Assembly (NCBI GenBank): GCA_943354475.1
Contig: CALRBT010000008.1
Span: forward strand, 1 to 46,266
DNA length: 46,266 bases
Direction of reading: 5' to 3'
Source of the DNA: Parcubacteria group bacterium
GTDB taxonomy: Bacteria > Patescibacteriota > Minisyncoccia > Phycocordibacterales > CALRBT01
In this document: one piece after another, positions 1 through 46,266 of the stretch
How the letters are laid out: each line of letters opens with the position of its first letter
How positions within the stretch are numbered: the stretch's first letter is position 1
Notes under the pieces: model-generated
What the model was told of the DNA's origin: nothing
Seen by the model: the letters and a program-made list of their open reading frames with translations, nothing else
The model's database searches: none
Made by a program: the position numbers and the translations under genes

Positions 1-3000
1 TTAAAATGTACCCTTTCGCGCTAATGCCTTTAAGTACTCTTGGATTAGTAGATTATCGTCTATTGGTGGGTAAAATTTATCTCCAGCTTTTATTAATTCT
101 TGTATAGCAGTCTCATACCCACTGCCCCTTAAAGATTCTGTACCAAAAAGTTTTGATACTGGTACGTTTGGCAAAGCATTAAAGGCATCCAACCCTGTCA
201 CTCCCCCAACCGCTCCCCCAACTGCTCCACCAAAATACCGTTCCGCCAACCCAGCCTCTAGTGTGCCAAATTGTATCCCTGACGATTCTCCTAGACCAGT
301 TATTCCTCTGGCGATCCTCTCCAATTGTCCACTTCTAGCTCGTTTCTCTATTTCATCCAATCGAAGAGCCATTTCTTGATCTGGTATGATATGAGCCCGC
401 TCTCCTCCTGCTGGGGCTGGAGGTTGTTCTTGTACAGTTTCTGTATCTGTAGGGTCCCAACGTCCCCAAGCACCTTTCCCAGGTCCTGCTGTTTTAAATG
501 GACTAGGGTCGGCTTGTACTACAGGTACCTTGCCTACAGTGGAGCCTATGTTATCCTCAGGAATAAATCCAATTTTTGTAACCGGTGCTCGCACTCCACG
601 TTCTCCAAGGACTCCTGCTCTATATCCTGAGCCATTCTCAAAACCAATCTTTGGTAATCCGCCATTGGCGTCAGGAGTAAGGTAGACTTTGTCTCCTGAA
701 TGCACAAGACTCAATTTGCCGATATCAGGCTGCGCCACTCTGATGTTCTCAACCCTGGTGTTAAGCCATTTATCGAGTGGAATTTTTGAGTCTGGATTGT
801 AGCCAAACTTCTCAGGATCTGCTTTCATCACCCCCTTCATGGTTGACCAAAGATTTCCGTTTTTACCTATGGTGGCTGATTCGGTGGTGCTCAACACATC
901 TCGTCCCTCAGCCTCCCCCATAAGATCAGTGCCATTATCCTTAACATCGTAGTCTCTATTTAAATCAGTGCCATTGTCTTCAATTTCTCCATACGTCCCA
1001 TCGTCCATGGGTCTGTTGCCATCCATTCCAGGAGCATCAGGTTGGAATGAAGGTCTGTTTCTAGTGAAGTCATCGCCACCATCAGGCAGTCTTTCAGGAG
1101 CGTCAGGTTGCGACCTTCTATCCGACTCATTAGGATTTGGAAAATTGTCCCTAGTGTCGCCTCCTCTACCAGACTCATTAGGGTTCCTAAAATTATCTCC
1201 AGTCTGACCATCTCCATATGTCCCATCATCCACTGGTCTAATCCCGTCTCTTCCAGGTAGTCCTTCTGGCCCATCGAGTGCTCCTGTGTTTGGATTCTCT
1301 ACACCACCACCATCTGGATAGATACCATCATCCATAGGCCTCACCCAATCTCTTCCTTGAGGCTCCATTTCAATAGGGTTTCCATCACTATTTAATCGTG
1401 GACCTCCAAACGTCCCCTCGCCAGGTTGGGTTAAGTCAAATGATGGATTACGTCCAGTCAGAGGATTTCCATATCTGGGCTGTTCAAAGTCAAATGGATT
1501 AACACAACCAGGTGCTGTGTTGTAGTTATTGAAACTATCGTTTATTGAATTATCAACATATATACCTCCTACAGCTGACTCCCCTTCAGTTGCATCATGA
1601 GGATTTGCTGTAAAGTTTTCATCACCGAGTGGAAACTTGCCACCAACCGCTCCTTCCGCAGATTCACCTACAATAGGATTTCCATCACTGTTTAGTCCAT
1701 CGCCCGGATTCGTTTGTAATGGTTCGTTACTCGTACCTCCTGGCAAACTTGTCGCATGAGCACTTTCCCAAAGGCTGGCATAGCCAACGATAGCTCCGGT
1801 TCCAGCAAGGCTAGCGAGTCTCACCAGTTTCTTTGCTTTTGCATGTCTTCGGAGCGCTTCACCTGTTTGATTATGAAATTCATCAAATTTATCAAAAACT
1901 GCACTGGCTCCCGCCTTTTCCATTCGTTTAGCCAGTGTTCTATTAGCACTTTCATTCCCGATTCCCATCAAAGCTTTATTGATGGCAGGAGAAGCCATAC
2001 CAAGTGCGACTGACTTTGCCATCCTGTATCCAGCGTACCCAGCAACTCCCGCTGCTCCCACCGTGCCCGCTGCAAATGCTATACCTGTTCCTGCCGCTAC
2101 TCCTGCGCTGATACGAGCATATTTATATATAGCCTGATACTTTTTAGTTTTTGGGGTCCATGTTAGTGCGTTGTAACCCATCTTTAGAGCCTTGCTTGTC
2201 CACCCACGCTTCTCTTGTGGCTGTGAGGCAATCATTCGCTCCGCGAGAGTACCATGTTCTCTCTGACTCTCTTCAAAGAGAAATTTTGCTTCCTCTGTGC
2301 GCAAATGCTCTTGAAAGCTTTCAGTGTTTCTCTCTTCGAGTGTTCCTCGAGTTCTAACCGTCCACTGTCTTTTCCACTCACTCCTGCGTGTTTCAAGTTC
2401 TGACCTCAGTCTTGCCTTCATCGCCTCTCGATAAGCACTCTCCTTACCTTCCATCAAAGTCTGTTTTTCTAAAGTAGCAGTTTCAGCCAATGCCCTACTC
2501 GATAACCCTATTCCCAATTTTGCTTTTATTTTTTGAAATGCTGTATCATGTTTTCTTCGCGAATTAAGATATTCAGCTCTAGCGTTAACGTATTCACCTT
2601 GTGAGGCGAAGTAAGCAGTATAAAGCTTTTCTTCAGGGGAAATGCCTGGTGCAGGTATGGCCTGTAGACCTTTTGGCCAAGAATCATACTCAGCATTCGC
2701 GATTTCCTTGGCTGACGGAATAGTTACGTCTTCATTATAGTCACCAGATGGGTATTGTTTTTCTTTGGCAATTATCTCTGGGGGGGTTGCAGACCCCCTC
2801 TTTTCTTTTGCTAATTTCTTTTCTTTTGCAACTTTTATCTCATCAGGGGTACGGTACTCCGCCAAAAGCTCAACGTCACTTTTATCTAAGTCCATCTCAA
2901 CTTCCTTCGACCTTTTCTTTGTTTTTGGACCTGGTTTTGTTTCCATAGTTTTTACTGTTGCTTTTGATAATGTTTCTGCTTCGGTTACTAACGCTTCAAA

Positions 3001-3759
3001 CTCACCAATCAACACCTTGAGACGTTCTAGGTCTCGATTGTTTTTCCTCTTCGAATAACGCATAACCTCAATACCTTTACCCTCAGCCTTTTTTACTAGG
3101 TCAGGCAGGTTGGTCTCTTCAGTTCCTACGGTTATTTTCCCTAAACGTTCCTTTATGGATAGGAAATCACCTCTCAAATGATCAAAGACTTCATTTTCCG
3201 CCTCAATCTTAGAATCTTCAGCCGCAGTGAGGGAATCCACTTCTGGTATTGTAGCGGGCTCAGGATCTTTTAATTTATTTAGTATTTCAACTCGATCCCC
3301 TATTTTGTTGATTTCTTTAATGAAAACTTCTACATCATCAGCGAGTGTCTGAAGCCCCCCCTCATCTAGTCCCCCTTTTCCCATCGCCTCTTCTACAGCT
3401 TGAAGTCGTGGCCTACAGATAGCTAACCATCGTTTTATTTTTTCGTCATTTTGTGTTTTTGGATTAGTAGAAACACCTTCCTTTATTTCACTAAATAATG
3501 CAGTAAGTTCGTCAAGAGTTCTTTCTTCTCCGTTTACGGTAACCGTCTCGACTTTTGTTAGGAGGGTATCTTCTTCTTGGGTTGGAGTTTCAAGAGATGT
3601 TACATTAAGGGCTTTGGCTAAACCACCCAGTCCGTCTTTTACAACCCCAGTTTTTTTCTTTTCAACAGTTGGCCGTCTCGCGGCGTCGTTTAGTTCATCT
3701 TCATCTTCGTTGGTCGTCCGTCGGCTTTTTCCTCTCCCCTCTGGTCCTGATTTACCCAT
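1..3759 (-). CDS. Large membrane-associated protein of unknown function, 1252 aa
   Basis: I do not recognise this family. Residues 1-340 are highly charged and helical with coiled-coil character. About 380-500 is a long Arg/Glu-rich helix. About 549-580 is an Ala/Gly-rich hydrophobic stretch, and 648-670 is a second one, so the protein is probably membrane-associated. Residues 670-950 are low-complexity, Asn/Asp/Gly/Pro-rich, with degenerate repeats: RPMDDG/RPVDDG at about 807, 841 and 916, NSDGNPI at 690 and 790, and DNGTDL twice. About 955-1040 may be a small LysM-like fold (NLW... and a HSGDKVYL motif), which is weak. The stop codon is the first three bases of the window, so the gene is complete. 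It is divergent from the M23 peptidase, which suggests a cell-envelope role; that is inference only. Confidence 0.85.
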   Translation of the reverse strand: MGKSGPEGRGKSRRTTNEDEDELNDAARRPTVEKKKTGVVKDGLGGLAKALNVTSLETPTQEEDTLLTKVETVTVNGEERTLDELTALFSEIKEGVSTNPKTQNDEKIKRWLAICRPRLQAVEEAMGKGGLDEGGLQTLADDVEVFIKEINKIGDRVEILNKLKDPEPATIPEVDSLTAAEDSKIEAENEVFDHLRGDFLSIKERLGKITVGTEETNLPDLVKKAEGKGIEVMRYSKRKNNRDLERLKVLIGEFEALVTEAETLSKATVKTMETKPGPKTKKRSKEVEMDLDKSDVELLAEYRTPDEIKVAKEKKLAKEKRGSATPPEIIAKEKQYPSGDYNEDVTIPSAKEIANAEYDSWPKGLQAIPAPGISPEEKLYTAYFASQGEYVNARAEYLNSRRKHDTAFQKIKAKLGIGLSSRALAETATLEKQTLMEGKESAYREAMKARLRSELETRRSEWKRQWTVRTRGTLEERNTESFQEHLRTEEAKFLFEESQREHGTLAERMIASQPQEKRGWTSKALKMGYNALTWTPKTKKYQAIYKYARISAGVAAGTGIAFAAGTVGAAGVAGYAGYRMAKSVALGMASPAINKALMGIGNESANRTLAKRMEKAGASAVFDKFDEFHNQTGEALRRHAKAKKLVRLASLAGTGAIVGYASLWESAHATSLPGGTSNEPLQTNPGDGLNSDGNPIVGESAEGAVGGKFPLGDENFTANPHDATEGESAVGGIYVDNSINDSFNNYNTAPGCVNPFDFEQPRYGNPLTGRNPSFDLTQPGEGTFGGPRLNSDGNPIEMEPQGRDWVRPMDDGIYPDGGGVENPNTGALDGPEGLPGRDGIRPVDDGTYGDGQTGDNFRNPNESGRGGDTRDNFPNPNESDRRSQPDAPERLPDGGDDFTRNRPSFQPDAPGMDGNRPMDDGTYGEIEDNGTDLNRDYDVKDNGTDLMGEAEGRDVLSTTESATIGKNGNLWSTMKGVMKADPEKFGYNPDSKIPLDKWLNTRVENIRVAQPDIGKLSLVHSGDKVYLTPDANGGLPKIGFENGSGYRAGVLGERGVRAPVTKIGFIPEDNIGSTVGKVPVVQADPSPFKTAGPGKGAWGRWDPTDTETVQEQPPAPAGGERAHIIPDQEMALRLDEIEKRARSGQLERIARGITGLGESSGIQFGTLEAGLAERYFGGAVGGAVGGVTGLDAFNALPNVPVSKLFGTESLRGSGYETAIQELIKAGDKFYPPIDDNLLIQEYLKALARKGTF

Positions 3760-3783
3760 AATAGTTAGATATTATTTTCCCTA

Positions 3784-3813
3784 ATCATAGCAAGGTGTAA
3801 ATTTTAATGCCAA
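3784..3813 (-). promoter_or_regulatory. Sigma70-type promoter of the 1252-aa protein gene
   Basis: On the minus strand a TTGGCA -35 box is followed after 18 nt by TATGAT, preceded by TG one base upstream (extended -10). The start codon lies about 24 nt downstream of the -10. The -35 sits next to a DnaA-box-like 9-mer at 3818-3826. Confidence 0.55.
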
Positions 3814-3817
3814 CCCT

Positions 3818-3826
3818 TTATCCACA
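3818..3826 (+). promoter_or_regulatory. DnaA-box-like 9-mer
   Basis: Exact TTATCCACA, the E. coli-type DnaA consensus, just upstream of the -35 of the large minus-strand gene and on the left flank of the hairpin array. Binding is inferred. Confidence 0.35.
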
Positions 3827-3857
3827 CACGTATCCTAGTACTCGCTCCCCTACCGGA

Positions 3858-4116
3858 CCCAGACCACATAAGGTTCCCTTATAGTCGCAGACTATAAGTG
3901 TTCGCTTATGCGAAGCATAAGCTCCCTTATACCCAGAGGGCATAAGGCCCACTCCGTATCCTCAAGAGGATAAAGGTACCCTTATACCCAAGGGGTATAA
4001 GTGTTCGAATTATATTTTGGAAAAACATAATTCTCCCTTATACCCAAGGGGCATAAGTGTCCCACAATGTCTTAAACAGACATTGCGTCCCCTTATCCAC
4101 AGGACCACATAATTCC
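3858..4116. repeat. Array of consecutive non-identical short hairpins
   Basis: Eight inverted repeats follow one another with only 2-12 nt between them: 3878-3898 (arms CTTATAGTC/GACTATAAG), 3904-3922 (GCTTATGC/GCATAAGC), 3925-3947 (10 bp, one A-C mismatch), 3957-3972 (TATCCTC/GAGGATA), 3981-4001 (CTTATACCC/GGGTATAAG), 4007-4033 (7+4 bp), 4037-4057 (9 bp, one mismatch) and 4065-4085 (CAATGTCT/AGACATTG). Loops are mostly 2-3 nt. Arms differ from unit to unit while pairing is kept. Linkers are related (AGTGTTC, AGTGTCC). ACCACATAA occurs on both flanks (3863-3871 and 4104-4112). It lies between divergent genes, so it is not an ordinary terminator. Confidence 0.8.
4093..4101 (+). promoter_or_regulatory. 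DnaA-box-like 9-mer
   Basis: Second exact TTATCCACA, directly after the last strong hairpin of the array. Together with 3818-3826 it brackets the array. Function is inferred from sequence only. Confidence 0.35.
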
Positions 4117-4331
4117 TGTTGACTTCAAATGACCTAAACGAGATAATCAACAGTACCCCAACGTGGAAATGGCTATTACTTCATAAACATCAATTGTTTG
4201 TGAATCCTGATAATGATGAAGCGATCTAATTTTGATTTAGGCTTATTGTATCTAAATATAAAGACTCCTCGGTCAAACCCTCTAGTAGAGGCGCTCGTCG
4301 TGAGCGAAACCCCGACCTGAAGACGAAAAAA

Positions 4332-5384
4332 GTGTTATTCTTAGGACTTTTCTCAAAAAGGTTTCTATTTCTGTATATACCAATTTTTTTGTTTGCAAGT
4401 CTTGTTGTTTTCCCGTCTATCACGAAATCATCAATCTTTTCATTCGCTACTAATTTTTTAGGAGAAGCGGTTTGGGCAAAAGATAATAATTTGCCAGCTC
4501 TTAATATTTCAAATTCTCAAACGATGCCACTTTTAGTGGCACCAACGAACACAGAATCTAACCACAAAAAAAGTGGAGAAAATATAACTACCGTCGGTGG
4601 CGTGGCTCTTCTTTCAGAGACAGGTCCTTCGGGTTCTCTTGCTAACGTTGATGGGGCAAATAACAGTGATCAAATTAGTATCTACACTGTCCGCAAAGGA
4701 GATACCCTCTCATCGATAGCTAAAATGTTTGATGTGAGTAAAAATACGATACTTTGGGCCAACGATATAAAGGCGGGCTCGGTGAGTCCTGGTGATCGAC
4801 TCGTTATTCTTCCTGTCTCTGGAATTCGCTATGTCATACAAAAAGGAGACACAATAGCCTCTTTGGCCAAAAAATACAAAGCGGATAAAGAAGATATCGC
4901 CCAATTTAATGATGTAAACGTTAACGATGCGCTCGTAATTGGGGATACAGTGATCATTCCAGAGGGCCAGCTGGCCGACACACCCAATACGTCAGCCCCT
5001 AAGGGTAGCAAACTTGTAGTCTCGACGGGAAAAAATATCACAGGATACTTCATTAGACCTATAACTGGTGGCGTCAGAACGCAGGGAATTCACGGACACA
5101 ATGGAGTCGATTTGGCCAGTAAGTATGGCACACCTATTATGGCGTCTGCTTCCGGAGTAGTGATTGTAAGTAAAACATCTGGATACAATGGAGGATTTGG
5201 TAATTTTATTGTCGTTGAGCATCCTAATGGAACACAAACACTTTATGGACATCTCAGTGAAAACTTAGTTTCTGTTGGAGGAAAAGTTGAACAGGGTGAC
5301 GTGATTGGTAAGATGGGGAGCACCGGAAAATCAACCGGAAACCATATTCACTTTGAGATTCACGGTGCAAAGAATCCATTTTAA
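4332..5384 (+). CDS. LysM-LysM-M23 family metallopeptidase
   Basis: Predicted cell-wall hydrolase of the LytM/M23 type, anchored outside the membrane. An N-terminal hydrophobic segment (about residues 10-30) acts as signal anchor. Two LysM domains follow at about 118-162 and 165-212 (YTVRKGDTLSSIAK; YVIQKGDTIASLAKK), then an M23 domain at about 237-350 with the zinc-ligand motifs HNGVD and GNHIHFEI. The start is GTG; no ATG is available in frame before the upstream stop at about 4239. The 60 bases before the start contain two further small hairpins (CCTCT/AGAGG and CGCTC/GAGCG). A strong terminator follows. Family assignment is secure; substrate is inferred to be peptidoglycan. Confidence 0.93.
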   Translation: MLFLGLFSKRFLFLYIPIFLFASLVVFPSITKSSIFSFATNFLGEAVWAKDNNLPALNISNSQTMPLLVAPTNTESNHKKSGENITTVGGVALLSETGPSGSLANVDGANNSDQISIYTVRKGDTLSSIAKMFDVSKNTILWANDIKAGSVSPGDRLVILPVSGIRYVIQKGDTIASLAKKYKADKEDIAQFNDVNVNDALVIGDTVIIPEGQLADTPNTSAPKGSKLVVSTGKNITGYFIRPITGGVRTQGIHGHNGVDLASKYGTPIMASASGVVIVSKTSGYNGGFGNFIVVEHPNGTQTLYGHLSENLVSVGGKVEQGDVIGKMGSTGKSTGNHIHFEIHGAKNPF

Positions 5385-5433
5385 GGACTAGAAGTAAGAA
5401 TCAAGACGTAGGAATTAAGAAGATAGATCAAGA

Positions 5434-5474
5434 CCAAACACCTACCGAAAGCTTCGCTTTCGGTAGGTGTTTGG
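5434..5474 (+). terminator. Rho-independent terminator of the M23 gene
   Basis: Perfect 19-bp stem (5434-5452 with 5456-5474) around a TTC loop. The stem base is AT-rich, so it can serve both directions; the minus-strand gene at 5508 also ends here. Confidence 0.8.
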
Positions 5475-5507
5475 TTAAGCCAGCCCCCCTTACTTCTTGA
5501 GACGACG

Positions 5508-5996
5508 CTATATTTCTAAGAGAATCGTCTTTGTTATACTACCATCCTTTGCAGATTCATCATGTCGCTCAACTATAAACCGACCATTTTGGTTATATGC
5601 AACAAAACCGACGCCAACGAGAGAATAATAACAACTCATCCGTCCTAATTCTGGTGCTACTGCCACATTTACCTCATTACACCCATAAGCTTTGCCCAGA
5701 CCATATCGTTTTGTACTCTTGTCGACAAAGGTAACGTCAACGTAAATTGCTTGTTGAAGTTTTTGGGGGTCATTATCGTCAACGACGGCAGGATTTTCCT
5801 TTTCAGTATGCCAACTTATTTTTTCAACTGGTGATGTATTTTGCGTTGGATTTGATTCTATATTAGCGGGTACGTTACCGGTTGCAGGAGAACCCGCCTT
5901 ATTTTTTTGCATGTACAAATAGGATCCACCAACGAGTAAAACTACAATAATTACTATGAGTAAGGGAGTGATGAAACCATTTTGTGAGTTTTTCAT
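5508..5996 (-). CDS. Single-TM exported protein of unknown function, 162 aa
   Basis: Residues 1-8 are polar (MKNSQNGF) and are followed by a hydrophobic helix at about 9-27, in the style of the pilin-like or signal-anchor N-termini common in Paceibacteria. A Ser/Thr/Asn/Pro-rich linker (35-60) leads to a compact outside domain with two cysteines (about 105 and 123). No family is recognised. It lies 76 bp downstream of comM on the same strand, but with its own -10 (TATAAT 11 nt before the ATG) and a palindrome over the -35, so it is probably a separate transcript. Confidence 0.7.
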   Translation of the reverse strand: MKNSQNGFITPLLIVIIVVLLVGGSYLYMQKNKAGSPATGNVPANIESNPTQNTSPVEKISWHTEKENPAVVDDNDPQKLQQAIYVDVTFVDKSTKRYGLGKAYGCNEVNVAVAPELGRMSCYYSLVGVGFVAYNQNGRFIVERHDESAKDGSITKTILLEI

Positions 5997-6007
5997 ACGT
6001 TTTTATT

Positions 6008-6044
6008 ATTATATGTGTGGCTCTATAATACTTCTATTATAGAG
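6008..6044 (-). promoter_or_regulatory. Promoter with palindrome upstream of the 162-aa gene
   Basis: The minus-strand -10 TATAAT is at 6008-6013. A perfect 9-bp inverted repeat CTCTATAAT/ATTATAGAG at 6021-6044 covers where the -35 would be. It could be an operator or a weak terminator of comM. Confidence 0.45.
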
Positions 6045-6072
6045 TTGAAGCAATGGTTTTAACCTCTACTCT

Positions 6073-7653
6073 CTATAAACTGCTACCCAGCAATTGTCCT
6101 TTCGGTCTGTACTGCAACGCTTCCAGAACATGTCGCTCTTCAACTTCAGGAGAATCTTCAAGGTCAGCAATAGTTCGGGCTAGTTTAATGCTTCTGTGAA
6201 AGCTTCGAGGAGACAACCCAAGTTTCTCTGCCGATTGTGTTAAAAGCGACATCGCACCCTCTTTTACTTGTGCGAGACGTAACAACTCTTTTGCTCCCAT
6301 GTCTCTGTTGATACGCATATTTTTCCTTTCATTTTTGAATCGCTGAAGTTGTTTCTGCCTTGCTTGTATAACTCGTTCTTTGACTTCCATTGTTTCGCTT
6401 CTCCCCTCCCGGTTTCCTCCTTCTTGTTTTGAGAGCTTCTCTGATGAAATTTTCCCGACCTCAATCCATAAGTCGATACGGTCCATGATTGGACCTGAAA
6501 TTTTTCTCTGGTACCGTATGAGTTGGGCTGGCATACAAACACAAGGCTTGTCACTACCAAAATTTCCACATGGACATGGGTTCATTGCAGCAATCAAAAT
6601 GAAATCTGCAGGAAACAGGGCTGAACCTTTTGATCTCGAAATGTTGATATATCGTTCCTCAAGTGGTTGACGGAGTGCTTCAATGACGCGTCGGTCAAAC
6701 TCTGGAAACTCATCTAAAAATAAAATGCCCTTGTGTGCAAGAGTTATTTCTCCGGGCCTTGGGGTGTTTCCTCCACCAACAACAGAAACATATGAAGATG
6801 TGTGATGTGGCGCGCGAAATGGCGGGTGAGTGATAATATCACCTTTCAATGTGCCTGCGACAGAATGTATGGCGGTAGCCTCTAGTGTCTCCTCATAAGA
6901 GAGTTCTGGTAAAATGTTGATGAATGCCTTGGCGAGCATAGTCTTACCAGTTCCAGGTGGACCAAAGAGTGTGATGTTGTGTCCTCCTGCCGCTGCTATC
7001 TCGAGTCCACGTTTTGCACTCTCCTGTCCTTTGATATCAAAAAAATCAACATCAAAGTCTTGAATCACGCTTTCAATAACAGTTTTCTCTTGCATTGGTA
7101 AAGAGAACTTTTCTTGAGAGGCCTTGTCTTTCTTTTTTGTATTTAAATGGTCAATAAGCTCTTTCAGTGTTTCAACAGGAAATACAGTTATCCCCTCAAT
7201 AAGGGCCGCTTCGCGTGCGTTCTCTCTCGGCACATATGCTTCGTGGAAACCAGCAATGGCCGCCTCTCTAACAGCAGAGAGTACACCGCTTACTTTTCTT
7301 ACTTTTCCATCGAGAGAGAGCTCACCAAGAAATACCTTTTTACTTGGATCAAATAAAATCTCATCAGAGGCTAAAAGATAGGTCAAAGCCATGGCTAAAT
7401 CAAAAACAGCACCCTCTTTTTTGATGTCAGCTGGTGCGAGGGAGATAATAACTTTTTGATTCTTACTTTTTGGTGATTCGAACCCGGAATTTTTGATTGC
7501 GGCACAGATACGATCTCTCGATTCTTCAACTGCTTTATCTGGCAATCCAACAATAGAAAAGGCGTGTAGACCACGTGAAAGGTCGACCTCAACGTCAACA
7601 ATAATCGCCTTGAGGAGTATTGCTTGGGCACTTTGAACTTTAGAAAAGCTCAT
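6073..7653 (-). CDS. comM: YifB/ComM-family Mg-chelatase-like AAA+ ATPase
   Basis: ComM is a hexameric branch-migration helicase that helps integrate incoming DNA during natural transformation. The protein has the N-terminal ChlI-like domain (about 1-170, with SIVGLPDKAVEESRDRI), a Walker A GPPGTGKT at about 231-238, the Walker B region ILFLDEFPEF, a zinc-type insert CPCGNFGSDKPCVC, and the C-terminal Mg-chelatase domain ending in a helical bundle (LSPRSFHRSIKLARTIADLE). Its 526 aa is normal for the family. Together with the type IV pilus genes at 32-39 kb it suggests DNA uptake capacity, which is inference. ATG start. Confidence 0.95.
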   Translation of the reverse strand: MSFSKVQSAQAILLKAIIVDVEVDLSRGLHAFSIVGLPDKAVEESRDRICAAIKNSGFESPKSKNQKVIISLAPADIKKEGAVFDLAMALTYLLASDEILFDPSKKVFLGELSLDGKVRKVSGVLSAVREAAIAGFHEAYVPRENAREAALIEGITVFPVETLKELIDHLNTKKKDKASQEKFSLPMQEKTVIESVIQDFDVDFFDIKGQESAKRGLEIAAAGGHNITLFGPPGTGKTMLAKAFINILPELSYEETLEATAIHSVAGTLKGDIITHPPFRAPHHTSSYVSVVGGGNTPRPGEITLAHKGILFLDEFPEFDRRVIEALRQPLEERYINISRSKGSALFPADFILIAAMNPCPCGNFGSDKPCVCMPAQLIRYQRKISGPIMDRIDLWIEVGKISSEKLSKQEGGNREGRSETMEVKERVIQARQKQLQRFKNERKNMRINRDMGAKELLRLAQVKEGAMSLLTQSAEKLGLSPRSFHRSIKLARTIADLEDSPEVEERHVLEALQYRPKGQLLGSSL

Positions 7654-7723
7654 TGAGATAAATAAAAATTGAAGACTAAGCTTTCAAAACAAATATTTAA
7701 ATCAGAACCACACTCTTCTATTA

Positions 7724-8092
7724 TTATTTCATGTCAGCGTGAGTCAAACAGGTTCTCGCAGATGGATTTGCTTCAAGGCGTTCCCTTGGGATTGTTTTTC
7801 CAGTTGTCTCACAGGTTCCGTAGGTTCCACTCTCGATCTTATCGAGTGCGTGTCTAACCTCGTTATACTGAATTTCAAGCTCACCGAGGATGGCAGTATT
7901 TTCTTCAAAGGCTTCGAGGCTATCAGCAGTTTCGTTATCATCTGCAGCCATGACATCCATCTCGGGCTGCACGGCTTCCCAATCATTTGGATTACTTGGA
8001 TTAACTCGCCCGACACTTTTAAGTTCACTTTCAAGTTTTGCAAGCTCTGTCTCTAATTTATTTTTAAAATATTCTAAATCAGTAGTATTCAT
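7724..8092 (-). CDS. TraR/DksA-family protein with degenerate zinc finger
   Basis: 122 aa with an N-terminal coiled coil (about 5-35), a second helix rich in Glu (45-90), and the C-terminal DksA-type finger. The canonical four cysteines are only partly kept: CETTGKTI replaces CxxCG.. and TCLTHA replaces CxxC, leaving Cys-Thr and Cys-His pairs. The signature IPRERLEANPSA is intact. DksA-type proteins bind the RNA polymerase secondary channel and tune transcription; the coiled-coil tip acidic residues are not clearly preserved, so the exact role is uncertain. It is predicted to be leaderless: TATCAT lies 6 nt before the ATG. Confidence 0.85.
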   Translation of the reverse strand: MNTTDLEYFKNKLETELAKLESELKSVGRVNPSNPNDWEAVQPEMDVMAADDNETADSLEAFEENTAILGELEIQYNEVRHALDKIESGTYGTCETTGKTIPRERLEANPSARTCLTHADMK

Positions 8093-8098
8093 GTATTT

Positions 8099-8127
8099 AT
8101 GATATCAAGTCTTCTTTTAACATACAA
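8099..8127 (-). promoter_or_regulatory. Promoter of the DksA-like gene (leaderless)
   Basis: On the minus strand TTGTAT, 17 nt, then TATCAT with an upstream TG (extended -10). Only 6 nt separate the -10 from the ATG, so transcription should start at the A of the start codon. Confidence 0.65.
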
Positions 8128-8147
8128 TGCGGCAAAAGGTACAGTTT

Positions 8148-9536
8148 TTATCGCTTAAAGACGGTAACTGTCAGACGATTGTAAATTTCATTAAATGTGT
8201 CCTCATTGGTTGTAATGACGAGCGTTTCTTTATTGATGAAAGAATAAAGCAAAACTGTTTTACCAGCGCTATCTTTTAAAATTCTAACATCTTTATTCTT
8301 GACCACCTTATCCTCAAAAGTATCATTCCAGTCACCCACCTTATCCCCAATATATGTTTCTGTGCTGGTTGCAACTGGTGGCTTTGCTCGGGTAAATATT
8401 TCGAGTAAATCAGCAGCCATGGTTGTCTCGAGGCTGAGCATTCCGGAGAAGGCGCTGTCGTAGAAATTTGATTTTAATATTAAGAAGGGTTCCCCATCAT
8501 TTATTATATGCAACCCCAGGACAAATTCCGGGTCAAGGGATCTTATGAAAGACGGGGTCGCTCTTGTATTCAGAAGAGAGAATAGTCCAGGCGTTTCCAA
8601 GAGACGATCTTTCCTCTTCCCATCTTTTGTTAAAGTAGAGTCAGTTTCGACAAGGACTATGTTAAGTATCGATCCAGCAGTATAAGTAGTGTTTGATTTC
8701 AAACTATCAATTGAAGCAACTAGGTTTACCCTGGTGAAACCATCAGTAAGTACCTTGTCCTGGTAGTCAGAGAAACTAATCGGTGTTACTTCACCAGGCA
8801 TAGGATTTTCAACCGAGAGTTTGGTATAGACCAAAAAGAGTGCACCTCCACCGAGAAGGAAGAAAAAAGTACTTAAAATGAGAGGGATGGTGATACGTGT
8901 TTTTTTAACAACTGCTTCTGAAGAGCCGATTCGTCCACTTGATTGAGGGCTAAGAAGTTCTGGAGAGGTTTGATACGGGGCACTTCTGAGTTGACTTGCA
9001 TTGTTTGTTGGATTAAATTTTTTTTGAGAGAGCCCTGATTCAATGGTTTTTGATAACGTATCCGCACTTCGACTCTCTGGAGTCGATAGCCTTTTCTCCA
9101 GCGGTTCTTGTACTTTTGTAATAATCGCTTCGCGAATCTGTGGTTCTAGCGGCTCTACTTCTATAGCAGGCGGGACCTCTAATACAGGTTCAGACATCGC
9201 CGCAGTCTTTTCCTGCATCAAACGTTTTGTCATTTCTTCGCGATCTCTATCCTTACGTTCATTTTCAGCGATAGCCATTTTAACTAATGACCCAGCATCT
9301 CCCTTCATTGCTTCTGCTACATCACTTTGATAGGTCCTCAGAAGGCGGATGCCAGCCTTCAAATCTTCGGGGGTCTCTCTACCTTTTTGCGACAAAACAT
9401 TTTCGAAACTCAAAAATCTTGGTTCTTGGTTTTGACGTGGTTGACCCTGGGTAGGATTTGGAATTGGTTGCGCTACACTCGGTGTTGTAGGTGGATTCGC
9501 ATTGTTCTGCACGGGTTGTTTATTATCTGGAGGCAT
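8148..9536 (-). CDS. Single-TM protein of unknown function, 462 aa
   Basis: A long Pro/Gln/Asn-rich, probably disordered N-terminal region (1-210) is followed by one transmembrane helix at about 217-237 (ITIPLILSTFFFLLGGGALFLVY) and an outside domain of about 220 residues with a mixed alpha/beta pattern. The layout (cytoplasmic tail, one TM, outer domain) is common among conserved Paceibacteria envelope proteins, but I recognise no named family. It is transcribed with the flanking minus-strand core genes; the strong terminator at 9585-9643 separates it from pnp. Confidence 0.8.
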   Translation of the reverse strand: MPPDNKQPVQNNANPPTTPSVAQPIPNPTQGQPRQNQEPRFLSFENVLSQKGRETPEDLKAGIRLLRTYQSDVAEAMKGDAGSLVKMAIAENERKDRDREEMTKRLMQEKTAAMSEPVLEVPPAIEVEPLEPQIREAIITKVQEPLEKRLSTPESRSADTLSKTIESGLSQKKFNPTNNASQLRSAPYQTSPELLSPQSSGRIGSSEAVVKKTRITIPLILSTFFFLLGGGALFLVYTKLSVENPMPGEVTPISFSDYQDKVLTDGFTRVNLVASIDSLKSNTTYTAGSILNIVLVETDSTLTKDGKRKDRLLETPGLFSLLNTRATPSFIRSLDPEFVLGLHIINDGEPFLILKSNFYDSAFSGMLSLETTMAADLLEIFTRAKPPVATSTETYIGDKVGDWNDTFEDKVVKNKDVRILKDSAGKTVLLYSFINKETLVITTNEDTFNEIYNRLTVTVFKR

Positions 9537-9584
9537 ACTGATATATTGTTTATCATTTTAACACCGTTTTCTCTTTGGAGAGAA

Positions 9585-9643
9585 TTTTTACAAACAAAAA
9601 CACCGCTTGGTCTACGACCAAGCGGTGTTTTTGTTTGTAAAAA
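9585..9643 (-). terminator. Terminator of pnp
   Basis: Perfect 28-bp stem (9585-9612 with 9616-9643) around a TAC loop, directly after the pnp stop codon. It is the longest hairpin stem in the window; it has A/T runs on both sides and can work in both directions. Confidence 0.9.
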
Positions 9644-9645
9644 TG

Positions 9646-11769
9646 CTACTTGCTCTGCTCCTTAAAAAAATTCGGCTCACAGTCTTTGATTGATAATGCA
9701 ATTCGATTGCGCTCAATCTCAACTGCCTTAACAATCACTGGGACCACCTGCCCTTCTTTAAGTAGGTCTCCAATTTTTTCAACTCGAAATGGCGCGAGCT
9801 CAGAGATGTGCACCAGTCCCTCTGTGTTGCCGATAAGCCTGACAAACGCACCAAACTCAGCGATTTTAGTAACTACCCCTTCAAACCTTTCCCCTACTTT
9901 AAATTCATGCGTCATTTCTTCAACGATCTTTAGTGCTTTTTCTGCAGAACCGTGTTTGCCGGTAATATAAACCGTACCGTCATCCTCGATCATGATGTCC
10001 GCCCCCGTTTTTGCTTTTATGTCGTTGATTACCTTTCCGCCTGTTCCAATTACCATGCCAATTTGATCAATTTTTATTTTGGTAATGAGAATCTTTGGTG
10101 CGTTTGGTGAAATATCGGCACGCGGTACAGAAATCTCCCCCTCAATTGTTTCAAGTATCTGCAACCTTGCTACCCTTGCCTGTTCCATTGCTTCGGCCAA
10201 AATCGAAATCGGCACCCCATCAGTTTTTATATCCATTTGTATGGCATTGACCCCATTTTTCGTTCCCGCGACTTTAAAATCCATATCTCCGTGATGATCT
10301 TCCGGTCCTTGTATGTCAGTAAGTATCTTATACTTTGGATTCACCACCCCCTCTTCCATAAGTAGCCCCATCGCAATTCCAGCAACTGGTCGTTTGATTG
10401 GAACCCCTGCATCCATCAAGGCTAGTGTTCCCGCACAAACGGAGGCCATGGACGTTGATCCGTTTGAGGCAAGCGATTCAGCAACAATGCGGATGGTATA
10501 AGGAAAAACTTCTTTGTTTGGAATAACAACCGAGAGAGCTTTTTCTGCTAGTGCTCCATGACCAACCATTCGACGATTAACTCCCCCAAGTTTACCAGTC
10601 TCTCCAGCAGAAAATGGTGGAAAGTTGTAGTGGAGTATAAAACGCCTTTCGTAATCCCCCTCCATTCCTGAGACAGATAGTGCATCCTGTGGTCCACCAA
10701 GTGTTAATGCTCCCAGTACGTGCGTTCCTCCTCGGTAGAAAATTCCAGATCCGTGAAGTGTTGAGGAAATACCTCCAGCTTTTGCGTAAAGCGTACGAAG
10801 TTCGCTCATTCCTCTTCCATCAGCGCGCTTGTCCTCATTGATTGCACCAAGATGAAGGAGTTCATTAACTCTCTCTTCAATAAAATGCCCCGCAGATTCT
10901 TTGTTGAATGCGTCACCCAAATTTTCCTTCACCTCTTTAAGCCATGCTTCTTCTGCGGCGAGGATATGTTCTTTCCCAACCCCAGAGAAAATTGCAATTT
11001 TTAACTTCTCTTGCCACTCTGCTGTAAATAAACTGGTTATTTCTTCTGGAACGACTCTTGCTCCAACTTCTTTTTTTACTTTTCCAATTTCGGCAACGAC
11101 CCTCTTTTGAAATTCGTTAAAGATTTCAATCTCACCAGATGCTTTTTTAAACGCTTCAGCGAGTACTGTCTCACTTGATTCATCTGCACCGACCTCAATC
11201 ATGACGATATTGGTATCCTTACCACAGATAATCATGTCAAATTCCTTATCGAGACTCTCTCTTTGTTTGTAGGTTGGATTGATTATCAAGTCCTCCATAT
11301 CTTTTTCTTTAAAGACTCTTACTGCCGAAACAGGCCCTCGCCAAGGAATGTCAGATACGGCGAGTGCGAGTGAGACAGCGTTGATGCCAAGAATATCTGG
11401 ATCATGCTCGCCAACAGCAAGTGCCATAACTACCACTTGTACTTCATAGCGCATAGATTGCTCAAAGAGTGGGCGGATGGTTCTATCAATAACTCGTCCT
11501 GATAAGATCGCTTCTTCTGATGGACGATTCTCTCTTCTGATAAACTTACTTCCAAGGATTTTTCCTGCAGCATAAAATCGCTCATCAAACTCAACTGAGA
11601 GTGGAAAGTAGCTACTCTCCTTCTCTTTATGTGACATCACAACTGTTGCTAAAACGACGGTATCCCCTTGTTTGAGAAGTACTGAGCCGTTAGTTTGATC
11701 AGCCAAATCAGTAAACTCCGCGGTAATCTTCTCCCCTCCAATTAGTACCTCAAATGTTTTTGATTTCAT
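9646..11769 (-). CDS. pnp: Polynucleotide phosphorylase
   Basis: PNPase degrades RNA 3' to 5' by phosphorolysis and forms a trimeric ring. All domains are present in the usual order in 707 aa: RNase PH core 1 (about 1-140), the alpha-helical linker (about 220-300), RNase PH core 2 with GDYERRFILHYNFPPFS and the catalytic-region motif ILTDIQGPEDHHGDMDFKVAGT, then a KH domain (IGMVIGTGGKVINDI, about 575-590) and a C-terminal S1 domain (about 635-700). RNase Y at 24.4 kb supplies the endonuclease partner. The 290-nt region upstream holds two structured elements, so leader-based autoregulation, known for E. coli pnp, is plausible here. Confidence 0.97.
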   Translation of the reverse strand: MKSKTFEVLIGGEKITAEFTDLADQTNGSVLLKQGDTVVLATVVMSHKEKESSYFPLSVEFDERFYAAGKILGSKFIRRENRPSEEAILSGRVIDRTIRPLFEQSMRYEVQVVVMALAVGEHDPDILGINAVSLALAVSDIPWRGPVSAVRVFKEKDMEDLIINPTYKQRESLDKEFDMIICGKDTNIVMIEVGADESSETVLAEAFKKASGEIEIFNEFQKRVVAEIGKVKKEVGARVVPEEITSLFTAEWQEKLKIAIFSGVGKEHILAAEEAWLKEVKENLGDAFNKESAGHFIEERVNELLHLGAINEDKRADGRGMSELRTLYAKAGGISSTLHGSGIFYRGGTHVLGALTLGGPQDALSVSGMEGDYERRFILHYNFPPFSAGETGKLGGVNRRMVGHGALAEKALSVVIPNKEVFPYTIRIVAESLASNGSTSMASVCAGTLALMDAGVPIKRPVAGIAMGLLMEEGVVNPKYKILTDIQGPEDHHGDMDFKVAGTKNGVNAIQMDIKTDGVPISILAEAMEQARVARLQILETIEGEISVPRADISPNAPKILITKIKIDQIGMVIGTGGKVINDIKAKTGADIMIEDDGTVYITGKHGSAEKALKIVEEMTHEFKVGERFEGVVTKIAEFGAFVRLIGNTEGLVHISELAPFRVEKIGDLLKEGQVVPVIVKAVEIERNRIALSIKDCEPNFFKEQSK

Positions 11770-11775
11770 ATGTCT

Positions 11776-11897
11776 GGGACTTCCAGATTTGGCAAATTTC
11801 CTCGTTGCTTCATTGTCGGTTTCTTGCGTCGTACGTCTAGTACGTCTGCAGAAATCGACTTCCTCGCGCCTCGAACTTTACTCAAATCTCAAAGCCC
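11776..11897. ncRNA. Structured element, copy 1 (pnp leader)
   Basis: A nested stem: outer arms around 11776-11791 and 11883-11897 (AGATTTG with CAAATCT, plus GGG.CTT with AAG.CCC), inner arms GTCGGTTTCT (11815-11824) with AGAAATCGAC (11850-11859). The core is shared with 34927-35050, where the inner arms read ATCAATTTCT/AGAAATTGAT, so pairing is kept by compensatory changes. It ends 6 nt before the pnp ATG. In the minus orientation the 3' outer arm includes GGAAG, a possible Shine-Dalgarno. Strand of function is not known. Confidence 0.6.
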
Positions 11898-11910
11898 TGA
11901 TTAATTTTGA

Positions 11911-11974
11911 TGTACAGATTTTAGGTCTCAAGCGCTTCGCTTTGGCGAGGGATTGAAATCTATCTATCTGTACA
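11911..11974 (-). promoter_or_regulatory. Second hairpin in the pnp upstream region
   Basis: Inverted repeat TGTACAGAT (11911-11919) and ATCTGTACA (11966-11974) encloses an inner hairpin AAGCG/CGCTT. If pnp is transcribed from beyond 11975, this stem is in the leader and could be the target of processing. Confidence 0.45.
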
Positions 11975-12024
11975 CCATGTTTCTACTGTTAATGACCTCA
12001 CTTTAGTAGAGAATTAGGAAAAAG

Positions 12025-12058
12025 AAAAGCCCCTCCACGCTAGCGTGGAGGGGCTTTT
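12025..12058 (-). terminator. Terminator of the NYN-domain gene
   Basis: Perfect 16-bp stem (12025-12040 with 12043-12058), AAAAGCCCC at the base giving a T run on the minus strand, immediately after the stop codon at 12062. Confidence 0.85.
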
Positions 12059-12061
12059 CAC

Positions 12062-12595
12062 TTACTTTGTTCCCCTTCTTTGGTTTGGTAGTCCAATCAG
12101 ATATTTCTTTGGATCTTCCGAGAGGTCAATGAAATCATCTGCCGCTTCACGCAATTTACTCGATGCGGACTTACCAAAGGCAACCACCTCAACCTGACAA
12201 CCTTGGTTATTCTTTAAATACTCAACGAGAGGAATAAAATCCCCATCTCCCGAGGCGATAATAATAGTATCAACCTTCGGTGCAAACTTCACCGCATCTA
12301 TGGCAAGTCCGACATCCCAATCAGCCTTCTTGGCTCCACCATAGAATATTTGCAAGTCTTTGGTCTTAGTTTCAATACCCACTTTCTCAAGCGCCTCGAA
12401 AAATCCTTTTTCGTCGCCGCTCTCGGTAGTAATAACATAAGCTACTGCACGGATGAGTGAGCGCCCAGCCACGGCATCTTTGACCACTTGGCCAAAATTA
12501 ACCTTAGCGTTATAGAGATTTCTTGCAGAGTGATAAAAATTTTGTGTATCAATAAAAACAGCAACGCGTTGATCTTTGTGTTTAATAACGGGCAT
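12062..12595 (-). CDS. NYN domain protein (LabA/DUF88-like), putative ribonuclease
   Basis: 177 aa. The PIN-like NYN fold is shown by the N-terminal strand with conserved Asp and Asn (VAVFIDTQNFYHSARN, about 12-27), the central DWDVGLAIDAVKF (about 92-105), and the strand plus acidic site IIIASGDGDFIPLVEYL (about 112-128). Such proteins are Mg-dependent nucleases in several bacterial and eukaryotic lineages, so RNA processing is likely, but the substrate is unknown. It sits between pnp and rpsO with its own terminator, a reasonable setting for RNA metabolism. Confidence 0.85.
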   Translation of the reverse strand: MPVIKHKDQRVAVFIDTQNFYHSARNLYNAKVNFGQVVKDAVAGRSLIRAVAYVITTESGDEKGFFEALEKVGIETKTKDLQIFYGGAKKADWDVGLAIDAVKFAPKVDTIIIASGDGDFIPLVEYLKNNQGCQVEVVAFGKSASSKLREAADDFIDLSEDPKKYLIGLPNQRRGTK

Positions 12596-12763
12596 ATGAT
12601 TTATTCGATTAAATAATTTTTGTATAAATCACGTCCGTGCGGATTTGCGCTGGACGCAACAGGTAAAAATATCGGTTAAGTGTAATAAATAGTGGCAATA
12701 AAAAGAGAAACCAAAATATGTAAAAATCGACCTTGGCTCACTAGTTTAGTTTAGCATAAATCA

Positions 12764-12791
12764 GAACTTCCCGAGAGAGCTCGGGAAGTTC
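12764..12791 (-). terminator. Terminator of rpsO
   Basis: 12-bp stem GAACTTCCCGAG with CTCGGGAAGTTC around an AGAG loop, 11 nt after the rpsO stop codon on the minus strand. Confidence 0.8.
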
Positions 12792-12802
12792 ATCACTTTA
12801 TG

Positions 12803-13066
12803 TTATTTGAGTGCTAATTTCTTAACAATCGCAGTGTGTCGCTTTGGATTTTTCTTCTCTAAATACTTGAGGTGAGAACGCCTATCAGCAACCATCTGCA
12901 AAAGGCCACGACGTGAGTGGTTATCCTTGGCATGGGTCTTGAGGTGAGAAGCTAGCTCCTCAATTCGCTTAGTCAAAATTGAAATCTGGACCTCAGGTGA
13001 GCCAGTATCAGTCTCATGCACACGCACGTCTTTGATGATTTTCTCCTTTTTCTTCTTAGTTAACAT
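12803..13066 (-). CDS. rpsO: 30S ribosomal protein S15
   Basis: 87 aa, typical length. S15 binds 16S rRNA helices 20-22 early in small-subunit assembly. Diagnostic segments are TGSPEVQISILTKRIEEL, the HSRRGLLQMV turn and RRSHLKYLEKK. I place the start at the ATG at 13066, giving MLTKKKKEK. An upstream in-frame GTG at 13075 overlaps the -10 box TAAAGT (13074-13079), so it cannot be inside the transcript. The gene is therefore predicted to be leaderless, unlike E. coli rpsO, whose leader carries an autoregulatory pseudoknot. Confidence 0.96.
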   Translation of the reverse strand: MLTKKKKEKIIKDVRVHETDTGSPEVQISILTKRIEELASHLKTHAKDNHSRRGLLQMVADRRSHLKYLEKKNPKRHTAIVKKLALK

Positions 13067-13073
13067 GGCTAGC

Positions 13074-13102
13074 ACTTTAGCATAAAAGCCTTATTCCCGC
13101 AA
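13074..13102 (-). promoter_or_regulatory. Promoter of rpsO (leaderless)
   Basis: Minus strand: TTGCGG, 17 nt, TAAAGT with an upstream TG. Seven nt separate the -10 from the ATG. It decides the rpsO start. Confidence 0.7.
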
Positions 13103-13169
13103 GCGCAAGGAGACAATCTCTTATTTATAGGCAAGTTGCCGTGTTTAGTGCTTAAAAATAGCATCAAAA

Positions 13170-13178
13170 TGATATACT
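13170..13178 (+). promoter_or_regulatory. Extended -10 promoter of xerC (leaderless)
   Basis: TGATATACT is followed after 6 nt by the xerC ATG at 13185. No clear -35 is seen. Confidence 0.6.
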
Positions 13179-13184
13179 TTAACT

Positions 13185-14126
13185 ATGTCGCACAATTTTA
13201 TGAATCTCGAAACACTAAAAAGACAATTTCTTGAATATATCGAGATTGAAAAGGGTCGTTCGCTGAAAACGGTTGAGAATTACGATCGTTACCTCACGGG
13301 TTTCTTTTCTTTTGCCAAAGTGACCGACCCAGCCAGAATTACCGACGAAATGCTTCGTGAGTACCGACTTTTTCTTAATCGTCAGATAGTTCATGGAGGA
13401 AATACCAAACTCCGCGATACCCTCAAACGCAAAACCCAAAATTATTACCTTATCGCCCTTCGTTCTTTCCTCAAGTATCTCGCCAAGCGTGGAATTACCA
13501 CACTTTCTCCACTCGCAATCGAGCTCGCCAAAATTCCTGAACGCTCTCTTGATCTGATTTCTTCAGAGGATTTGGTTCGTTTGATGAACGCGCCTGATGG
13601 GAGTGACGTTAAGTCCTTGAGGGATAAAGCAATCCTCGAGCTCCTCTTCTCTACAGGGCTTCGTGTCTCTGAGCTCTGTGCGCTACCACGTGATATTGAT
13701 CTTGGTAAGGACGAATTCTCGGTCCGTGGTAAGGGTGAGAAAGTCAGAGTCGTGTTTCTCTCAGGTGAAGCAAAGGATGCAATCAAGAAATATTTGGCAA
13801 AGCGCACTGATATGGACGACGCACTCTTTGCTCAACTCTCGGTTATTAATAAGTCCGATAAACGCAAATCTTCACGCCTCACTTCCCGCTCGATTGAGCG
13901 AATTATCAAACAGTATGCGATCAAAGCTGGAATCTCAAAGAAAGTTACTCCGCATGTCGTCCGCCATTCCTTTGCCACCGATCTCCTCCAGAATGGTGCT
14001 GACCTCCGCTCCGTCCAAATGCTCTTGGGGCACGCTAACATTGGCACCACGCAAATCTACACTCACCTTACTGATAAATATCTCGCCGAAGTCCACAAAA
14101 ATTTCCACAACAAGCGAAGGAAATAA
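13185..14126 (+). CDS. xerC: XerC/XerD-type tyrosine recombinase
   Basis: Site-specific recombinase that resolves chromosome dimers at dif in most bacteria. 313 aa with an N-terminal SAM-like core-binding domain (about 8-100) and a C-terminal catalytic domain. Catalytic residues are visible: Arg160 (STGLRVSEL), Lys near 183 (RGKGEKVRV), His257 and Arg260 (HVVRHSFA), His283 (LGHANIGTT) and nucleophile Tyr292 (IYTH). Whether it acts as XerC, XerD or a single XerH-like enzyme cannot be told. It is the only recombinase in the window and a conceivable, untested, partner for the att-like tRNA repeats at 19.7 kb. Confidence 0.92.
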   Translation: MSHNFMNLETLKRQFLEYIEIEKGRSLKTVENYDRYLTGFFSFAKVTDPARITDEMLREYRLFLNRQIVHGGNTKLRDTLKRKTQNYYLIALRSFLKYLAKRGITTLSPLAIELAKIPERSLDLISSEDLVRLMNAPDGSDVKSLRDKAILELLFSTGLRVSELCALPRDIDLGKDEFSVRGKGEKVRVVFLSGEAKDAIKKYLAKRTDMDDALFAQLSVINKSDKRKSSRLTSRSIERIIKQYAIKAGISKKVTPHVVRHSFATDLLQNGADLRSVQMLLGHANIGTTQIYTHLTDKYLAEVHKNFHNKRRK

Positions 14127-14144
14127 CTTACACTACGAAAAAGC

Positions 14145-14183
14145 AAAACCGTCCTCCAGGCGGTTTGCCTGTTGGACGGTTTT
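14145..14183 (+). terminator. Terminator between convergent xerC and the 144-aa gene
   Basis: AAAACCGTCC (14145-14154) pairs with GGACGGTTTT (14174-14183), with an inner CAGGC/GCCTG stem, followed by further T residues. It can serve both genes. Confidence 0.8.
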
Positions 14184-14203
14184 TTCGAAAGCTTTGTCAG
14201 TAT

Positions 14204-14638
14204 TTAGAATGGAGGGCGCGAAACAACCTTTCTTTCGACCATTGAGTTTGGATTGCCAGATACGTACCACCAATGGATGCAAAAGTTGCAACCAAGCACG
14301 ATTCCTGAGAGAGTCCACCACATCCAGTTTGGATAAATGTTACCGAAAAATGGCCCCCCGATAGTTTTGTACAGATATCTAAGGAGTAAGTCCACTCCTA
14401 GGGCACCTACTATGGGTATCAAGCATCTGCAATATGTTTTTGTCAGACGTTCCTGATAATCCCTGTCAGAATCTTCCGCGCCTGAAATTCTAATCATGGA
14501 ATACACCAATGGTGCCAATACAGATACTACTATGCGCGTTGACGCTCCAGTATTGACGTAATAGGTGGGAGGTTCGTTTGACCAAATCCACGTAATAAAA
14601 GTGAAGAATAAGGTATCGAAGAGCGGTAGAATGACCAT
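14204..14638 (-). CDS. Small multi-pass membrane protein of unknown function, 144 aa
   Basis: Hydrophobic segments at about 3-20, 35-50, 68-90 and 105-128 suggest three or four membrane helices. No family recognised. The start is well supported: AGAGGA lies 9 nt before the ATG, and a minus-strand promoter TTGCAA-17 nt-TATAAG sits at 14680-14708, giving a leader of about 40 nt. It belongs to a group of small orphan genes in this window with a Shine-Dalgarno and own transcription signals, in contrast to the leaderless core genes. Confidence 0.6.
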   Translation of the reverse strand: MVILPLFDTLFFTFITWIWSNEPPTYYVNTGASTRIVVSVLAPLVYSMIRISGAEDSDRDYQERLTKTYCRCLIPIVGALGVDLLLRYLYKTIGGPFFGNIYPNWMWWTLSGIVLGCNFCIHWWYVSGNPNSMVERKVVSRPPF

Positions 14639-14679
14639 GATGGGCGTTCCTCTCGGTGTGAGCCTGACTTTCTAAGTTA

Positions 14680-14708
14680 CTTATATAAAAATACACTAGA
14701 ACTTGCAA
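14680..14708 (-). promoter_or_regulatory. Promoter of the 144-aa membrane protein gene
   Basis: Minus strand TTGCAA, 17 nt, TATAAG; the start codon is about 42 nt downstream. Confidence 0.55.
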
Positions 14709-14723
14709 GAAATTTGGAAAAAC

Positions 14724-14748
14724 CTAAGCGCAACGAAATTGCGCTTAG
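14724..14748 (-). terminator. Terminator of the 74-aa gene
   Basis: CTAAGCGCAA pairs with TTGCGCTTAG around a CGAAA loop, 24 nt after the stop codon. The core GCGCAACGAAA recurs in the terminator-like hairpin at 15153-15172. Confidence 0.75.
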
Positions 14749-14772
14749 TTCAAGTGGACTTCAAACAGGTCC

Positions 14773-14997
14773 TCACAGTTTTGGAGCCAAAATTTCTCGA
14801 CAACAGAGGATAACCTCTTCGGGGCAAGTAGTCACATCCAAAAGATATCTGCGAAGTCTCTCGTATGTCTCAGGGTATGTTCCTAGAACTACTTCAAATA
14901 TCTGACAATCCCTGAAACCTACCTCCGGTTCATTGAGTTTATTACATGCGTCAGTAACAAGCGTGCGAATTTCGTCCGCAGTCATGCCCATTGCCAT
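14773..14997 (-). CDS. Small protein of unknown function, 74 aa
   Basis: Acidic, helical, cytoplasmic-looking, with three cysteines (about 18, 31 and 58, 64-65 region including CC). No known motif. The start is supported by AAGGTG placed 6 nt before the ATG. It has its own terminator on the minus strand and is followed by another small Shine-Dalgarno-led gene. Function unknown. Confidence 0.6.
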   Translation of the reverse strand: MAMGMTADEIRTLVTDACNKLNEPEVGFRDCQIFEVVLGTYPETYERLRRYLLDVTTCPEEVILCCREILAPKL

Positions 14998-15061
14998 AAC
15001 AACACCTTTTTTCTATCTATTCTTTATAAGTGAGAAAACAAGGTAATAGTTACTTCATAGA

Positions 15062-15139
15062 TTATTTCTTCCACACCATTTCAAAAATTTCTTTAACCGT
15101 TTTTGCCACTTCCTTATTATGAGTCACTGCCTTTTGATT
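15062..15139 (-). pseudogene. Possible C-terminal remnant of a TrmB-like regulator
   Basis: Between two stops the minus strand encodes 25 residues ending HNKEVAKTVKEIFEMVWKK. The spacing of Glu/Ala/Phe and the final Phe-x-x-x-Trp resemble the C-terminus of TrmB-type sugar-responsive regulators abundant in Patescibacteria. There is no credible start or upstream coding sequence, so it looks like a decayed fragment. The match is from memory of the pattern and is weak. Confidence 0.3.
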
Positions 15140-15152
15140 CTAAAAACGAAAA

Positions 15153-15172
15153 GGCGCAACGAAAGTTGCGCC
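15153..15172 (-). terminator. Terminator-like hairpin after a pyrimidine-rich stretch
   Basis: GGCGCAAC and GTTGCGCC around a GAAA loop, followed on the minus strand by TTTTCGTTTTT. It would end any minus-strand transcript crossing 15173-15313; no minus-strand gene precedes it. Confidence 0.65.
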
Positions 15173-15313
15173 GATGGTGAGGGGGTGGTGGGGAAAGGAA
15201 AGAAAGAAAAAGAACGGAGGTGAAAAGAACGAGGTGAAAATAAAGAGAGGATTGGGGTGAGTGAAATAAGGGTAAGTGTAAGTAGAAAGAGAAAGAAGCG
15301 GAAAGAAAGGCAA
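15173..15313. other. Purine-rich tract, candidate pyrimidine-rich small RNA on the minus strand
   Basis: About 140 nt are almost free of C on the plus strand and consist mostly of A and G with scattered T. It contains GGAGGTGA and GAGGTGA, so the minus-strand RNA would carry anti-Shine-Dalgarno-like TCACCTCC and TCACCTC before the terminator at 15153-15172. Open frames through it are low-complexity and I do not accept them as genes. The rest of the 14998-15438 gap holds the remnant above and nothing else I recognise. Confidence 0.4.
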
Positions 15314-15438
15314 TCTACATACAAAAACCGATATTCCACTCACCTGCTGGCTCTCAAAGGCTTCTGTCTATTAGAACTCAGTATCAACAAAAAGGTTTCT
15401 TTTTTGTATTTACTTACAAAAAGTTTTAGTATTGATGG

Positions 15439-15723
15439 ATGAATTCCGTTAGAGATTCAGGAAGTTGGTATACGCATGTACTCAAAAGTACGAAAGACGG
15501 TAAGTGGTATACAGGATCTACGGGAGATTTACGGAAACGTTTCAAACAACATAATGATGGTAAATCTCTCTCGACAAAGTATCGAGGTCCGTTTACACTG
15601 ATATATTATGAAATGTGTAGAAATGAGAAAGATGCACGGTCGAGAGAGATATATTTAAAATCTGGCATGGGAAAACGATATCTCAAAAATAGAATGAAAC
15701 GTTTCCTATCTCTAACGGAATGA
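15439..15723 (+). CDS. GIY-YIG domain endonuclease-like protein
   Basis: 94 aa, the whole length being a single GIY-YIG fold: WYTHVLKSTKDGKWYTGST gives the two signature strands (here WYT and YTG in place of GIY and YIG), followed by LRKRFKQHN with the conserved Arg, TKYRGPFTLIYYE, and EIYLKSGMGKRYLKNR. This UvrC-like stand-alone family is very common in Parcubacteria and its role is not known; the changed GIY/YIG residues leave activity open. The stop overlaps the exonuclease III start (ATGA). The frame is bounded almost exactly by 14-bp inverted repeats (15443-15456 and 15708-15721). Confidence 0.85.
   Translation: MNSVRDSGSWYTHVLKSTKDGKWYTGSTGDLRKRFKQHNDGKSLSTKYRGPFTLIYYEMCRNEKDARSREIYLKSGMGKRYLKNRMKRFLSLTE
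15443..15721. repeat. 14-bp inverted repeats bounding the GIY-YIG gene
   Basis: ATTCCGTTAGAGAT at 15443-15456 is exactly inverted at 15708-15721. The left copy starts 4 nt inside the gene and the right copy covers its last codons, so the repeats coincide with both gene ends. Confidence 0.7.
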
Positions 15724-16517
15724 AATTAATCTCTTGGAATGTGAATGGCATACGCGCGGTGCATAAAAAAGGCTTACTAGTTCCCTTTATTGAAAAATAC
15801 AAGCCGGATGTGTTGTGTCTGCAGGAAACAAAAGCCGAACAGCACCAATCTGAAGTTGATCTACCCCAGTATGAGGAGTACTGGAATTCCTCGACTGCGC
15901 GCAAGGGTTATAGCGGTACTGCAATTTTTTGTAAGGTAAAGCCAATCAGCCTTATTTTTGGTTTTTCCGACGAACTTGTCAAGAAATATGGACTCACGGG
16001 TGACAGCTATGGTAATCCAAACGCTGAGGGGCGTGTGTTGGCAGTAGAATTCAAGGATTTTTATGTGGTAACGGTCTACACTCCAAACTCAAAGGAAGAC
16101 CTATCTCGTCTCACGCTTCGTCATAAGCATTGGGACCCAGCGTTCCTTGAATTCTGTAAAGAGCTCGAGGAAAAGAAACCGGTAATCTTCTGTGGCGATT
16201 TAAATGTTGCACACTCCCCTATTGACCTCGCTAACCCAAAGGCCAACGAAGGCAAACATGGATACACTAATGAGGAACGTGAAGGTATTGATAAAATAAT
16301 TTCTGCAGGTTTCGTTGATACCTTTCGTGTATTTAATAAAGAAGGTGGCCAATATTCATGGTGGAGTCATTTTGCAAACTCTCGTGCTCGTAATATTGGC
16401 TGGCGCATCGATTACTTTTTTGTCTCAAAAAAACTTGTTTCAAAAGTAAAAGGTGCCCAAATTCTCCCCGAAGTTCTCGGCTCCGATCATTGCCCTGTGA
16501 CCCTCGAGTTATTCTAA
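15720..16517 (+). CDS. xth: Exodeoxyribonuclease III (AP endonuclease)
   Basis: Base-excision repair enzyme that cuts at abasic sites and degrades 3' ends. 265 aa, normal length. Motifs of the exonuclease-endonuclease-phosphatase fold are complete: SWNVNGIRA (about 4-12), the metal-binding Glu in CLQETKAEQ (about 33-41), YTPNSKED, GDLNVAHSPIDL (about 158-169), WRIDYFFVS and the terminal GSDHCPVTLEL. ATG overlaps the stop of the GIY-YIG gene by four bases, so the two are co-transcribed and probably translationally coupled. Confidence 0.96.
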   Translation: MKLISWNVNGIRAVHKKGLLVPFIEKYKPDVLCLQETKAEQHQSEVDLPQYEEYWNSSTARKGYSGTAIFCKVKPISLIFGFSDELVKKYGLTGDSYGNPNAEGRVLAVEFKDFYVVTVYTPNSKEDLSRLTLRHKHWDPAFLEFCKELEEKKPVIFCGDLNVAHSPIDLANPKANEGKHGYTNEEREGIDKIISAGFVDTFRVFNKEGGQYSWWSHFANSRARNIGWRIDYFFVSKKLVSKVKGAQILPEVLGSDHCPVTLELF

Positions 16518-16528
16518 AGGACAAAAAG

Positions 16529-16537
16529 TTATCCACA
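16529..16537 (+). promoter_or_regulatory. DnaA-box-like 9-mer
   Basis: Exact TTATCCACA shortly after the xth stop codon, inside a weak AGGACA/TGTCCT inverted repeat. Confidence 0.3.
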
Positions 16538-16555
16538 TATTTTGTTGTGATGTCC

Positions 16556-16583
16556 TTTACATGTCTTTTATGGTTGCTACAAT
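16556..16583 (+). promoter_or_regulatory. Promoter of the ncRNA candidate
   Basis: TTTACA, 16 nt, TACAAT with TG one base upstream. Both boxes and the extended -10 are near consensus, and no coding gene follows on this strand. Confidence 0.6.
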
Positions 16584-16588
16584 ATATC

Positions 16589-16846
16589 CAGAACAAATTT
16601 TAACTCATCACTGATTTGTTACTGTGGTATCACTTCAGTTAGTTCTTTTAAGGAAACGTTTTCTTTGAAAGGTTCTTTTGGATTATTCCTTGGGTAATAT
16701 TGCACTCTCGATCAATTTATTTTTATAAAGCGAGGCACTGCATCTCTCTTGTGATTTCTGAAAGTTTACTTTCTCACCAACCGCTTATTTTAGCTTGACT
16801 TGACGTCTCTCCATCGTCGAAGATCGCTGATTTAGGCGGTTTTTTG
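16589..16846 (+). ncRNA. Candidate non-coding RNA of about 260 nt, family not recognised
   Basis: A near-consensus promoter is followed by about 260 nt with no ATG on the plus strand and then a terminator with a TTTTTT tail. Visible stems include AACAAAT/ATTTGTT at the 5' end, GTG/CAC, TTTAT/ATAAA flanked by CTCG/CGAG, and the 3' stem. It lacks hallmarks I would expect of tmRNA, RNase P RNA or SRP RNA. 6S RNA is possible but I see no clear central bubble. The 16518-16948 gap otherwise holds only a DnaA-box-like site. Confidence 0.5.
16779..16846 (+). terminator. Terminator of the ncRNA candidate
   Basis: AACCGCTTA pairs with TAGGCGGTT (one G-U), then a 2x2 internal loop and TTAGC with GCTGA, closed by an inner GACG/CGTC, followed by TTTTTTG. 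Confidence 0.65.
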
Positions 16847-16948
16847 CACCCAAACTGTCTCCATTGGTTCACGTGTAACGTTATTCTTTGGTTCTTGGTC
16901 TTTGTGTCTTTCTTATGACCTAACACTTATAACCTAAAACCTTGGTCA

Positions 16949-18421
16949 TTATTCGACCCAATGTTTCTTGCGAATATCCTCAATAATTTTTTCATCCTCC
17001 TCCTCTTTCTTTTCTTTTCCCTTTTCACCTAGTGCCCTAAGCTCGTCCTCAGGTAGTTTGGCAACCTCGAGTGCTCGCTTTTCCAAATACTCCACCGTGT
17101 TTTTGGTAGGGTCTTCCAATACCTCCTCGAGAAGTGTGTGTAAAAGGTTACCAATTCTTGGTCCAGGCATTTCATGTGTAACCTCCATGAGGCGTTTCCC
17201 ATCAATTTTCAGCATCCCGACAGAGACAGGGTCTCTCATTGCCTCCTCCACCATAGACTTGTATTTTCTCAACCTATAAGGATTCTCCTTTGGGCGTCCT
17301 GTACCAATACGGTCACAAACCCGTAAATCCATCAAATCCCAGACATTTTCCTTACCAATGTTAGCAATAAGCCTACGTACCGCTGAAAGGGTGATTTGCT
17401 CTGTGTCTGAGAAAAACATGTGCCATCGCACCATTTTACTGACTAATTCGGTTATTTCACGTGAAAAACGTAAATCTTTGAGTGTTTCCCGTGTAACCCG
17501 ACTCCCCACTACGTCATGACCATAGAAGGTCCAATCCTTCTTTTCTTCTGACCAACGACGTGTTTCTGGCTTAGATATATCGTGAAATAGGCCTGAAAGA
17601 CGGATATGAAAAGGCCATTTTTTGTCGGCGGCATGCTGGAGGGTCCGTAGATTGTGCTCCCAGACATCAAATTTATGCGCTTGATTCTGAAATATTTTAA
17701 CCCCTCGCTCAAAATGAGGGCTTACGTACTTGAGTATTCCGAGTTTTTGGCAGAGAACCAAACCGTCTTTTGGTGTATCTGAGTTCAGAATCTTCACAAA
17801 CTCATCTCGAATCCTCTCCTTGGCTATTTTCCCCAGGATTTCATGTGAAATCATTATGGCCTCTTCGGTCTCTTTGTTAATCATGAAACCTAGTTGATTG
17901 GCAATTCTGACGGCTCTGAGGATACGCAAACCATCCTCAGTAAACCGTTCTTTGGCTTCGCCTACCGCTCGTACCACTTTGGCCTCCAAGTCCTCTTGTC
18001 CTTTATAAAGATCAACTAATTGTCCTTTAGAAATATTATAGGCTAGAGCATTGATGGTGAAATCTCGGCGTTTCAAATCATCCTCAAGGTTTTTACTGTA
18101 GGTTACCTGATCCGGGTGTCTACCATCGGAGTAAGTAGTTTCTAGTCGGTAAGTGGTAACTTCAACATTTTTGAGTGTCTCGTCTTCAGCTTCTTCATTA
18201 ACGACACCAACGGTTCCGAAGTTATTTTCGTAAAAAGTATGTGGAAAGAGGGCAATGACCTCCTCAGGGCTCGCTATTGTTGTAATATCCCAGTCTTTTG
18301 GGGTTAATCCAAGTAAAAGGTCTCTGACACAGCCTCCGACTAAATAGGCCTCAAAACCGGCCTTTTCAAGCGTTTCTGTTATGTAAGAAACTTCTTTTGG
18401 AATTGAGAGTTTCGGTTTCAT
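16949..18421 (-). CDS. cca: CCA tRNA nucleotidyltransferase with HD domain
   Basis: Adds or repairs the 3' CCA of tRNAs. 490 aa. The N-terminal class II nucleotidyltransferase head shows GGCVRDLLLG (about 29-38), the metal-binding DWDI (about 43-46), and RRDFTINALAYN (about 117-128). The neck and body follow (DGLRILRAVRIANQLGF), and then an HD phosphohydrolase domain (HIRLSGLFHDISKP). The C-terminus is a Lys/Glu-rich tail. All four tRNAs in this window lack an encoded CCA, so this enzyme is needed for their maturation; tRNA-Arg starts 87 bp away, divergently. Confidence 0.95.
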   Translation of the reverse strand: MKPKLSIPKEVSYITETLEKAGFEAYLVGGCVRDLLLGLTPKDWDITTIASPEEVIALFPHTFYENNFGTVGVVNEEAEDETLKNVEVTTYRLETTYSDGRHPDQVTYSKNLEDDLKRRDFTINALAYNISKGQLVDLYKGQEDLEAKVVRAVGEAKERFTEDGLRILRAVRIANQLGFMINKETEEAIMISHEILGKIAKERIRDEFVKILNSDTPKDGLVLCQKLGILKYVSPHFERGVKIFQNQAHKFDVWEHNLRTLQHAADKKWPFHIRLSGLFHDISKPETRRWSEEKKDWTFYGHDVVGSRVTRETLKDLRFSREITELVSKMVRWHMFFSDTEQITLSAVRRLIANIGKENVWDLMDLRVCDRIGTGRPKENPYRLRKYKSMVEEAMRDPVSVGMLKIDGKRLMEVTHEMPGPRIGNLLHTLLEEVLEDPTKNTVEYLEKRALEVAKLPEDELRALGEKGKEKKEEEDEKIIEDIRKKHWVE

Positions 18422-18507
18422 TTAGAGTACAGTATAGCTCAAAAGTGCTCTGGTCTCTAGTAAGTTATTCGATTCTGCGATACAATGCTCGGTGTTTAGA
18501 GGTATTA

Positions 18508-18579
18508 GCGCCTATGGTGAAATGGATATCACAACAGTCTTCGGAACTGTTATTCTGGGTTCGAATCCTGGTAGGCGCA
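18508..18579 (+). tRNA. tRNA-Arg(TCG)
   Basis: Cloverleaf complete: acceptor GCGCCTA/TAGGCGC with discriminator A, anticodon stem ACAGT/ACTGT with loop CTTCGGA (anticodon TCG, reads CGA), and T arm GGGTTCGAATCC. No CCA encoded. The 3' end from 18560 on is copied in inverted orientation just downstream. Confidence 0.95.
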
Positions 18580-18774
18580 CAAGATTAAAAGCAAACTTTG
18601 TTAGCTTTTAATCTTGTGCGCCTAAGCAATCAGATTTATCTGATTGCGCCCAGGATTCGAAGAGTTTGAGTATGTCGCACGGAGCGTAGCGAGTACGACG
18701 CGAAAACTGTACCGTCCATGTAATGGAAGAATCCTTGTTTGAAAAGGTATACTGCCCCTGTAAGGGGAGAATCC
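18560..18774. repeat. tRNA-Arg-linked element with inverted tRNA 3' end and hairpins
   Basis: 18604-18624 is the exact reverse complement of 18572-18592 (acceptor strand plus trailer), and 18650-18661 (CCAGGATTCGAA) is the exact reverse complement of the T arm 18560-18571. Between them sits a 25-nt insert, 18625-18649, that is itself a hairpin with 10-bp arms GCAATCAGAT/ATCTGATTGC. A block shared with the tRNA-Pro element follows (18662-18734), containing CACGGAGCGTAGCGAGTACG and ending TGGAAGAATCC, and then one more hairpin unit, CCCC/GGGG with AGAATCC, to 18774. This explains the 240-bp gap up to tRNA-Gly. Confidence 0.8.
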
Positions 18775-18782
18775 AATTCAAT

Positions 18783-18810
18783 TTGTCTTTTTGGTCCCTA
18801 GTTCTATAAT
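18783..18810 (+). promoter_or_regulatory. Promoter of tRNA-Gly(GCC)
   Basis: TTGTCT, 16 nt, TATAAT, ending 10 nt before the mature tRNA. Confidence 0.65.
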
Positions 18811-18820
18811 ATTGCGATCT

Positions 18821-18891
18821 GCGGGTATGGTTCAGTGGTAGAACACGTCCTTGCCAAGGATGAGACGAGATTTCGATTATCTCTACCCGCA
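18821..18891 (+). tRNA. tRNA-Gly(GCC)
   Basis: Acceptor GCGGGTA/TACCCGC with discriminator A, anticodon stem CGTCC/GGATG with loop TTGCCAA (anticodon GCC), T arm GAGAT/ATCTC with TTCGATT loop. No CCA encoded and no inverted copy behind it, unlike tRNA-Arg and tRNA-Pro. Confidence 0.95.
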
Positions 18892-18947
18892 CACTAAGTT
18901 AAGAAGCCTAAGAGATGCGTCAATTCTGAGGATTACTTGTGCAAAAC

Positions 18948-18956
18948 TGTGGATAA
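18948..18956 (-). promoter_or_regulatory. DnaA-box-like 9-mer (minus strand)
   Basis: TGTGGATAA, the exact reverse complement of TTATCCACA, followed 7 nt on by a degenerate TGTGGACTT. It lies in the 220-bp gap before yraN, in which I see nothing else. Confidence 0.3.
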
Positions 18957-19111
18957 CCCTGTGGACTTTGTGCATAAAGGACAGTAAAAAGCCTAGAAAA
19001 AAGTCTTAAATGGCACAATTTTTGGCAGAATAGCTATATTTTACAACGGTTTTATTAGACAAGTGCTAAATTGTCTCTTTTGTACCTATGTTTTAGGTCA
19101 AAAACTTGATT

Positions 19112-19516
19112 ATGGAGCGAAAAATTAAGACAAATAAGGAGAAAATAGGGGATTTGGGGGAGAAAATTGCCATCAGATATTTAGAAAATAACGGACTTTC
19201 TGTGACCGAACGGAATTACCGAAAAAAGTGGGGAGAGATTGATATTATTTGCAAAAGGGGACGAACTACCTATTTTGTTGAGGTTAAATCGATTAGTCGG
19301 AGTTTGCTTATAGGAGGAATGGGTAGGGAGGGGTATCGGGCGGAGGACAATGTCCACCCTCATAAGCTCGAGCGAATCTCAAGGACAGTCCAATCCTATC
19401 TACTAGAGCATAAATCGAGTATAGAAGGGGATTGGCAGTTCGATTTGGTTACTGTGATCATTGATAAAGAGTCAAAAAAAGCCAAAGTTGAACGACTGGA
19501 GAACATTATTTTGTAA
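19112..19516 (+). CDS. yraN: YraN/UPF0102 family nuclease-like protein
   Basis: About 134 aa with a PD-(D/E)XK-like fold: GDLGEKIAIRYLENNG helix (about 12-27), the strand pair WGEIDIICKRGRTTYFVEVKS carrying the Glu, Asp and Glu-x-Lys residues of the nuclease-type site (about 42-62), and a helical segment VHPHKLERISRTVQSYL. Members sit near DNA repair and rnhB genes in many bacteria but the role is unsettled. I use the ATG at 19112; a TTG at 19106 is also possible and has better spacing to a weak AGGT. Confidence 0.9.
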   Translation: MERKIKTNKEKIGDLGEKIAIRYLENNGLSVTERNYRKKWGEIDIICKRGRTTYFVEVKSISRSLLIGGMGREGYRAEDNVHPHKLERISRTVQSYLLEHKSSIEGDWQFDLVTVIIDKESKKAKVERLENIIL

Positions 19517-19547
19517 ATTTAGGTGATTGGTACAGGAGTCTTTTAAA

Positions 19548-19577
19548 TTGGCGATTTGGCTATCCTTATGCTAATAT
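19548..19577 (+). promoter_or_regulatory. Promoter of tRNA-Pro
   Basis: TTGGCG, 18 nt, TAATAT with upstream TG. The mature tRNA begins 34 nt after the -10. Confidence 0.5.
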
Positions 19578-19611
19578 CGTTTAATCAATTAAAGGTTGTT
19601 TTAAGGTATTT

Positions 19612-19684
19612 CGGAGTGTGGTGTAACGGCTAACATGTCTGCTTTGGGAGCAGATGACTCCGGGTTCGAATCCCGGCACTCCGA
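19612..19684 (+). tRNA. tRNA-Pro(TGG)
   Basis: Acceptor CGGAGTG/CACTCCG with discriminator A, anticodon stem TCTGC/GCAGA with loop TTTGGGA (anticodon TGG), T arm CGGGTTCGAATCCCG. No CCA encoded. Its 3' end is duplicated at 19830-19847. Confidence 0.95.
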
Positions 19685-19847
19685 CACGTAGTGAGGATGA
19701 ATAGACAAAGCAGTTTGTCTACGTCCGGGATTCGAAGAGTTTGAGCATATCGCACGGAGCGTAGCGAGTACGATACGTAAGGGAACACTTATACTCTGGA
19801 GTAAAAACTGTACCGTCCATGTAATGGAAGAATCCAGGCACTCCGAC
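19668..19847. repeat. tRNA-Pro-linked element flanked by direct repeats of the tRNA 3' end
   Basis: The last 18 nt of the tRNA region, GAATCCCGGCACTCCGAC (19668-19685), recur as GAATCCAGGCACTCCGAC (19830-19847), 17 of 18 identical, like attL/attR. Inside are a hairpin TAGACAAA/TTTGTCTA, an inverted copy of this tRNA's own T arm (CCGGGATTCGAA, 19725-19736), and the block shared with the tRNA-Arg element (CACGGAGCGTAGCGAGTACG through TGGAAGAATCC). It also contains one TACTC/GAGTA hairpin whose flank resembles the 3.9-kb hairpin array. Confidence 0.75.
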
Positions 19848-20027
19848 TGAATGAAATGAAGGAGGGTGAGCAAAGTGACTGCTCGCTTTGCGCCCGGGTC
19901 GTAAATTTCTGAAAACTTACGACATAATTTTTGTAGGGCAAAAATCAGATTCAGAGAGCTTTGCTCTGAGTAAATCGAAAAGGTACACTGCTCGTATAAG
20001 GAGAGAATCCCTTGACATGCAGTAAGG
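19848..20027. repeat. Degenerate further unit of the tRNA-Pro element
   Basis: No gene. It holds more hairpins in series: GCAAAG/CTTTGC, GTCGTAA/TTACGAC, ATTTTTG/CAAAAAT, TCAGAG/CTCTGA, then GGTACACTG and a GAGAGAATCC-ending unit (to 20010) like those at 18734, 18774 and 19835. AGTAAGGATGAATA at 20020 echoes AGTGAGGATGAATA at 19690. Confidence 0.6.
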
Positions 20028-20072
20028 ATGAATAAAGGACTTGCCCACTCCCCAAATAGGTTGCAAGTTTTT

Positions 20073-20081
20073 TGTTATAAT
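20073..20081 (+). promoter_or_regulatory. Extended -10 promoter (leaderless)
   Basis: TGTTATAAT followed by 6 nt and the ATG at 20088. It places the start there and rules out an upstream ATG at 20028 that lies in the repeat. Confidence 0.65.
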
Positions 20082-20087
20082 ATTTCT

Positions 20088-20411
20088 ATGCCTCTAATTA
20101 ATATTGAATACGATAACGAAAAAGTGAATGAAGTAGAAGCGTTTACTCTGTCGGAAGCTATTCGAGAAATCGTTTCTCGAATAACCGAAATCGAAGATGT
20201 CTTTGTCTATGCAAACTCTGCTGATGTTAAAGTGCAGATAGCTCCAATTGAAATATTTATACGAATGACTGCAAAGAAGATAAAAAACGAAGATAATTTA
20301 ATCAATGAAGTCAAAATAGAACTTAAAAAATGGAAGGAGGACGTCAATTTTAAACACCTGATCAATCTAACGCTTATACCAATGAATTGGAAAATTGAAA
20401 TAGGGATCTAA
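20088..20411 (+). CDS. Putative tautomerase-superfamily-like protein, 107 aa
   Basis: Begins MPLINIEYD, with Pro directly after Met as in the 4-oxalocrotonate tautomerase/CHMI/MIF superfamily, where the freed N-terminal proline is the catalytic base. The pattern strand, helix (FTLSEAIREIVSRIT), strand with VKVQIAPIEIFIRM, helix, strand fits that fold. No active-site Arg is clearly placed, so this is tentative. It is predicted to be leaderless, so the mRNA would begin at the ATG. It converges with the protease gene 7 bp away. Confidence 0.6.
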   Translation: MPLINIEYDNEKVNEVEAFTLSEAIREIVSRITEIEDVFVYANSADVKVQIAPIEIFIRMTAKKIKNEDNLINEVKIELKKWKEDVNFKHLINLTLIPMNWKIEIGI

Positions 20412-20418
20412 ATAACTT

Positions 20419-21528
20419 TTATTTTTTATCCAACATTCCAACCAACAACCTCGACAATTCATCTGCTCTATTTTGATAAAACCATCGATTTTTGTTGGCA
20501 AGTTCTCCTTGTAAGAATTCACCGATTCCTAAGCCTTCCTGTGATTTCATACTTCGGTCTATGTGGCTTAAGGTTATTGCTCGCAACTCTCTGTCGTTTA
20601 CTGATTTTTCCTCAGAGGTGGTGACGATAAGTCCCGAGAGCTTACCATTTACTTGATTAACGACACCGCCACCTGAAGAACCTTTTTGTGATACGAGGGT
20701 TCCACTGATAGAGAAGAGGTCAAAGGTATCTTCCTTGAAGGTAAAAGCTCTCCCAACATTTACAACACTTGTCGCTATGTAAATGTTTTGATTATTGCCT
20801 ATATTGCCTAGAAGGCCCGCGGGATAACCTAGTACCAACACTTGCTCTCCAGGTTTAATTATAGAATCACTAGTATCTATGGCAATGGTAGGGAAGTATT
20901 CGGGCAATGTTATTCTAGAATCAATAGGGTGGGTGATATATAGAAGAGCAAAGTCGTCCTCGCCAGTTCCAAAAGGATCTGTTTCAACAATAGTCTTATA
21001 ATTATTGCGGACCCAATTTGGAGAGAGATAAAGTAATTCTGCGCGGTAAAGTGCTTTTGCAGGATTTCCTAAACGCACAACACAATCAACCACCCCTTTA
21101 CCAAGGGTATTCTGGAGGAGCAGGTACTGACCAATGTGTGCGTTCGTCAGGATGACACCACGATCATCAATGATTACACCACTGCCAGTTATAGAGCGTA
21201 GTTTGTTGCTCGTGCAGAGTATATTGACCAGTGTTTGCCGTGCGTTGGTATCAATATCAGAGAAATCAAGACGACCTGTGGTTTTGGTTGCTGTGGTTAT
21301 TGAGGCAGGGGATTGATTTGGGGGTAATGTAGGATCTACAGAGATTGGTTTAGTATCTGTAGGTACATATTCTATATCGTTAGAGCTTTGATTTATCAGG
21401 ACTTGGTTTTGATGGGAATCTTCGGGAGTAATCCTAAAGTATTGAAGAGAAAGCAATAAAAACACACCGAGGACTAAGACGGTGCTTATAATAGATGAGT
21501 CGACACCTTTTTTGCTCCTGTCTTCCAT
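20419..21528 (-). CDS. Membrane-anchored trypsin-like serine protease
   Basis: 369 aa. An N-terminal membrane anchor at about 12-31 and a 60-residue Ser/Thr/Pro linker precede a chymotrypsin-fold domain. The catalytic triad is visible: His131 in LTNAHIG, Asp at 191-192 in GEDDFALLYI, and Ser285 in KGSSGGGVV. There is no PDZ domain, so it is not a full DegP/HtrA. Location is probably the outer face of the membrane. Role in envelope protein quality control or processing is inferred. Long AT-rich intergenic region to tRNA-Gly upstream. Confidence 0.88.
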   Translation of the reverse strand: MEDRSKKGVDSSIISTVLVLGVFLLLSLQYFRITPEDSHQNQVLINQSSNDIEYVPTDTKPISVDPTLPPNQSPASITTATKTTGRLDFSDIDTNARQTLVNILCTSNKLRSITGSGVIIDDRGVILTNAHIGQYLLLQNTLGKGVVDCVVRLGNPAKALYRAELLYLSPNWVRNNYKTIVETDPFGTGEDDFALLYITHPIDSRITLPEYFPTIAIDTSDSIIKPGEQVLVLGYPAGLLGNIGNNQNIYIATSVVNVGRAFTFKEDTFDLFSISGTLVSQKGSSGGGVVNQVNGKLSGLIVTTSEEKSVNDRELRAITLSHIDRSMKSQEGLGIGEFLQGELANKNRWFYQNRADELSRLLVGMLDKK

Positions 21529-21579
21529 TGGGGCAGTATAGCATGCGTTCGAGGACTCATTGCCTTTTAGGATTTTGTA

Positions 21580-21608
21580 TTGCGGAGGGGCACTTTTTTT
21601 GTTAGATT
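21580..21608 (+). promoter_or_regulatory. Promoter of tRNA-Gly(TCC)
   Basis: TTGCGG, 17 nt, TAGATT with upstream TG. Transcription should begin at about 21614, where a hairpin starts. Confidence 0.5.
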
Positions 21609-21613
21609 ATGGG

Positions 21614-21637
21614 GGCTCTTCCGTAAGTGGAAGAGCC
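21614..21637 (+). promoter_or_regulatory. Hairpin in the tRNA-Gly(TCC) 5' leader
   Basis: GGCTCTTCC and GGAAGAGCC around GTAAGT, nested in ATTATGG (21606-21612) and CCATAAT (21647-21653), which abuts the mature tRNA. It has no T tail, so it is not a terminator. Confidence 0.5.
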
Positions 21638-21654
21638 TCAGAGCAACCATAATT

Positions 21655-21725
21655 GCGGGATTAGTTTAATGGTAAAACATCAGTTTTCCAAACTGAGGAC
21701 GGGAGTCCGATTCCCCCATCCCGCA
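21655..21725 (+). tRNA. tRNA-Gly(TCC)
   Basis: Acceptor GCGGGAT/ATCCCGC with discriminator A, anticodon stem TCAGT/ACTGA with loop TTTCCAA (anticodon TCC), T arm GGGAG.CCGATTCCCCC. No CCA encoded. Confidence 0.93.
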
Positions 21726-21771
21726 CAGAAATAAGAAGAAAAACACAAAGTGTTTGGTGGCTATCTCTATG

Positions 21772-22383
21772 TCATATTTACCAATAAACCTCGATACATT
21801 CGGCTTTGTCATAAGAGAGAAACGGAACGGTCTCTCGGTTAAATACAAGTGTGGTAGGGATTTTCTGTATTACGCTCTACACTATTATTTTCCAAAGAAG
21901 TTTAACCAAGGGTGTAATAATCCAGTAGAGATTGAAACAAAAAGATTATTTGGGAGTCCTGTTCCAGCTTATTTTTCATGGACTCAAATTCAATTTTATA
22001 AGCTACCCAGATTTTTAAAAGAAAATAGTCTAACGCTAAAAATAAATAAACAAATGATTGAGAGTTTCTCTGATTTTGTTAGGGCGATTCTTTTTTCCAG
22101 GATTAGTCACGATGAAGCTGTAGATATCATAGAGAGGGGAGTTTCGAAGGGAAATGTGGTTGGGGTCGATATCGCTCTGCGTTTTGAAGGACTTGAGGAT
22201 CACGTACTCTTTGTGTATGGATTTGATGAAAAAGATTTTTATGTTTTTGATACGCACAAAGTTCCTTTACTCAAATACGAAAAAATAACCGACGATGATC
22301 GATATGTGATGAGGTTAAGCAGAGATGAGGTAAGGAAAAGATGGAAGATATTTAGTAGGGTTTGGGAGGTGAACCTGATTTAA
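21772..22383 (+). CDS. Putative C39-like cysteine peptidase-fold protein, 203 aa
   Basis: No exact family recognised. KYKCGRDFLYYALHYYFP near residues 25-42 resembles the Cys-Gly start of C39/papain-like domains. EDHVLFVYGFDEKDFYVFDTHK near 143-164 resembles their His-containing strand followed by an Asp (FDTH). No secretion signal and no ABC transporter are attached. I use the ATG at 21772; a GTG lies 18 nt upstream. It follows tRNA-Gly by 46 bp on the same strand. Confidence 0.6.
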   Translation, partial: SYLPINLDTFGFVIREKRNGLSVKYKCGRDFLYYALHYYFPKKFNQGCNNPVEIETKRLFGSPVPAYFSWTQIQFYKLPRFLKENSLTLKINKQMIESFSDFVRAILFSRISHDEAVDIIERGVSKGNVVGVDIALRFEGLEDHVLFVYGFDEKDFYVFDTHKVPLLKYEKITDDDRYVMRLSRDEVRKRWKIFSRVWEVNLI

Positions 22384-22409
22384 TAATGAAAGTTTTACTG
22401 GGGGCGTTT

Positions 22410-22511
22410 TTAGTGAGGCAGGTCAATATAAATAATTGCAGTGAGGAGGACTGCGGCGAGTAGAAAGAAGAATATAAAAATATTACTGTATTCAAAAATG
22501 AAAGAAATCAT
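22410..22511 (-). CDS. Possible 33-aa single-TM small protein
   Basis: The minus strand encodes MISFIFEYSNIFIF continuing into a hydrophobic stretch and ending YIDLPH, a complete single membrane helix with a short polar tail. No Shine-Dalgarno or own promoter is evident and the HU terminator lies between it and HU. A short plus-strand frame overlaps the same DNA, so this is only a candidate. Confidence 0.3.
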   Translation of the reverse strand: MISFIFEYSNIFIFFFLLAAVLLTAIIYIDLPH

Positions 22512-22530
22512 ATTGAGGCAGTCTACTAGA

Positions 22531-22569
22531 AAAACAGAAACCGCGCCAGAGTGGCGCGGTTTCTGTTTT
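22531..22569 (-). terminator. Terminator of hup
   Basis: 18-bp stem (22531-22548 with 22552-22569), GAG loop, with A/T-rich outer part, 10 nt after the hup stop codon. Confidence 0.85.
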
Positions 22570-22579
22570 TCAGATGAGA

Positions 22580-22852
22580 TTATTTGACGGCGTCCTTGAG
22601 CGCTTTTGCAGCTCGAAACTTTGGAACCATCATCTCTTTTACATGAACAGTTTCACCGGTTCGTGGGTTTCTCGCCTCACGAGCATTTCGCTTTTTGGTT
22701 GAGAAAATACCAAGACCTGCAATTGAGACCTCCTCGTTTCTCTTTAGTGAGCCAACGATTGAATCAATCACAACATCGACAGCTTGTTCAGCTTGAACCT
22801 TAGTGCCACCGAGTACTTCTTGAACTTTCTCTACTATTCCTGCTTTATTCAT
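22580..22852 (-). CDS. hup: HU family DNA-binding protein
   Basis: 90 aa, standard length. HU bends and compacts DNA as a dimer. The sequence matches the family end to end: MNKAGIVEKV, the GLGIFSTKKRNAREARNPRTGE beta-arm with the intercalating Pro in RNPRTG (about 61-66), and VPKFRAAKALKDAVK. The gene has a strong promoter 240 nt upstream and a structured leader (22871-23048) ending 18 nt before the ATG, so post-transcriptional or nucleoid-protein feedback control is possible. It is the only nucleoid protein in the window. Confidence 0.97.
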   Translation of the reverse strand: MNKAGIVEKVQEVLGGTKVQAEQAVDVVIDSIVGSLKRNEEVSIAGLGIFSTKKRNAREARNPRTGETVHVKEMMVPKFRAAKALKDAVK

Positions 22853-22870
22853 AGGCTAGAATTTACTTAA

Positions 22871-23048
22871 GGACCCATCCACAAATAATTCCCCCATCTT
22901 ACGCTCACTGCATCTTTGCTTATAATCACTGCTCAATCGCAAAATCTTTCAATGCACTTGTAGTGCACCTTAAGATTTTACTCAATCACATTAATCATAT
23001 TCAAAGCACATTGAACCTAATCTCCGGAACTTATTTGTGGAAGTGTCC
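22871..23048 (-). ncRNA. Structured leader of hup or separate ncRNA
   Basis: A closing stem joins 22871-22892 to 23026-23048: GGAC/GTCC, then CCACAAATAA/TTATTTGTGG (10 bp), one bulge and TTCC/GGAA. Inside is a hairpin with AAAATCTT/AAGATTTT (22941-22948 and 22972-22979), a 4x4 internal loop and TGCACT/AGTGCA, flanked by CTCAATC on both sides. The promoter at 23096-23123 reads into it toward hup. It could be a cis-leader or a processed RNA such as a divergent 6S RNA; I cannot decide. Confidence 0.55.
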
Positions 23049-23095
23049 TTGCTACTAATTCACACTAATAGATACCTCATCTATATCTAAGAACC

Positions 23096-23123
23096 ATTAT
23101 ATAATAAGGGTTTTTTAATGCAA
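23096..23123 (-). promoter_or_regulatory. Promoter reading into the hup leader
   Basis: Minus strand TTGCAT, 16 nt, TATAAT. Near-consensus. The start point would be at about 23089, about 40 nt before the closing stem. Confidence 0.65.
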
Positions 23124-23152
23124 CAAGGTACAGGAAGTAAGAAGAAATTGAA

Positions 23153-23183
23153 ACCCCCTGCCGTGCAACGCACGGCAGGGGGT
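23153..23183 (-). terminator. Terminator of the 56-aa zinc protein gene
   Basis: 14-bp GC-rich stem (CCCCCTGCCGTGC with GCACGGCAGGGGG) around AAC, 12 nt after the stop codon; the minus-strand tail is TTTCAATTTC. Confidence 0.75.
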
Positions 23184-23195
23184 CTATCTGCTTAC

Positions 23196-23366
23196 TCACT
23201 CCTTCCTTTTGAAATCAGAATCTCGGTCTTCGTGCGGAATCCACCTCCCCGCACTACTGACCTGCCCGGCGCCACCGCAGTTGTTACAGGCCCACTCGTT
23301 CCCGTCCATGTCCTCACGCTTCCCTGTGCCACCGCAGTGCGGACATGTATAACCTTTTGTAGTCAT
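23196..23366 (-). CDS. Small zinc-ribbon protein with two CxxCGGxG motifs, 56 aa
   Basis: Reads MTTKGYTCPHCGGTGK, then ACNNCGGAGQV and an acidic/basic tail DRDSDFKRKE. The two CxxCGGxG motifs match the zinc-binding repeats of DnaJ central domains, here as one pair able to hold one Zn. The start is firmly set by AGGAG about 9 nt before the ATG, and the gene has its own terminator. Its GC content is higher than its neighbours, which may indicate transfer. Function unknown; a small RNA- or protein-binding adaptor is possible. Confidence 0.8.
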   Translation of the reverse strand: MTTKGYTCPHCGGTGKREDMDGNEWACNNCGGAGQVSSAGRWIPHEDRDSDFKRKE

Positions 23367-23519
23367 GGTCCTTACTCCTGAAAGTCCACATCCTACCCAC
23401 GGTCATCGTGAGGTCAGAAAGAATATGAACTGATGTTAGTTTGTTAAAAAGTATCAAATTATAGAAATATTTTGAGTTTTCTAAATAAGCTAATATATAA
23501 GGCGTGTTTTTACCATAGA

Positions 23520-23548
23520 TTGACAATAATATTGTCATTATATACGAT
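23520..23548 (+). promoter_or_regulatory. Promoter and palindromic operator of the TrmB-like gene
   Basis: TTGACA, 17 nt, TACGAT. A perfect inverted repeat TGACAAT/ATTGTCA with AAT centre (23521-23537) covers the -35 and spacer. The ATG is 6 nt after the -10, so the mRNA is leaderless and binding at the palindrome would block transcription. Confidence 0.65.
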
Positions 23549-23554
23549 ACATTT

Positions 23555-24292
23555 ATGACCAGAAGTTCAAAATTGCAAAGAGAGTGCGGATTGGAGGATG
23601 TTGACGTGCTACTCATGAGATATCTTTCTAGGTATCCACACGCCACTCCGAGCGCTATAAGCCGTGAGTTGTCAGTGCCTCGCACTACTGTACATTTTCG
23701 CCTCAATAAACTTGCCGAGAGAGAACTGTGCGAGCTCAAGAAAGTGAGAAATCTATCGACTTGGGTTTTAACAGCGCTTGGATCAAGTTTGTTAATTAAG
23801 TCAAAAGAGAGACTTGTAGAAATTTCCATAGGAGAAGGAATAGACGCCTTTGAGGAAACAATGATTTCGTTGGCGGCTGAACCCCACCCATCTCGAGTGT
23901 ATATGTTTGAACCAAGTGAACAAACAAGACTTTTTACTCAACATACTAACGAGAAAATATATAGTCGAGTGAGTGATTTAATAAAAAAGCATGACATAAT
24001 CGTTGAAGCACTTATCGGCGAGAGGACACTAGAATACGTAAGAGAAATGGGGGAGGAGGTTAGAGTTCATATGCACGGACGACCTACTATTGCCTATGAA
24101 ATCCCTGACAATGTTTTAAATTTTGAGCAGGTGATTATTTGCTTTAGTGAAGATGTGTATTTTTTTAACTATAAAACACTTAGGTTGACACATATTAGCA
24201 GTAAGGAGATAGCCAATAATTACCGGTTAATATTTAAGTTTTATAAAACCTTTGGGAAGAAAGTAAATTTTAACGAGGTACTTAAGGTGTAA
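23555..24292 (+). CDS. TrmB-like winged-helix transcriptional regulator, 245 aa
   Basis: N-terminal winged helix at about 15-75: VDVLLMRYLSRYPHATPSAISRELSVPRTTVHFRLNKL gives the helix-turn-helix, with the wing at ELCELKKVRNLSTWVLT. The C-terminal part (about 125-235) has alternating strands and helices with KHDIIVEALIGERT and FSEDVYFFNYKTLRLTHISSKEIANNYRLIFKFYKTF, as in the effector domain of TrmB-type regulators. The effector is unknown. A palindrome over its own promoter suggests autorepression. Confidence 0.75.
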   Translation: MTRSSKLQRECGLEDVDVLLMRYLSRYPHATPSAISRELSVPRTTVHFRLNKLAERELCELKKVRNLSTWVLTALGSSLLIKSKERLVEISIGEGIDAFEETMISLAAEPHPSRVYMFEPSEQTRLFTQHTNEKIYSRVSDLIKKHDIIVEALIGERTLEYVREMGEEVRVHMHGRPTIAYEIPDNVLNFEQVIICFSEDVYFFNYKTLRLTHISSKEIANNYRLIFKFYKTFGKKVNFNEVLKV

Positions 24293-24310
24293 AAATGGCA
24301 AGATTTAGTA

Positions 24311-24361
24311 TTAAAAATCAAAAAACCCCGCGCATAAAATGCGTGGGTCCTTTGATTTTTA
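24311..24361. terminator. Bidirectional terminator between the regulator and rny
   Basis: TTAAAAATCAAA on the left pairs with TTTGATTTTTAA on the right, with an inner CGCAT/ATGCG stem. T runs lie on both strands between convergent genes. Confidence 0.75.
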
Positions 24362-24381
24362 AGGTTGGTTAAGAGTTAGTT

Positions 24382-25911
24382 CTACCTCGCGTATTCAATT
24401 GTTCTCGACTCCCTAATGACATTCACTTTGATTTCTCCTGGGTATTTTAGTTCTTTTTCGATACGTAGGGCTACCTCTCGTGCAATTTTCTTAGCTTCGA
24501 GGTCAGTTACTTTCTCAGGGGTTACGAAGATACGCACCTCTCGCCCTGCCTGCAAGGCAAAAGTCTTCTCGACACCTTCAAATGAGTTAGCGATAGTCTC
24601 AAGGTCTTGTAAGCGCTTGAGATAATTCTCAACACTGTCCCGTCTTGCCCCAGGACGTCCTCCTGAAATTGCATCTGCTACTTGCACGATAATTGATTCA
24701 ACAGTTTCATATGGATACTCTTCGTGGTGTGCCTGCATGGCTTGGATGATTGCGTTATCTGCACCAAACTTCTGCAAGATTCGTCGTCCAATCTCCACGT
24801 GGGTTCCTTGCACTTCGTGGTCAACTGCTTTTCCAATGTCGTGGACGAGCGCTCCTGCTTTGGCCACGGCGACATTAGCACCAAGCTCGGATGCAATCAT
24901 TCCAGCAATGTGTGCCATTTCAACTGAGTGTTGTAATACATTCTGACCATAGCTGGTACGGAAGTGGAGACGTCCAACAATTGAGATAATGCGAGGGTCG
25001 AGTCCAAAGATGCCACATTCGTAAACTGCCTGTTCACCCTTTTCTTTAATGATTTTGTTAATCTCAAGCTTGGCTTTCTCAACAGACTCTTCAATCTTTG
25101 CTGGCTGGATACGACCATCAGCAATGAGTGTTTCAAGGGCGAGGCGTGCAATTTGTCTGCGAACAGGATCAAATGATGAGATTAGGATTGATCCCGGGGT
25201 GTCATCAACAATGACTTCAACTCCAGCGGCTCGTTCGAAGGCTTTGATGTTCCTCCCTTCTTTACCGATAATCTTTCCTTTGATTTCATCTGAGGGGATA
25301 GCAACAGCGGTCGCCATAACGTCGTTAGCAACTGAATTACCTAACCGGTGAATTGAGGTGGTGAGGATTTCTTTTGCGCGCAAATCAAGTTTCTCTTCAT
25401 TGGCTGTTTCAAATTTTTGCATCCGTACGAGTAAGTCGTCCTCGTAATTTTTCTCAATTTGCTTCAGGAGCTCCTCTCTAGCACCTTCTTTAGAAAGACC
25501 CGCGACACGAGAGAGTTCGTCTTCCTTCTTGGTTTCCATTTGCTCTGTTCTTTCGCGGATATCGCGGATTTCTTGAGCTTTTTTCTTTAATGATTCAACC
25601 TCTTGGTCGATATCACCTTGTCGTTTGTCGAGCAACTCTTCTTTTTTGATCAAACGATCCTCGGTCTTTTTTATCTTATCTTCCCACTGCTTCTCTTCGC
25701 TTTTGAGGCTATCGAGACGTACTTGCGCTTTTTTCTCGGTTTCTTCGGTGATGCGGGTGGCATTTTCCTTGGCTTCAATCAACATCTCTTTGACACGGAG
25801 TTCAAGAGAGCCTTTCTTCGAGAGGGTGATGAGCCAACGAAGTAGATAGCCAATAGCAATTCCCGCGAGGCCCGAAATAGCCAAGAGAAGCGCTACTATT
25901 TTAAGTGACAT
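24382..25911 (-). CDS. rny: Ribonuclease Y
   Basis: Membrane-bound endoribonuclease that starts mRNA decay in many bacteria lacking RNase E. 509 aa with all parts: N-terminal TM helix (about 5-25), a long Lys/Glu-rich coiled coil (about 30-170), a KH domain (IPSDEIKGKIIGKEGRNIKAFE, about 205-226), and an HD domain with HSVEMAHIAG and the metal-binding HDIGKAVDHE (about 352-361), ending KVNVIRESRTIEYAR. A promoter at 26081-26109 gives a leader of about 160 nt. Confidence 0.97.
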   Translation of the reverse strand: MSLKIVALLLAISGLAGIAIGYLLRWLITLSKKGSLELRVKEMLIEAKENATRITEETEKKAQVRLDSLKSEEKQWEDKIKKTEDRLIKKEELLDKRQGDIDQEVESLKKKAQEIRDIRERTEQMETKKEDELSRVAGLSKEGAREELLKQIEKNYEDDLLVRMQKFETANEEKLDLRAKEILTTSIHRLGNSVANDVMATAVAIPSDEIKGKIIGKEGRNIKAFERAAGVEVIVDDTPGSILISSFDPVRRQIARLALETLIADGRIQPAKIEESVEKAKLEINKIIKEKGEQAVYECGIFGLDPRIISIVGRLHFRTSYGQNVLQHSVEMAHIAGMIASELGANVAVAKAGALVHDIGKAVDHEVQGTHVEIGRRILQKFGADNAIIQAMQAHHEEYPYETVESIIVQVADAISGGRPGARRDSVENYLKRLQDLETIANSFEGVEKTFALQAGREVRIFVTPEKVTDLEAKKIAREVALRIEKELKYPGEIKVNVIRESRTIEYAR

Positions 25912-26080
25912 AATAATTTTAGCTCGATCCTAACAGTTTGGTACGAAAAAATCCTTCACTTCTGAAATGGAGCTCGGTCAATCTAAGTTTTGGTAACGAA
26001 GCATTCACGATCTTTCTACTAAATTGTCTGTAATCTAAGCGGTAAACGTAATAATGTATAGTGTTCCGAAGAACAAGCTC

Positions 26081-26109
26081 ATAATACCGATTTTTTTGTG
26101 AGTTGTCTA
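26081..26109 (-). promoter_or_regulatory. Promoter of rny
   Basis: Minus strand TAGACA, 17 nt, TATTAT. The roughly 160-nt leader behind it has a 15-codon frame starting at the -10 but no clear structure; I see nothing else in the 25912-26140 gap. Confidence 0.5.
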
Positions 26110-26140
26110 TTGCAAACAAAAATCAAGAATTAAGAACCAG

Positions 26141-26193
26141 GTACACACCAAAAATCTCCGAAAGCGACGCCTTCGGAGATTTTTGGTGTGTAC
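26141..26193 (-). terminator. Terminator of clpP
   Basis: 22-bp stem (26141-26162 with 26172-26193) with CCGAA/TTCGG at the top and CAAAAATC/GATTTTTG at its base, 20 nt after the clpP stop. Same style as the hairpins at 5434 and 28021. Confidence 0.85.
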
Positions 26194-26213
26194 TGTAAGT
26201 GATTTACTACGGA

Positions 26214-26795
26214 TTATTTTTTGTTTCCCAAGATTTCATCGATAATCCCATACTTCTTGGCTTCCTCTGCAGTCATAAAGAAGTCGCGTTCAACATCTTT
26301 TTCGATTGTCGCTAGGGGTTTGCCGGTATTCTTTGCAAGAATTTTATTGAGCTGTTCGCGAGTCTTCAAGATGTGGCGAGCGGTGATCTCAATATCTGTT
26401 GCTTGTCCTTCAGCACCACCACTTGGTTGATGAATCATTACCTCGGCATTGGGTAGAATGTATCGTTTACCTTTAGCTCCAGCTGAGAGAAGGAGTGCTC
26501 CGCCTGAAGCTGCCATTCCAACACAGTAGGTGGCAACGTCTGGCTTAAGAAAGTTCATGGTATCGATCATGGCAAGGGTTGAAGAGACGGATCCTCCTGG
26601 CGAGTTAATATAGAGGCTAATATCGGCTTTAGCATCCTCTGATTGCAAGAAGAGGAGTTGGGCGATGACGAGGTTTGCTACATGATCATCAATGGGGCCA
26701 CCCATAAAGATGATACGGTCTCGCAGGAGACGCGAATAAATATCGTAGGCGCGTTCACCGAACTGGGACTTTTCTATTACGGTTGGTATAAGCAT
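26214..26795 (-). CDS. clpP: ATP-dependent Clp protease proteolytic subunit
   Basis: 193 aa, standard. Forms the tetradecameric barrel fed by ClpX or ClpC (neither in this window). Catalytic Ser is in [14 protein letters not shown] (about 95), His in MIHQPSGG (about 120) and Asp in KDVERDFFM (about 169). [21 protein letters not shown] at the N-terminus and SPGGSV are typical. No pro-peptide is evident. It follows tig on the same strand with 134 bp between, the usual tig-clpP order. Confidence 0.97.
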
Positions 26796-26929
26796 AAAAG
26801 TATAACTTTATTCTCAAGTTCTATTAAATTATTAACGTAAAAAGCAGAAATGATAACGAACTTATACTAACAAACTAGCTTACTTTGTCTATGAAGAACC
26901 ACAGAAATACCTTTTTTGGACTCTCAGGT

Positions 26930-27964
26930 TTATTTCAGTGACTCGAGATACTCGAACGTTTTTTGTTTGCGAAGTTGATTCGTCGCGTAGTTCCAGGCTT
27001 GTTCAACAGTAATGTCTTTGTAGTGTTCCATCAAATGTTTTGATTCTTTCTCTACTTCATCATCAGTGGGTGTTATCGATTCTGTTTCAGCAATCTGTGC
27101 AAGGGTTAGCTCAAAACGGACACGTTTTTCAGCATCCGGTCGCCACTCAAGAAATAAGTCGTCTTGAGATTTTTTGAGCTGTAGTAAGTAGTCTGCAAAC
27201 TTCAGTCCCATTTGCGCGAGATTTCCTTCCATTTGTCCTTTCATACGGACGAGTTCTTCTTCTACCATCACCTTTGGGAGGTCAATTGTGAACTGTGAAG
27301 AAATTGCTTCAAGAATTGCAACACGTTTTTTCTCTATTTGTTTTCGTTCCTTTTCATTATGTAATTCTGTTTTTACTTTTTCTTTAAAGTCTGTCAAATC
27401 GGTAGCACCGAGGGTAACCGCAAAACTATCATCGATCTCTTCAATACTTGTATTGTCTTCGTCATTTTGATGAGCTCGTTGTTCGCGAATCATTTCAATC
27501 GCCTTATCTACTTCCTTGTCGGTTACTTCAACAAGCTCCTCTTTCTTGCTGTTTTCATTGGCGGCAAGTTTTTTGTAGTCAGGGAGCTTGATTTCAGGGA
27601 AAACGTCGACTTTGATAATGAATTCAAGTGGAGCACCTTCTTCGATTTTAGTGATTTCTATTTTTGGATGCGCGAGTGGTCTGACATTTTCTGCCATAAG
27701 TATTTCTGGGTAAGAAGACTCGATGGCGTGCTCGGCCATTTCTTCAAGGAGATACCCACTACCGACTTGCTTCAATAACACCTGTTCAGGAATATGTCCC
27801 TTGCGAAAGCCAGGTAGGCTTATCTTTCCTTGAAATTCTTTGAGGACGTGTCCTCGGTGTTTAATAACCTCACTCCAGTCCAGAGCGACCGTAATCTGTA
27901 CGGATGAGTCAGCAAGAGGGGTCCGTGTTGTTTTAAAAGGGTTATTTTTGATTGTTTCTGTCAT
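26930..27964 (-). CDS. tig: Trigger factor-like ribosome-associated chaperone lacking the PPIase domain
   Basis: Binds nascent chains at the ribosome exit. The N-terminal ribosome-binding domain is intact with the signature GFRKGHIPEQ (about 53-62). The C-terminal helical arms are present (DLTDFKEKVKTELHNEKERKQIEKKRVAILEA onwards). At 344 aa it is about 90 residues shorter than the usual 430: after TDKEVDKAIEMIREQRAHQ the sequence runs through a short acidic segment straight into the C-terminal arms, so the FKBP-type prolyl isomerase insert is missing. Placed before clpP as usual. A TGCTATAGT box lies 8 nt before the ATG, so the leader is very short. Confidence 0.93.
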   Translation of the reverse strand: MTETIKNNPFKTTRTPLADSSVQITVALDWSEVIKHRGHVLKEFQGKISLPGFRKGHIPEQVLLKQVGSGYLLEEMAEHAIESSYPEILMAENVRPLAHPKIEITKIEEGAPLEFIIKVDVFPEIKLPDYKKLAANENSKKEELVEVTDKEVDKAIEMIREQRAHQNDEDNTSIEEIDDSFAVTLGATDLTDFKEKVKTELHNEKERKQIEKKRVAILEAISSQFTIDLPKVMVEEELVRMKGQMEGNLAQMGLKFADYLLQLKKSQDDLFLEWRPDAEKRVRFELTLAQIAETESITPTDDEVEKESKHLMEHYKDITVEQAWNYATNQLRKQKTFEYLESLK

Positions 27965-28020
27965 AGGAAAACACTATAGCATAGGATGTAAAAATCAAGA
28001 ATCGGAGAGTTATAAGGGAA

Positions 28021-28059
28021 CAAAACACCTCCGAAAGCTTTGCCTTCGGAGGTGTTTTG
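28021..28059 (-). terminator. Terminator of the 125-aa gene
   Basis: CAAAACACCTCCGAA (28021-28035) pairs with TTCGGAGGTGTTTTG (28045-28059), giving TTTTG on the minus side, 22 nt after the stop codon. Confidence 0.85.
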
Positions 28060-28081
28060 TTGATCAGGTTTGTTTTTTGAG

Positions 28082-28459
28082 TTACTGAGGGCTATTGTTC
28101 GGGTCGTTAAGCTCGGCATTAAGATTTAAATTTGTCGCTTTTAAGTCCTGGCTAATCGATCCAATGTCGTCTGAACTACTCTGTGAGTTTAATTTCTGTG
28201 CGGTGGGATCATTGACCGCCTGCGCGTCGGCGGATGTATCTTGTTGCATCTGTTCAATTTCTAGCATTGCCTCATCATCTGATTTATTAGAGAGCATTTC
28301 TTTTGACCAGTAGTAGAGACCTCCTAAGACAAGTATGGCTACCACAACAATGATTCCGATGATTGGTCCTAGTGATGATTCTGGTTTTACCCCAATGTTC
28401 GGCATCATGGGATTTTTATTAGCCGAATTATTTATATTTGTATCACCGTTCTGGTCCAT
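28082..28459 (-). CDS. Single-TM protein of unknown function, 125 aa
   Basis: Asn-rich N-terminus (about 1-28), one transmembrane helix at about 31-50 (LGPIIGIIVVVAILVLGGLYYW), and a polar, probably disordered tail rich in Asp, Gln, Ser and Asn. No family recognised; this layout recurs in Paceibacteria genomes. It lies 30 bp after the coiled-coil exported protein gene on the same strand, so the two are probably co-transcribed. Confidence 0.75.
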   Translation of the reverse strand: MDQNGDTNINNSANKNPMMPNIGVKPESSLGPIIGIIVVVAILVLGGLYYWSKEMLSNKSDDEAMLEIEQMQQDTSADAQAVNDPTAQKLNSQSSSDDIGSISQDLKATNLNLNAELNDPNNSPQ

Positions 28460-28489
28460 ATTAGTTGATGGTTAATTGATTTAATAATA

Positions 28490-29260
28490 TTACTCAACTT
28501 CGTTATTTGATGAAGTGGCAGAAGTTTCTTTTGTTACTCGGCGTTCTTTGGCAAGCATTGAAACGGCTTCAGAAAGAATCTTTTGAGCTTTTTTCAAGTT
28601 CTCTTGAATAGAATTGTATTGCGTCTTTACTTTTCCGAACTGTTCTTTGGGGTTTGTGGAAGTTGTTACAAGATCTGATTGTGTTGTTGCGTTTGCAATA
28701 GAACTCCGAACTTCGGCAATTAGTCCCTTTGCTTGGTCGACAAGAACTTTTTCTTTACTTGTGTCAGCACCTGCTTCACTAAGTTTCTTCATCCGCGATT
28801 CAACTCGAGCAACTATTTTGTCTAATCTATCTGATGCTGCAATAAGACGAGCTCTAACTAGTGCCAAAGATTCCTTAATCTTTTGATTTCTATCTTCCTT
28901 GACGTTTTTTATAGTACTACTTGCCATCTCTCGACGATCTTTGATGTCTTCTTTCATTTTGTTCCTCATCTCACCCCGAGCCTCTGAAGAAGTAGTTGAA
29001 GAGGTGTTTACCTTTAAGTCTTTACGCAATGCCCCGATGTCTTGACGCATATCAGCACGCTCGTTAATAATCTTGCCACGAGCGTCTTTAATATCCTCTT
29101 TGATTATTGCCTTTGGTGGTCTTGGAGGTGGTGGTGGAGGGGTAGATCCAGTAGACTCTTGTGCGCTAACTAAGCTGAAACTCAAAATAAAAAATATCAC
29201 GGTCGCTAGTAGAGCCAAGGTGATTTTAGTGACTTTATCACTAGTTAAACTTTTTTGCAT
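28490..29260 (-). CDS. Exported coiled-coil protein of unknown function, 256 aa
   Basis: A signal peptide is evident: basic start, hydrophobic core at about 12-32 and a likely cleavage after LVSAQ. A polyproline run (about 40-49) follows, then long charged helices (50-235) rich in Lys, Glu, Arg and Asp with heptad-like spacing. It ends in a Ser/Thr/Asn-rich tail. No catalytic motif. It is likely to act in the envelope as a structural or binding protein; this is inferred from composition. Confidence 0.75.
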   Translation of the reverse strand: MQKSLTSDKVTKITLALLATVIFFILSFSLVSAQESTGSTPPPPPPRPPKAIIKEDIKDARGKIINERADMRQDIGALRKDLKVNTSSTTSSEARGEMRNKMKEDIKDRREMASSTIKNVKEDRNQKIKESLALVRARLIAASDRLDKIVARVESRMKKLSEAGADTSKEKVLVDQAKGLIAEVRSSIANATTQSDLVTTSTNPKEQFGKVKTQYNSIQENLKKAQKILSEAVSMLAKERRVTKETSATSSNNEVE

Positions 29261-29310
29261 AGATCCAAATAATAATTAGAATTAAATGTGAGTAAACAAG
29301 ATAAGTATAG

Positions 29311-29351
29311 CAAAATGTCTCATTTGACTCTTTATCAAATGAGACATTTTG
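29311..29351 (-). terminator. Terminator of ppa
   Basis: Perfect 17-bp stem (29311-29327 with 29335-29351) with CAAAATG/CATTTTG at its base, 19 nt after the ppa stop codon. Confidence 0.85.
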
Positions 29352-29370
29352 TGTTGATAACTTTACGGAC

Positions 29371-29892
29371 CTACTTTTTACTTGCTTGATAGAGTTCTCT
29401 CCCTCTTTCAAATGCCTCCATGGCCTCTTTTTTACCTTTAAATCCAGTTACTTCAACTACTTTATTTTGTAATTTCTTGTAGGTTGAATAGAAATGTTCT
29501 ATTTCTTTGATGGTGTGTGGGTTAATATCGCTTAAATCATTGACCTTGTCCCAGCGGGGGTCCTTTACTGGCACTGCAATCACCTTACTGTCTTCTTCTC
29601 CACTATCAATCATGCCCATAATTGCAACGGGCCGTACTCGCACGAGGATGCCAGGGAATAGTGGATTAGTGGTCAGAATAATAACATCGAGTGCATCCCC
29701 GTCGTCCCAGAGGGTTTGTGGTACAAAACCATAGTCAAAGGGGAAGTCTTGGGCGGTATGTCCTACTCGATCGAGCGCGATAATACCGGTCTCTTTGTCG
29801 ATTTCATATTTATTCTTTGAACCGCGATTAATTTCAACAATAACGTTCATTTCATCGGCGGTTCCTGGGCTAACATCATGAAGTAGATTCAT
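29371..29892 (-). CDS. ppa: Inorganic pyrophosphatase (family I)
   Basis: Hydrolyses pyrophosphate, pulling forward polymerisation and activation reactions. 173 aa, standard. Active-site residues are visible: EINRGSKNKYEID (about 18-30), the signature DDGDALDVII (about 66-75) with its metal-binding aspartates, and KDPRWD (about 107-112). The terminal helix with EHFYSTYKKLQNK is typical. ATG start, 71 bp after nusA on the same strand, so it may be the last gene of a nusA-ppa transcript. Confidence 0.96.
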   Translation of the reverse strand: MNLLHDVSPGTADEMNVIVEINRGSKNKYEIDKETGIIALDRVGHTAQDFPFDYGFVPQTLWDDGDALDVIILTTNPLFPGILVRVRPVAIMGMIDSGEEDSKVIAVPVKDPRWDKVNDLSDINPHTIKEIEHFYSTYKKLQNKVVEVTGFKGKKEAMEAFERGRELYQASKK

Positions 29893-29963
29893 AGGTTAAT
29901 GGTTAGGTTATGGGTGATAGGGGTTAGTAAGGCACACAGAGACCAATTTTACACTGCAAAATT

Positions 29964-31142
29964 TTATTTTTCAATTTCTTCGGGGACTGAATCAATGGTC
30001 GCTTCTGCAAGAATTTCACCTTTAACCGATTGGATATCAATCTTCCAGCCAGTGAGTTTTGCAGCGAGACGAACGTTTTGACCTCCTTTACCAATGGCAA
30101 GGGACTGCTGATCTTCGGCAACCTCGACATGCGCTTCGCGAGCCTCTTCGTTCGTAATAGTCACAGAAATAACTTTAGCAGGGGAGAGTGCGTCTTCAAT
30201 GAACTTCTTGATTTCAGGAGACCACTCGATAATATCAATCTTCTCTCCTCGGAGTTCACCCATAACCGTAGTGACGCGGACTCCTCGTTGTCCAACACAT
30301 GATCCAACAGGGTCAACGTGAGGGTCATTTGAGTGAACTGCGATTTTTGAACGAGAACCTGCTTCACGAGCGATATTCTTGATTTCTACAACTCCGTTTG
30401 CGATTTCAGGTGCTTCAACTTCAAAGAGTTTCTTTAGGAATTGTGGATGTGACCGAGACAACTTGAGGAAGATTCCACGAGGAGTTTCCTCAACTTTGTA
30501 GAGATAAGCACGTACTCGCTCCCCTTGTTTATAACGTTCTCCAGGGATTTGCTCCTCGTAGGGAAGCAGGCCTGTGGCACGTCCAAGCTCGATAAAGATG
30601 TTACCCCGTTCAATTCGCTGAACCGAGCCGGTAACCACTTCGCCTTGGCGTCCGCCATACTCAGCAACCACAGAAACCTTCTCTGCCTCACGAATTTTCT
30701 GGATAATAACCTGTTTTGCTGTTTGAGCGGCGATTCGTCCATAGTCCCCCTTACTTTCAAGTGGAAAGACGACCTCTTCGTCGAGCTCTGCTCCCTTTTT
30801 GATTTTACGAGCGTCTTGTACGAGGATGTGGTGTTCGGGATTAAAGCGGACACGCTCATCTTCAAGGCGCGCTTTCTCTTCCTCTTCGGTTAATTCACCT
30901 TCTGGTTCCTCGTCTTCAAAGCGAACACGACTCTCATCAACGGCAATTTTAACCTGGTAGAACTCAACAACTCCACTATCTAGGTTGAATCGAGCACGAA
31001 TAATCTGACCCTTTTTGCCGTACTCTTTTTTGTAGGCAGTAGCTAATGCCATCTCGATTGCCTCGATAATTTTCTCTTTTGGGATTCCTCGCTCTTCCTC
31101 GAGCTGAGTCAGAACTGAATGAATTACTTTTAAATCAAACAT
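29964..31142 (-). CDS. nusA: Transcription termination/antitermination factor NusA
   Basis: 392 aa with the N-terminal RNA polymerase-binding domain (about 1-100), S1 domain (GEVVTGSVQRIERGNIFIELGRATGLLP, about 165-192), and KH1/KH2 domains (PVGSCVGQRGVRVTTVMGEL; LAIGKGGQNVRLAAKLTGW). There is no C-terminal acidic-repeat region, as in most non-proteobacterial NusA. NusA affects pausing, intrinsic termination and antitermination. The gene has a clear promoter 136 nt upstream and a strong hairpin in its leader, a possible autoregulatory site. Confidence 0.96.
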   Translation of the reverse strand: MFDLKVIHSVLTQLEEERGIPKEKIIEAIEMALATAYKKEYGKKGQIIRARFNLDSGVVEFYQVKIAVDESRVRFEDEEPEGELTEEEEKARLEDERVRFNPEHHILVQDARKIKKGAELDEEVVFPLESKGDYGRIAAQTAKQVIIQKIREAEKVSVVAEYGGRQGEVVTGSVQRIERGNIFIELGRATGLLPYEEQIPGERYKQGERVRAYLYKVEETPRGIFLKLSRSHPQFLKKLFEVEAPEIANGVVEIKNIAREAGSRSKIAVHSNDPHVDPVGSCVGQRGVRVTTVMGELRGEKIDIIEWSPEIKKFIEDALSPAKVISVTITNEEAREAHVEVAEDQQSLAIGKGGQNVRLAAKLTGWKIDIQSVKGEILAEATIDSVPEEIEK

Positions 31143-31187
31143 AGATTTGTATAATTATGGTGATAAAAATGTGTTGATAAATATAGG

Positions 31188-31221
31188 TTTTTTGAAAATT
31201 GCGGATGCAATTTTCAAAAAA
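31188..31221 (-). promoter_or_regulatory. Leader hairpin of nusA
   Basis: 15-bp stem TTTTTTGAAAATTGC with GCAATTTTCAAAAAA around a 4-nt loop, inside the leader 46 nt before the ATG. It ends in an A run, not a T run, on the minus strand, so it is not a plain terminator. It may slow polymerase or be a NusA target. Confidence 0.5.
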
Positions 31222-31277
31222 AATGGCCCGTTTGGTAACGGACATAACAGGACACCAACTAAATAACACGTAAGCTA

Positions 31278-31306
31278 ATACTAGTTTAAAATGGTCACTT
31301 TGTCAA
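31278..31306 (-). promoter_or_regulatory. Promoter of nusA
   Basis: Minus strand consensus TTGACA, 17 nt, TAGTAT. Leader of about 130 nt. Confidence 0.75.
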
Positions 31307-31358
31307 CAAACATACAAAGAATAGAGAAGTAAGAATTAGGAGTTAAGGGCTAAAGACA

Positions 31359-31402
31359 TTGAGCCAACCGCCAAACATTGTGATGTCTAGCCGTTGGCTC
31401 AA
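31359..31402 (-). terminator. Terminator of the 113-aa gene
   Basis: TTGAGCCAAC (31359-31368) pairs with GTTGGCTCAA (31393-31402), enclosing an ACA/TGT mini-stem, 15 nt after the stop codon. Confidence 0.7.
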
Positions 31403-31417
31403 AATGATACTTATTCT

Positions 31418-31759
31418 TTATGATACTGCCGATTCTTCGGCGTCAAACAGTCTGACCCAACCCAAGAAACTTTGAAGACGAGGTTGCAGTGTTGTGTCTA
31501 TCGGGAGATTTTTATTCGATACTTTTAGTTCAATGAAATTATCAAATATCACTAAATCGAGAAAAATTTCACCTAAGATATATTTGGCCATCCTTCTAAT
31601 GCGCGGGACCAGGCTCTGTAGTCTGGGCATTCGATCAATGAGATCTTCGTTTGTTGGTAGAGGTAAAGATTGATTGTAGTTAATATCACTCGAAGGCTGC
31701 AATCTATAGGATGTGGCATTGTTTCTAGAAGTACTGATTACACTGATGTGTATAAGCAT
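31418..31759 (-). CDS. Small protein of unknown function, 113 aa
   Basis: Soluble-looking mixed alpha/beta protein; no family recognised. Conserved-looking features are an Arg-rich helix (MPRLQSLVPRIRRMAKYIL) and an amphipathic strand pair. The start is the ATG at 31759, because AGGAGAG lies 6 nt before it; an upstream in-frame TTG would place that Shine-Dalgarno inside the gene. Promoter TTGTAC-16 nt-TACTAT with TG at 31795-31822. It has its own terminator. It is one of the Shine-Dalgarno-led orphan genes. Confidence 0.6.
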   Translation of the reverse strand: MLIHISVISTSRNNATSYRLQPSSDINYNQSLPLPTNEDLIDRMPRLQSLVPRIRRMAKYILGEIFLDLVIFDNFIELKVSNKNLPIDTTLQPRLQSFLGWVRLFDAEESAVS

Positions 31760-31794
31760 GACCGTCTCTCCTGCCAAGCGTTACTCTATTTTAG

Positions 31795-31822
31795 ATAGTA
31801 GCAAATTTTCTTTAAAGTACAA
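31795..31822 (-). promoter_or_regulatory. Promoter of the 113-aa gene
   Basis: Minus strand TTGTAC, 16 nt, TACTAT with upstream TG; about 29 nt of leader including AGGAGAG. Confidence 0.55.
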
Positions 31823-31853
31823 TTTTTTAGTATTTAGTTACTTATACACATAA

Positions 31854-31868
31854 TTTTCACTGTGAAAA
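31854..31868. promoter_or_regulatory. Palindrome upstream of the pilB promoter
   Basis: TTTTCAC, T, GTGAAAA. It lies right before the -35 position of pilB, which itself has no good -35 hexamer, a typical place for an activator site. Confidence 0.4.
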
Positions 31869-31889
31869 CAAAAACTATTGATGAATGTT

Positions 31890-31898
31890 TGCTATAAT
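31890..31898 (+). promoter_or_regulatory. Extended -10 promoter of pilB
   Basis: TGCTATAAT, with the ATG 11 nt downstream. It excludes a TTG start at 31898, which falls inside the -10. Confidence 0.65.
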
Positions 31899-31909
31899 TG
31901 AGTGACTTT

Positions 31910-33661
31910 ATGTTCATTGAGGAAAAACAACTCAAGGAATTTATCATTGACTCTGGTCTCGTCTCGAGAGCGGATTTTGAAACCGCGTCTAAAGAAGCAA
32001 AAGAGAAGAATGTTTCGACTGGTTCAGTCCTTGTTTCATTGGGTAAAATCAAAGATGATGAGCTGCGTCGTGTTCAGGCGCATATTTTGGGTATTCCTTT
32101 CATTAGTCTCAAGGATCTAAAAATTCCCTTCGATATTCTTTCGGCGATTCCAGAGCCAATTGCTCGTCATCACAATATCATTGCTTTTAAACAAACCAGC
32201 GATAGTTTGGAAGTTGCAATGCTTGATACCGAAGATTTACCAGCAATTGATTTTATTAAGAAAAAAGTAAATCTAAAGATTCTGCCACGTCTTACAGACG
32301 GAGATTCCATGAAAGGAGCACTTCTGCAGTATCAAAAAAGTCTCAAGGCCGAATTTGGTGACATCATTCAAAAAGAATTAGAATCGCTCAAGATGTTGGC
32401 AAGTGATCCAGGAAACGCCGCTTCAGAAGCTGATCTTAAGAAATTGGCCGAAGACCTACCTGTTGTCCGTATTGTCGACACCCTTTTGAAGCACGCAATT
32501 ATACAGGATGCATCAGATATTCATATTGAACCACAAGAGACGGAGCTCCTTGTTCGTTATCGTATCGACGGAATTCTTCATGATGCGATGGTGTTGCCAA
32601 AATCAGCCGCGGCGTCAATTACTGCGCGCATTAAGGTATTGGCAAACCTCAAACTAGACGAGAAGCGACTACCACAGGACGGACGATTTAAAGTTGAGAC
32701 AGAACGAGAGAAGGTTTCATTTCGTGTTTCTATTCTACCGATCTACTACGGAGAAAAGACGGTTATGCGACTCCTCAAAGAGAATGCAAAAGGATTTAGT
32801 CTCGAAGGTCTTGGATTCCATGGAGAAGGGCTTGAAAAATTGCATTATGCAACCAAACAGTCGACAGGGATGATTTTGACCACGGGGCCCACTGGCTCAG
32901 GTAAGACGACGACGCTCTATACTGTTCTTGATATTCTCAATAATCCAAACGTTAACATCTCAACCATTGAAGATCCTGTTGAGTACCAAATGCCACGGGT
33001 TAATCAAAGTCAGGTTCACAGTGAAATCGGATTTACTTTTTCAAATGGTCTCAGGACACTACTTCGTCAAGATCCAAATATCATTATGGTAGGGGAGATT
33101 CGCGACAACGAGACTGCATCCCTTGCGATTAACGCCTCTCTTACGGGCCACTTGGTCCTTTCAACACTTCACACCAATAGTGCAGCAGGAGCAATTCCTC
33201 GTTTCCTTGATATGAAGATTGAACCCTTTCTCCTCGTTTCAACCCTTAACTTGATTGTGGCACAACGATTGATCCGAAAACTCGCAGACTCGAAAGAACA
33301 ATATTTTTTAAGTGAGGTTGAGCTTGAAAAGTTGTCAAAAACAATTGATCTCGAGAGAATCCTTAAAGATCTCAAGCTTGAGAAGATAGTTGAACCAAAA
33401 GCAGATTGGAAGAAAATTCCATTTTATCGTGCGCGTCCAACAGCTGAATATTCAGATGGATACGCCGGAAGAATTGGAATACATGAAGTACTCAAGGTTA
33501 CGCCTGCTATCAAGGAGTTGATTATGAAGAATGCGACATCAGCACAGATTGAAGCGCAGGCTAAGAAAGAAGGAATGCTCACCATGTTTGAGGATGGAAT
33601 CTTTAAGGCGGTTCAAGGGATTACCACGATCGAAGAAGTGTTGCGTGTGATAACTGAGTAA
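31910..33661 (+). CDS. pilB: Type IV pilus assembly ATPase PilB (GspE family)
   Basis: Hexameric cytoplasmic motor for pilus extension. 583 aa from the ATG. It has an MshEN-like N-terminal domain (about 1-130), then the ATPase: DASDIHIEP, Walker A TGPTGSGKTT (about 325-334), the Asp box STIEDPVEY, Walker B NIIMVGEIRD (about 390-399) and the His box TGHLVLSTLHTN. The C-terminal zinc tetracysteine is absent: all four positions in the segment after RLIRKLADSKEQ up to GYAGRIGIHE are non-Cys. It leads a five-gene cluster with pilC and three pilin-like proteins; no pilT is in this window. Confidence 0.96.
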   Translation: MFIEEKQLKEFIIDSGLVSRADFETASKEAKEKNVSTGSVLVSLGKIKDDELRRVQAHILGIPFISLKDLKIPFDILSAIPEPIARHHNIIAFKQTSDSLEVAMLDTEDLPAIDFIKKKVNLKILPRLTDGDSMKGALLQYQKSLKAEFGDIIQKELESLKMLASDPGNAASEADLKKLAEDLPVVRIVDTLLKHAIIQDASDIHIEPQETELLVRYRIDGILHDAMVLPKSAAASITARIKVLANLKLDEKRLPQDGRFKVETEREKVSFRVSILPIYYGEKTVMRLLKENAKGFSLEGLGFHGEGLEKLHYATKQSTGMILTTGPTGSGKTTTLYTVLDILNNPNVNISTIEDPVEYQMPRVNQSQVHSEIGFTFSNGLRTLLRQDPNIIMVGEIRDNETASLAINASLTGHLVLSTLHTNSAAGAIPRFLDMKIEPFLLVSTLNLIVAQRLIRKLADSKEQYFLSEVELEKLSKTIDLERILKDLKLEKIVEPKADWKKIPFYRARPTAEYSDGYAGRIGIHEVLKVTPAIKELIMKNATSAQIEAQAKKEGMLTMFEDGIFKAVQGITTIEEVLRVITE

Positions 33662-33705
33662 GGTTTATTATTTTAATTTTTTACCACCATTTTTAATTCC
33701 TAGTC

Positions 33706-34926
33706 ATGCCCCTATTTACCATCAGAGCAAAACGAGAGAATGCGGACATCTTCGAAGAAGAACGAGAAGCGACAGATAAGTTCGCGCTGTTTCATAATCT
33801 TAAAGAAGAAGGGGTTGCTGTACTCTCTGTTGAAGAAAAAAAAGTAAGTAAAGGGATGAACCTTGACTGGATGTTGGCCTTTTTCAAAAAAGTTAAAATG
33901 CAAGATAAGATTCTCTTTGCTCGAAACCTCGGCTCAATGATTGAAGCAGGTCTCTCAATGTCGCGTGCTTTAGCGATTCTCGAAAAACAAAGTAAGAACC
34001 CAAAATTAAAAGCAATCCTCGCATCGCTCAACGACGGGGTTAAGCGAGGAGACACACTTAGCCTCTCAATGAAAAAATATCCAGATGTTTTTTCAAAGCT
34101 TTTTATAGCTATGGTTGCTGCTGGGGAAGAGTCAGGGAAAATCGCTGAGACACTAAAGGAGGTTGCGGGACAAATGGAAAAAACAAATACTTTGCAGAAA
34201 AAAGTAAAAGGAGCACTCATTTATCCTGCGGTGATTATTTCAGTAATGATCGTTATTGGAATTCTTATGATGATTTTTGTGATTCCGGCGATGACGAAAA
34301 CATTCAAAGAGATGGGAGTCACCTTGCCACTAGCAACACGTTTAATCGTAGCAGTCAGTGACTTCATGAGCACACACTATATTTTGGTGTTTTTGGTCCT
34401 TGCCGGTAGTATTTTTGGTTTCACATCATGGTTAAAAACAAAATCTGGGAAGCTTGCGATGGATTATTTTGTCCTCCATATCCCAATCATTACCCCCTTA
34501 GTGAAGGAGACCAATGCCGCGAGAACTGCCCGTACACTCTCATCCCTACTCTCATCGGGAGTGCCTATCACTGAGGCGATCGGAATCACCAAAGAAGTAC
34601 TACAGAACTCTCACTATAAAAAGGTGTTAGACGAAGCTGGAATCGCAATCCAAAAAGGCGAACCCCTTTCAAAAGTCTTCCTCGCTTCAAATAATCTATA
34701 CCCTGACTTTGTTGGTGAAATGATGGCGGTGGGAGAGGAAACGGGCAAGGTCTCCGATATGTTTATGAAGGTCGCAGCTTTTTATGAAGAGGAGGTTGAT
34801 CAAAAAACAAAGGATATGTCTACCATCATTGAGCCGTTTCTCATGGTATTCATTGGTGCTTCGGTTGGGTTCTTTGCGATCGCGATGATTTCACCGACTT
34901 ATTCGCTTGTTGATGTAATCAATTAG
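33706..34926 (+). CDS. pilC: Type IV pilus inner-membrane platform protein PilC (GspF family)
   Basis: 406 aa with two GspF repeats: the first at about 70-195 (FARNLGSMIEAGLSMSRALAILEKQSKN) and the second at about 270-395 (TARTLSSLLSSGVPITEAIGITKEVLQN), each followed by hydrophobic segments (about 165-190, 218-240 and 380-400) that form the membrane helices. It couples the PilB motor to pilin addition. Starts 44 bp after pilB, so one transcript is likely. Directly after the stop codon lies copy 2 of the structured element (34927-35050). Confidence 0.95.
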   Translation: MPLFTIRAKRENADIFEEEREATDKFALFHNLKEEGVAVLSVEEKKVSKGMNLDWMLAFFKKVKMQDKILFARNLGSMIEAGLSMSRALAILEKQSKNPKLKAILASLNDGVKRGDTLSLSMKKYPDVFSKLFIAMVAAGEESGKIAETLKEVAGQMEKTNTLQKKVKGALIYPAVIISVMIVIGILMMIFVIPAMTKTFKEMGVTLPLATRLIVAVSDFMSTHYILVFLVLAGSIFGFTSWLKTKSGKLAMDYFVLHIPIITPLVKETNAARTARTLSSLLSSGVPITEAIGITKEVLQNSHYKKVLDEAGIAIQKGEPLSKVFLASNNLYPDFVGEMMAVGEETGKVSDMFMKVAAFYEEEVDQKTKDMSTIIEPFLMVFIGASVGFFAIAMISPTYSLVDVIN

Positions 34927-35050
34927 AAGGCTTTCATACTTGACACTCTTCTTTGTTGCTTCGTCATCAATTTCTTTCGCCGTAACTACAGTGTGTCTAC
35001 AGAAATTGATTTCCTTGCGCCTCGAACAGTATCCCAAATATGAAAGTCTT
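34927..35050. ncRNA. Structured element, copy 2 (between pilC and a prepilin gene)
   Basis: Outer arms AAGGCTTTCATA (34927-34938) and TATGAAAGTCTT (35039-35050), inner arms ATCAATTTCT (34966-34975) and AGAAATTGAT (35001-35010). The core shared with 11776-11897 includes TTGCTTC before the inner stem and GCGCCTCGAAC after it. Arms differ between the copies but still pair. It begins on the base after the pilC stop codon and could affect expression of the downstream pilins, or be a small mobile repeat. Confidence 0.6.
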
Positions 35051-35081
35051 AGATTAAGAGGTGCGTTTTTTAAACTTTAAA

Positions 35082-36878
35082 ATGAACCATTTATATATAA
35101 AAAGTAAAAACAGAGGAATGTCACTGGTAGAAGTCCTTATTGGTTCCGCTGTATTTGTGGCGATATCGGTTACCGTTTACAGTTCATTTAATAGTATTTT
35201 TGAAACCGTTAGGGCTAGTCGACAAAAAACTGCAGCAACCCTCCTTGCTAATGAACAGTTTGAAATTATTCACAACCTTCCATACTCAGATGTTGGAACA
35301 GTTGCAGGGCTACCTGCGGGAAAGATTCCACAGAGCCAAACACTTACTCGTGCGGGAATTCCTTTTACGGTAAGCACTTCTATCTATAGCCTCGACGATC
35401 CCTTTGATGGCACCATTGGTGGCACTCCAAACGATCTCTCTCCTGCTGATTATAAATTAGTCGAGGTGGCTATCTCTTGTACTTCTTGTTTGAATTTTAG
35501 CCCAATTGTTTTTACTGCAAGAGTTGCTCCAAAAAATCTAGAGAGTGCATCAACCAACGGAGCTCTCTTTGTCCAGGCATTTGACGCCAACGGCTTACCA
35601 ATCTCGGGTGCCACAGTCCACGTGGTCAATAACTTACTGGTTCCACCTGTTAATATTACTGACACGACAAATAACGCAGGTCTTTTTCAAATTGTCGACG
35701 CCCCTCCTTACGTTGAGGGGTACCAGATTACGGTTGATAAGGCTGGGTATTCACAATCGAGTACAACAGCGAGATCGGTGGCAAATCCAAACCCCGTTAT
35801 TCCCTATGCTACCGTTGCGATACAGGAGGTAACCGCACTTAGTTTCGCAATCGATAAAGTCAGTTCTATTTCGGTTTCAAGTGTTACTCCAACTTGCACC
35901 CCTGTTCCATCAGTGGATTACTTCCTTTCTGGAACCAAGCTCACTGGGACATCACCAGATATACTTAAGTACAGTAGGAATCTAGTGACTGATGCTGGTG
36001 GTCTCCAGAGTCTTACAGATATAGAGTGGGACAATTATAACCTTACAGTAACTGACCTTGGATATAATCTTATTGGAATTAACCCACTCTTCCCCTTGAG
36101 CTTACTGCCAAATAGTAATCAGAATGTTCAACTTATTCTCGCTCCTTCTAATCCAAATACATTACTCGTGGCAGTAAAAGACGGAGCAACAGGGCTCCCT
36201 ATTTCTGGAGCAGAGGTTACCATTGAAAAAAGTGGGGTAAGTAGCGTGCTTGCAACAGGAGAGGGGTACTTAACTCAAACAGATTGGTCCGGAGGGGCAG
36301 GGCAATCTGTTTTTACTGATACCACTAAATATTTTTCAGGCGATGTTGATGTGATTGACGGCTCCCCTGTAGGTGAGCTTCATTTGCGCCAGGTCGCAGG
36401 CCTTTATCAAACCCCTGCAGAGCTTGAGTCATCCACCTTTGATGTTGGTTCGGCAAGTAACTTCCATGAACTCTCGTGGGAGCCTATCAGTCAATCGGCA
36501 CAGACTGGACCAAGTGCGGTTCGTTTCCAGATTGCAACGAATAATGACGCTACAACATGGGATTATCTAGGACCTGATGGCACCGCCTCAACCTACTATA
36601 CTGTTTCAAACACATCAATTAATGGAGTTCATAATGGTACGAGGTATCTTCGTTACAAGTTGTTTCTTAGTACTGACGATCCACTATATACACCAAGTAT
36701 TTCCGATATTTCGTTCACCTTTAGTTCAGCCTGCACCCCTCCAGGGCAAGTTGCTTTCCAGGGTCTTGCTTTGGATACGTATGATCTGACAATTACAAAA
36801 GCAGGATATACTGACTACACTGGAACTGTTGCCGTTAGCAGTGTTTGGCAACAAACGAGTATAACGTTAACACCATAG
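35082..36878 (+). CDS. Prepilin-like protein with carboxypeptidase-regulatory-like domains, 598 aa
   Basis: A type IV prepilin N-terminus: short basic leader, then G-MSLVEVLIGSAVFVAISVTVY, with Gly before the cleavage site and Glu5 in the hydrophobic helix. It is far longer than a major pilin. After a pilin-like domain come repeated beta-rich segments with the pattern ALFVQAFDANGLPISGATVHVVN and LLVAVKDGATGLPISGAEVTIEK, as in carboxypeptidase regulatory-like (CarboxypepD_reg) domains, here probably used for adhesion. It may be a tip adhesin or minor pilin. An in-frame GTG at 35061 is an alternative start. Confidence 0.85.
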   Translation: MNHLYIKSKNRGMSLVEVLIGSAVFVAISVTVYSSFNSIFETVRASRQKTAATLLANEQFEIIHNLPYSDVGTVAGLPAGKIPQSQTLTRAGIPFTVSTSIYSLDDPFDGTIGGTPNDLSPADYKLVEVAISCTSCLNFSPIVFTARVAPKNLESASTNGALFVQAFDANGLPISGATVHVVNNLLVPPVNITDTTNNAGLFQIVDAPPYVEGYQITVDKAGYSQSSTTARSVANPNPVIPYATVAIQEVTALSFAIDKVSSISVSSVTPTCTPVPSVDYFLSGTKLTGTSPDILKYSRNLVTDAGGLQSLTDIEWDNYNLTVTDLGYNLIGINPLFPLSLLPNSNQNVQLILAPSNPNTLLVAVKDGATGLPISGAEVTIEKSGVSSVLATGEGYLTQTDWSGGAGQSVFTDTTKYFSGDVDVIDGSPVGELHLRQVAGLYQTPAELESSTFDVGSASNFHELSWEPISQSAQTGPSAVRFQIATNNDATTWDYLGPDGTASTYYTVSNTSINGVHNGTRYLRYKLFLSTDDPLYTPSISDISFTFSSACTPPGQVAFQGLALDTYDLTITKAGYTDYTGTVAVSSVWQQTSITLTP

Positions 36879-36882
36879 ATAT

Positions 36883-37509
36883 ATGTACCCAAAGCTTCTT
36901 TTACAAAATAAAAAGTCTTCAGGAATAACGATTCTTGAAGTTTTGATTACCGTTGCTATCTTTGGACTAGTTGCAACTGCCCTTGGTGGTTTTATGTTCA
37001 ACGTTTTTGATCAAAATCGGTTTCTATCAGCAAGTATTAATGCTGAGCAGGAGGGGAGAGTTGTCTTGAAAACGTTTGCTTCTGAATTAAGATCTGCGTC
37101 AGCATCTTCAGCTGGTTCCTACCCAATCCTCTCGGCAAGTAGTACGGCAATCACTTTTTATAGCGACCTCAACAATAATGGTTTGAAAGAACAGGTCAGA
37201 TATTTTATGAGCGGCAAAACGCTGAAGAAGGGGGTAATCCAACCAAGTACTTCAGTACCTCCAACTTATAATGGCACGGAGGTGGTTACTGATTTAGTGA
37301 ATAATATTACCAACGGAACTTCTGGCATTTTTTCTTATTATGATTCCAGCTATGACGGTACCAATGCACCCCTTGCCGCACCAATTTCAGTGAGTCTCAT
37401 CCGTCTTGTGAAAGTAACACTCGTTATTGATTCAGATCCAGGTAAGTCTCCGACCGCAGTTAATATTACAACACAAACTTCGGTTCGAAATCTTAAAGAT
37501 AATTTATGA
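36883..37509 (+). CDS. Prepilin-like protein (PilW/PulJ-like minor pilin), 208 aa
   Basis: Leader MYPKLLLQNKKSSG followed by ITILEVLITVAIFGLVATALGGFMF, a typical class III signal peptide with Gly-1 and Glu5. The rest is Ser/Thr/Asn-rich and beta-rich, with SDLNNNGLKEQVRYFM resembling PilW/PulJ-type minor pilins. It starts 4 bp after the preceding pilin gene and its stop overlaps the next start (ATGA), so the three are translated from one mRNA. It needs a prepilin peptidase that is outside the window. Confidence 0.88.
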   Translation: MYPKLLLQNKKSSGITILEVLITVAIFGLVATALGGFMFNVFDQNRFLSASINAEQEGRVVLKTFASELRSASASSAGSYPILSASSTAITFYSDLNNNGLKEQVRYFMSGKTLKKGVIQPSTSVPPTYNGTEVVTDLVNNITNGTSGIFSYYDSSYDGTNAPLAAPISVSLIRLVKVTLVIDSDPGKSPTAVNITTQTSVRNLKDNL

Positions 37510-39014
37510 GAAATAATTTTGAAAAAGTTATACGTAGAACAAGGGGGGTCATTCTCATTCAAACACTTGTCTTTGCAACAATTGCCGTCATGATTATTGG
37601 AGGGTTAGTTAGCTGGGCTGGTACAAATATTAAAGTTTCAAAATCTAATCTCAACCGCGAACGTGCGTTTCAAATTGCTGAAGCTGGAATCGAGTACTAT
37701 AGATGGCATCTGGCGCACGCCAACGCTGATTTCCAGGATGGCACTGGAGCTGCTGGACCGTATGTACATAACTTTACTGACAGAGACGGCAATGTTATTG
37801 GACAATTTACCCTCACTATCACCCCACCACCGACAGGGTCAACCAAGGTGACGATACAGTCAGTTGGTAACACAATAGAGCAACCTACAAAAACAAGAAT
37901 GATTACTGCACAGCTCGCCATTCCTTCTCTTGCAAAATACGCGGTTGTGGCAAACGCTAATATGCGATTTGGGGCAGGTACTGAGGTGTTCGGACCAATT
38001 CATTCCAATGGTGGAATCAGGTTTGATGGTTTGGCTCATAATACAATCACGAGTGCTCTTTCGACCTATGATGATCCAGATCATTCCGGCGGAAGTGAGT
38101 TCGGAGTTCACACACACGCTGACTTGCCTCCGCATGTAGCGCCCAATATTCCACCGGACAGTGATTTCACCGATTCCTTTAGATCAGCTGAGGCACCACC
38201 CAGTACCATGTCAGCTCGAGCGGACATCTTCCTTTCAGGAAGACAAGTTGGGGTGCCTGCAGTTGATTTTGCTGGTATCACGACCAATTTATCTACAATA
38301 AAAACAAACGCGCAATCAGCAGGAAAATATTATGCAGCATCGGGTGGGCTTGGTTACTATATTTTACTTAAAACAAACGATACATTTGATATTTACCGAG
38401 TAAATTCACTAACAACGGGAAATGGTCAATGTAATAATTCCCAGACACAAGCACTAGGTCAAACTGGTTGGGGTACGTGGAGTATTAATACTAAGTCACT
38501 CGTAGCTGCCGCTGTACCATTCCCTGCCAATGGACTTGTCTTTGTCGAAGATAATCTTTGGATTGATGGACAAATCAATGGCGCAAGACTTACCATTGCA
38601 GCAGGAAAACTTCCAGATGTCGTTGCGACAAGAAAGAGTATTATCATCAATAGCAATCTACTTTATACAGACTATACTGGATTAGACGCGCTCGCACTCA
38701 TCGCTCAGAGTAATATTAATGCTGGCCTTAGTAGTTTGGCGACACAGAGGATTGATGGCGCACTCATCGCTCAGAATGGAAGGGTTGGGAGGTATTATTA
38801 CAATTCAAATTGCGGCTCTGGATATTTACGAACTGAAATGACGCTTTATGGAATGATTGGCACTAACCAGCGTTATGGATTTGCTTATGGCTCAGTATCG
38901 AGTGGTTACCAGGATCGAAATATTATTTATGATTCAAATCTTCTCTATGCTCCTCCACCAAGTTTCCCTCTAACTTCAAATCAGTACTCGATTGTTTCGT
39001 GGAAAGAGGAATAG
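37506..39014 (+). CDS. PilX-like pilus-associated protein, 502 aa
   Basis: N-terminus RTRGVILIQTLVFATIAVMIIGGLVSWAG gives a pilin-like helix but with Ile/Gln instead of the usual TLIE, closer to PilX N-terminal domains. RERAFQIAEAGIEYYRWHL is the PilX-type continuation. About 150-500 is a large beta-rich region (FGPIHSNGGIRF, INAGLSSLATQRIDGALIAQNGRVG), with the look of a parallel beta-helix or of the polymer-forming type domain in long minor pilins. The last gene of the pilus cluster. Specific role unknown. Confidence 0.85.
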   Translation: MRNNFEKVIRRTRGVILIQTLVFATIAVMIIGGLVSWAGTNIKVSKSNLNRERAFQIAEAGIEYYRWHLAHANADFQDGTGAAGPYVHNFTDRDGNVIGQFTLTITPPPTGSTKVTIQSVGNTIEQPTKTRMITAQLAIPSLAKYAVVANANMRFGAGTEVFGPIHSNGGIRFDGLAHNTITSALSTYDDPDHSGGSEFGVHTHADLPPHVAPNIPPDSDFTDSFRSAEAPPSTMSARADIFLSGRQVGVPAVDFAGITTNLSTIKTNAQSAGKYYAASGGLGYYILLKTNDTFDIYRVNSLTTGNGQCNNSQTQALGQTGWGTWSINTKSLVAAAVPFPANGLVFVEDNLWIDGQINGARLTIAAGKLPDVVATRKSIIINSNLLYTDYTGLDALALIAQSNINAGLSSLATQRIDGALIAQNGRVGRYYYNSNCGSGYLRTEMTLYGMIGTNQRYGFAYGSVSSGYQDRNIIYDSNLLYAPPPSFPLTSNQYSIVSWKEE

Positions 39015-39017
39015 CTC

Positions 39018-39106
39018 GCTTTGTTAATTTTAAAACGCACATAAATTCTGACGAATTTTGCTATACTCGGCTACCCGCCTCCGTAACATTTTAAAATTAA
39101 CAAAGC
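39018..39106. repeat. 18-bp perfect inverted repeat enclosing a promoter-like site
   Basis: GCTTTGTTAATTTTAAAA (39018-39035) is exactly inverted at 39089-39106. Between the arms is TGCTATACT (extended -10). It can act as the terminator of the pilus operon (arm starts 4 nt after the stop codon) but has an unusually long 53-nt loop. The remaining 39107-39249 stretch shows nothing I recognise. Confidence 0.6.
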
Positions 39107-39249
39107 TCGTAGAGGTGTTGAAACCAATGTGCTAAGTGTCCGTCTGCGCAAGGCACTAAAATCTCAAAGACTCGCACTGTATTGTTTGGAACACAGGTAA
39201 TCCTTTGCATAACTTGATGGTTTAGGACCGCTAAATATGTTCGTATATT

Positions 39250-39278
39250 TTGACAAAATGCATAATAAAATGTACTAT
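39250..39278 (+). promoter_or_regulatory. Promoter of the M16 peptidase gene
   Basis: TTGACA, 17 nt, TACTAT. Leader of about 70 nt with GGAAG before the ATG at 39355. Confidence 0.7.
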
Positions 39279-39354
39279 ACAAAATAGAAAACAGTAAAGG
39301 TTAAGACACAGTTCTAGGCTAGCTCAACAAAAAACAACGAAAGGAAGTCTTCCG

Positions 39355-40614
39355 ATGTGGGATCCGTATGCAGAATTCCAAACAACAGTTTTACCGAATG
39401 GTTTAACTATCCACGTGGCTACATGGCCAGGACGTTCGATGCAAGCCATCGGGTGTCTCATTCATGGCGGTGCTAGAAGTGATCCGGTTGGTCTTGAAGG
39501 ACTTGCTCACTTTGTTGAGCATATGGTTTCAGAAAATGTAGGAATTACCGTGGATGAAATTAAGGCGTTTTTTGAAGACTGTGGGGGTGACATCGAATTA
39601 GGTTCTACTGGAATTCTTGGCACAAAATACTTTTTTGCTGTTCCCGCTGAAAATGAAACGGTTAAACAAGCCTTTGAAATTTTCGGTAAGATGCTTTTAC
39701 ATGGTCAGTTAACAAAACTAATCGAAAGAGAGAGAAGGGTGATTCATGGAGAATTTCTCAAAAACTACCCTTCTGAAGTCTCTCTTATTGTCCCGAGGCG
39801 GAGAAGGCAGGCTCTCCATTCAGATTCCTGGTTTGGGCGGTTTACCTCACTTCTTGGAGATCCTAATTCGATTGGAAGGGTAACATAAAAGAATCTCCAG
39901 GAGCACTACGACAGACATTACACCCCAGCAAATATGAGTATTGTCTGTGTTGGTGGTATGGAAAGTGCGGAGTTGGTCGAACTAATTTCCAACAGTCCTT
40001 TTGCAGTCAATAAGCCTGGGGCGAGGACATTGTTACCAGATTTCCTAATGACGGTTCCATCGCCATCTGAAAGTATGTATGTTTTTGAGAGATCAAAACA
40101 TTATACTTCGGAAGAACCTCATAAAGTGGGAGGGTGGAAAAGTGCCGCACGAATTCCAGGCGGACTTAATCGTCAAGCAGTGAGATTTATTGCAGAGGTA
40201 CTTTACAGGGAATTATTTAGAGAAATCCGAGAATCTCGTTCGTGGACGTACGGTGTTGATACTGATGCTTGGTTCTTAGGTGATTTCTGGGAGTTCACTA
40301 TTGATTGTGGTGATCTTCCGATTGATGTATTAGATCAAGTTGAAGATGTTGTAGGCGGCATAATCACTTCACTGGGAAATCAAGCTCATCTTTTTGAACA
40401 ACAACGACACCGCGCCCTGACAAAGACATTGATGGTGGATTTGTCTTGCAGTCAGTTTTGCGGGGATGTTGTAAATACTCTTACTCGTCGTCAACGAATA
40501 ATTTCACTCGCTGAGTACAGAGAGGAATTAGAAAAAGTTACTATGGATGATATTCGTGATGTCTTGGACTGGCTTCGGCGAGAACAGCGATGGACACTTA
40601 TCGTAAAGCCGTGA
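39355..40614 (+). pseudogene. M16 family metallopeptidase interrupted by one in-frame TAA
   Basis: M16 (pitrilysin/mitochondrial processing peptidase-like) zinc protease. The N-terminal half has the inverted zinc motif HFVEH (about 52-56) with the third ligand Glu in ERRVIHGEF. At 39886-39888 a TAA follows GRVT; the same frame then continues KNLQEHYDRHYTPANMSIVCVGGM, the usual junction of M16 domains, and runs to TGA at 40612. No frameshift is needed, so a single nonsense change (or readthrough, or a sequencing error) splits an otherwise intact gene of about 419 codons. The downstream part has an internal ATG at 39934 without a Shine-Dalgarno. Promoter, GGAAG and terminator are all present. 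Confidence 0.85.
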
Positions 40615-40626
40615 TACTCAATTTAA

Positions 40627-40663
40627 AAGCCGCGCCTAATGTGGAAACACGTAGGCGCGGCTT
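40627..40663 (+). terminator. Terminator of the M16 gene
   Basis: AAGCCGCGCCTA pairs with TAGGCGCGGCTT, with a GTG/CAC top and a GAAA loop, 12 nt after the stop codon. Confidence 0.8.
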
Positions 40664-40716
40664 GACTGTTTCTTGAGCGCTTTACCTCGACAAGTTTTTA
40701 TAGAGATATCCCTCTG

Positions 40717-40725
40717 TGATAGAAT
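40717..40725 (+). promoter_or_regulatory. Extended -10 promoter of tpiA (leaderless)
   Basis: TGATAGAAT, 6 nt before the tpiA ATG. Confidence 0.6.
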
Positions 40726-40731
40726 ATCCCT

Positions 40732-41520
40732 ATGATACAAAAAATTCTTATTGCTAATTGGAAAATGAATCCGTCTTCGTTAGCGCAGGCTAAGGCACTG
40801 GTTACTGAAATAAAAAAAGCAAGCAAGGTGTTTGGTGAAAGCCTTGTTGTGATTGCTCCGCCAACAATTTATCTAGGTGAGGTTCAAAAAATTATCGCAA
40901 AGTCAAAACTTCTTCTCGGTGCGCAAAATGTTTCAGCTGAGAAAGAAGGTGCCCAAACAGGGGAGACTTCGGCTGGAATGCTCAAGGATGCTAAGGTGGA
41001 ATACATTATCATTGGTCACTCTGAACGGCGAGCGAAAGGAGAGAGTGACGAGGTAATTAATAGAAAAGTAATTGCAGTTACGGACCTCGCAATGACCGCA
41101 GTTCTCTGCATTGGTGAGCGTATCAGAGACGATGAAGGTCAGTATTTTGAATTTTTACATGGGCAGATCAAAAGTGGTCTTAAAAAACTTTCTCCGAAAA
41201 TGACGAAGAGTTTGGTTATTGCATATGAACCAATTTGGGCAATTGGCAAAGACGCAAAACGGGCAGTTCGCAAAGAAGAACTCCACGAGATGACAATTTT
41301 TATTCGTAAAGCTCTCCTTGAGCTTTATGGAAAGAGTCTCGCTTATAAGATTCCCGTTATCTATGGGGGTTCTGTTGATTTAAACAACGTTGGAGACTTT
41401 CTGCATGGTGGTATGGTTGATGGTTTTTTAATTGGAAGAGCAAGTCTCGACGCTAAAGTGTTTACAGAAATGGTTGCCATTACAAAAAGCTCTGGATCGC
41501 CAAAAATTGTAAAAGTTTAA
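40732..41520 (+). CDS. tpiA: Triosephosphate isomerase
   Basis: Interconverts glyceraldehyde 3-phosphate and dihydroxyacetone phosphate in glycolysis. 262 aa TIM barrel with the substrate Lys in ANWKMNP (about 8-14), His in IIGHSERR (about 96-103), catalytic Glu in AYEPIWAIG (about 168-176) and phosphate-binding YGGSVDLNNV. All active-site residues are kept. It starts a two-gene unit with pgk (12 bp apart); predicted leaderless. Confidence 0.97.
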   Translation: MIQKILIANWKMNPSSLAQAKALVTEIKKASKVFGESLVVIAPPTIYLGEVQKIIAKSKLLLGAQNVSAEKEGAQTGETSAGMLKDAKVEYIIIGHSERRAKGESDEVINRKVIAVTDLAMTAVLCIGERIRDDEGQYFEFLHGQIKSGLKKLSPKMTKSLVIAYEPIWAIGKDAKRAVRKEELHEMTIFIRKALLELYGKSLAYKIPVIYGGSVDLNNVGDFLHGGMVDGFLIGRASLDAKVFTEMVAITKSSGSPKIVKV

Positions 41521-41532
41521 CACATTACTTAT

Positions 41533-42678
41533 ATGGAACTACCAAAAATTCAAAGTGTCACTGATTTAGTCGGAAAGCGAGTATTGCTTCGTCTTGATCT
41601 CAATGTGCCTATTGAGAACGGTGTTATTAAAGATGACTTTCGTCTAAAAAAATCTTTGGCAACACTCGATTTTCTTCGAAATAAACAAGTTAAGGTGATT
41701 ATTGTTAGTCACAGTGAATCAGGACTCTCTCACTCGCTCCATCCAGTTTTTGATTATCTCTCCAAATCTCACTTGATGCGATTCATTCCAGACTTTACCT
41801 CAAGCGAAGGAACACAAATGCTAAAAGATATGCAGACTGATGAGGTGGTGATGATTGAAAATATCCGTCAGTATCATGGTGAAATGGAGAATGACCCAGC
41901 TTTTGCAAAGTCGCTGGCTGACTTCGCTGATATTTATGTCAACGATGCATTCTCTGTTTCGCACCGCGAGCACGCAACAATTGTTGGTTTGCCAAAACTG
42001 CTTCCATCATACTGTGGCCTACTCTTTCAAAAAGAAGTTGAAGAGTTAAGTAAAGTGCTCACTCCACCACACCCATTCCTTTTTATTCTCGGTGGTGCCA
42101 AATTTAGAACGAAAATGCCGGTAATCAAAAAATATCTCGATATCGCAAACTTTGTTTTTATCGGTGGTGCACTTGCTCATCCAGTTTGGAGTAGTATGGG
42201 TTATGAGATGGGAGATTCTATTATGCCGGATAGTGATGTTGGTCTCGATTTAGAATTTACAAAAAATAACGAAAAATTATGTTTACCAGTTGATGCGAGT
42301 GTCGAGACTTCTGACGGATTGGTTTCTAAGAATCCAAACCAGATCAAACCAGGTGAAATTATTTCAGATGCTGGTCCACTCACCCTCCGTAAACTCGCAG
42401 CTTTGATTAAGGTTTCAAAATTTATTGTATGGAATGGCCCACTCGGTAATTATGAAAAAGGATTTAAAGCAGGAACACTTGAACTAGCACGTTTGATTAT
42501 GGAGAGCGATGCACAATCCATTATTGGAGGAGGGGATACCTTGGCGGTGGTTGATGAGCTCCAAGCCGAAGACAAGTTCTCTTTTGTTTCAACCGGTGGT
42601 GGTGCTCTGCTTGATTTCCTTGCGCAAGGTGGAACACTTCCTGGAATTGAGGCGCTACTGGCGAGTCCTAAACGATAA
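41533..42678 (+). CDS. pgk: Phosphoglycerate kinase
   Basis: Makes ATP from 1,3-bisphosphoglycerate. 381 aa, slightly short. RLDLNVPIENGVIKDDFRL, ENIRQY, VNDAFSVSHREHATIVG and GGAKFRTKM match the family, as do the C-terminal nucleotide motifs IGGGDTLAVVDE and VSTGGGALLDFL. The substrate-loop SHLGRP is replaced by SHSESGLSHSL, so the Arg usually found there is absent and the loop is shortened; other substrate arginines remain. Co-transcribed with tpiA. Confidence 0.96.
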   Translation: MELPKIQSVTDLVGKRVLLRLDLNVPIENGVIKDDFRLKKSLATLDFLRNKQVKVIIVSHSESGLSHSLHPVFDYLSKSHLMRFIPDFTSSEGTQMLKDMQTDEVVMIENIRQYHGEMENDPAFAKSLADFADIYVNDAFSVSHREHATIVGLPKLLPSYCGLLFQKEVEELSKVLTPPHPFLFILGGAKFRTKMPVIKKYLDIANFVFIGGALAHPVWSSMGYEMGDSIMPDSDVGLDLEFTKNNEKLCLPVDASVETSDGLVSKNPNQIKPGEIISDAGPLTLRKLAALIKVSKFIVWNGPLGNYEKGFKAGTLELARLIMESDAQSIIGGGDTLAVVDELQAEDKFSFVSTGGGALLDFLAQGGTLPGIEALLASPKR

Positions 42679-42699
42679 TTATTTTTTGGGGAATTGTTT

Positions 42700-42726
42700 A
42701 AGGTCATCCGCGACGCGGATGACCTT
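42700..42726. terminator. Terminator after pgk
   Basis: 12-bp stem AAGGTCATCCGC with GCGGATGACCTT around GAC, followed by TTT. Also usable for the convergent 47-aa gene, whose stop lies 5 nt away. Confidence 0.85.
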
Positions 42727-42730
42727 TTAC

Positions 42731-42874
42731 CTATCCCCTCATTTCGTTTGCATCAATGTGGGAACTTCGATAAGGTCCTACTCGGTCCTCCTTTTTTCTT
42801 GTGTCAGAGAGTGGGAACGGAAACATTGCAACACTGTCAGGATTGTAGCAGAACGAACAGAACATCTTACGCAT
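42731..42874 (-). CDS. Small protein with a CxxC motif, 47 aa
   Basis: Reads MRKMFCSFCYNPDSVAMFPF, then a charged stretch TRKKEDRVGPYR and the end DANEMRG. One CSFC pair could bind metal as a dimer or be redox-active. Start is firm: AGGAG lies about 9 nt before the ATG, TATAAT is about 38 nt upstream, and the terminator at 42700-42726 follows the stop directly. No family recognised. Confidence 0.6.
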   Translation of the reverse strand: MRKMFCSFCYNPDSVAMFPFPLSDTRKKEDRVGPYRSSHIDANEMRG

Positions 42875-42911
42875 GAGGATCTCTCCTATTTCTCTGCCAG
42901 AACTTTACTTT

Positions 42912-42940
42912 ATTATAAGTGTAAATACTAGCTAGTATTT
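42912..42940 (-). promoter_or_regulatory. Promoter with 18-bp palindrome upstream of the 47-aa gene
   Basis: Minus-strand -10 TATAAT at 42912-42917. AAATACTAGCTAGTATTT (42923-42940) is a perfect 18-bp palindrome covering the spacer/-35 area and touching the pyrH stop codon. Likely an operator. Confidence 0.5.
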
Positions 42941-43656
42941 TATATTTCGCTCACTAGCGTCCCCACTTCTTCACCTTGGATGATTCGCTTGATGTTTCCG
43001 TGGGTAAGGAGGTCAAAGATTCGAATCGGGAGTTTGTGGTCCATCGCAAGAGAGATAGCGGCATTATCCATCACGGATATGTGCTCGTCTTTAAGTACAT
43101 CGAGGTAAGAAATTTTGTGAATCTTGTCTGCATCGGGAAATTCGCGAGGATCTTTGGTGTACACACCGTCGACTTTGGTAGCTTTGAGGACAATATCACA
43201 ATCAAGTTCGAGAGCGGCAGATACGGCCGCTGTGTCGGTGGTTACATAGGGGTTTCCTGTCCCTCCACCAATAATGACGACACGACCTTTCTCAAGATGT
43301 CTAATGGCACGTCGTCTAATAAACGGTTCAGCAACACTCTCAATCCGGAGTCTGGTTTGAAGTCGTGCTGGTTGACCAAAATGTTCAAGAATATCAACCA
43401 GCGCCATACCATTCATAATCGTTGCCAGCATTCCCATATAGTCGGCTGTGGCCCGCTCAATCATTTTTTCGCTTTTTGCAACTGTTGCTCCACGAAGGAA
43501 GTTTCCACCACCAACAACAACGACAATTTCTGCTTTTGTTTCAGTAACGACCTCTTTGAGCTCTTGGGCCAGGGCTCTAATAAAATCAGTGTCGATACCA
43601 AATCCTTGTTCTCCTGCAAATTGTTCGCCAGAAAGTTTTAAGAGGAGTCGTTTCAT
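42940..43656 (-). CDS. pyrH: Uridylate kinase (UMP kinase)
   Basis: Phosphorylates UMP in pyrimidine nucleotide synthesis. From the ATG at 43656 it has 238 aa, the family length; a longer open frame upstream overlaps the HIT gene and is not credible. Motifs: KRLLLKLSGEQFAG (1-15), VVVGGGNFLRGA (about 51-62), ADYMGMLATIMNGMAL, GGGTGNPYVTTDTAA (about 129-143) and KATKVDGVYTKDPRE. The gene follows the HIT gene by 17 bp. Confidence 0.96.
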   Translation of the reverse strand: MKRLLLKLSGEQFAGEQGFGIDTDFIRALAQELKEVVTETKAEIVVVVGGGNFLRGATVAKSEKMIERATADYMGMLATIMNGMALVDILEHFGQPARLQTRLRIESVAEPFIRRRAIRHLEKGRVVIIGGGTGNPYVTTDTAAVSAALELDCDIVLKATKVDGVYTKDPREFPDADKIHKISYLDVLKDEHISVMDNAAISLAMDHKLPIRIFDLLTHGNIKRIIQGEEVGTLVSEI

Positions 43657-43673
43657 AATTAGCAGTTTCTTAA

Positions 43674-44087
43674 TTATTTTATAAGTGTTGATTGTATCTT
43701 CATTGCAATCTCCCGCATTTCTTCGACAGGTTTCGTCACTCCCTGCCACTCTTGGTGACCATCTCCGTCAAAGCGAGGAATAAGATGAAAATGTGTGTGA
43801 AAAATTGTTTGTCCAGCACTTGCATCACTATTATTGATGAGGTTGATACCGGTAGCACCGGAAGCCTTTTTTACAGCAATTGCAAGCTTCTTTGAAGCTG
43901 TGATGACTGTCGCAAGATCGTCATCTGTCGCTTCATAAAGATTTTCAGAATGCGTCTTTGGTACGACAAGTGTGTGTCCAGGGTTGACCGGACTAATTGA
44001 AAGGAATGCTACAACAGCAGCGTCCTCATAGATAACAATAGCTGGAATTTCTTTGCGGATTATCTTGCAAAATAGACAGTCATTCAT
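43674..44087 (-). CDS. HIT family protein (histidine triad hydrolase)
   Basis: 137 aa from the ATG at 44087 (MNDCLFCKII). HIT proteins hydrolyse nucleoside phosphoramidates or similar nucleotide conjugates. Zinc-site start CLFCK, the SPVNPGHTLVVPKTHSENLYE segment, and the triad HTHFHLIPRF near 96-105 are all present. Upstream in-frame residues run through the recJ promoter and are non-coding. A TATACT box lies 8 nt before the ATG. Forms an operon with pyrH. Confidence 0.94.
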   Translation of the reverse strand: MNDCLFCKIIRKEIPAIVIYEDAAVVAFLSISPVNPGHTLVVPKTHSENLYEATDDDLATVITASKKLAIAVKKASGATGINLINNSDASAGQTIFHTHFHLIPRFDGDGHQEWQGVTKPVEEMREIAMKIQSTLIK

Positions 44088-44093
44088 TGAAGT

Positions 44094-44110
44094 ACAGTAT
44101 ATGTTAAAAT
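44094..44110. promoter_or_regulatory. Overlapping divergent promoters of the HIT gene and recJ
   Basis: TGTTAAAAT (44102-44110) is the extended -10 of recJ, 7 nt before its ATG; AGTATA on the same DNA (TATACT on the minus strand) is the HIT -10, 8 nt before its ATG. Only 30 bp separate the two start codons, so both mRNAs have almost no leader and cannot be fired independently. Confidence 0.55.
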
Positions 44111-44117
44111 TGCCAAG

Positions 44118-45851
44118 ATGAAAAATAGTATTAAAAATTATCAAGTTGCGACAGGTCTCGATAGAGAAGTTGATGAACAACTCTCTGAGTATCCGGAATT
44201 TGTGCGAAAGTTGCTGGCTAGGCGCGGGGTTGATACAAAAGAAAAAGCCTATGCGTTTCTTAATCCAAATTATGATGAGCAAGTTCATGACCCATTTTTA
44301 ATTAAAGACATGGATAAAGCGGTGATGCGAATTTTACTTGCAATAAAAAACGAAGAAAAAATAATCATCTATAGTGATTATGATCACGACGGAATTCCTG
44401 GCGGAGTAATCCTCCATGATTTTTTTAAGAAGATTGGGTACAAACATTTTTCAAATTACATTCCACACCGTCATCTGGAAGGATACGGACTGCACATAAA
44501 AGCTATTGAAGAATTTGCAAAATCAGGTGCGACACTACTCATTACAGTGGACTGTGGTATTAGTGACTACGATCAAGTTGAAAGGGCTAATGAACTTGGA
44601 ATCGATATGATTATTACTGATCACCATTTAACTCCAGAGATTTTGCCAAAAGCCTTTGCGATTTTAAATTCAAAACAACCAGGAGATACCTATCCATACG
44701 ATATGCTTTGTGGTTCCGGAGTCGCGTTCAAGTTGGTGCAAGGGCTCGTTGCGCGAGGAGATTTTAACCTAGTTGTCGGCTGGGAAAAGTGGCTCCTCGA
44801 TTTAGTTGCGCTTGGCACGGTTGCTGATATGGTACCCCTCCAAGGTGAGAATCGGGCACTCGCACATTATGGGTTACAAGTGATGCGGAAGTCACCAAGG
44901 ATTGGTTTAACAAAATTGCTTCGCAAGATGAAGATGCGACAAGACAGTATTACTGAAGATGATATTGGATTTATGCTCGCTCCACGTATTAATGCCGCTT
45001 CGAGAATGGGGGAGCCAGCACTTGCTTTTGATATGTTATCGACAAGTGATGAAGTGGTCGCTGATCGTGTTACAGGAGCGCTTGAGAAACTAAACGATGA
45101 GCGCAAAGGGGTGGTTGCATCAATGGTTAAGGAGATAAAACATATTTTAGAAAAACGAGAGGTAAGTAGTAAACTTCCGGCTATCATTGTGATGGGTAAT
45201 CCGCTCTGGCGACCAGGACTTCTAGGCCTCACTGCAAACACGGTGATGGAAAGTTTTGGAAGACCTGTATTTCTGTGGGGCCGTGGTGGAGGAGAGGATC
45301 TCAAGGGGTCTTGTAGATCGGATGGAGATATCGATATTGTTGCACTCATGGCTTCCGTTGATAGAGAGGTGATCATAGAGTACGGCGGGCACAAAATGGC
45401 GGGTGGTTTCAGTGTTAGTCACGAGAAGATTCATCTCCTCGAGTCCTCGTTAATCGAAAAATATGAGCTCCATCGATCTAGTAATCAAGATAAAAAAGAA
45501 ATAATCCTCGACGACAAACTGCTTCTCGAGCAGGTTAACTGGAATACGTATGGGTTGATTGAGAGGCTCGCTCCGTTTGGAATGGATAACCCAAAACCAA
45601 CATTTCTCTTTGAAGGAATTAGGGTTTCTGCAATGAAACGATTTGGCAAGGTGGCAAATCATCTTGAACTCTCTTTTCAAAACGAAAATGGAAAGAAGAT
45701 TGTTGCGATTGGTTTTTTTATGAACGAGGAAAGTTTCGGAATCTTTCCTATTGAAGTGGGATCAAAAATAAATTTAGTGGCTACTCTTGAAAAATCAACA
45801 TTTAGGAATTTTCCTGAATTACGACTGAGGATTATTGATGTTGTTATCTAG
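44118..45851 (+). CDS. recJ: Single-stranded-DNA exonuclease RecJ
   Basis: 5' to 3' ssDNA exonuclease for recombination and mismatch/base-excision repair. 577 aa. DHH-domain motifs: IIIYSDYDHDGIPGG (about 75-89), LLITVDCGISDYD, the DHH signature ITDHHLTPE (about 170-178), CGSGVAFKL and LVALGTVADMVPL. The DHHA1 domain has IEYGGHKMAGGFSVS (about 420-434), and the C-terminal OB fold follows (NPKPTFLFEGIRV onward). In YDHDGIPGG, the usual Asp-Ala-Asp reads Asp-His-Asp, still metal-compatible. Confidence 0.95.
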   Translation: MKNSIKNYQVATGLDREVDEQLSEYPEFVRKLLARRGVDTKEKAYAFLNPNYDEQVHDPFLIKDMDKAVMRILLAIKNEEKIIIYSDYDHDGIPGGVILHDFFKKIGYKHFSNYIPHRHLEGYGLHIKAIEEFAKSGATLLITVDCGISDYDQVERANELGIDMIITDHHLTPEILPKAFAILNSKQPGDTYPYDMLCGSGVAFKLVQGLVARGDFNLVVGWEKWLLDLVALGTVADMVPLQGENRALAHYGLQVMRKSPRIGLTKLLRKMKMRQDSITEDDIGFMLAPRINAASRMGEPALAFDMLSTSDEVVADRVTGALEKLNDERKGVVASMVKEIKHILEKREVSSKLPAIIVMGNPLWRPGLLGLTANTVMESFGRPVFLWGRGGGEDLKGSCRSDGDIDIVALMASVDREVIIEYGGHKMAGGFSVSHEKIHLLESSLIEKYELHRSSNQDKKEIILDDKLLLEQVNWNTYGLIERLAPFGMDNPKPTFLFEGIRVSAMKRFGKVANHLELSFQNENGKKIVAIGFFMNEESFGIFPIEVGSKINLVATLEKSTFRNFPELRLRIIDVVI

Positions 45852-45867
45852 CTTCGTATCAGGGCTT

Positions 45868-45876
45868 TGTTATACT
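45868..45876 (+). promoter_or_regulatory. Extended -10 promoter of rnhA
   Basis: TGTTATACT, ATG 10 nt later; leader of only a few nt. Confidence 0.5.
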
Positions 45877-45886
45877 GTTGAAATAT

Positions 45887-46266
45887 ATGAAAGATAAGAA
45901 TGGAATTATAATTTTTGCAGATGGGAGCTCACTTGGTAATCCAGGTCCTGGAGGATGGGGCGCGATTGTTAAGATTGAATCGCAAGTAACCGAGCTTGGT
46001 GGTGCGCTTAAGCACACAACGAATAACAGAATGGAACTAACTGCTGCAATTAAGGCCCTTGAGTTTATCTCATTTCACAAAATAAAAAAAGATCAGCCGA
46101 TTTTTGTTTACACTGATTCAGCTTATGTTATCAATGGGATTACGAAGTGGGTCTACGGTTGGCAAAAAAATAATTGGAAAACATCAAAAAAAGAAGCGGT
46201 GATTAATCAGGAATTATGGGAAGAACTCTTTGCGATTACTCGCGGTGTTTCTGTTTCGTGGAAACA
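45887..46266 (+). CDS. rnhA: Ribonuclease HI, 3' end beyond the window
   Basis: Degrades RNA in RNA:DNA hybrids. 126 codons are visible before the window ends. MKDKNGIIIFADGSSLGNPGPGGWGAIV carries the first catalytic Asp and the GNPGPGGW signature; Glu is in NNRMELTAAIKALEF and the next Asp in YTDSAYVINGITKWV; WQKNNWKTSKKEAVINQELWEEL is the substrate-handle region. It follows recJ by 35 bp on the same strand but has its own extended -10. Confidence 0.94.
   Translation, partial: MKDKNGIIIFADGSSLGNPGPGGWGAIVKIESQVTELGGALKHTTNNRMELTAAIKALEFISFHKIKKDQPIFVYTDSAYVINGITKWVYGWQKNNWKTSKKEAVINQELWEELFAITRGVSVSWK

Follow-up and report, generated by a model that had tools for sequence, protein, structure and literature searches.

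What places eight different hairpins side by side between two divergent genes, and do they serve either gene? The question is raised by a short region (3858-4116) of the window analysed here, a stretch of 46,266 nucleotides from a 786-kb genome of the Patescibacteria. Members of this group have strongly reduced genomes, in which few repeats have been studied. The region belongs to a repeat family that is newly recognised in Patescibacteria and is most likely mobile, or was recently. The palindromic repeat behaves like a miniature mobile element that has not been described before. A search of the open-access literature on palindromes in Patescibacteria yielded essentially work on CRISPR or unrelated subjects, and no description of the family.

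Structure of the array

Positions 3878-4085 are made up of eight adjoining inverted repeats with arms of 7-12 bp, loops of 2-5 nucleotides and a single mismatch in some arms (Table 1). The minimum free energy of 3858-4116, compared with dinucleotide shuffles, gives z-scores of -7.2 for DNA, -6.6 for plus-strand RNA and -7.3 for minus-strand RNA, and none of 200 shuffles reached the stability of the array. Five hairpins in the array have at least seven perfect pairs, against zero to two in each of 176 tiles of 259 bp elsewhere in the window, and more than two such hairpins occurred in none of 2000 shuffles. The eight-hairpin array is real, and its hairpin density is far above chance. The original prediction had claimed eight adjoining hairpins and had named chance-level density as the observation that would count against it. 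Both the inverted repeats and the folding (z about -7 on either strand) bear out the claim, and the array proved far more stable than its shuffles. The 10-mer said to flank the array is likewise present on both sides as an exact direct repeat, and the block that the left copy closes is found again on contig C2 (54-bp blastn match, 94% identity).

Table 1. Positions of the array, its neighbours and a related unit within the window
Feature	Position	Strand	Sequence or type	Support or remarks
1252-aa ORF	start 3759	-		left neighbour of array
Promoter-like site of 1252-aa ORF	3784-3813	-	consensus match only	directed away from array
Left flank	3862-3871	+	GACCACATAA	closes conserved block TACCGGACCCAGACCACATAAGGTTCCC; exact direct repeat of 4103-4112
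Hairpin 1	3878-3898		A type, CTTATAGTC-GCA-GACTATAAG	inverted repeat, folding
Core block	3899-3929	+	TGTTC...CTCCCTTA	encloses hairpin 2; frame matches 22-bp core of other genomes
Hairpin 2	3904-3922		GCTTATGC-GAA-GCATAAGC	inverted repeat
Hairpin 3	3925-3947		A type, 1 mismatch	inverted repeat, folding
Hairpin 4	3957-3972		TATCCTC-AA-GAGGATA	folding, perfect-stem count
Hairpin 5	3978-4004		A type, CTTATACCC-AAG-GGGTATAAG	inverted repeat, folding
Hairpin 6	4007-4033		long core-block hairpin, centre TTTTGGAAAA	second copy C3:19230-19304 (75 bp, 87%)
Hairpin 7	4036-4057		A type, 1 mismatch	inverted repeat, folding
Hairpin 8	4065-4085		CAATGTCT...AGACATTG	inverted repeat, perfect-stem count
Array end	4093-4101	+	CCTTATCCACA	holds exact DnaA-box 9-mer TTATCCACA
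Right flank	4103-4112	+	GACCACATAA	exact direct repeat of 3862-3871
Promoter-like site of LysM/M23 peptidase ORF	4119-4147	+	consensus match only	directed away from array
LysM/M23 peptidase ORF	from 4332	+		right neighbour of array
Short unit	19778-19803	-	TACTCCAGAGTATAAGTGTTCCCTTA	inside repeat behind tRNA-Pro; missing from paralogous repeat behind tRNA-Arg

Setting of the array in the window

The array fills the space between the predicted promoters of two divergent open reading frames, both of which face outward; this supports the earlier view that the hairpins are not gene terminators. Since it lies upstream of both predicted promoters, neither would transcribe it, to judge from consensus matches. 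A search of the window with Rfam covariance models returned four tRNAs and no family matching the array. A structured-RNA role at this locus, one of the functions first suggested, is thus not supported. Most probably the array does no work for either gene and is simply tolerated as a spacer between their divergent promoters; its role in the window, if it has any, is probably passive.

The original prediction also placed a DnaA-box 9-mer at both flanks. Exact copies are indeed present, at 3818-3826 and 4093-4101 (275 bp apart), but they are not specific to this locus, as CCTTATCCACA is the usual end of several other arrays, including those at C2:76838, C2:91708 and C12:17407. That several arrays end in this string explains the match at 4093. 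It also accounts in part for the excess of DnaA boxes (17, against seven in the reversed control), five of the 17 lying at or adjoining arrays. Cumulative GC skew around 4 kb shows no turn, and the skew and the common array end together make a replication origin at the array doubtful. A broader role in replication control gains weak support from the number of boxes and from the five beside arrays, and is opposed by the skew. In a distant Patescibacteria genome, a promoter-like TATAAT is preceded by an array (L127:1650-1750) that ends in CTCCCTTATCCACA, the same DnaA-box end as in the window's genome.

It is conceivable that the arrays are retained between genes because they work as a DNA-level control platform, through DnaA titration or the binding of nucleoid proteins or gyrase. 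This explanation would suit the four arrays of the window's genome and the one of the distant genome that end in the DnaA box, the position between divergent promoters, and a core that is homogeneous across genera. Even so, it is improbable: besides the unturned skew, the DnaA box is missing from most units elsewhere, and a control platform would not predict the copies in coding frames and introns described below.

Anatomy of the unit and its family in the genome

The building block of the arrays consists of a variable hairpin (H1) and, after it, a core of the form TAAGTGTTC - y - TCCCTTA. The element y may be absent, a 2-bp mini-hairpin (GCTTCGC, ACTTCGT, GTTACAC or ATTACAT), or a longer stem, for example GAATTATATTTTGGAAAAACATAATTC, that reaches at most 12 bp. 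The arms of H1 vary in sequence while their pairing is kept, the pairs being TACCC/GGGTA, TACTC/GAGTA, TAGTC/GACTA, TCCTC/GAGGA and TGCCC/GGGTA. Four or five of the five inner pairs are formed in nearly all array units, compared with zero to two in most other matches. The minimal core alone is a weak hairpin of about -1 kcal/mol, so that the feature held in common is sequence and not a stable fold.

When the array was compared with its own genome (blastn), 14 matches were obtained on eight contigs, among them the 54-bp match on C2 and the second copy of hairpin 6. TAAGTGTTC occurs 26 times in the 786 kb, against three times in the reversed control, and the core is found 16 times at up to three mismatches, against once. 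Three occurrences of TAAGTGTTC (C4:6239, C5:1756 and C13:3537) fall within ordinary coding sequence and were discounted as chance matches. Once neighbouring copies are merged, about 22 sites on 12 contigs remain; about eight are multi-hairpin arrays and the others are single units or pairs. The suggestion that the hairpins form a repeat family with variable yet paired arms was right; the same building blocks recur at these sites. A DNA uptake sequence, which would be present about once per kb, was considered and rejected, given the 26 copies of TAAGTGTTC in 786 kb. On contigs C2, C5 and C6, several units (L019, L020, L028 and L030) have T/G-rich borders near gene ends, TTAGGGTATAGGGGTTAG and TTAGGTTTTAGTGG among them, which look like a further repeat.

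Insertion contexts

Comparison of related sequences with and without the unit reveals discrete insertions. Of six repeats that are paralogous and in several cases follow tRNA genes, four contain the 26-bp block TAAGGGAACACTTATACTCTNGAGTA and two lack it. The boundaries are precise, the last two bases are TA or TG, and the block, paired H1 included, is inserted as one piece. The related unit predicted beside tRNA-Pro, at about 19.78 kb and in minus orientation, was found there (Table 1). The composite repeat TTCGAAGAGTTTGAGTATNTCGC...AAAACTGTACCGTCCATGTAATGGAAGAATCC, which lies behind several tRNA genes (window 18640-18760 and 19720-19845; contigs C5, C7 and C9), is apparently a separate, tRNA-linked family.

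Protein-coding genes also contain units. In the leucyl-tRNA synthetase (LeuRS) of the window's genome, a unit encodes NLREHSEHLSSQ, 12 in-frame residues (36 bp) opposite a gap in the Thermus enzyme. The leucyl-tRNA synthetase (leuS, L024:881-3760, contig C3) also carries a NUDIX domain inserted after the editing domain (residues 395-512, Pfam E 1.9e-12). In-frame copies are present in Pfam-confirmed open reading frames for TruB, NusA (in two species), GyrB and a beta-CASP RNase, the last again at a gap of the Thermus homologue. Others lie within Rfam-confirmed group I introns (L085 and L074, in opposite orientations) and within matches to 23S rRNA (L045 and L078). In three Staskawiczbacteria genomes, all seven copies found at tRNA genes (six tRNA-Ala, one tRNA-Ile) abut tRNA position 1 with no gap, although two of the seven may represent one locus on overlapping contig ends. 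Some copies directly follow stop codons or precede terminator-like hairpins. No consistent target duplication was seen at the units, several of which are bordered by TA.

The tRNA-abutting copies, together with those behind stop codons or ahead of terminator-like hairpins, would be expected if the repeat were a structured RNA or took part in RNA processing, as a leader hairpin of tRNAs or a stabiliser of transcripts might do. Copies occur in both orientations relative to host genes and introns, however, and this, along with the position of the window array upstream of both predicted promoters and the lack of an Rfam match, makes such a role slightly less probable even than a control platform. 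Taken together, the contexts (tRNA tails, LeuRS, other genes, introns and tRNA 5' ends) are better explained by a small inserted element than by any one cellular function. The original prediction had not foreseen such copies in the coding genes, introns and tRNA 5' ends of distant Patescibacteria.

Distribution across Patescibacteria

When 84,980 prokaryote species were scanned for exact matches to the 22-bp core AAGTGTTCRCTNNGYTCCCTTA, 52 stretches were recovered, where about two were expected by chance (18 fixed and two half-fixed bases, about 5 x 10^11 positions). Of these, 49 are spread over 25 other genomes, almost all with Patescibacteria labels: the carriers include Staskawiczbacteria, Adlerbacteria, Zambryskibacteria, Nomurabacteria, Taylorbacteria and other Patescibacteria, while three core-bearing records are labelled only 'uncultured bacterium'. 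The remaining three stretches, from Flagellimonas/Muricauda, belong to one orthologous flavobacterial gene, approximate the chance number, and were discarded. Within the carrier genomes there are 49 exact cores and 20 with one or two mismatches (reversed control, zero), though the apparent conservation is partly imposed by searching for an exact pattern. The core is absent from 383 other members of the class that were sampled, and two same-order matches (G026 and G043) were short and attributed to chance. The distribution of the core is thus wide yet patchy, and its copies are homogeneous.

The strict core is also absent from viral contigs, and blastn of the array gave no phage match. A looser, gapped pattern gave at least 120 matches in viral contigs, one per contig, which were judged to be chance. 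Directly upstream of the core in other genomes, where H1 would lie, 31% of regions have z < -2, compared with 7% downstream. This is a moderate excess over chance. A test for contiguous stems in the upstream hairpin had little power, many of the stems being irregular. At three loci, units beside probable ribosomal protein genes have H1 arms of about 15 bp and a loop of about 60 bp (L046, L068 and L073). The original prediction was to be abandoned if relatives had no similar arrays; the core is present in 25 other genomes, and the distant L127 has an array.

The Y1 transposase question

One possible route for the hairpins is that of canonical REP/BIME elements, in which a REP-associated Y1 (HUH) transposase mobilises the hairpins by nicking them single-stranded. 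The small palindromes do form mosaic arrays, Y1 genes are common in the class, and the minus-strand core, GGGA-hairpin-GAA, loosely resembles some Pseudomonas REPs. Nevertheless, no match to Y1_Tnp (PF01797) was found in the window's genome, which is 98% complete, and such genes are no more frequent in carriers (16 of 25) than in members of the class (68 of 112). The GT[AG]G guide is missing from the foot of the core hairpin on both strands. Among 20 Y1 loci of carriers, the core is present at one (L127), about 0.9 kb from the Y1 gene, and the carrier Y1 genes that can be read are mostly bordered by other hairpins. Six of them (L123, L125, L130, L134, L135 and L137) have their own flanking hairpin inverted repeats, which are TIRYT-like and unrelated to the core. 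An association with Y1/RAYT was rejected on the absence of the gene and its unraised frequency in carriers, and canonical REP/BIME mobilisation is about as improbable as a control platform.

Probable origin and proposed spread of the repeat

The best explanation of the array is that several units of a miniature palindromic repeat, which is or recently was mobile, are clustered there; to this reading we assign a probability of roughly 0.7. It is supported by the dispersal of the units, their patchy presence across distant Patescibacteria, and their discrete insertion into several kinds of host sequence. Counting against it are the lack of Y1_Tnp in the genome and of a consistent target duplication, the weak fold of the minimal core, and the modest hairpin excess upstream of the core in other genomes. 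Units would spread as single- or double-hairpin DNA by means of some enzyme, and new units landing beside or within old ones could build up mosaic arrays. Insertions would presumably persist where they do no harm, that is, between promoters, in intron loops, and in frame in the loops or tails of proteins. Complementarity of the arms might be kept if the hairpin itself is what is recognised, or if one arm is corrected against the other by template switching; both possibilities fit.

Template switching during replication could also be imagined to make and correct palindromes by itself, with no mobile element. Arms that nearly always match despite their differing sequence are what the correction of quasi-palindromes would yield. 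Such intrinsic growth leaves unexplained the recurrence of one 22-bp core across 25 other genomes, the copies of 54-75 bp shared between contigs, and the precise insertions of 26 and 36 bp. As the sole cause it is largely refuted and very improbable; it may act alongside mobility.

Mobility might be taken further, to a new class of hairpin element that moves without Y1/RAYT, recognises the first base of tRNAs, group I intron loops and coding DNA, spreads horizontally among Patescibacteria, and adds short peptides to essential proteins. In this full form the proposal is speculative and rather unlikely, if less so than the alternatives to mobility discussed above.

A mobile repeat of this kind would have several implications. 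To judge from its occurrence in frame in LeuRS, TruB, NusA and GyrB, in rRNA introns and exactly at tRNA 5' ends, even streamlined genomes seem to retain active or recent selfish DNA. The element would supply proteins with new segments and would mark DNA exchange among distant lineages.

Comparison with known palindromic repeats

Several known repeats share features with the family. Double-hairpin elements of fungal and algal mitochondrial DNA consist of two adjoining hairpins whose arms vary together, again in a small genome, and spread without a known enzyme. A two-hairpin unit made of H1 and core would be similar: the 26-bp block with its paired H1 goes in as one piece, but the hairpin of the minimal core is weak. 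The bacterial host, the conserved 22-bp core and the remaining sequence differ. The TIR repeats of TIRYTs (PMC3733652) are comparable to the hairpins that flank carrier Y1 genes, but those hairpins are unrelated to the core, and the window's genome has no such gene.

REP, BIME and REPIN sequences are likewise short hairpins in mosaic clusters between genes (here, eight arrays among about 22 sites) and are presumed to be non-autonomous mobile DNA. REPs within genes are also on record (PMC3733652). The GT[AG]G tag is a defining feature of REPs (PMC6006769), and the present family lacks it, has no Y1 transposase in its genome and occupies far fewer sites. As two defining tests thus failed, the tag and the cognate Y1 enzyme, the family is not classed as REP.

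Rickettsia palindromic elements (RPEs) are also small palindromic repeats of a reduced genome that lie in frame inside essential protein genes. The same gene has even been hit in both, as RPE-1 interrupts truB of R. conorii (PMC3733652). The units of Patescibacteria differ in being 26 to about 60 bp long, in often forming arrays, and in lying within group I introns and against tRNA 5' ends as well. The likeness is one of behaviour; the sequence appears to be different, and Rickettsia was not among the exact-core matches from the 84,980 species. In behaviour, RPEs and REP/BIME clusters are the closest systems, and Patescibacteria would offer, besides Rickettsia, an independent case in which the entry of palindromes into coding genes can be studied.
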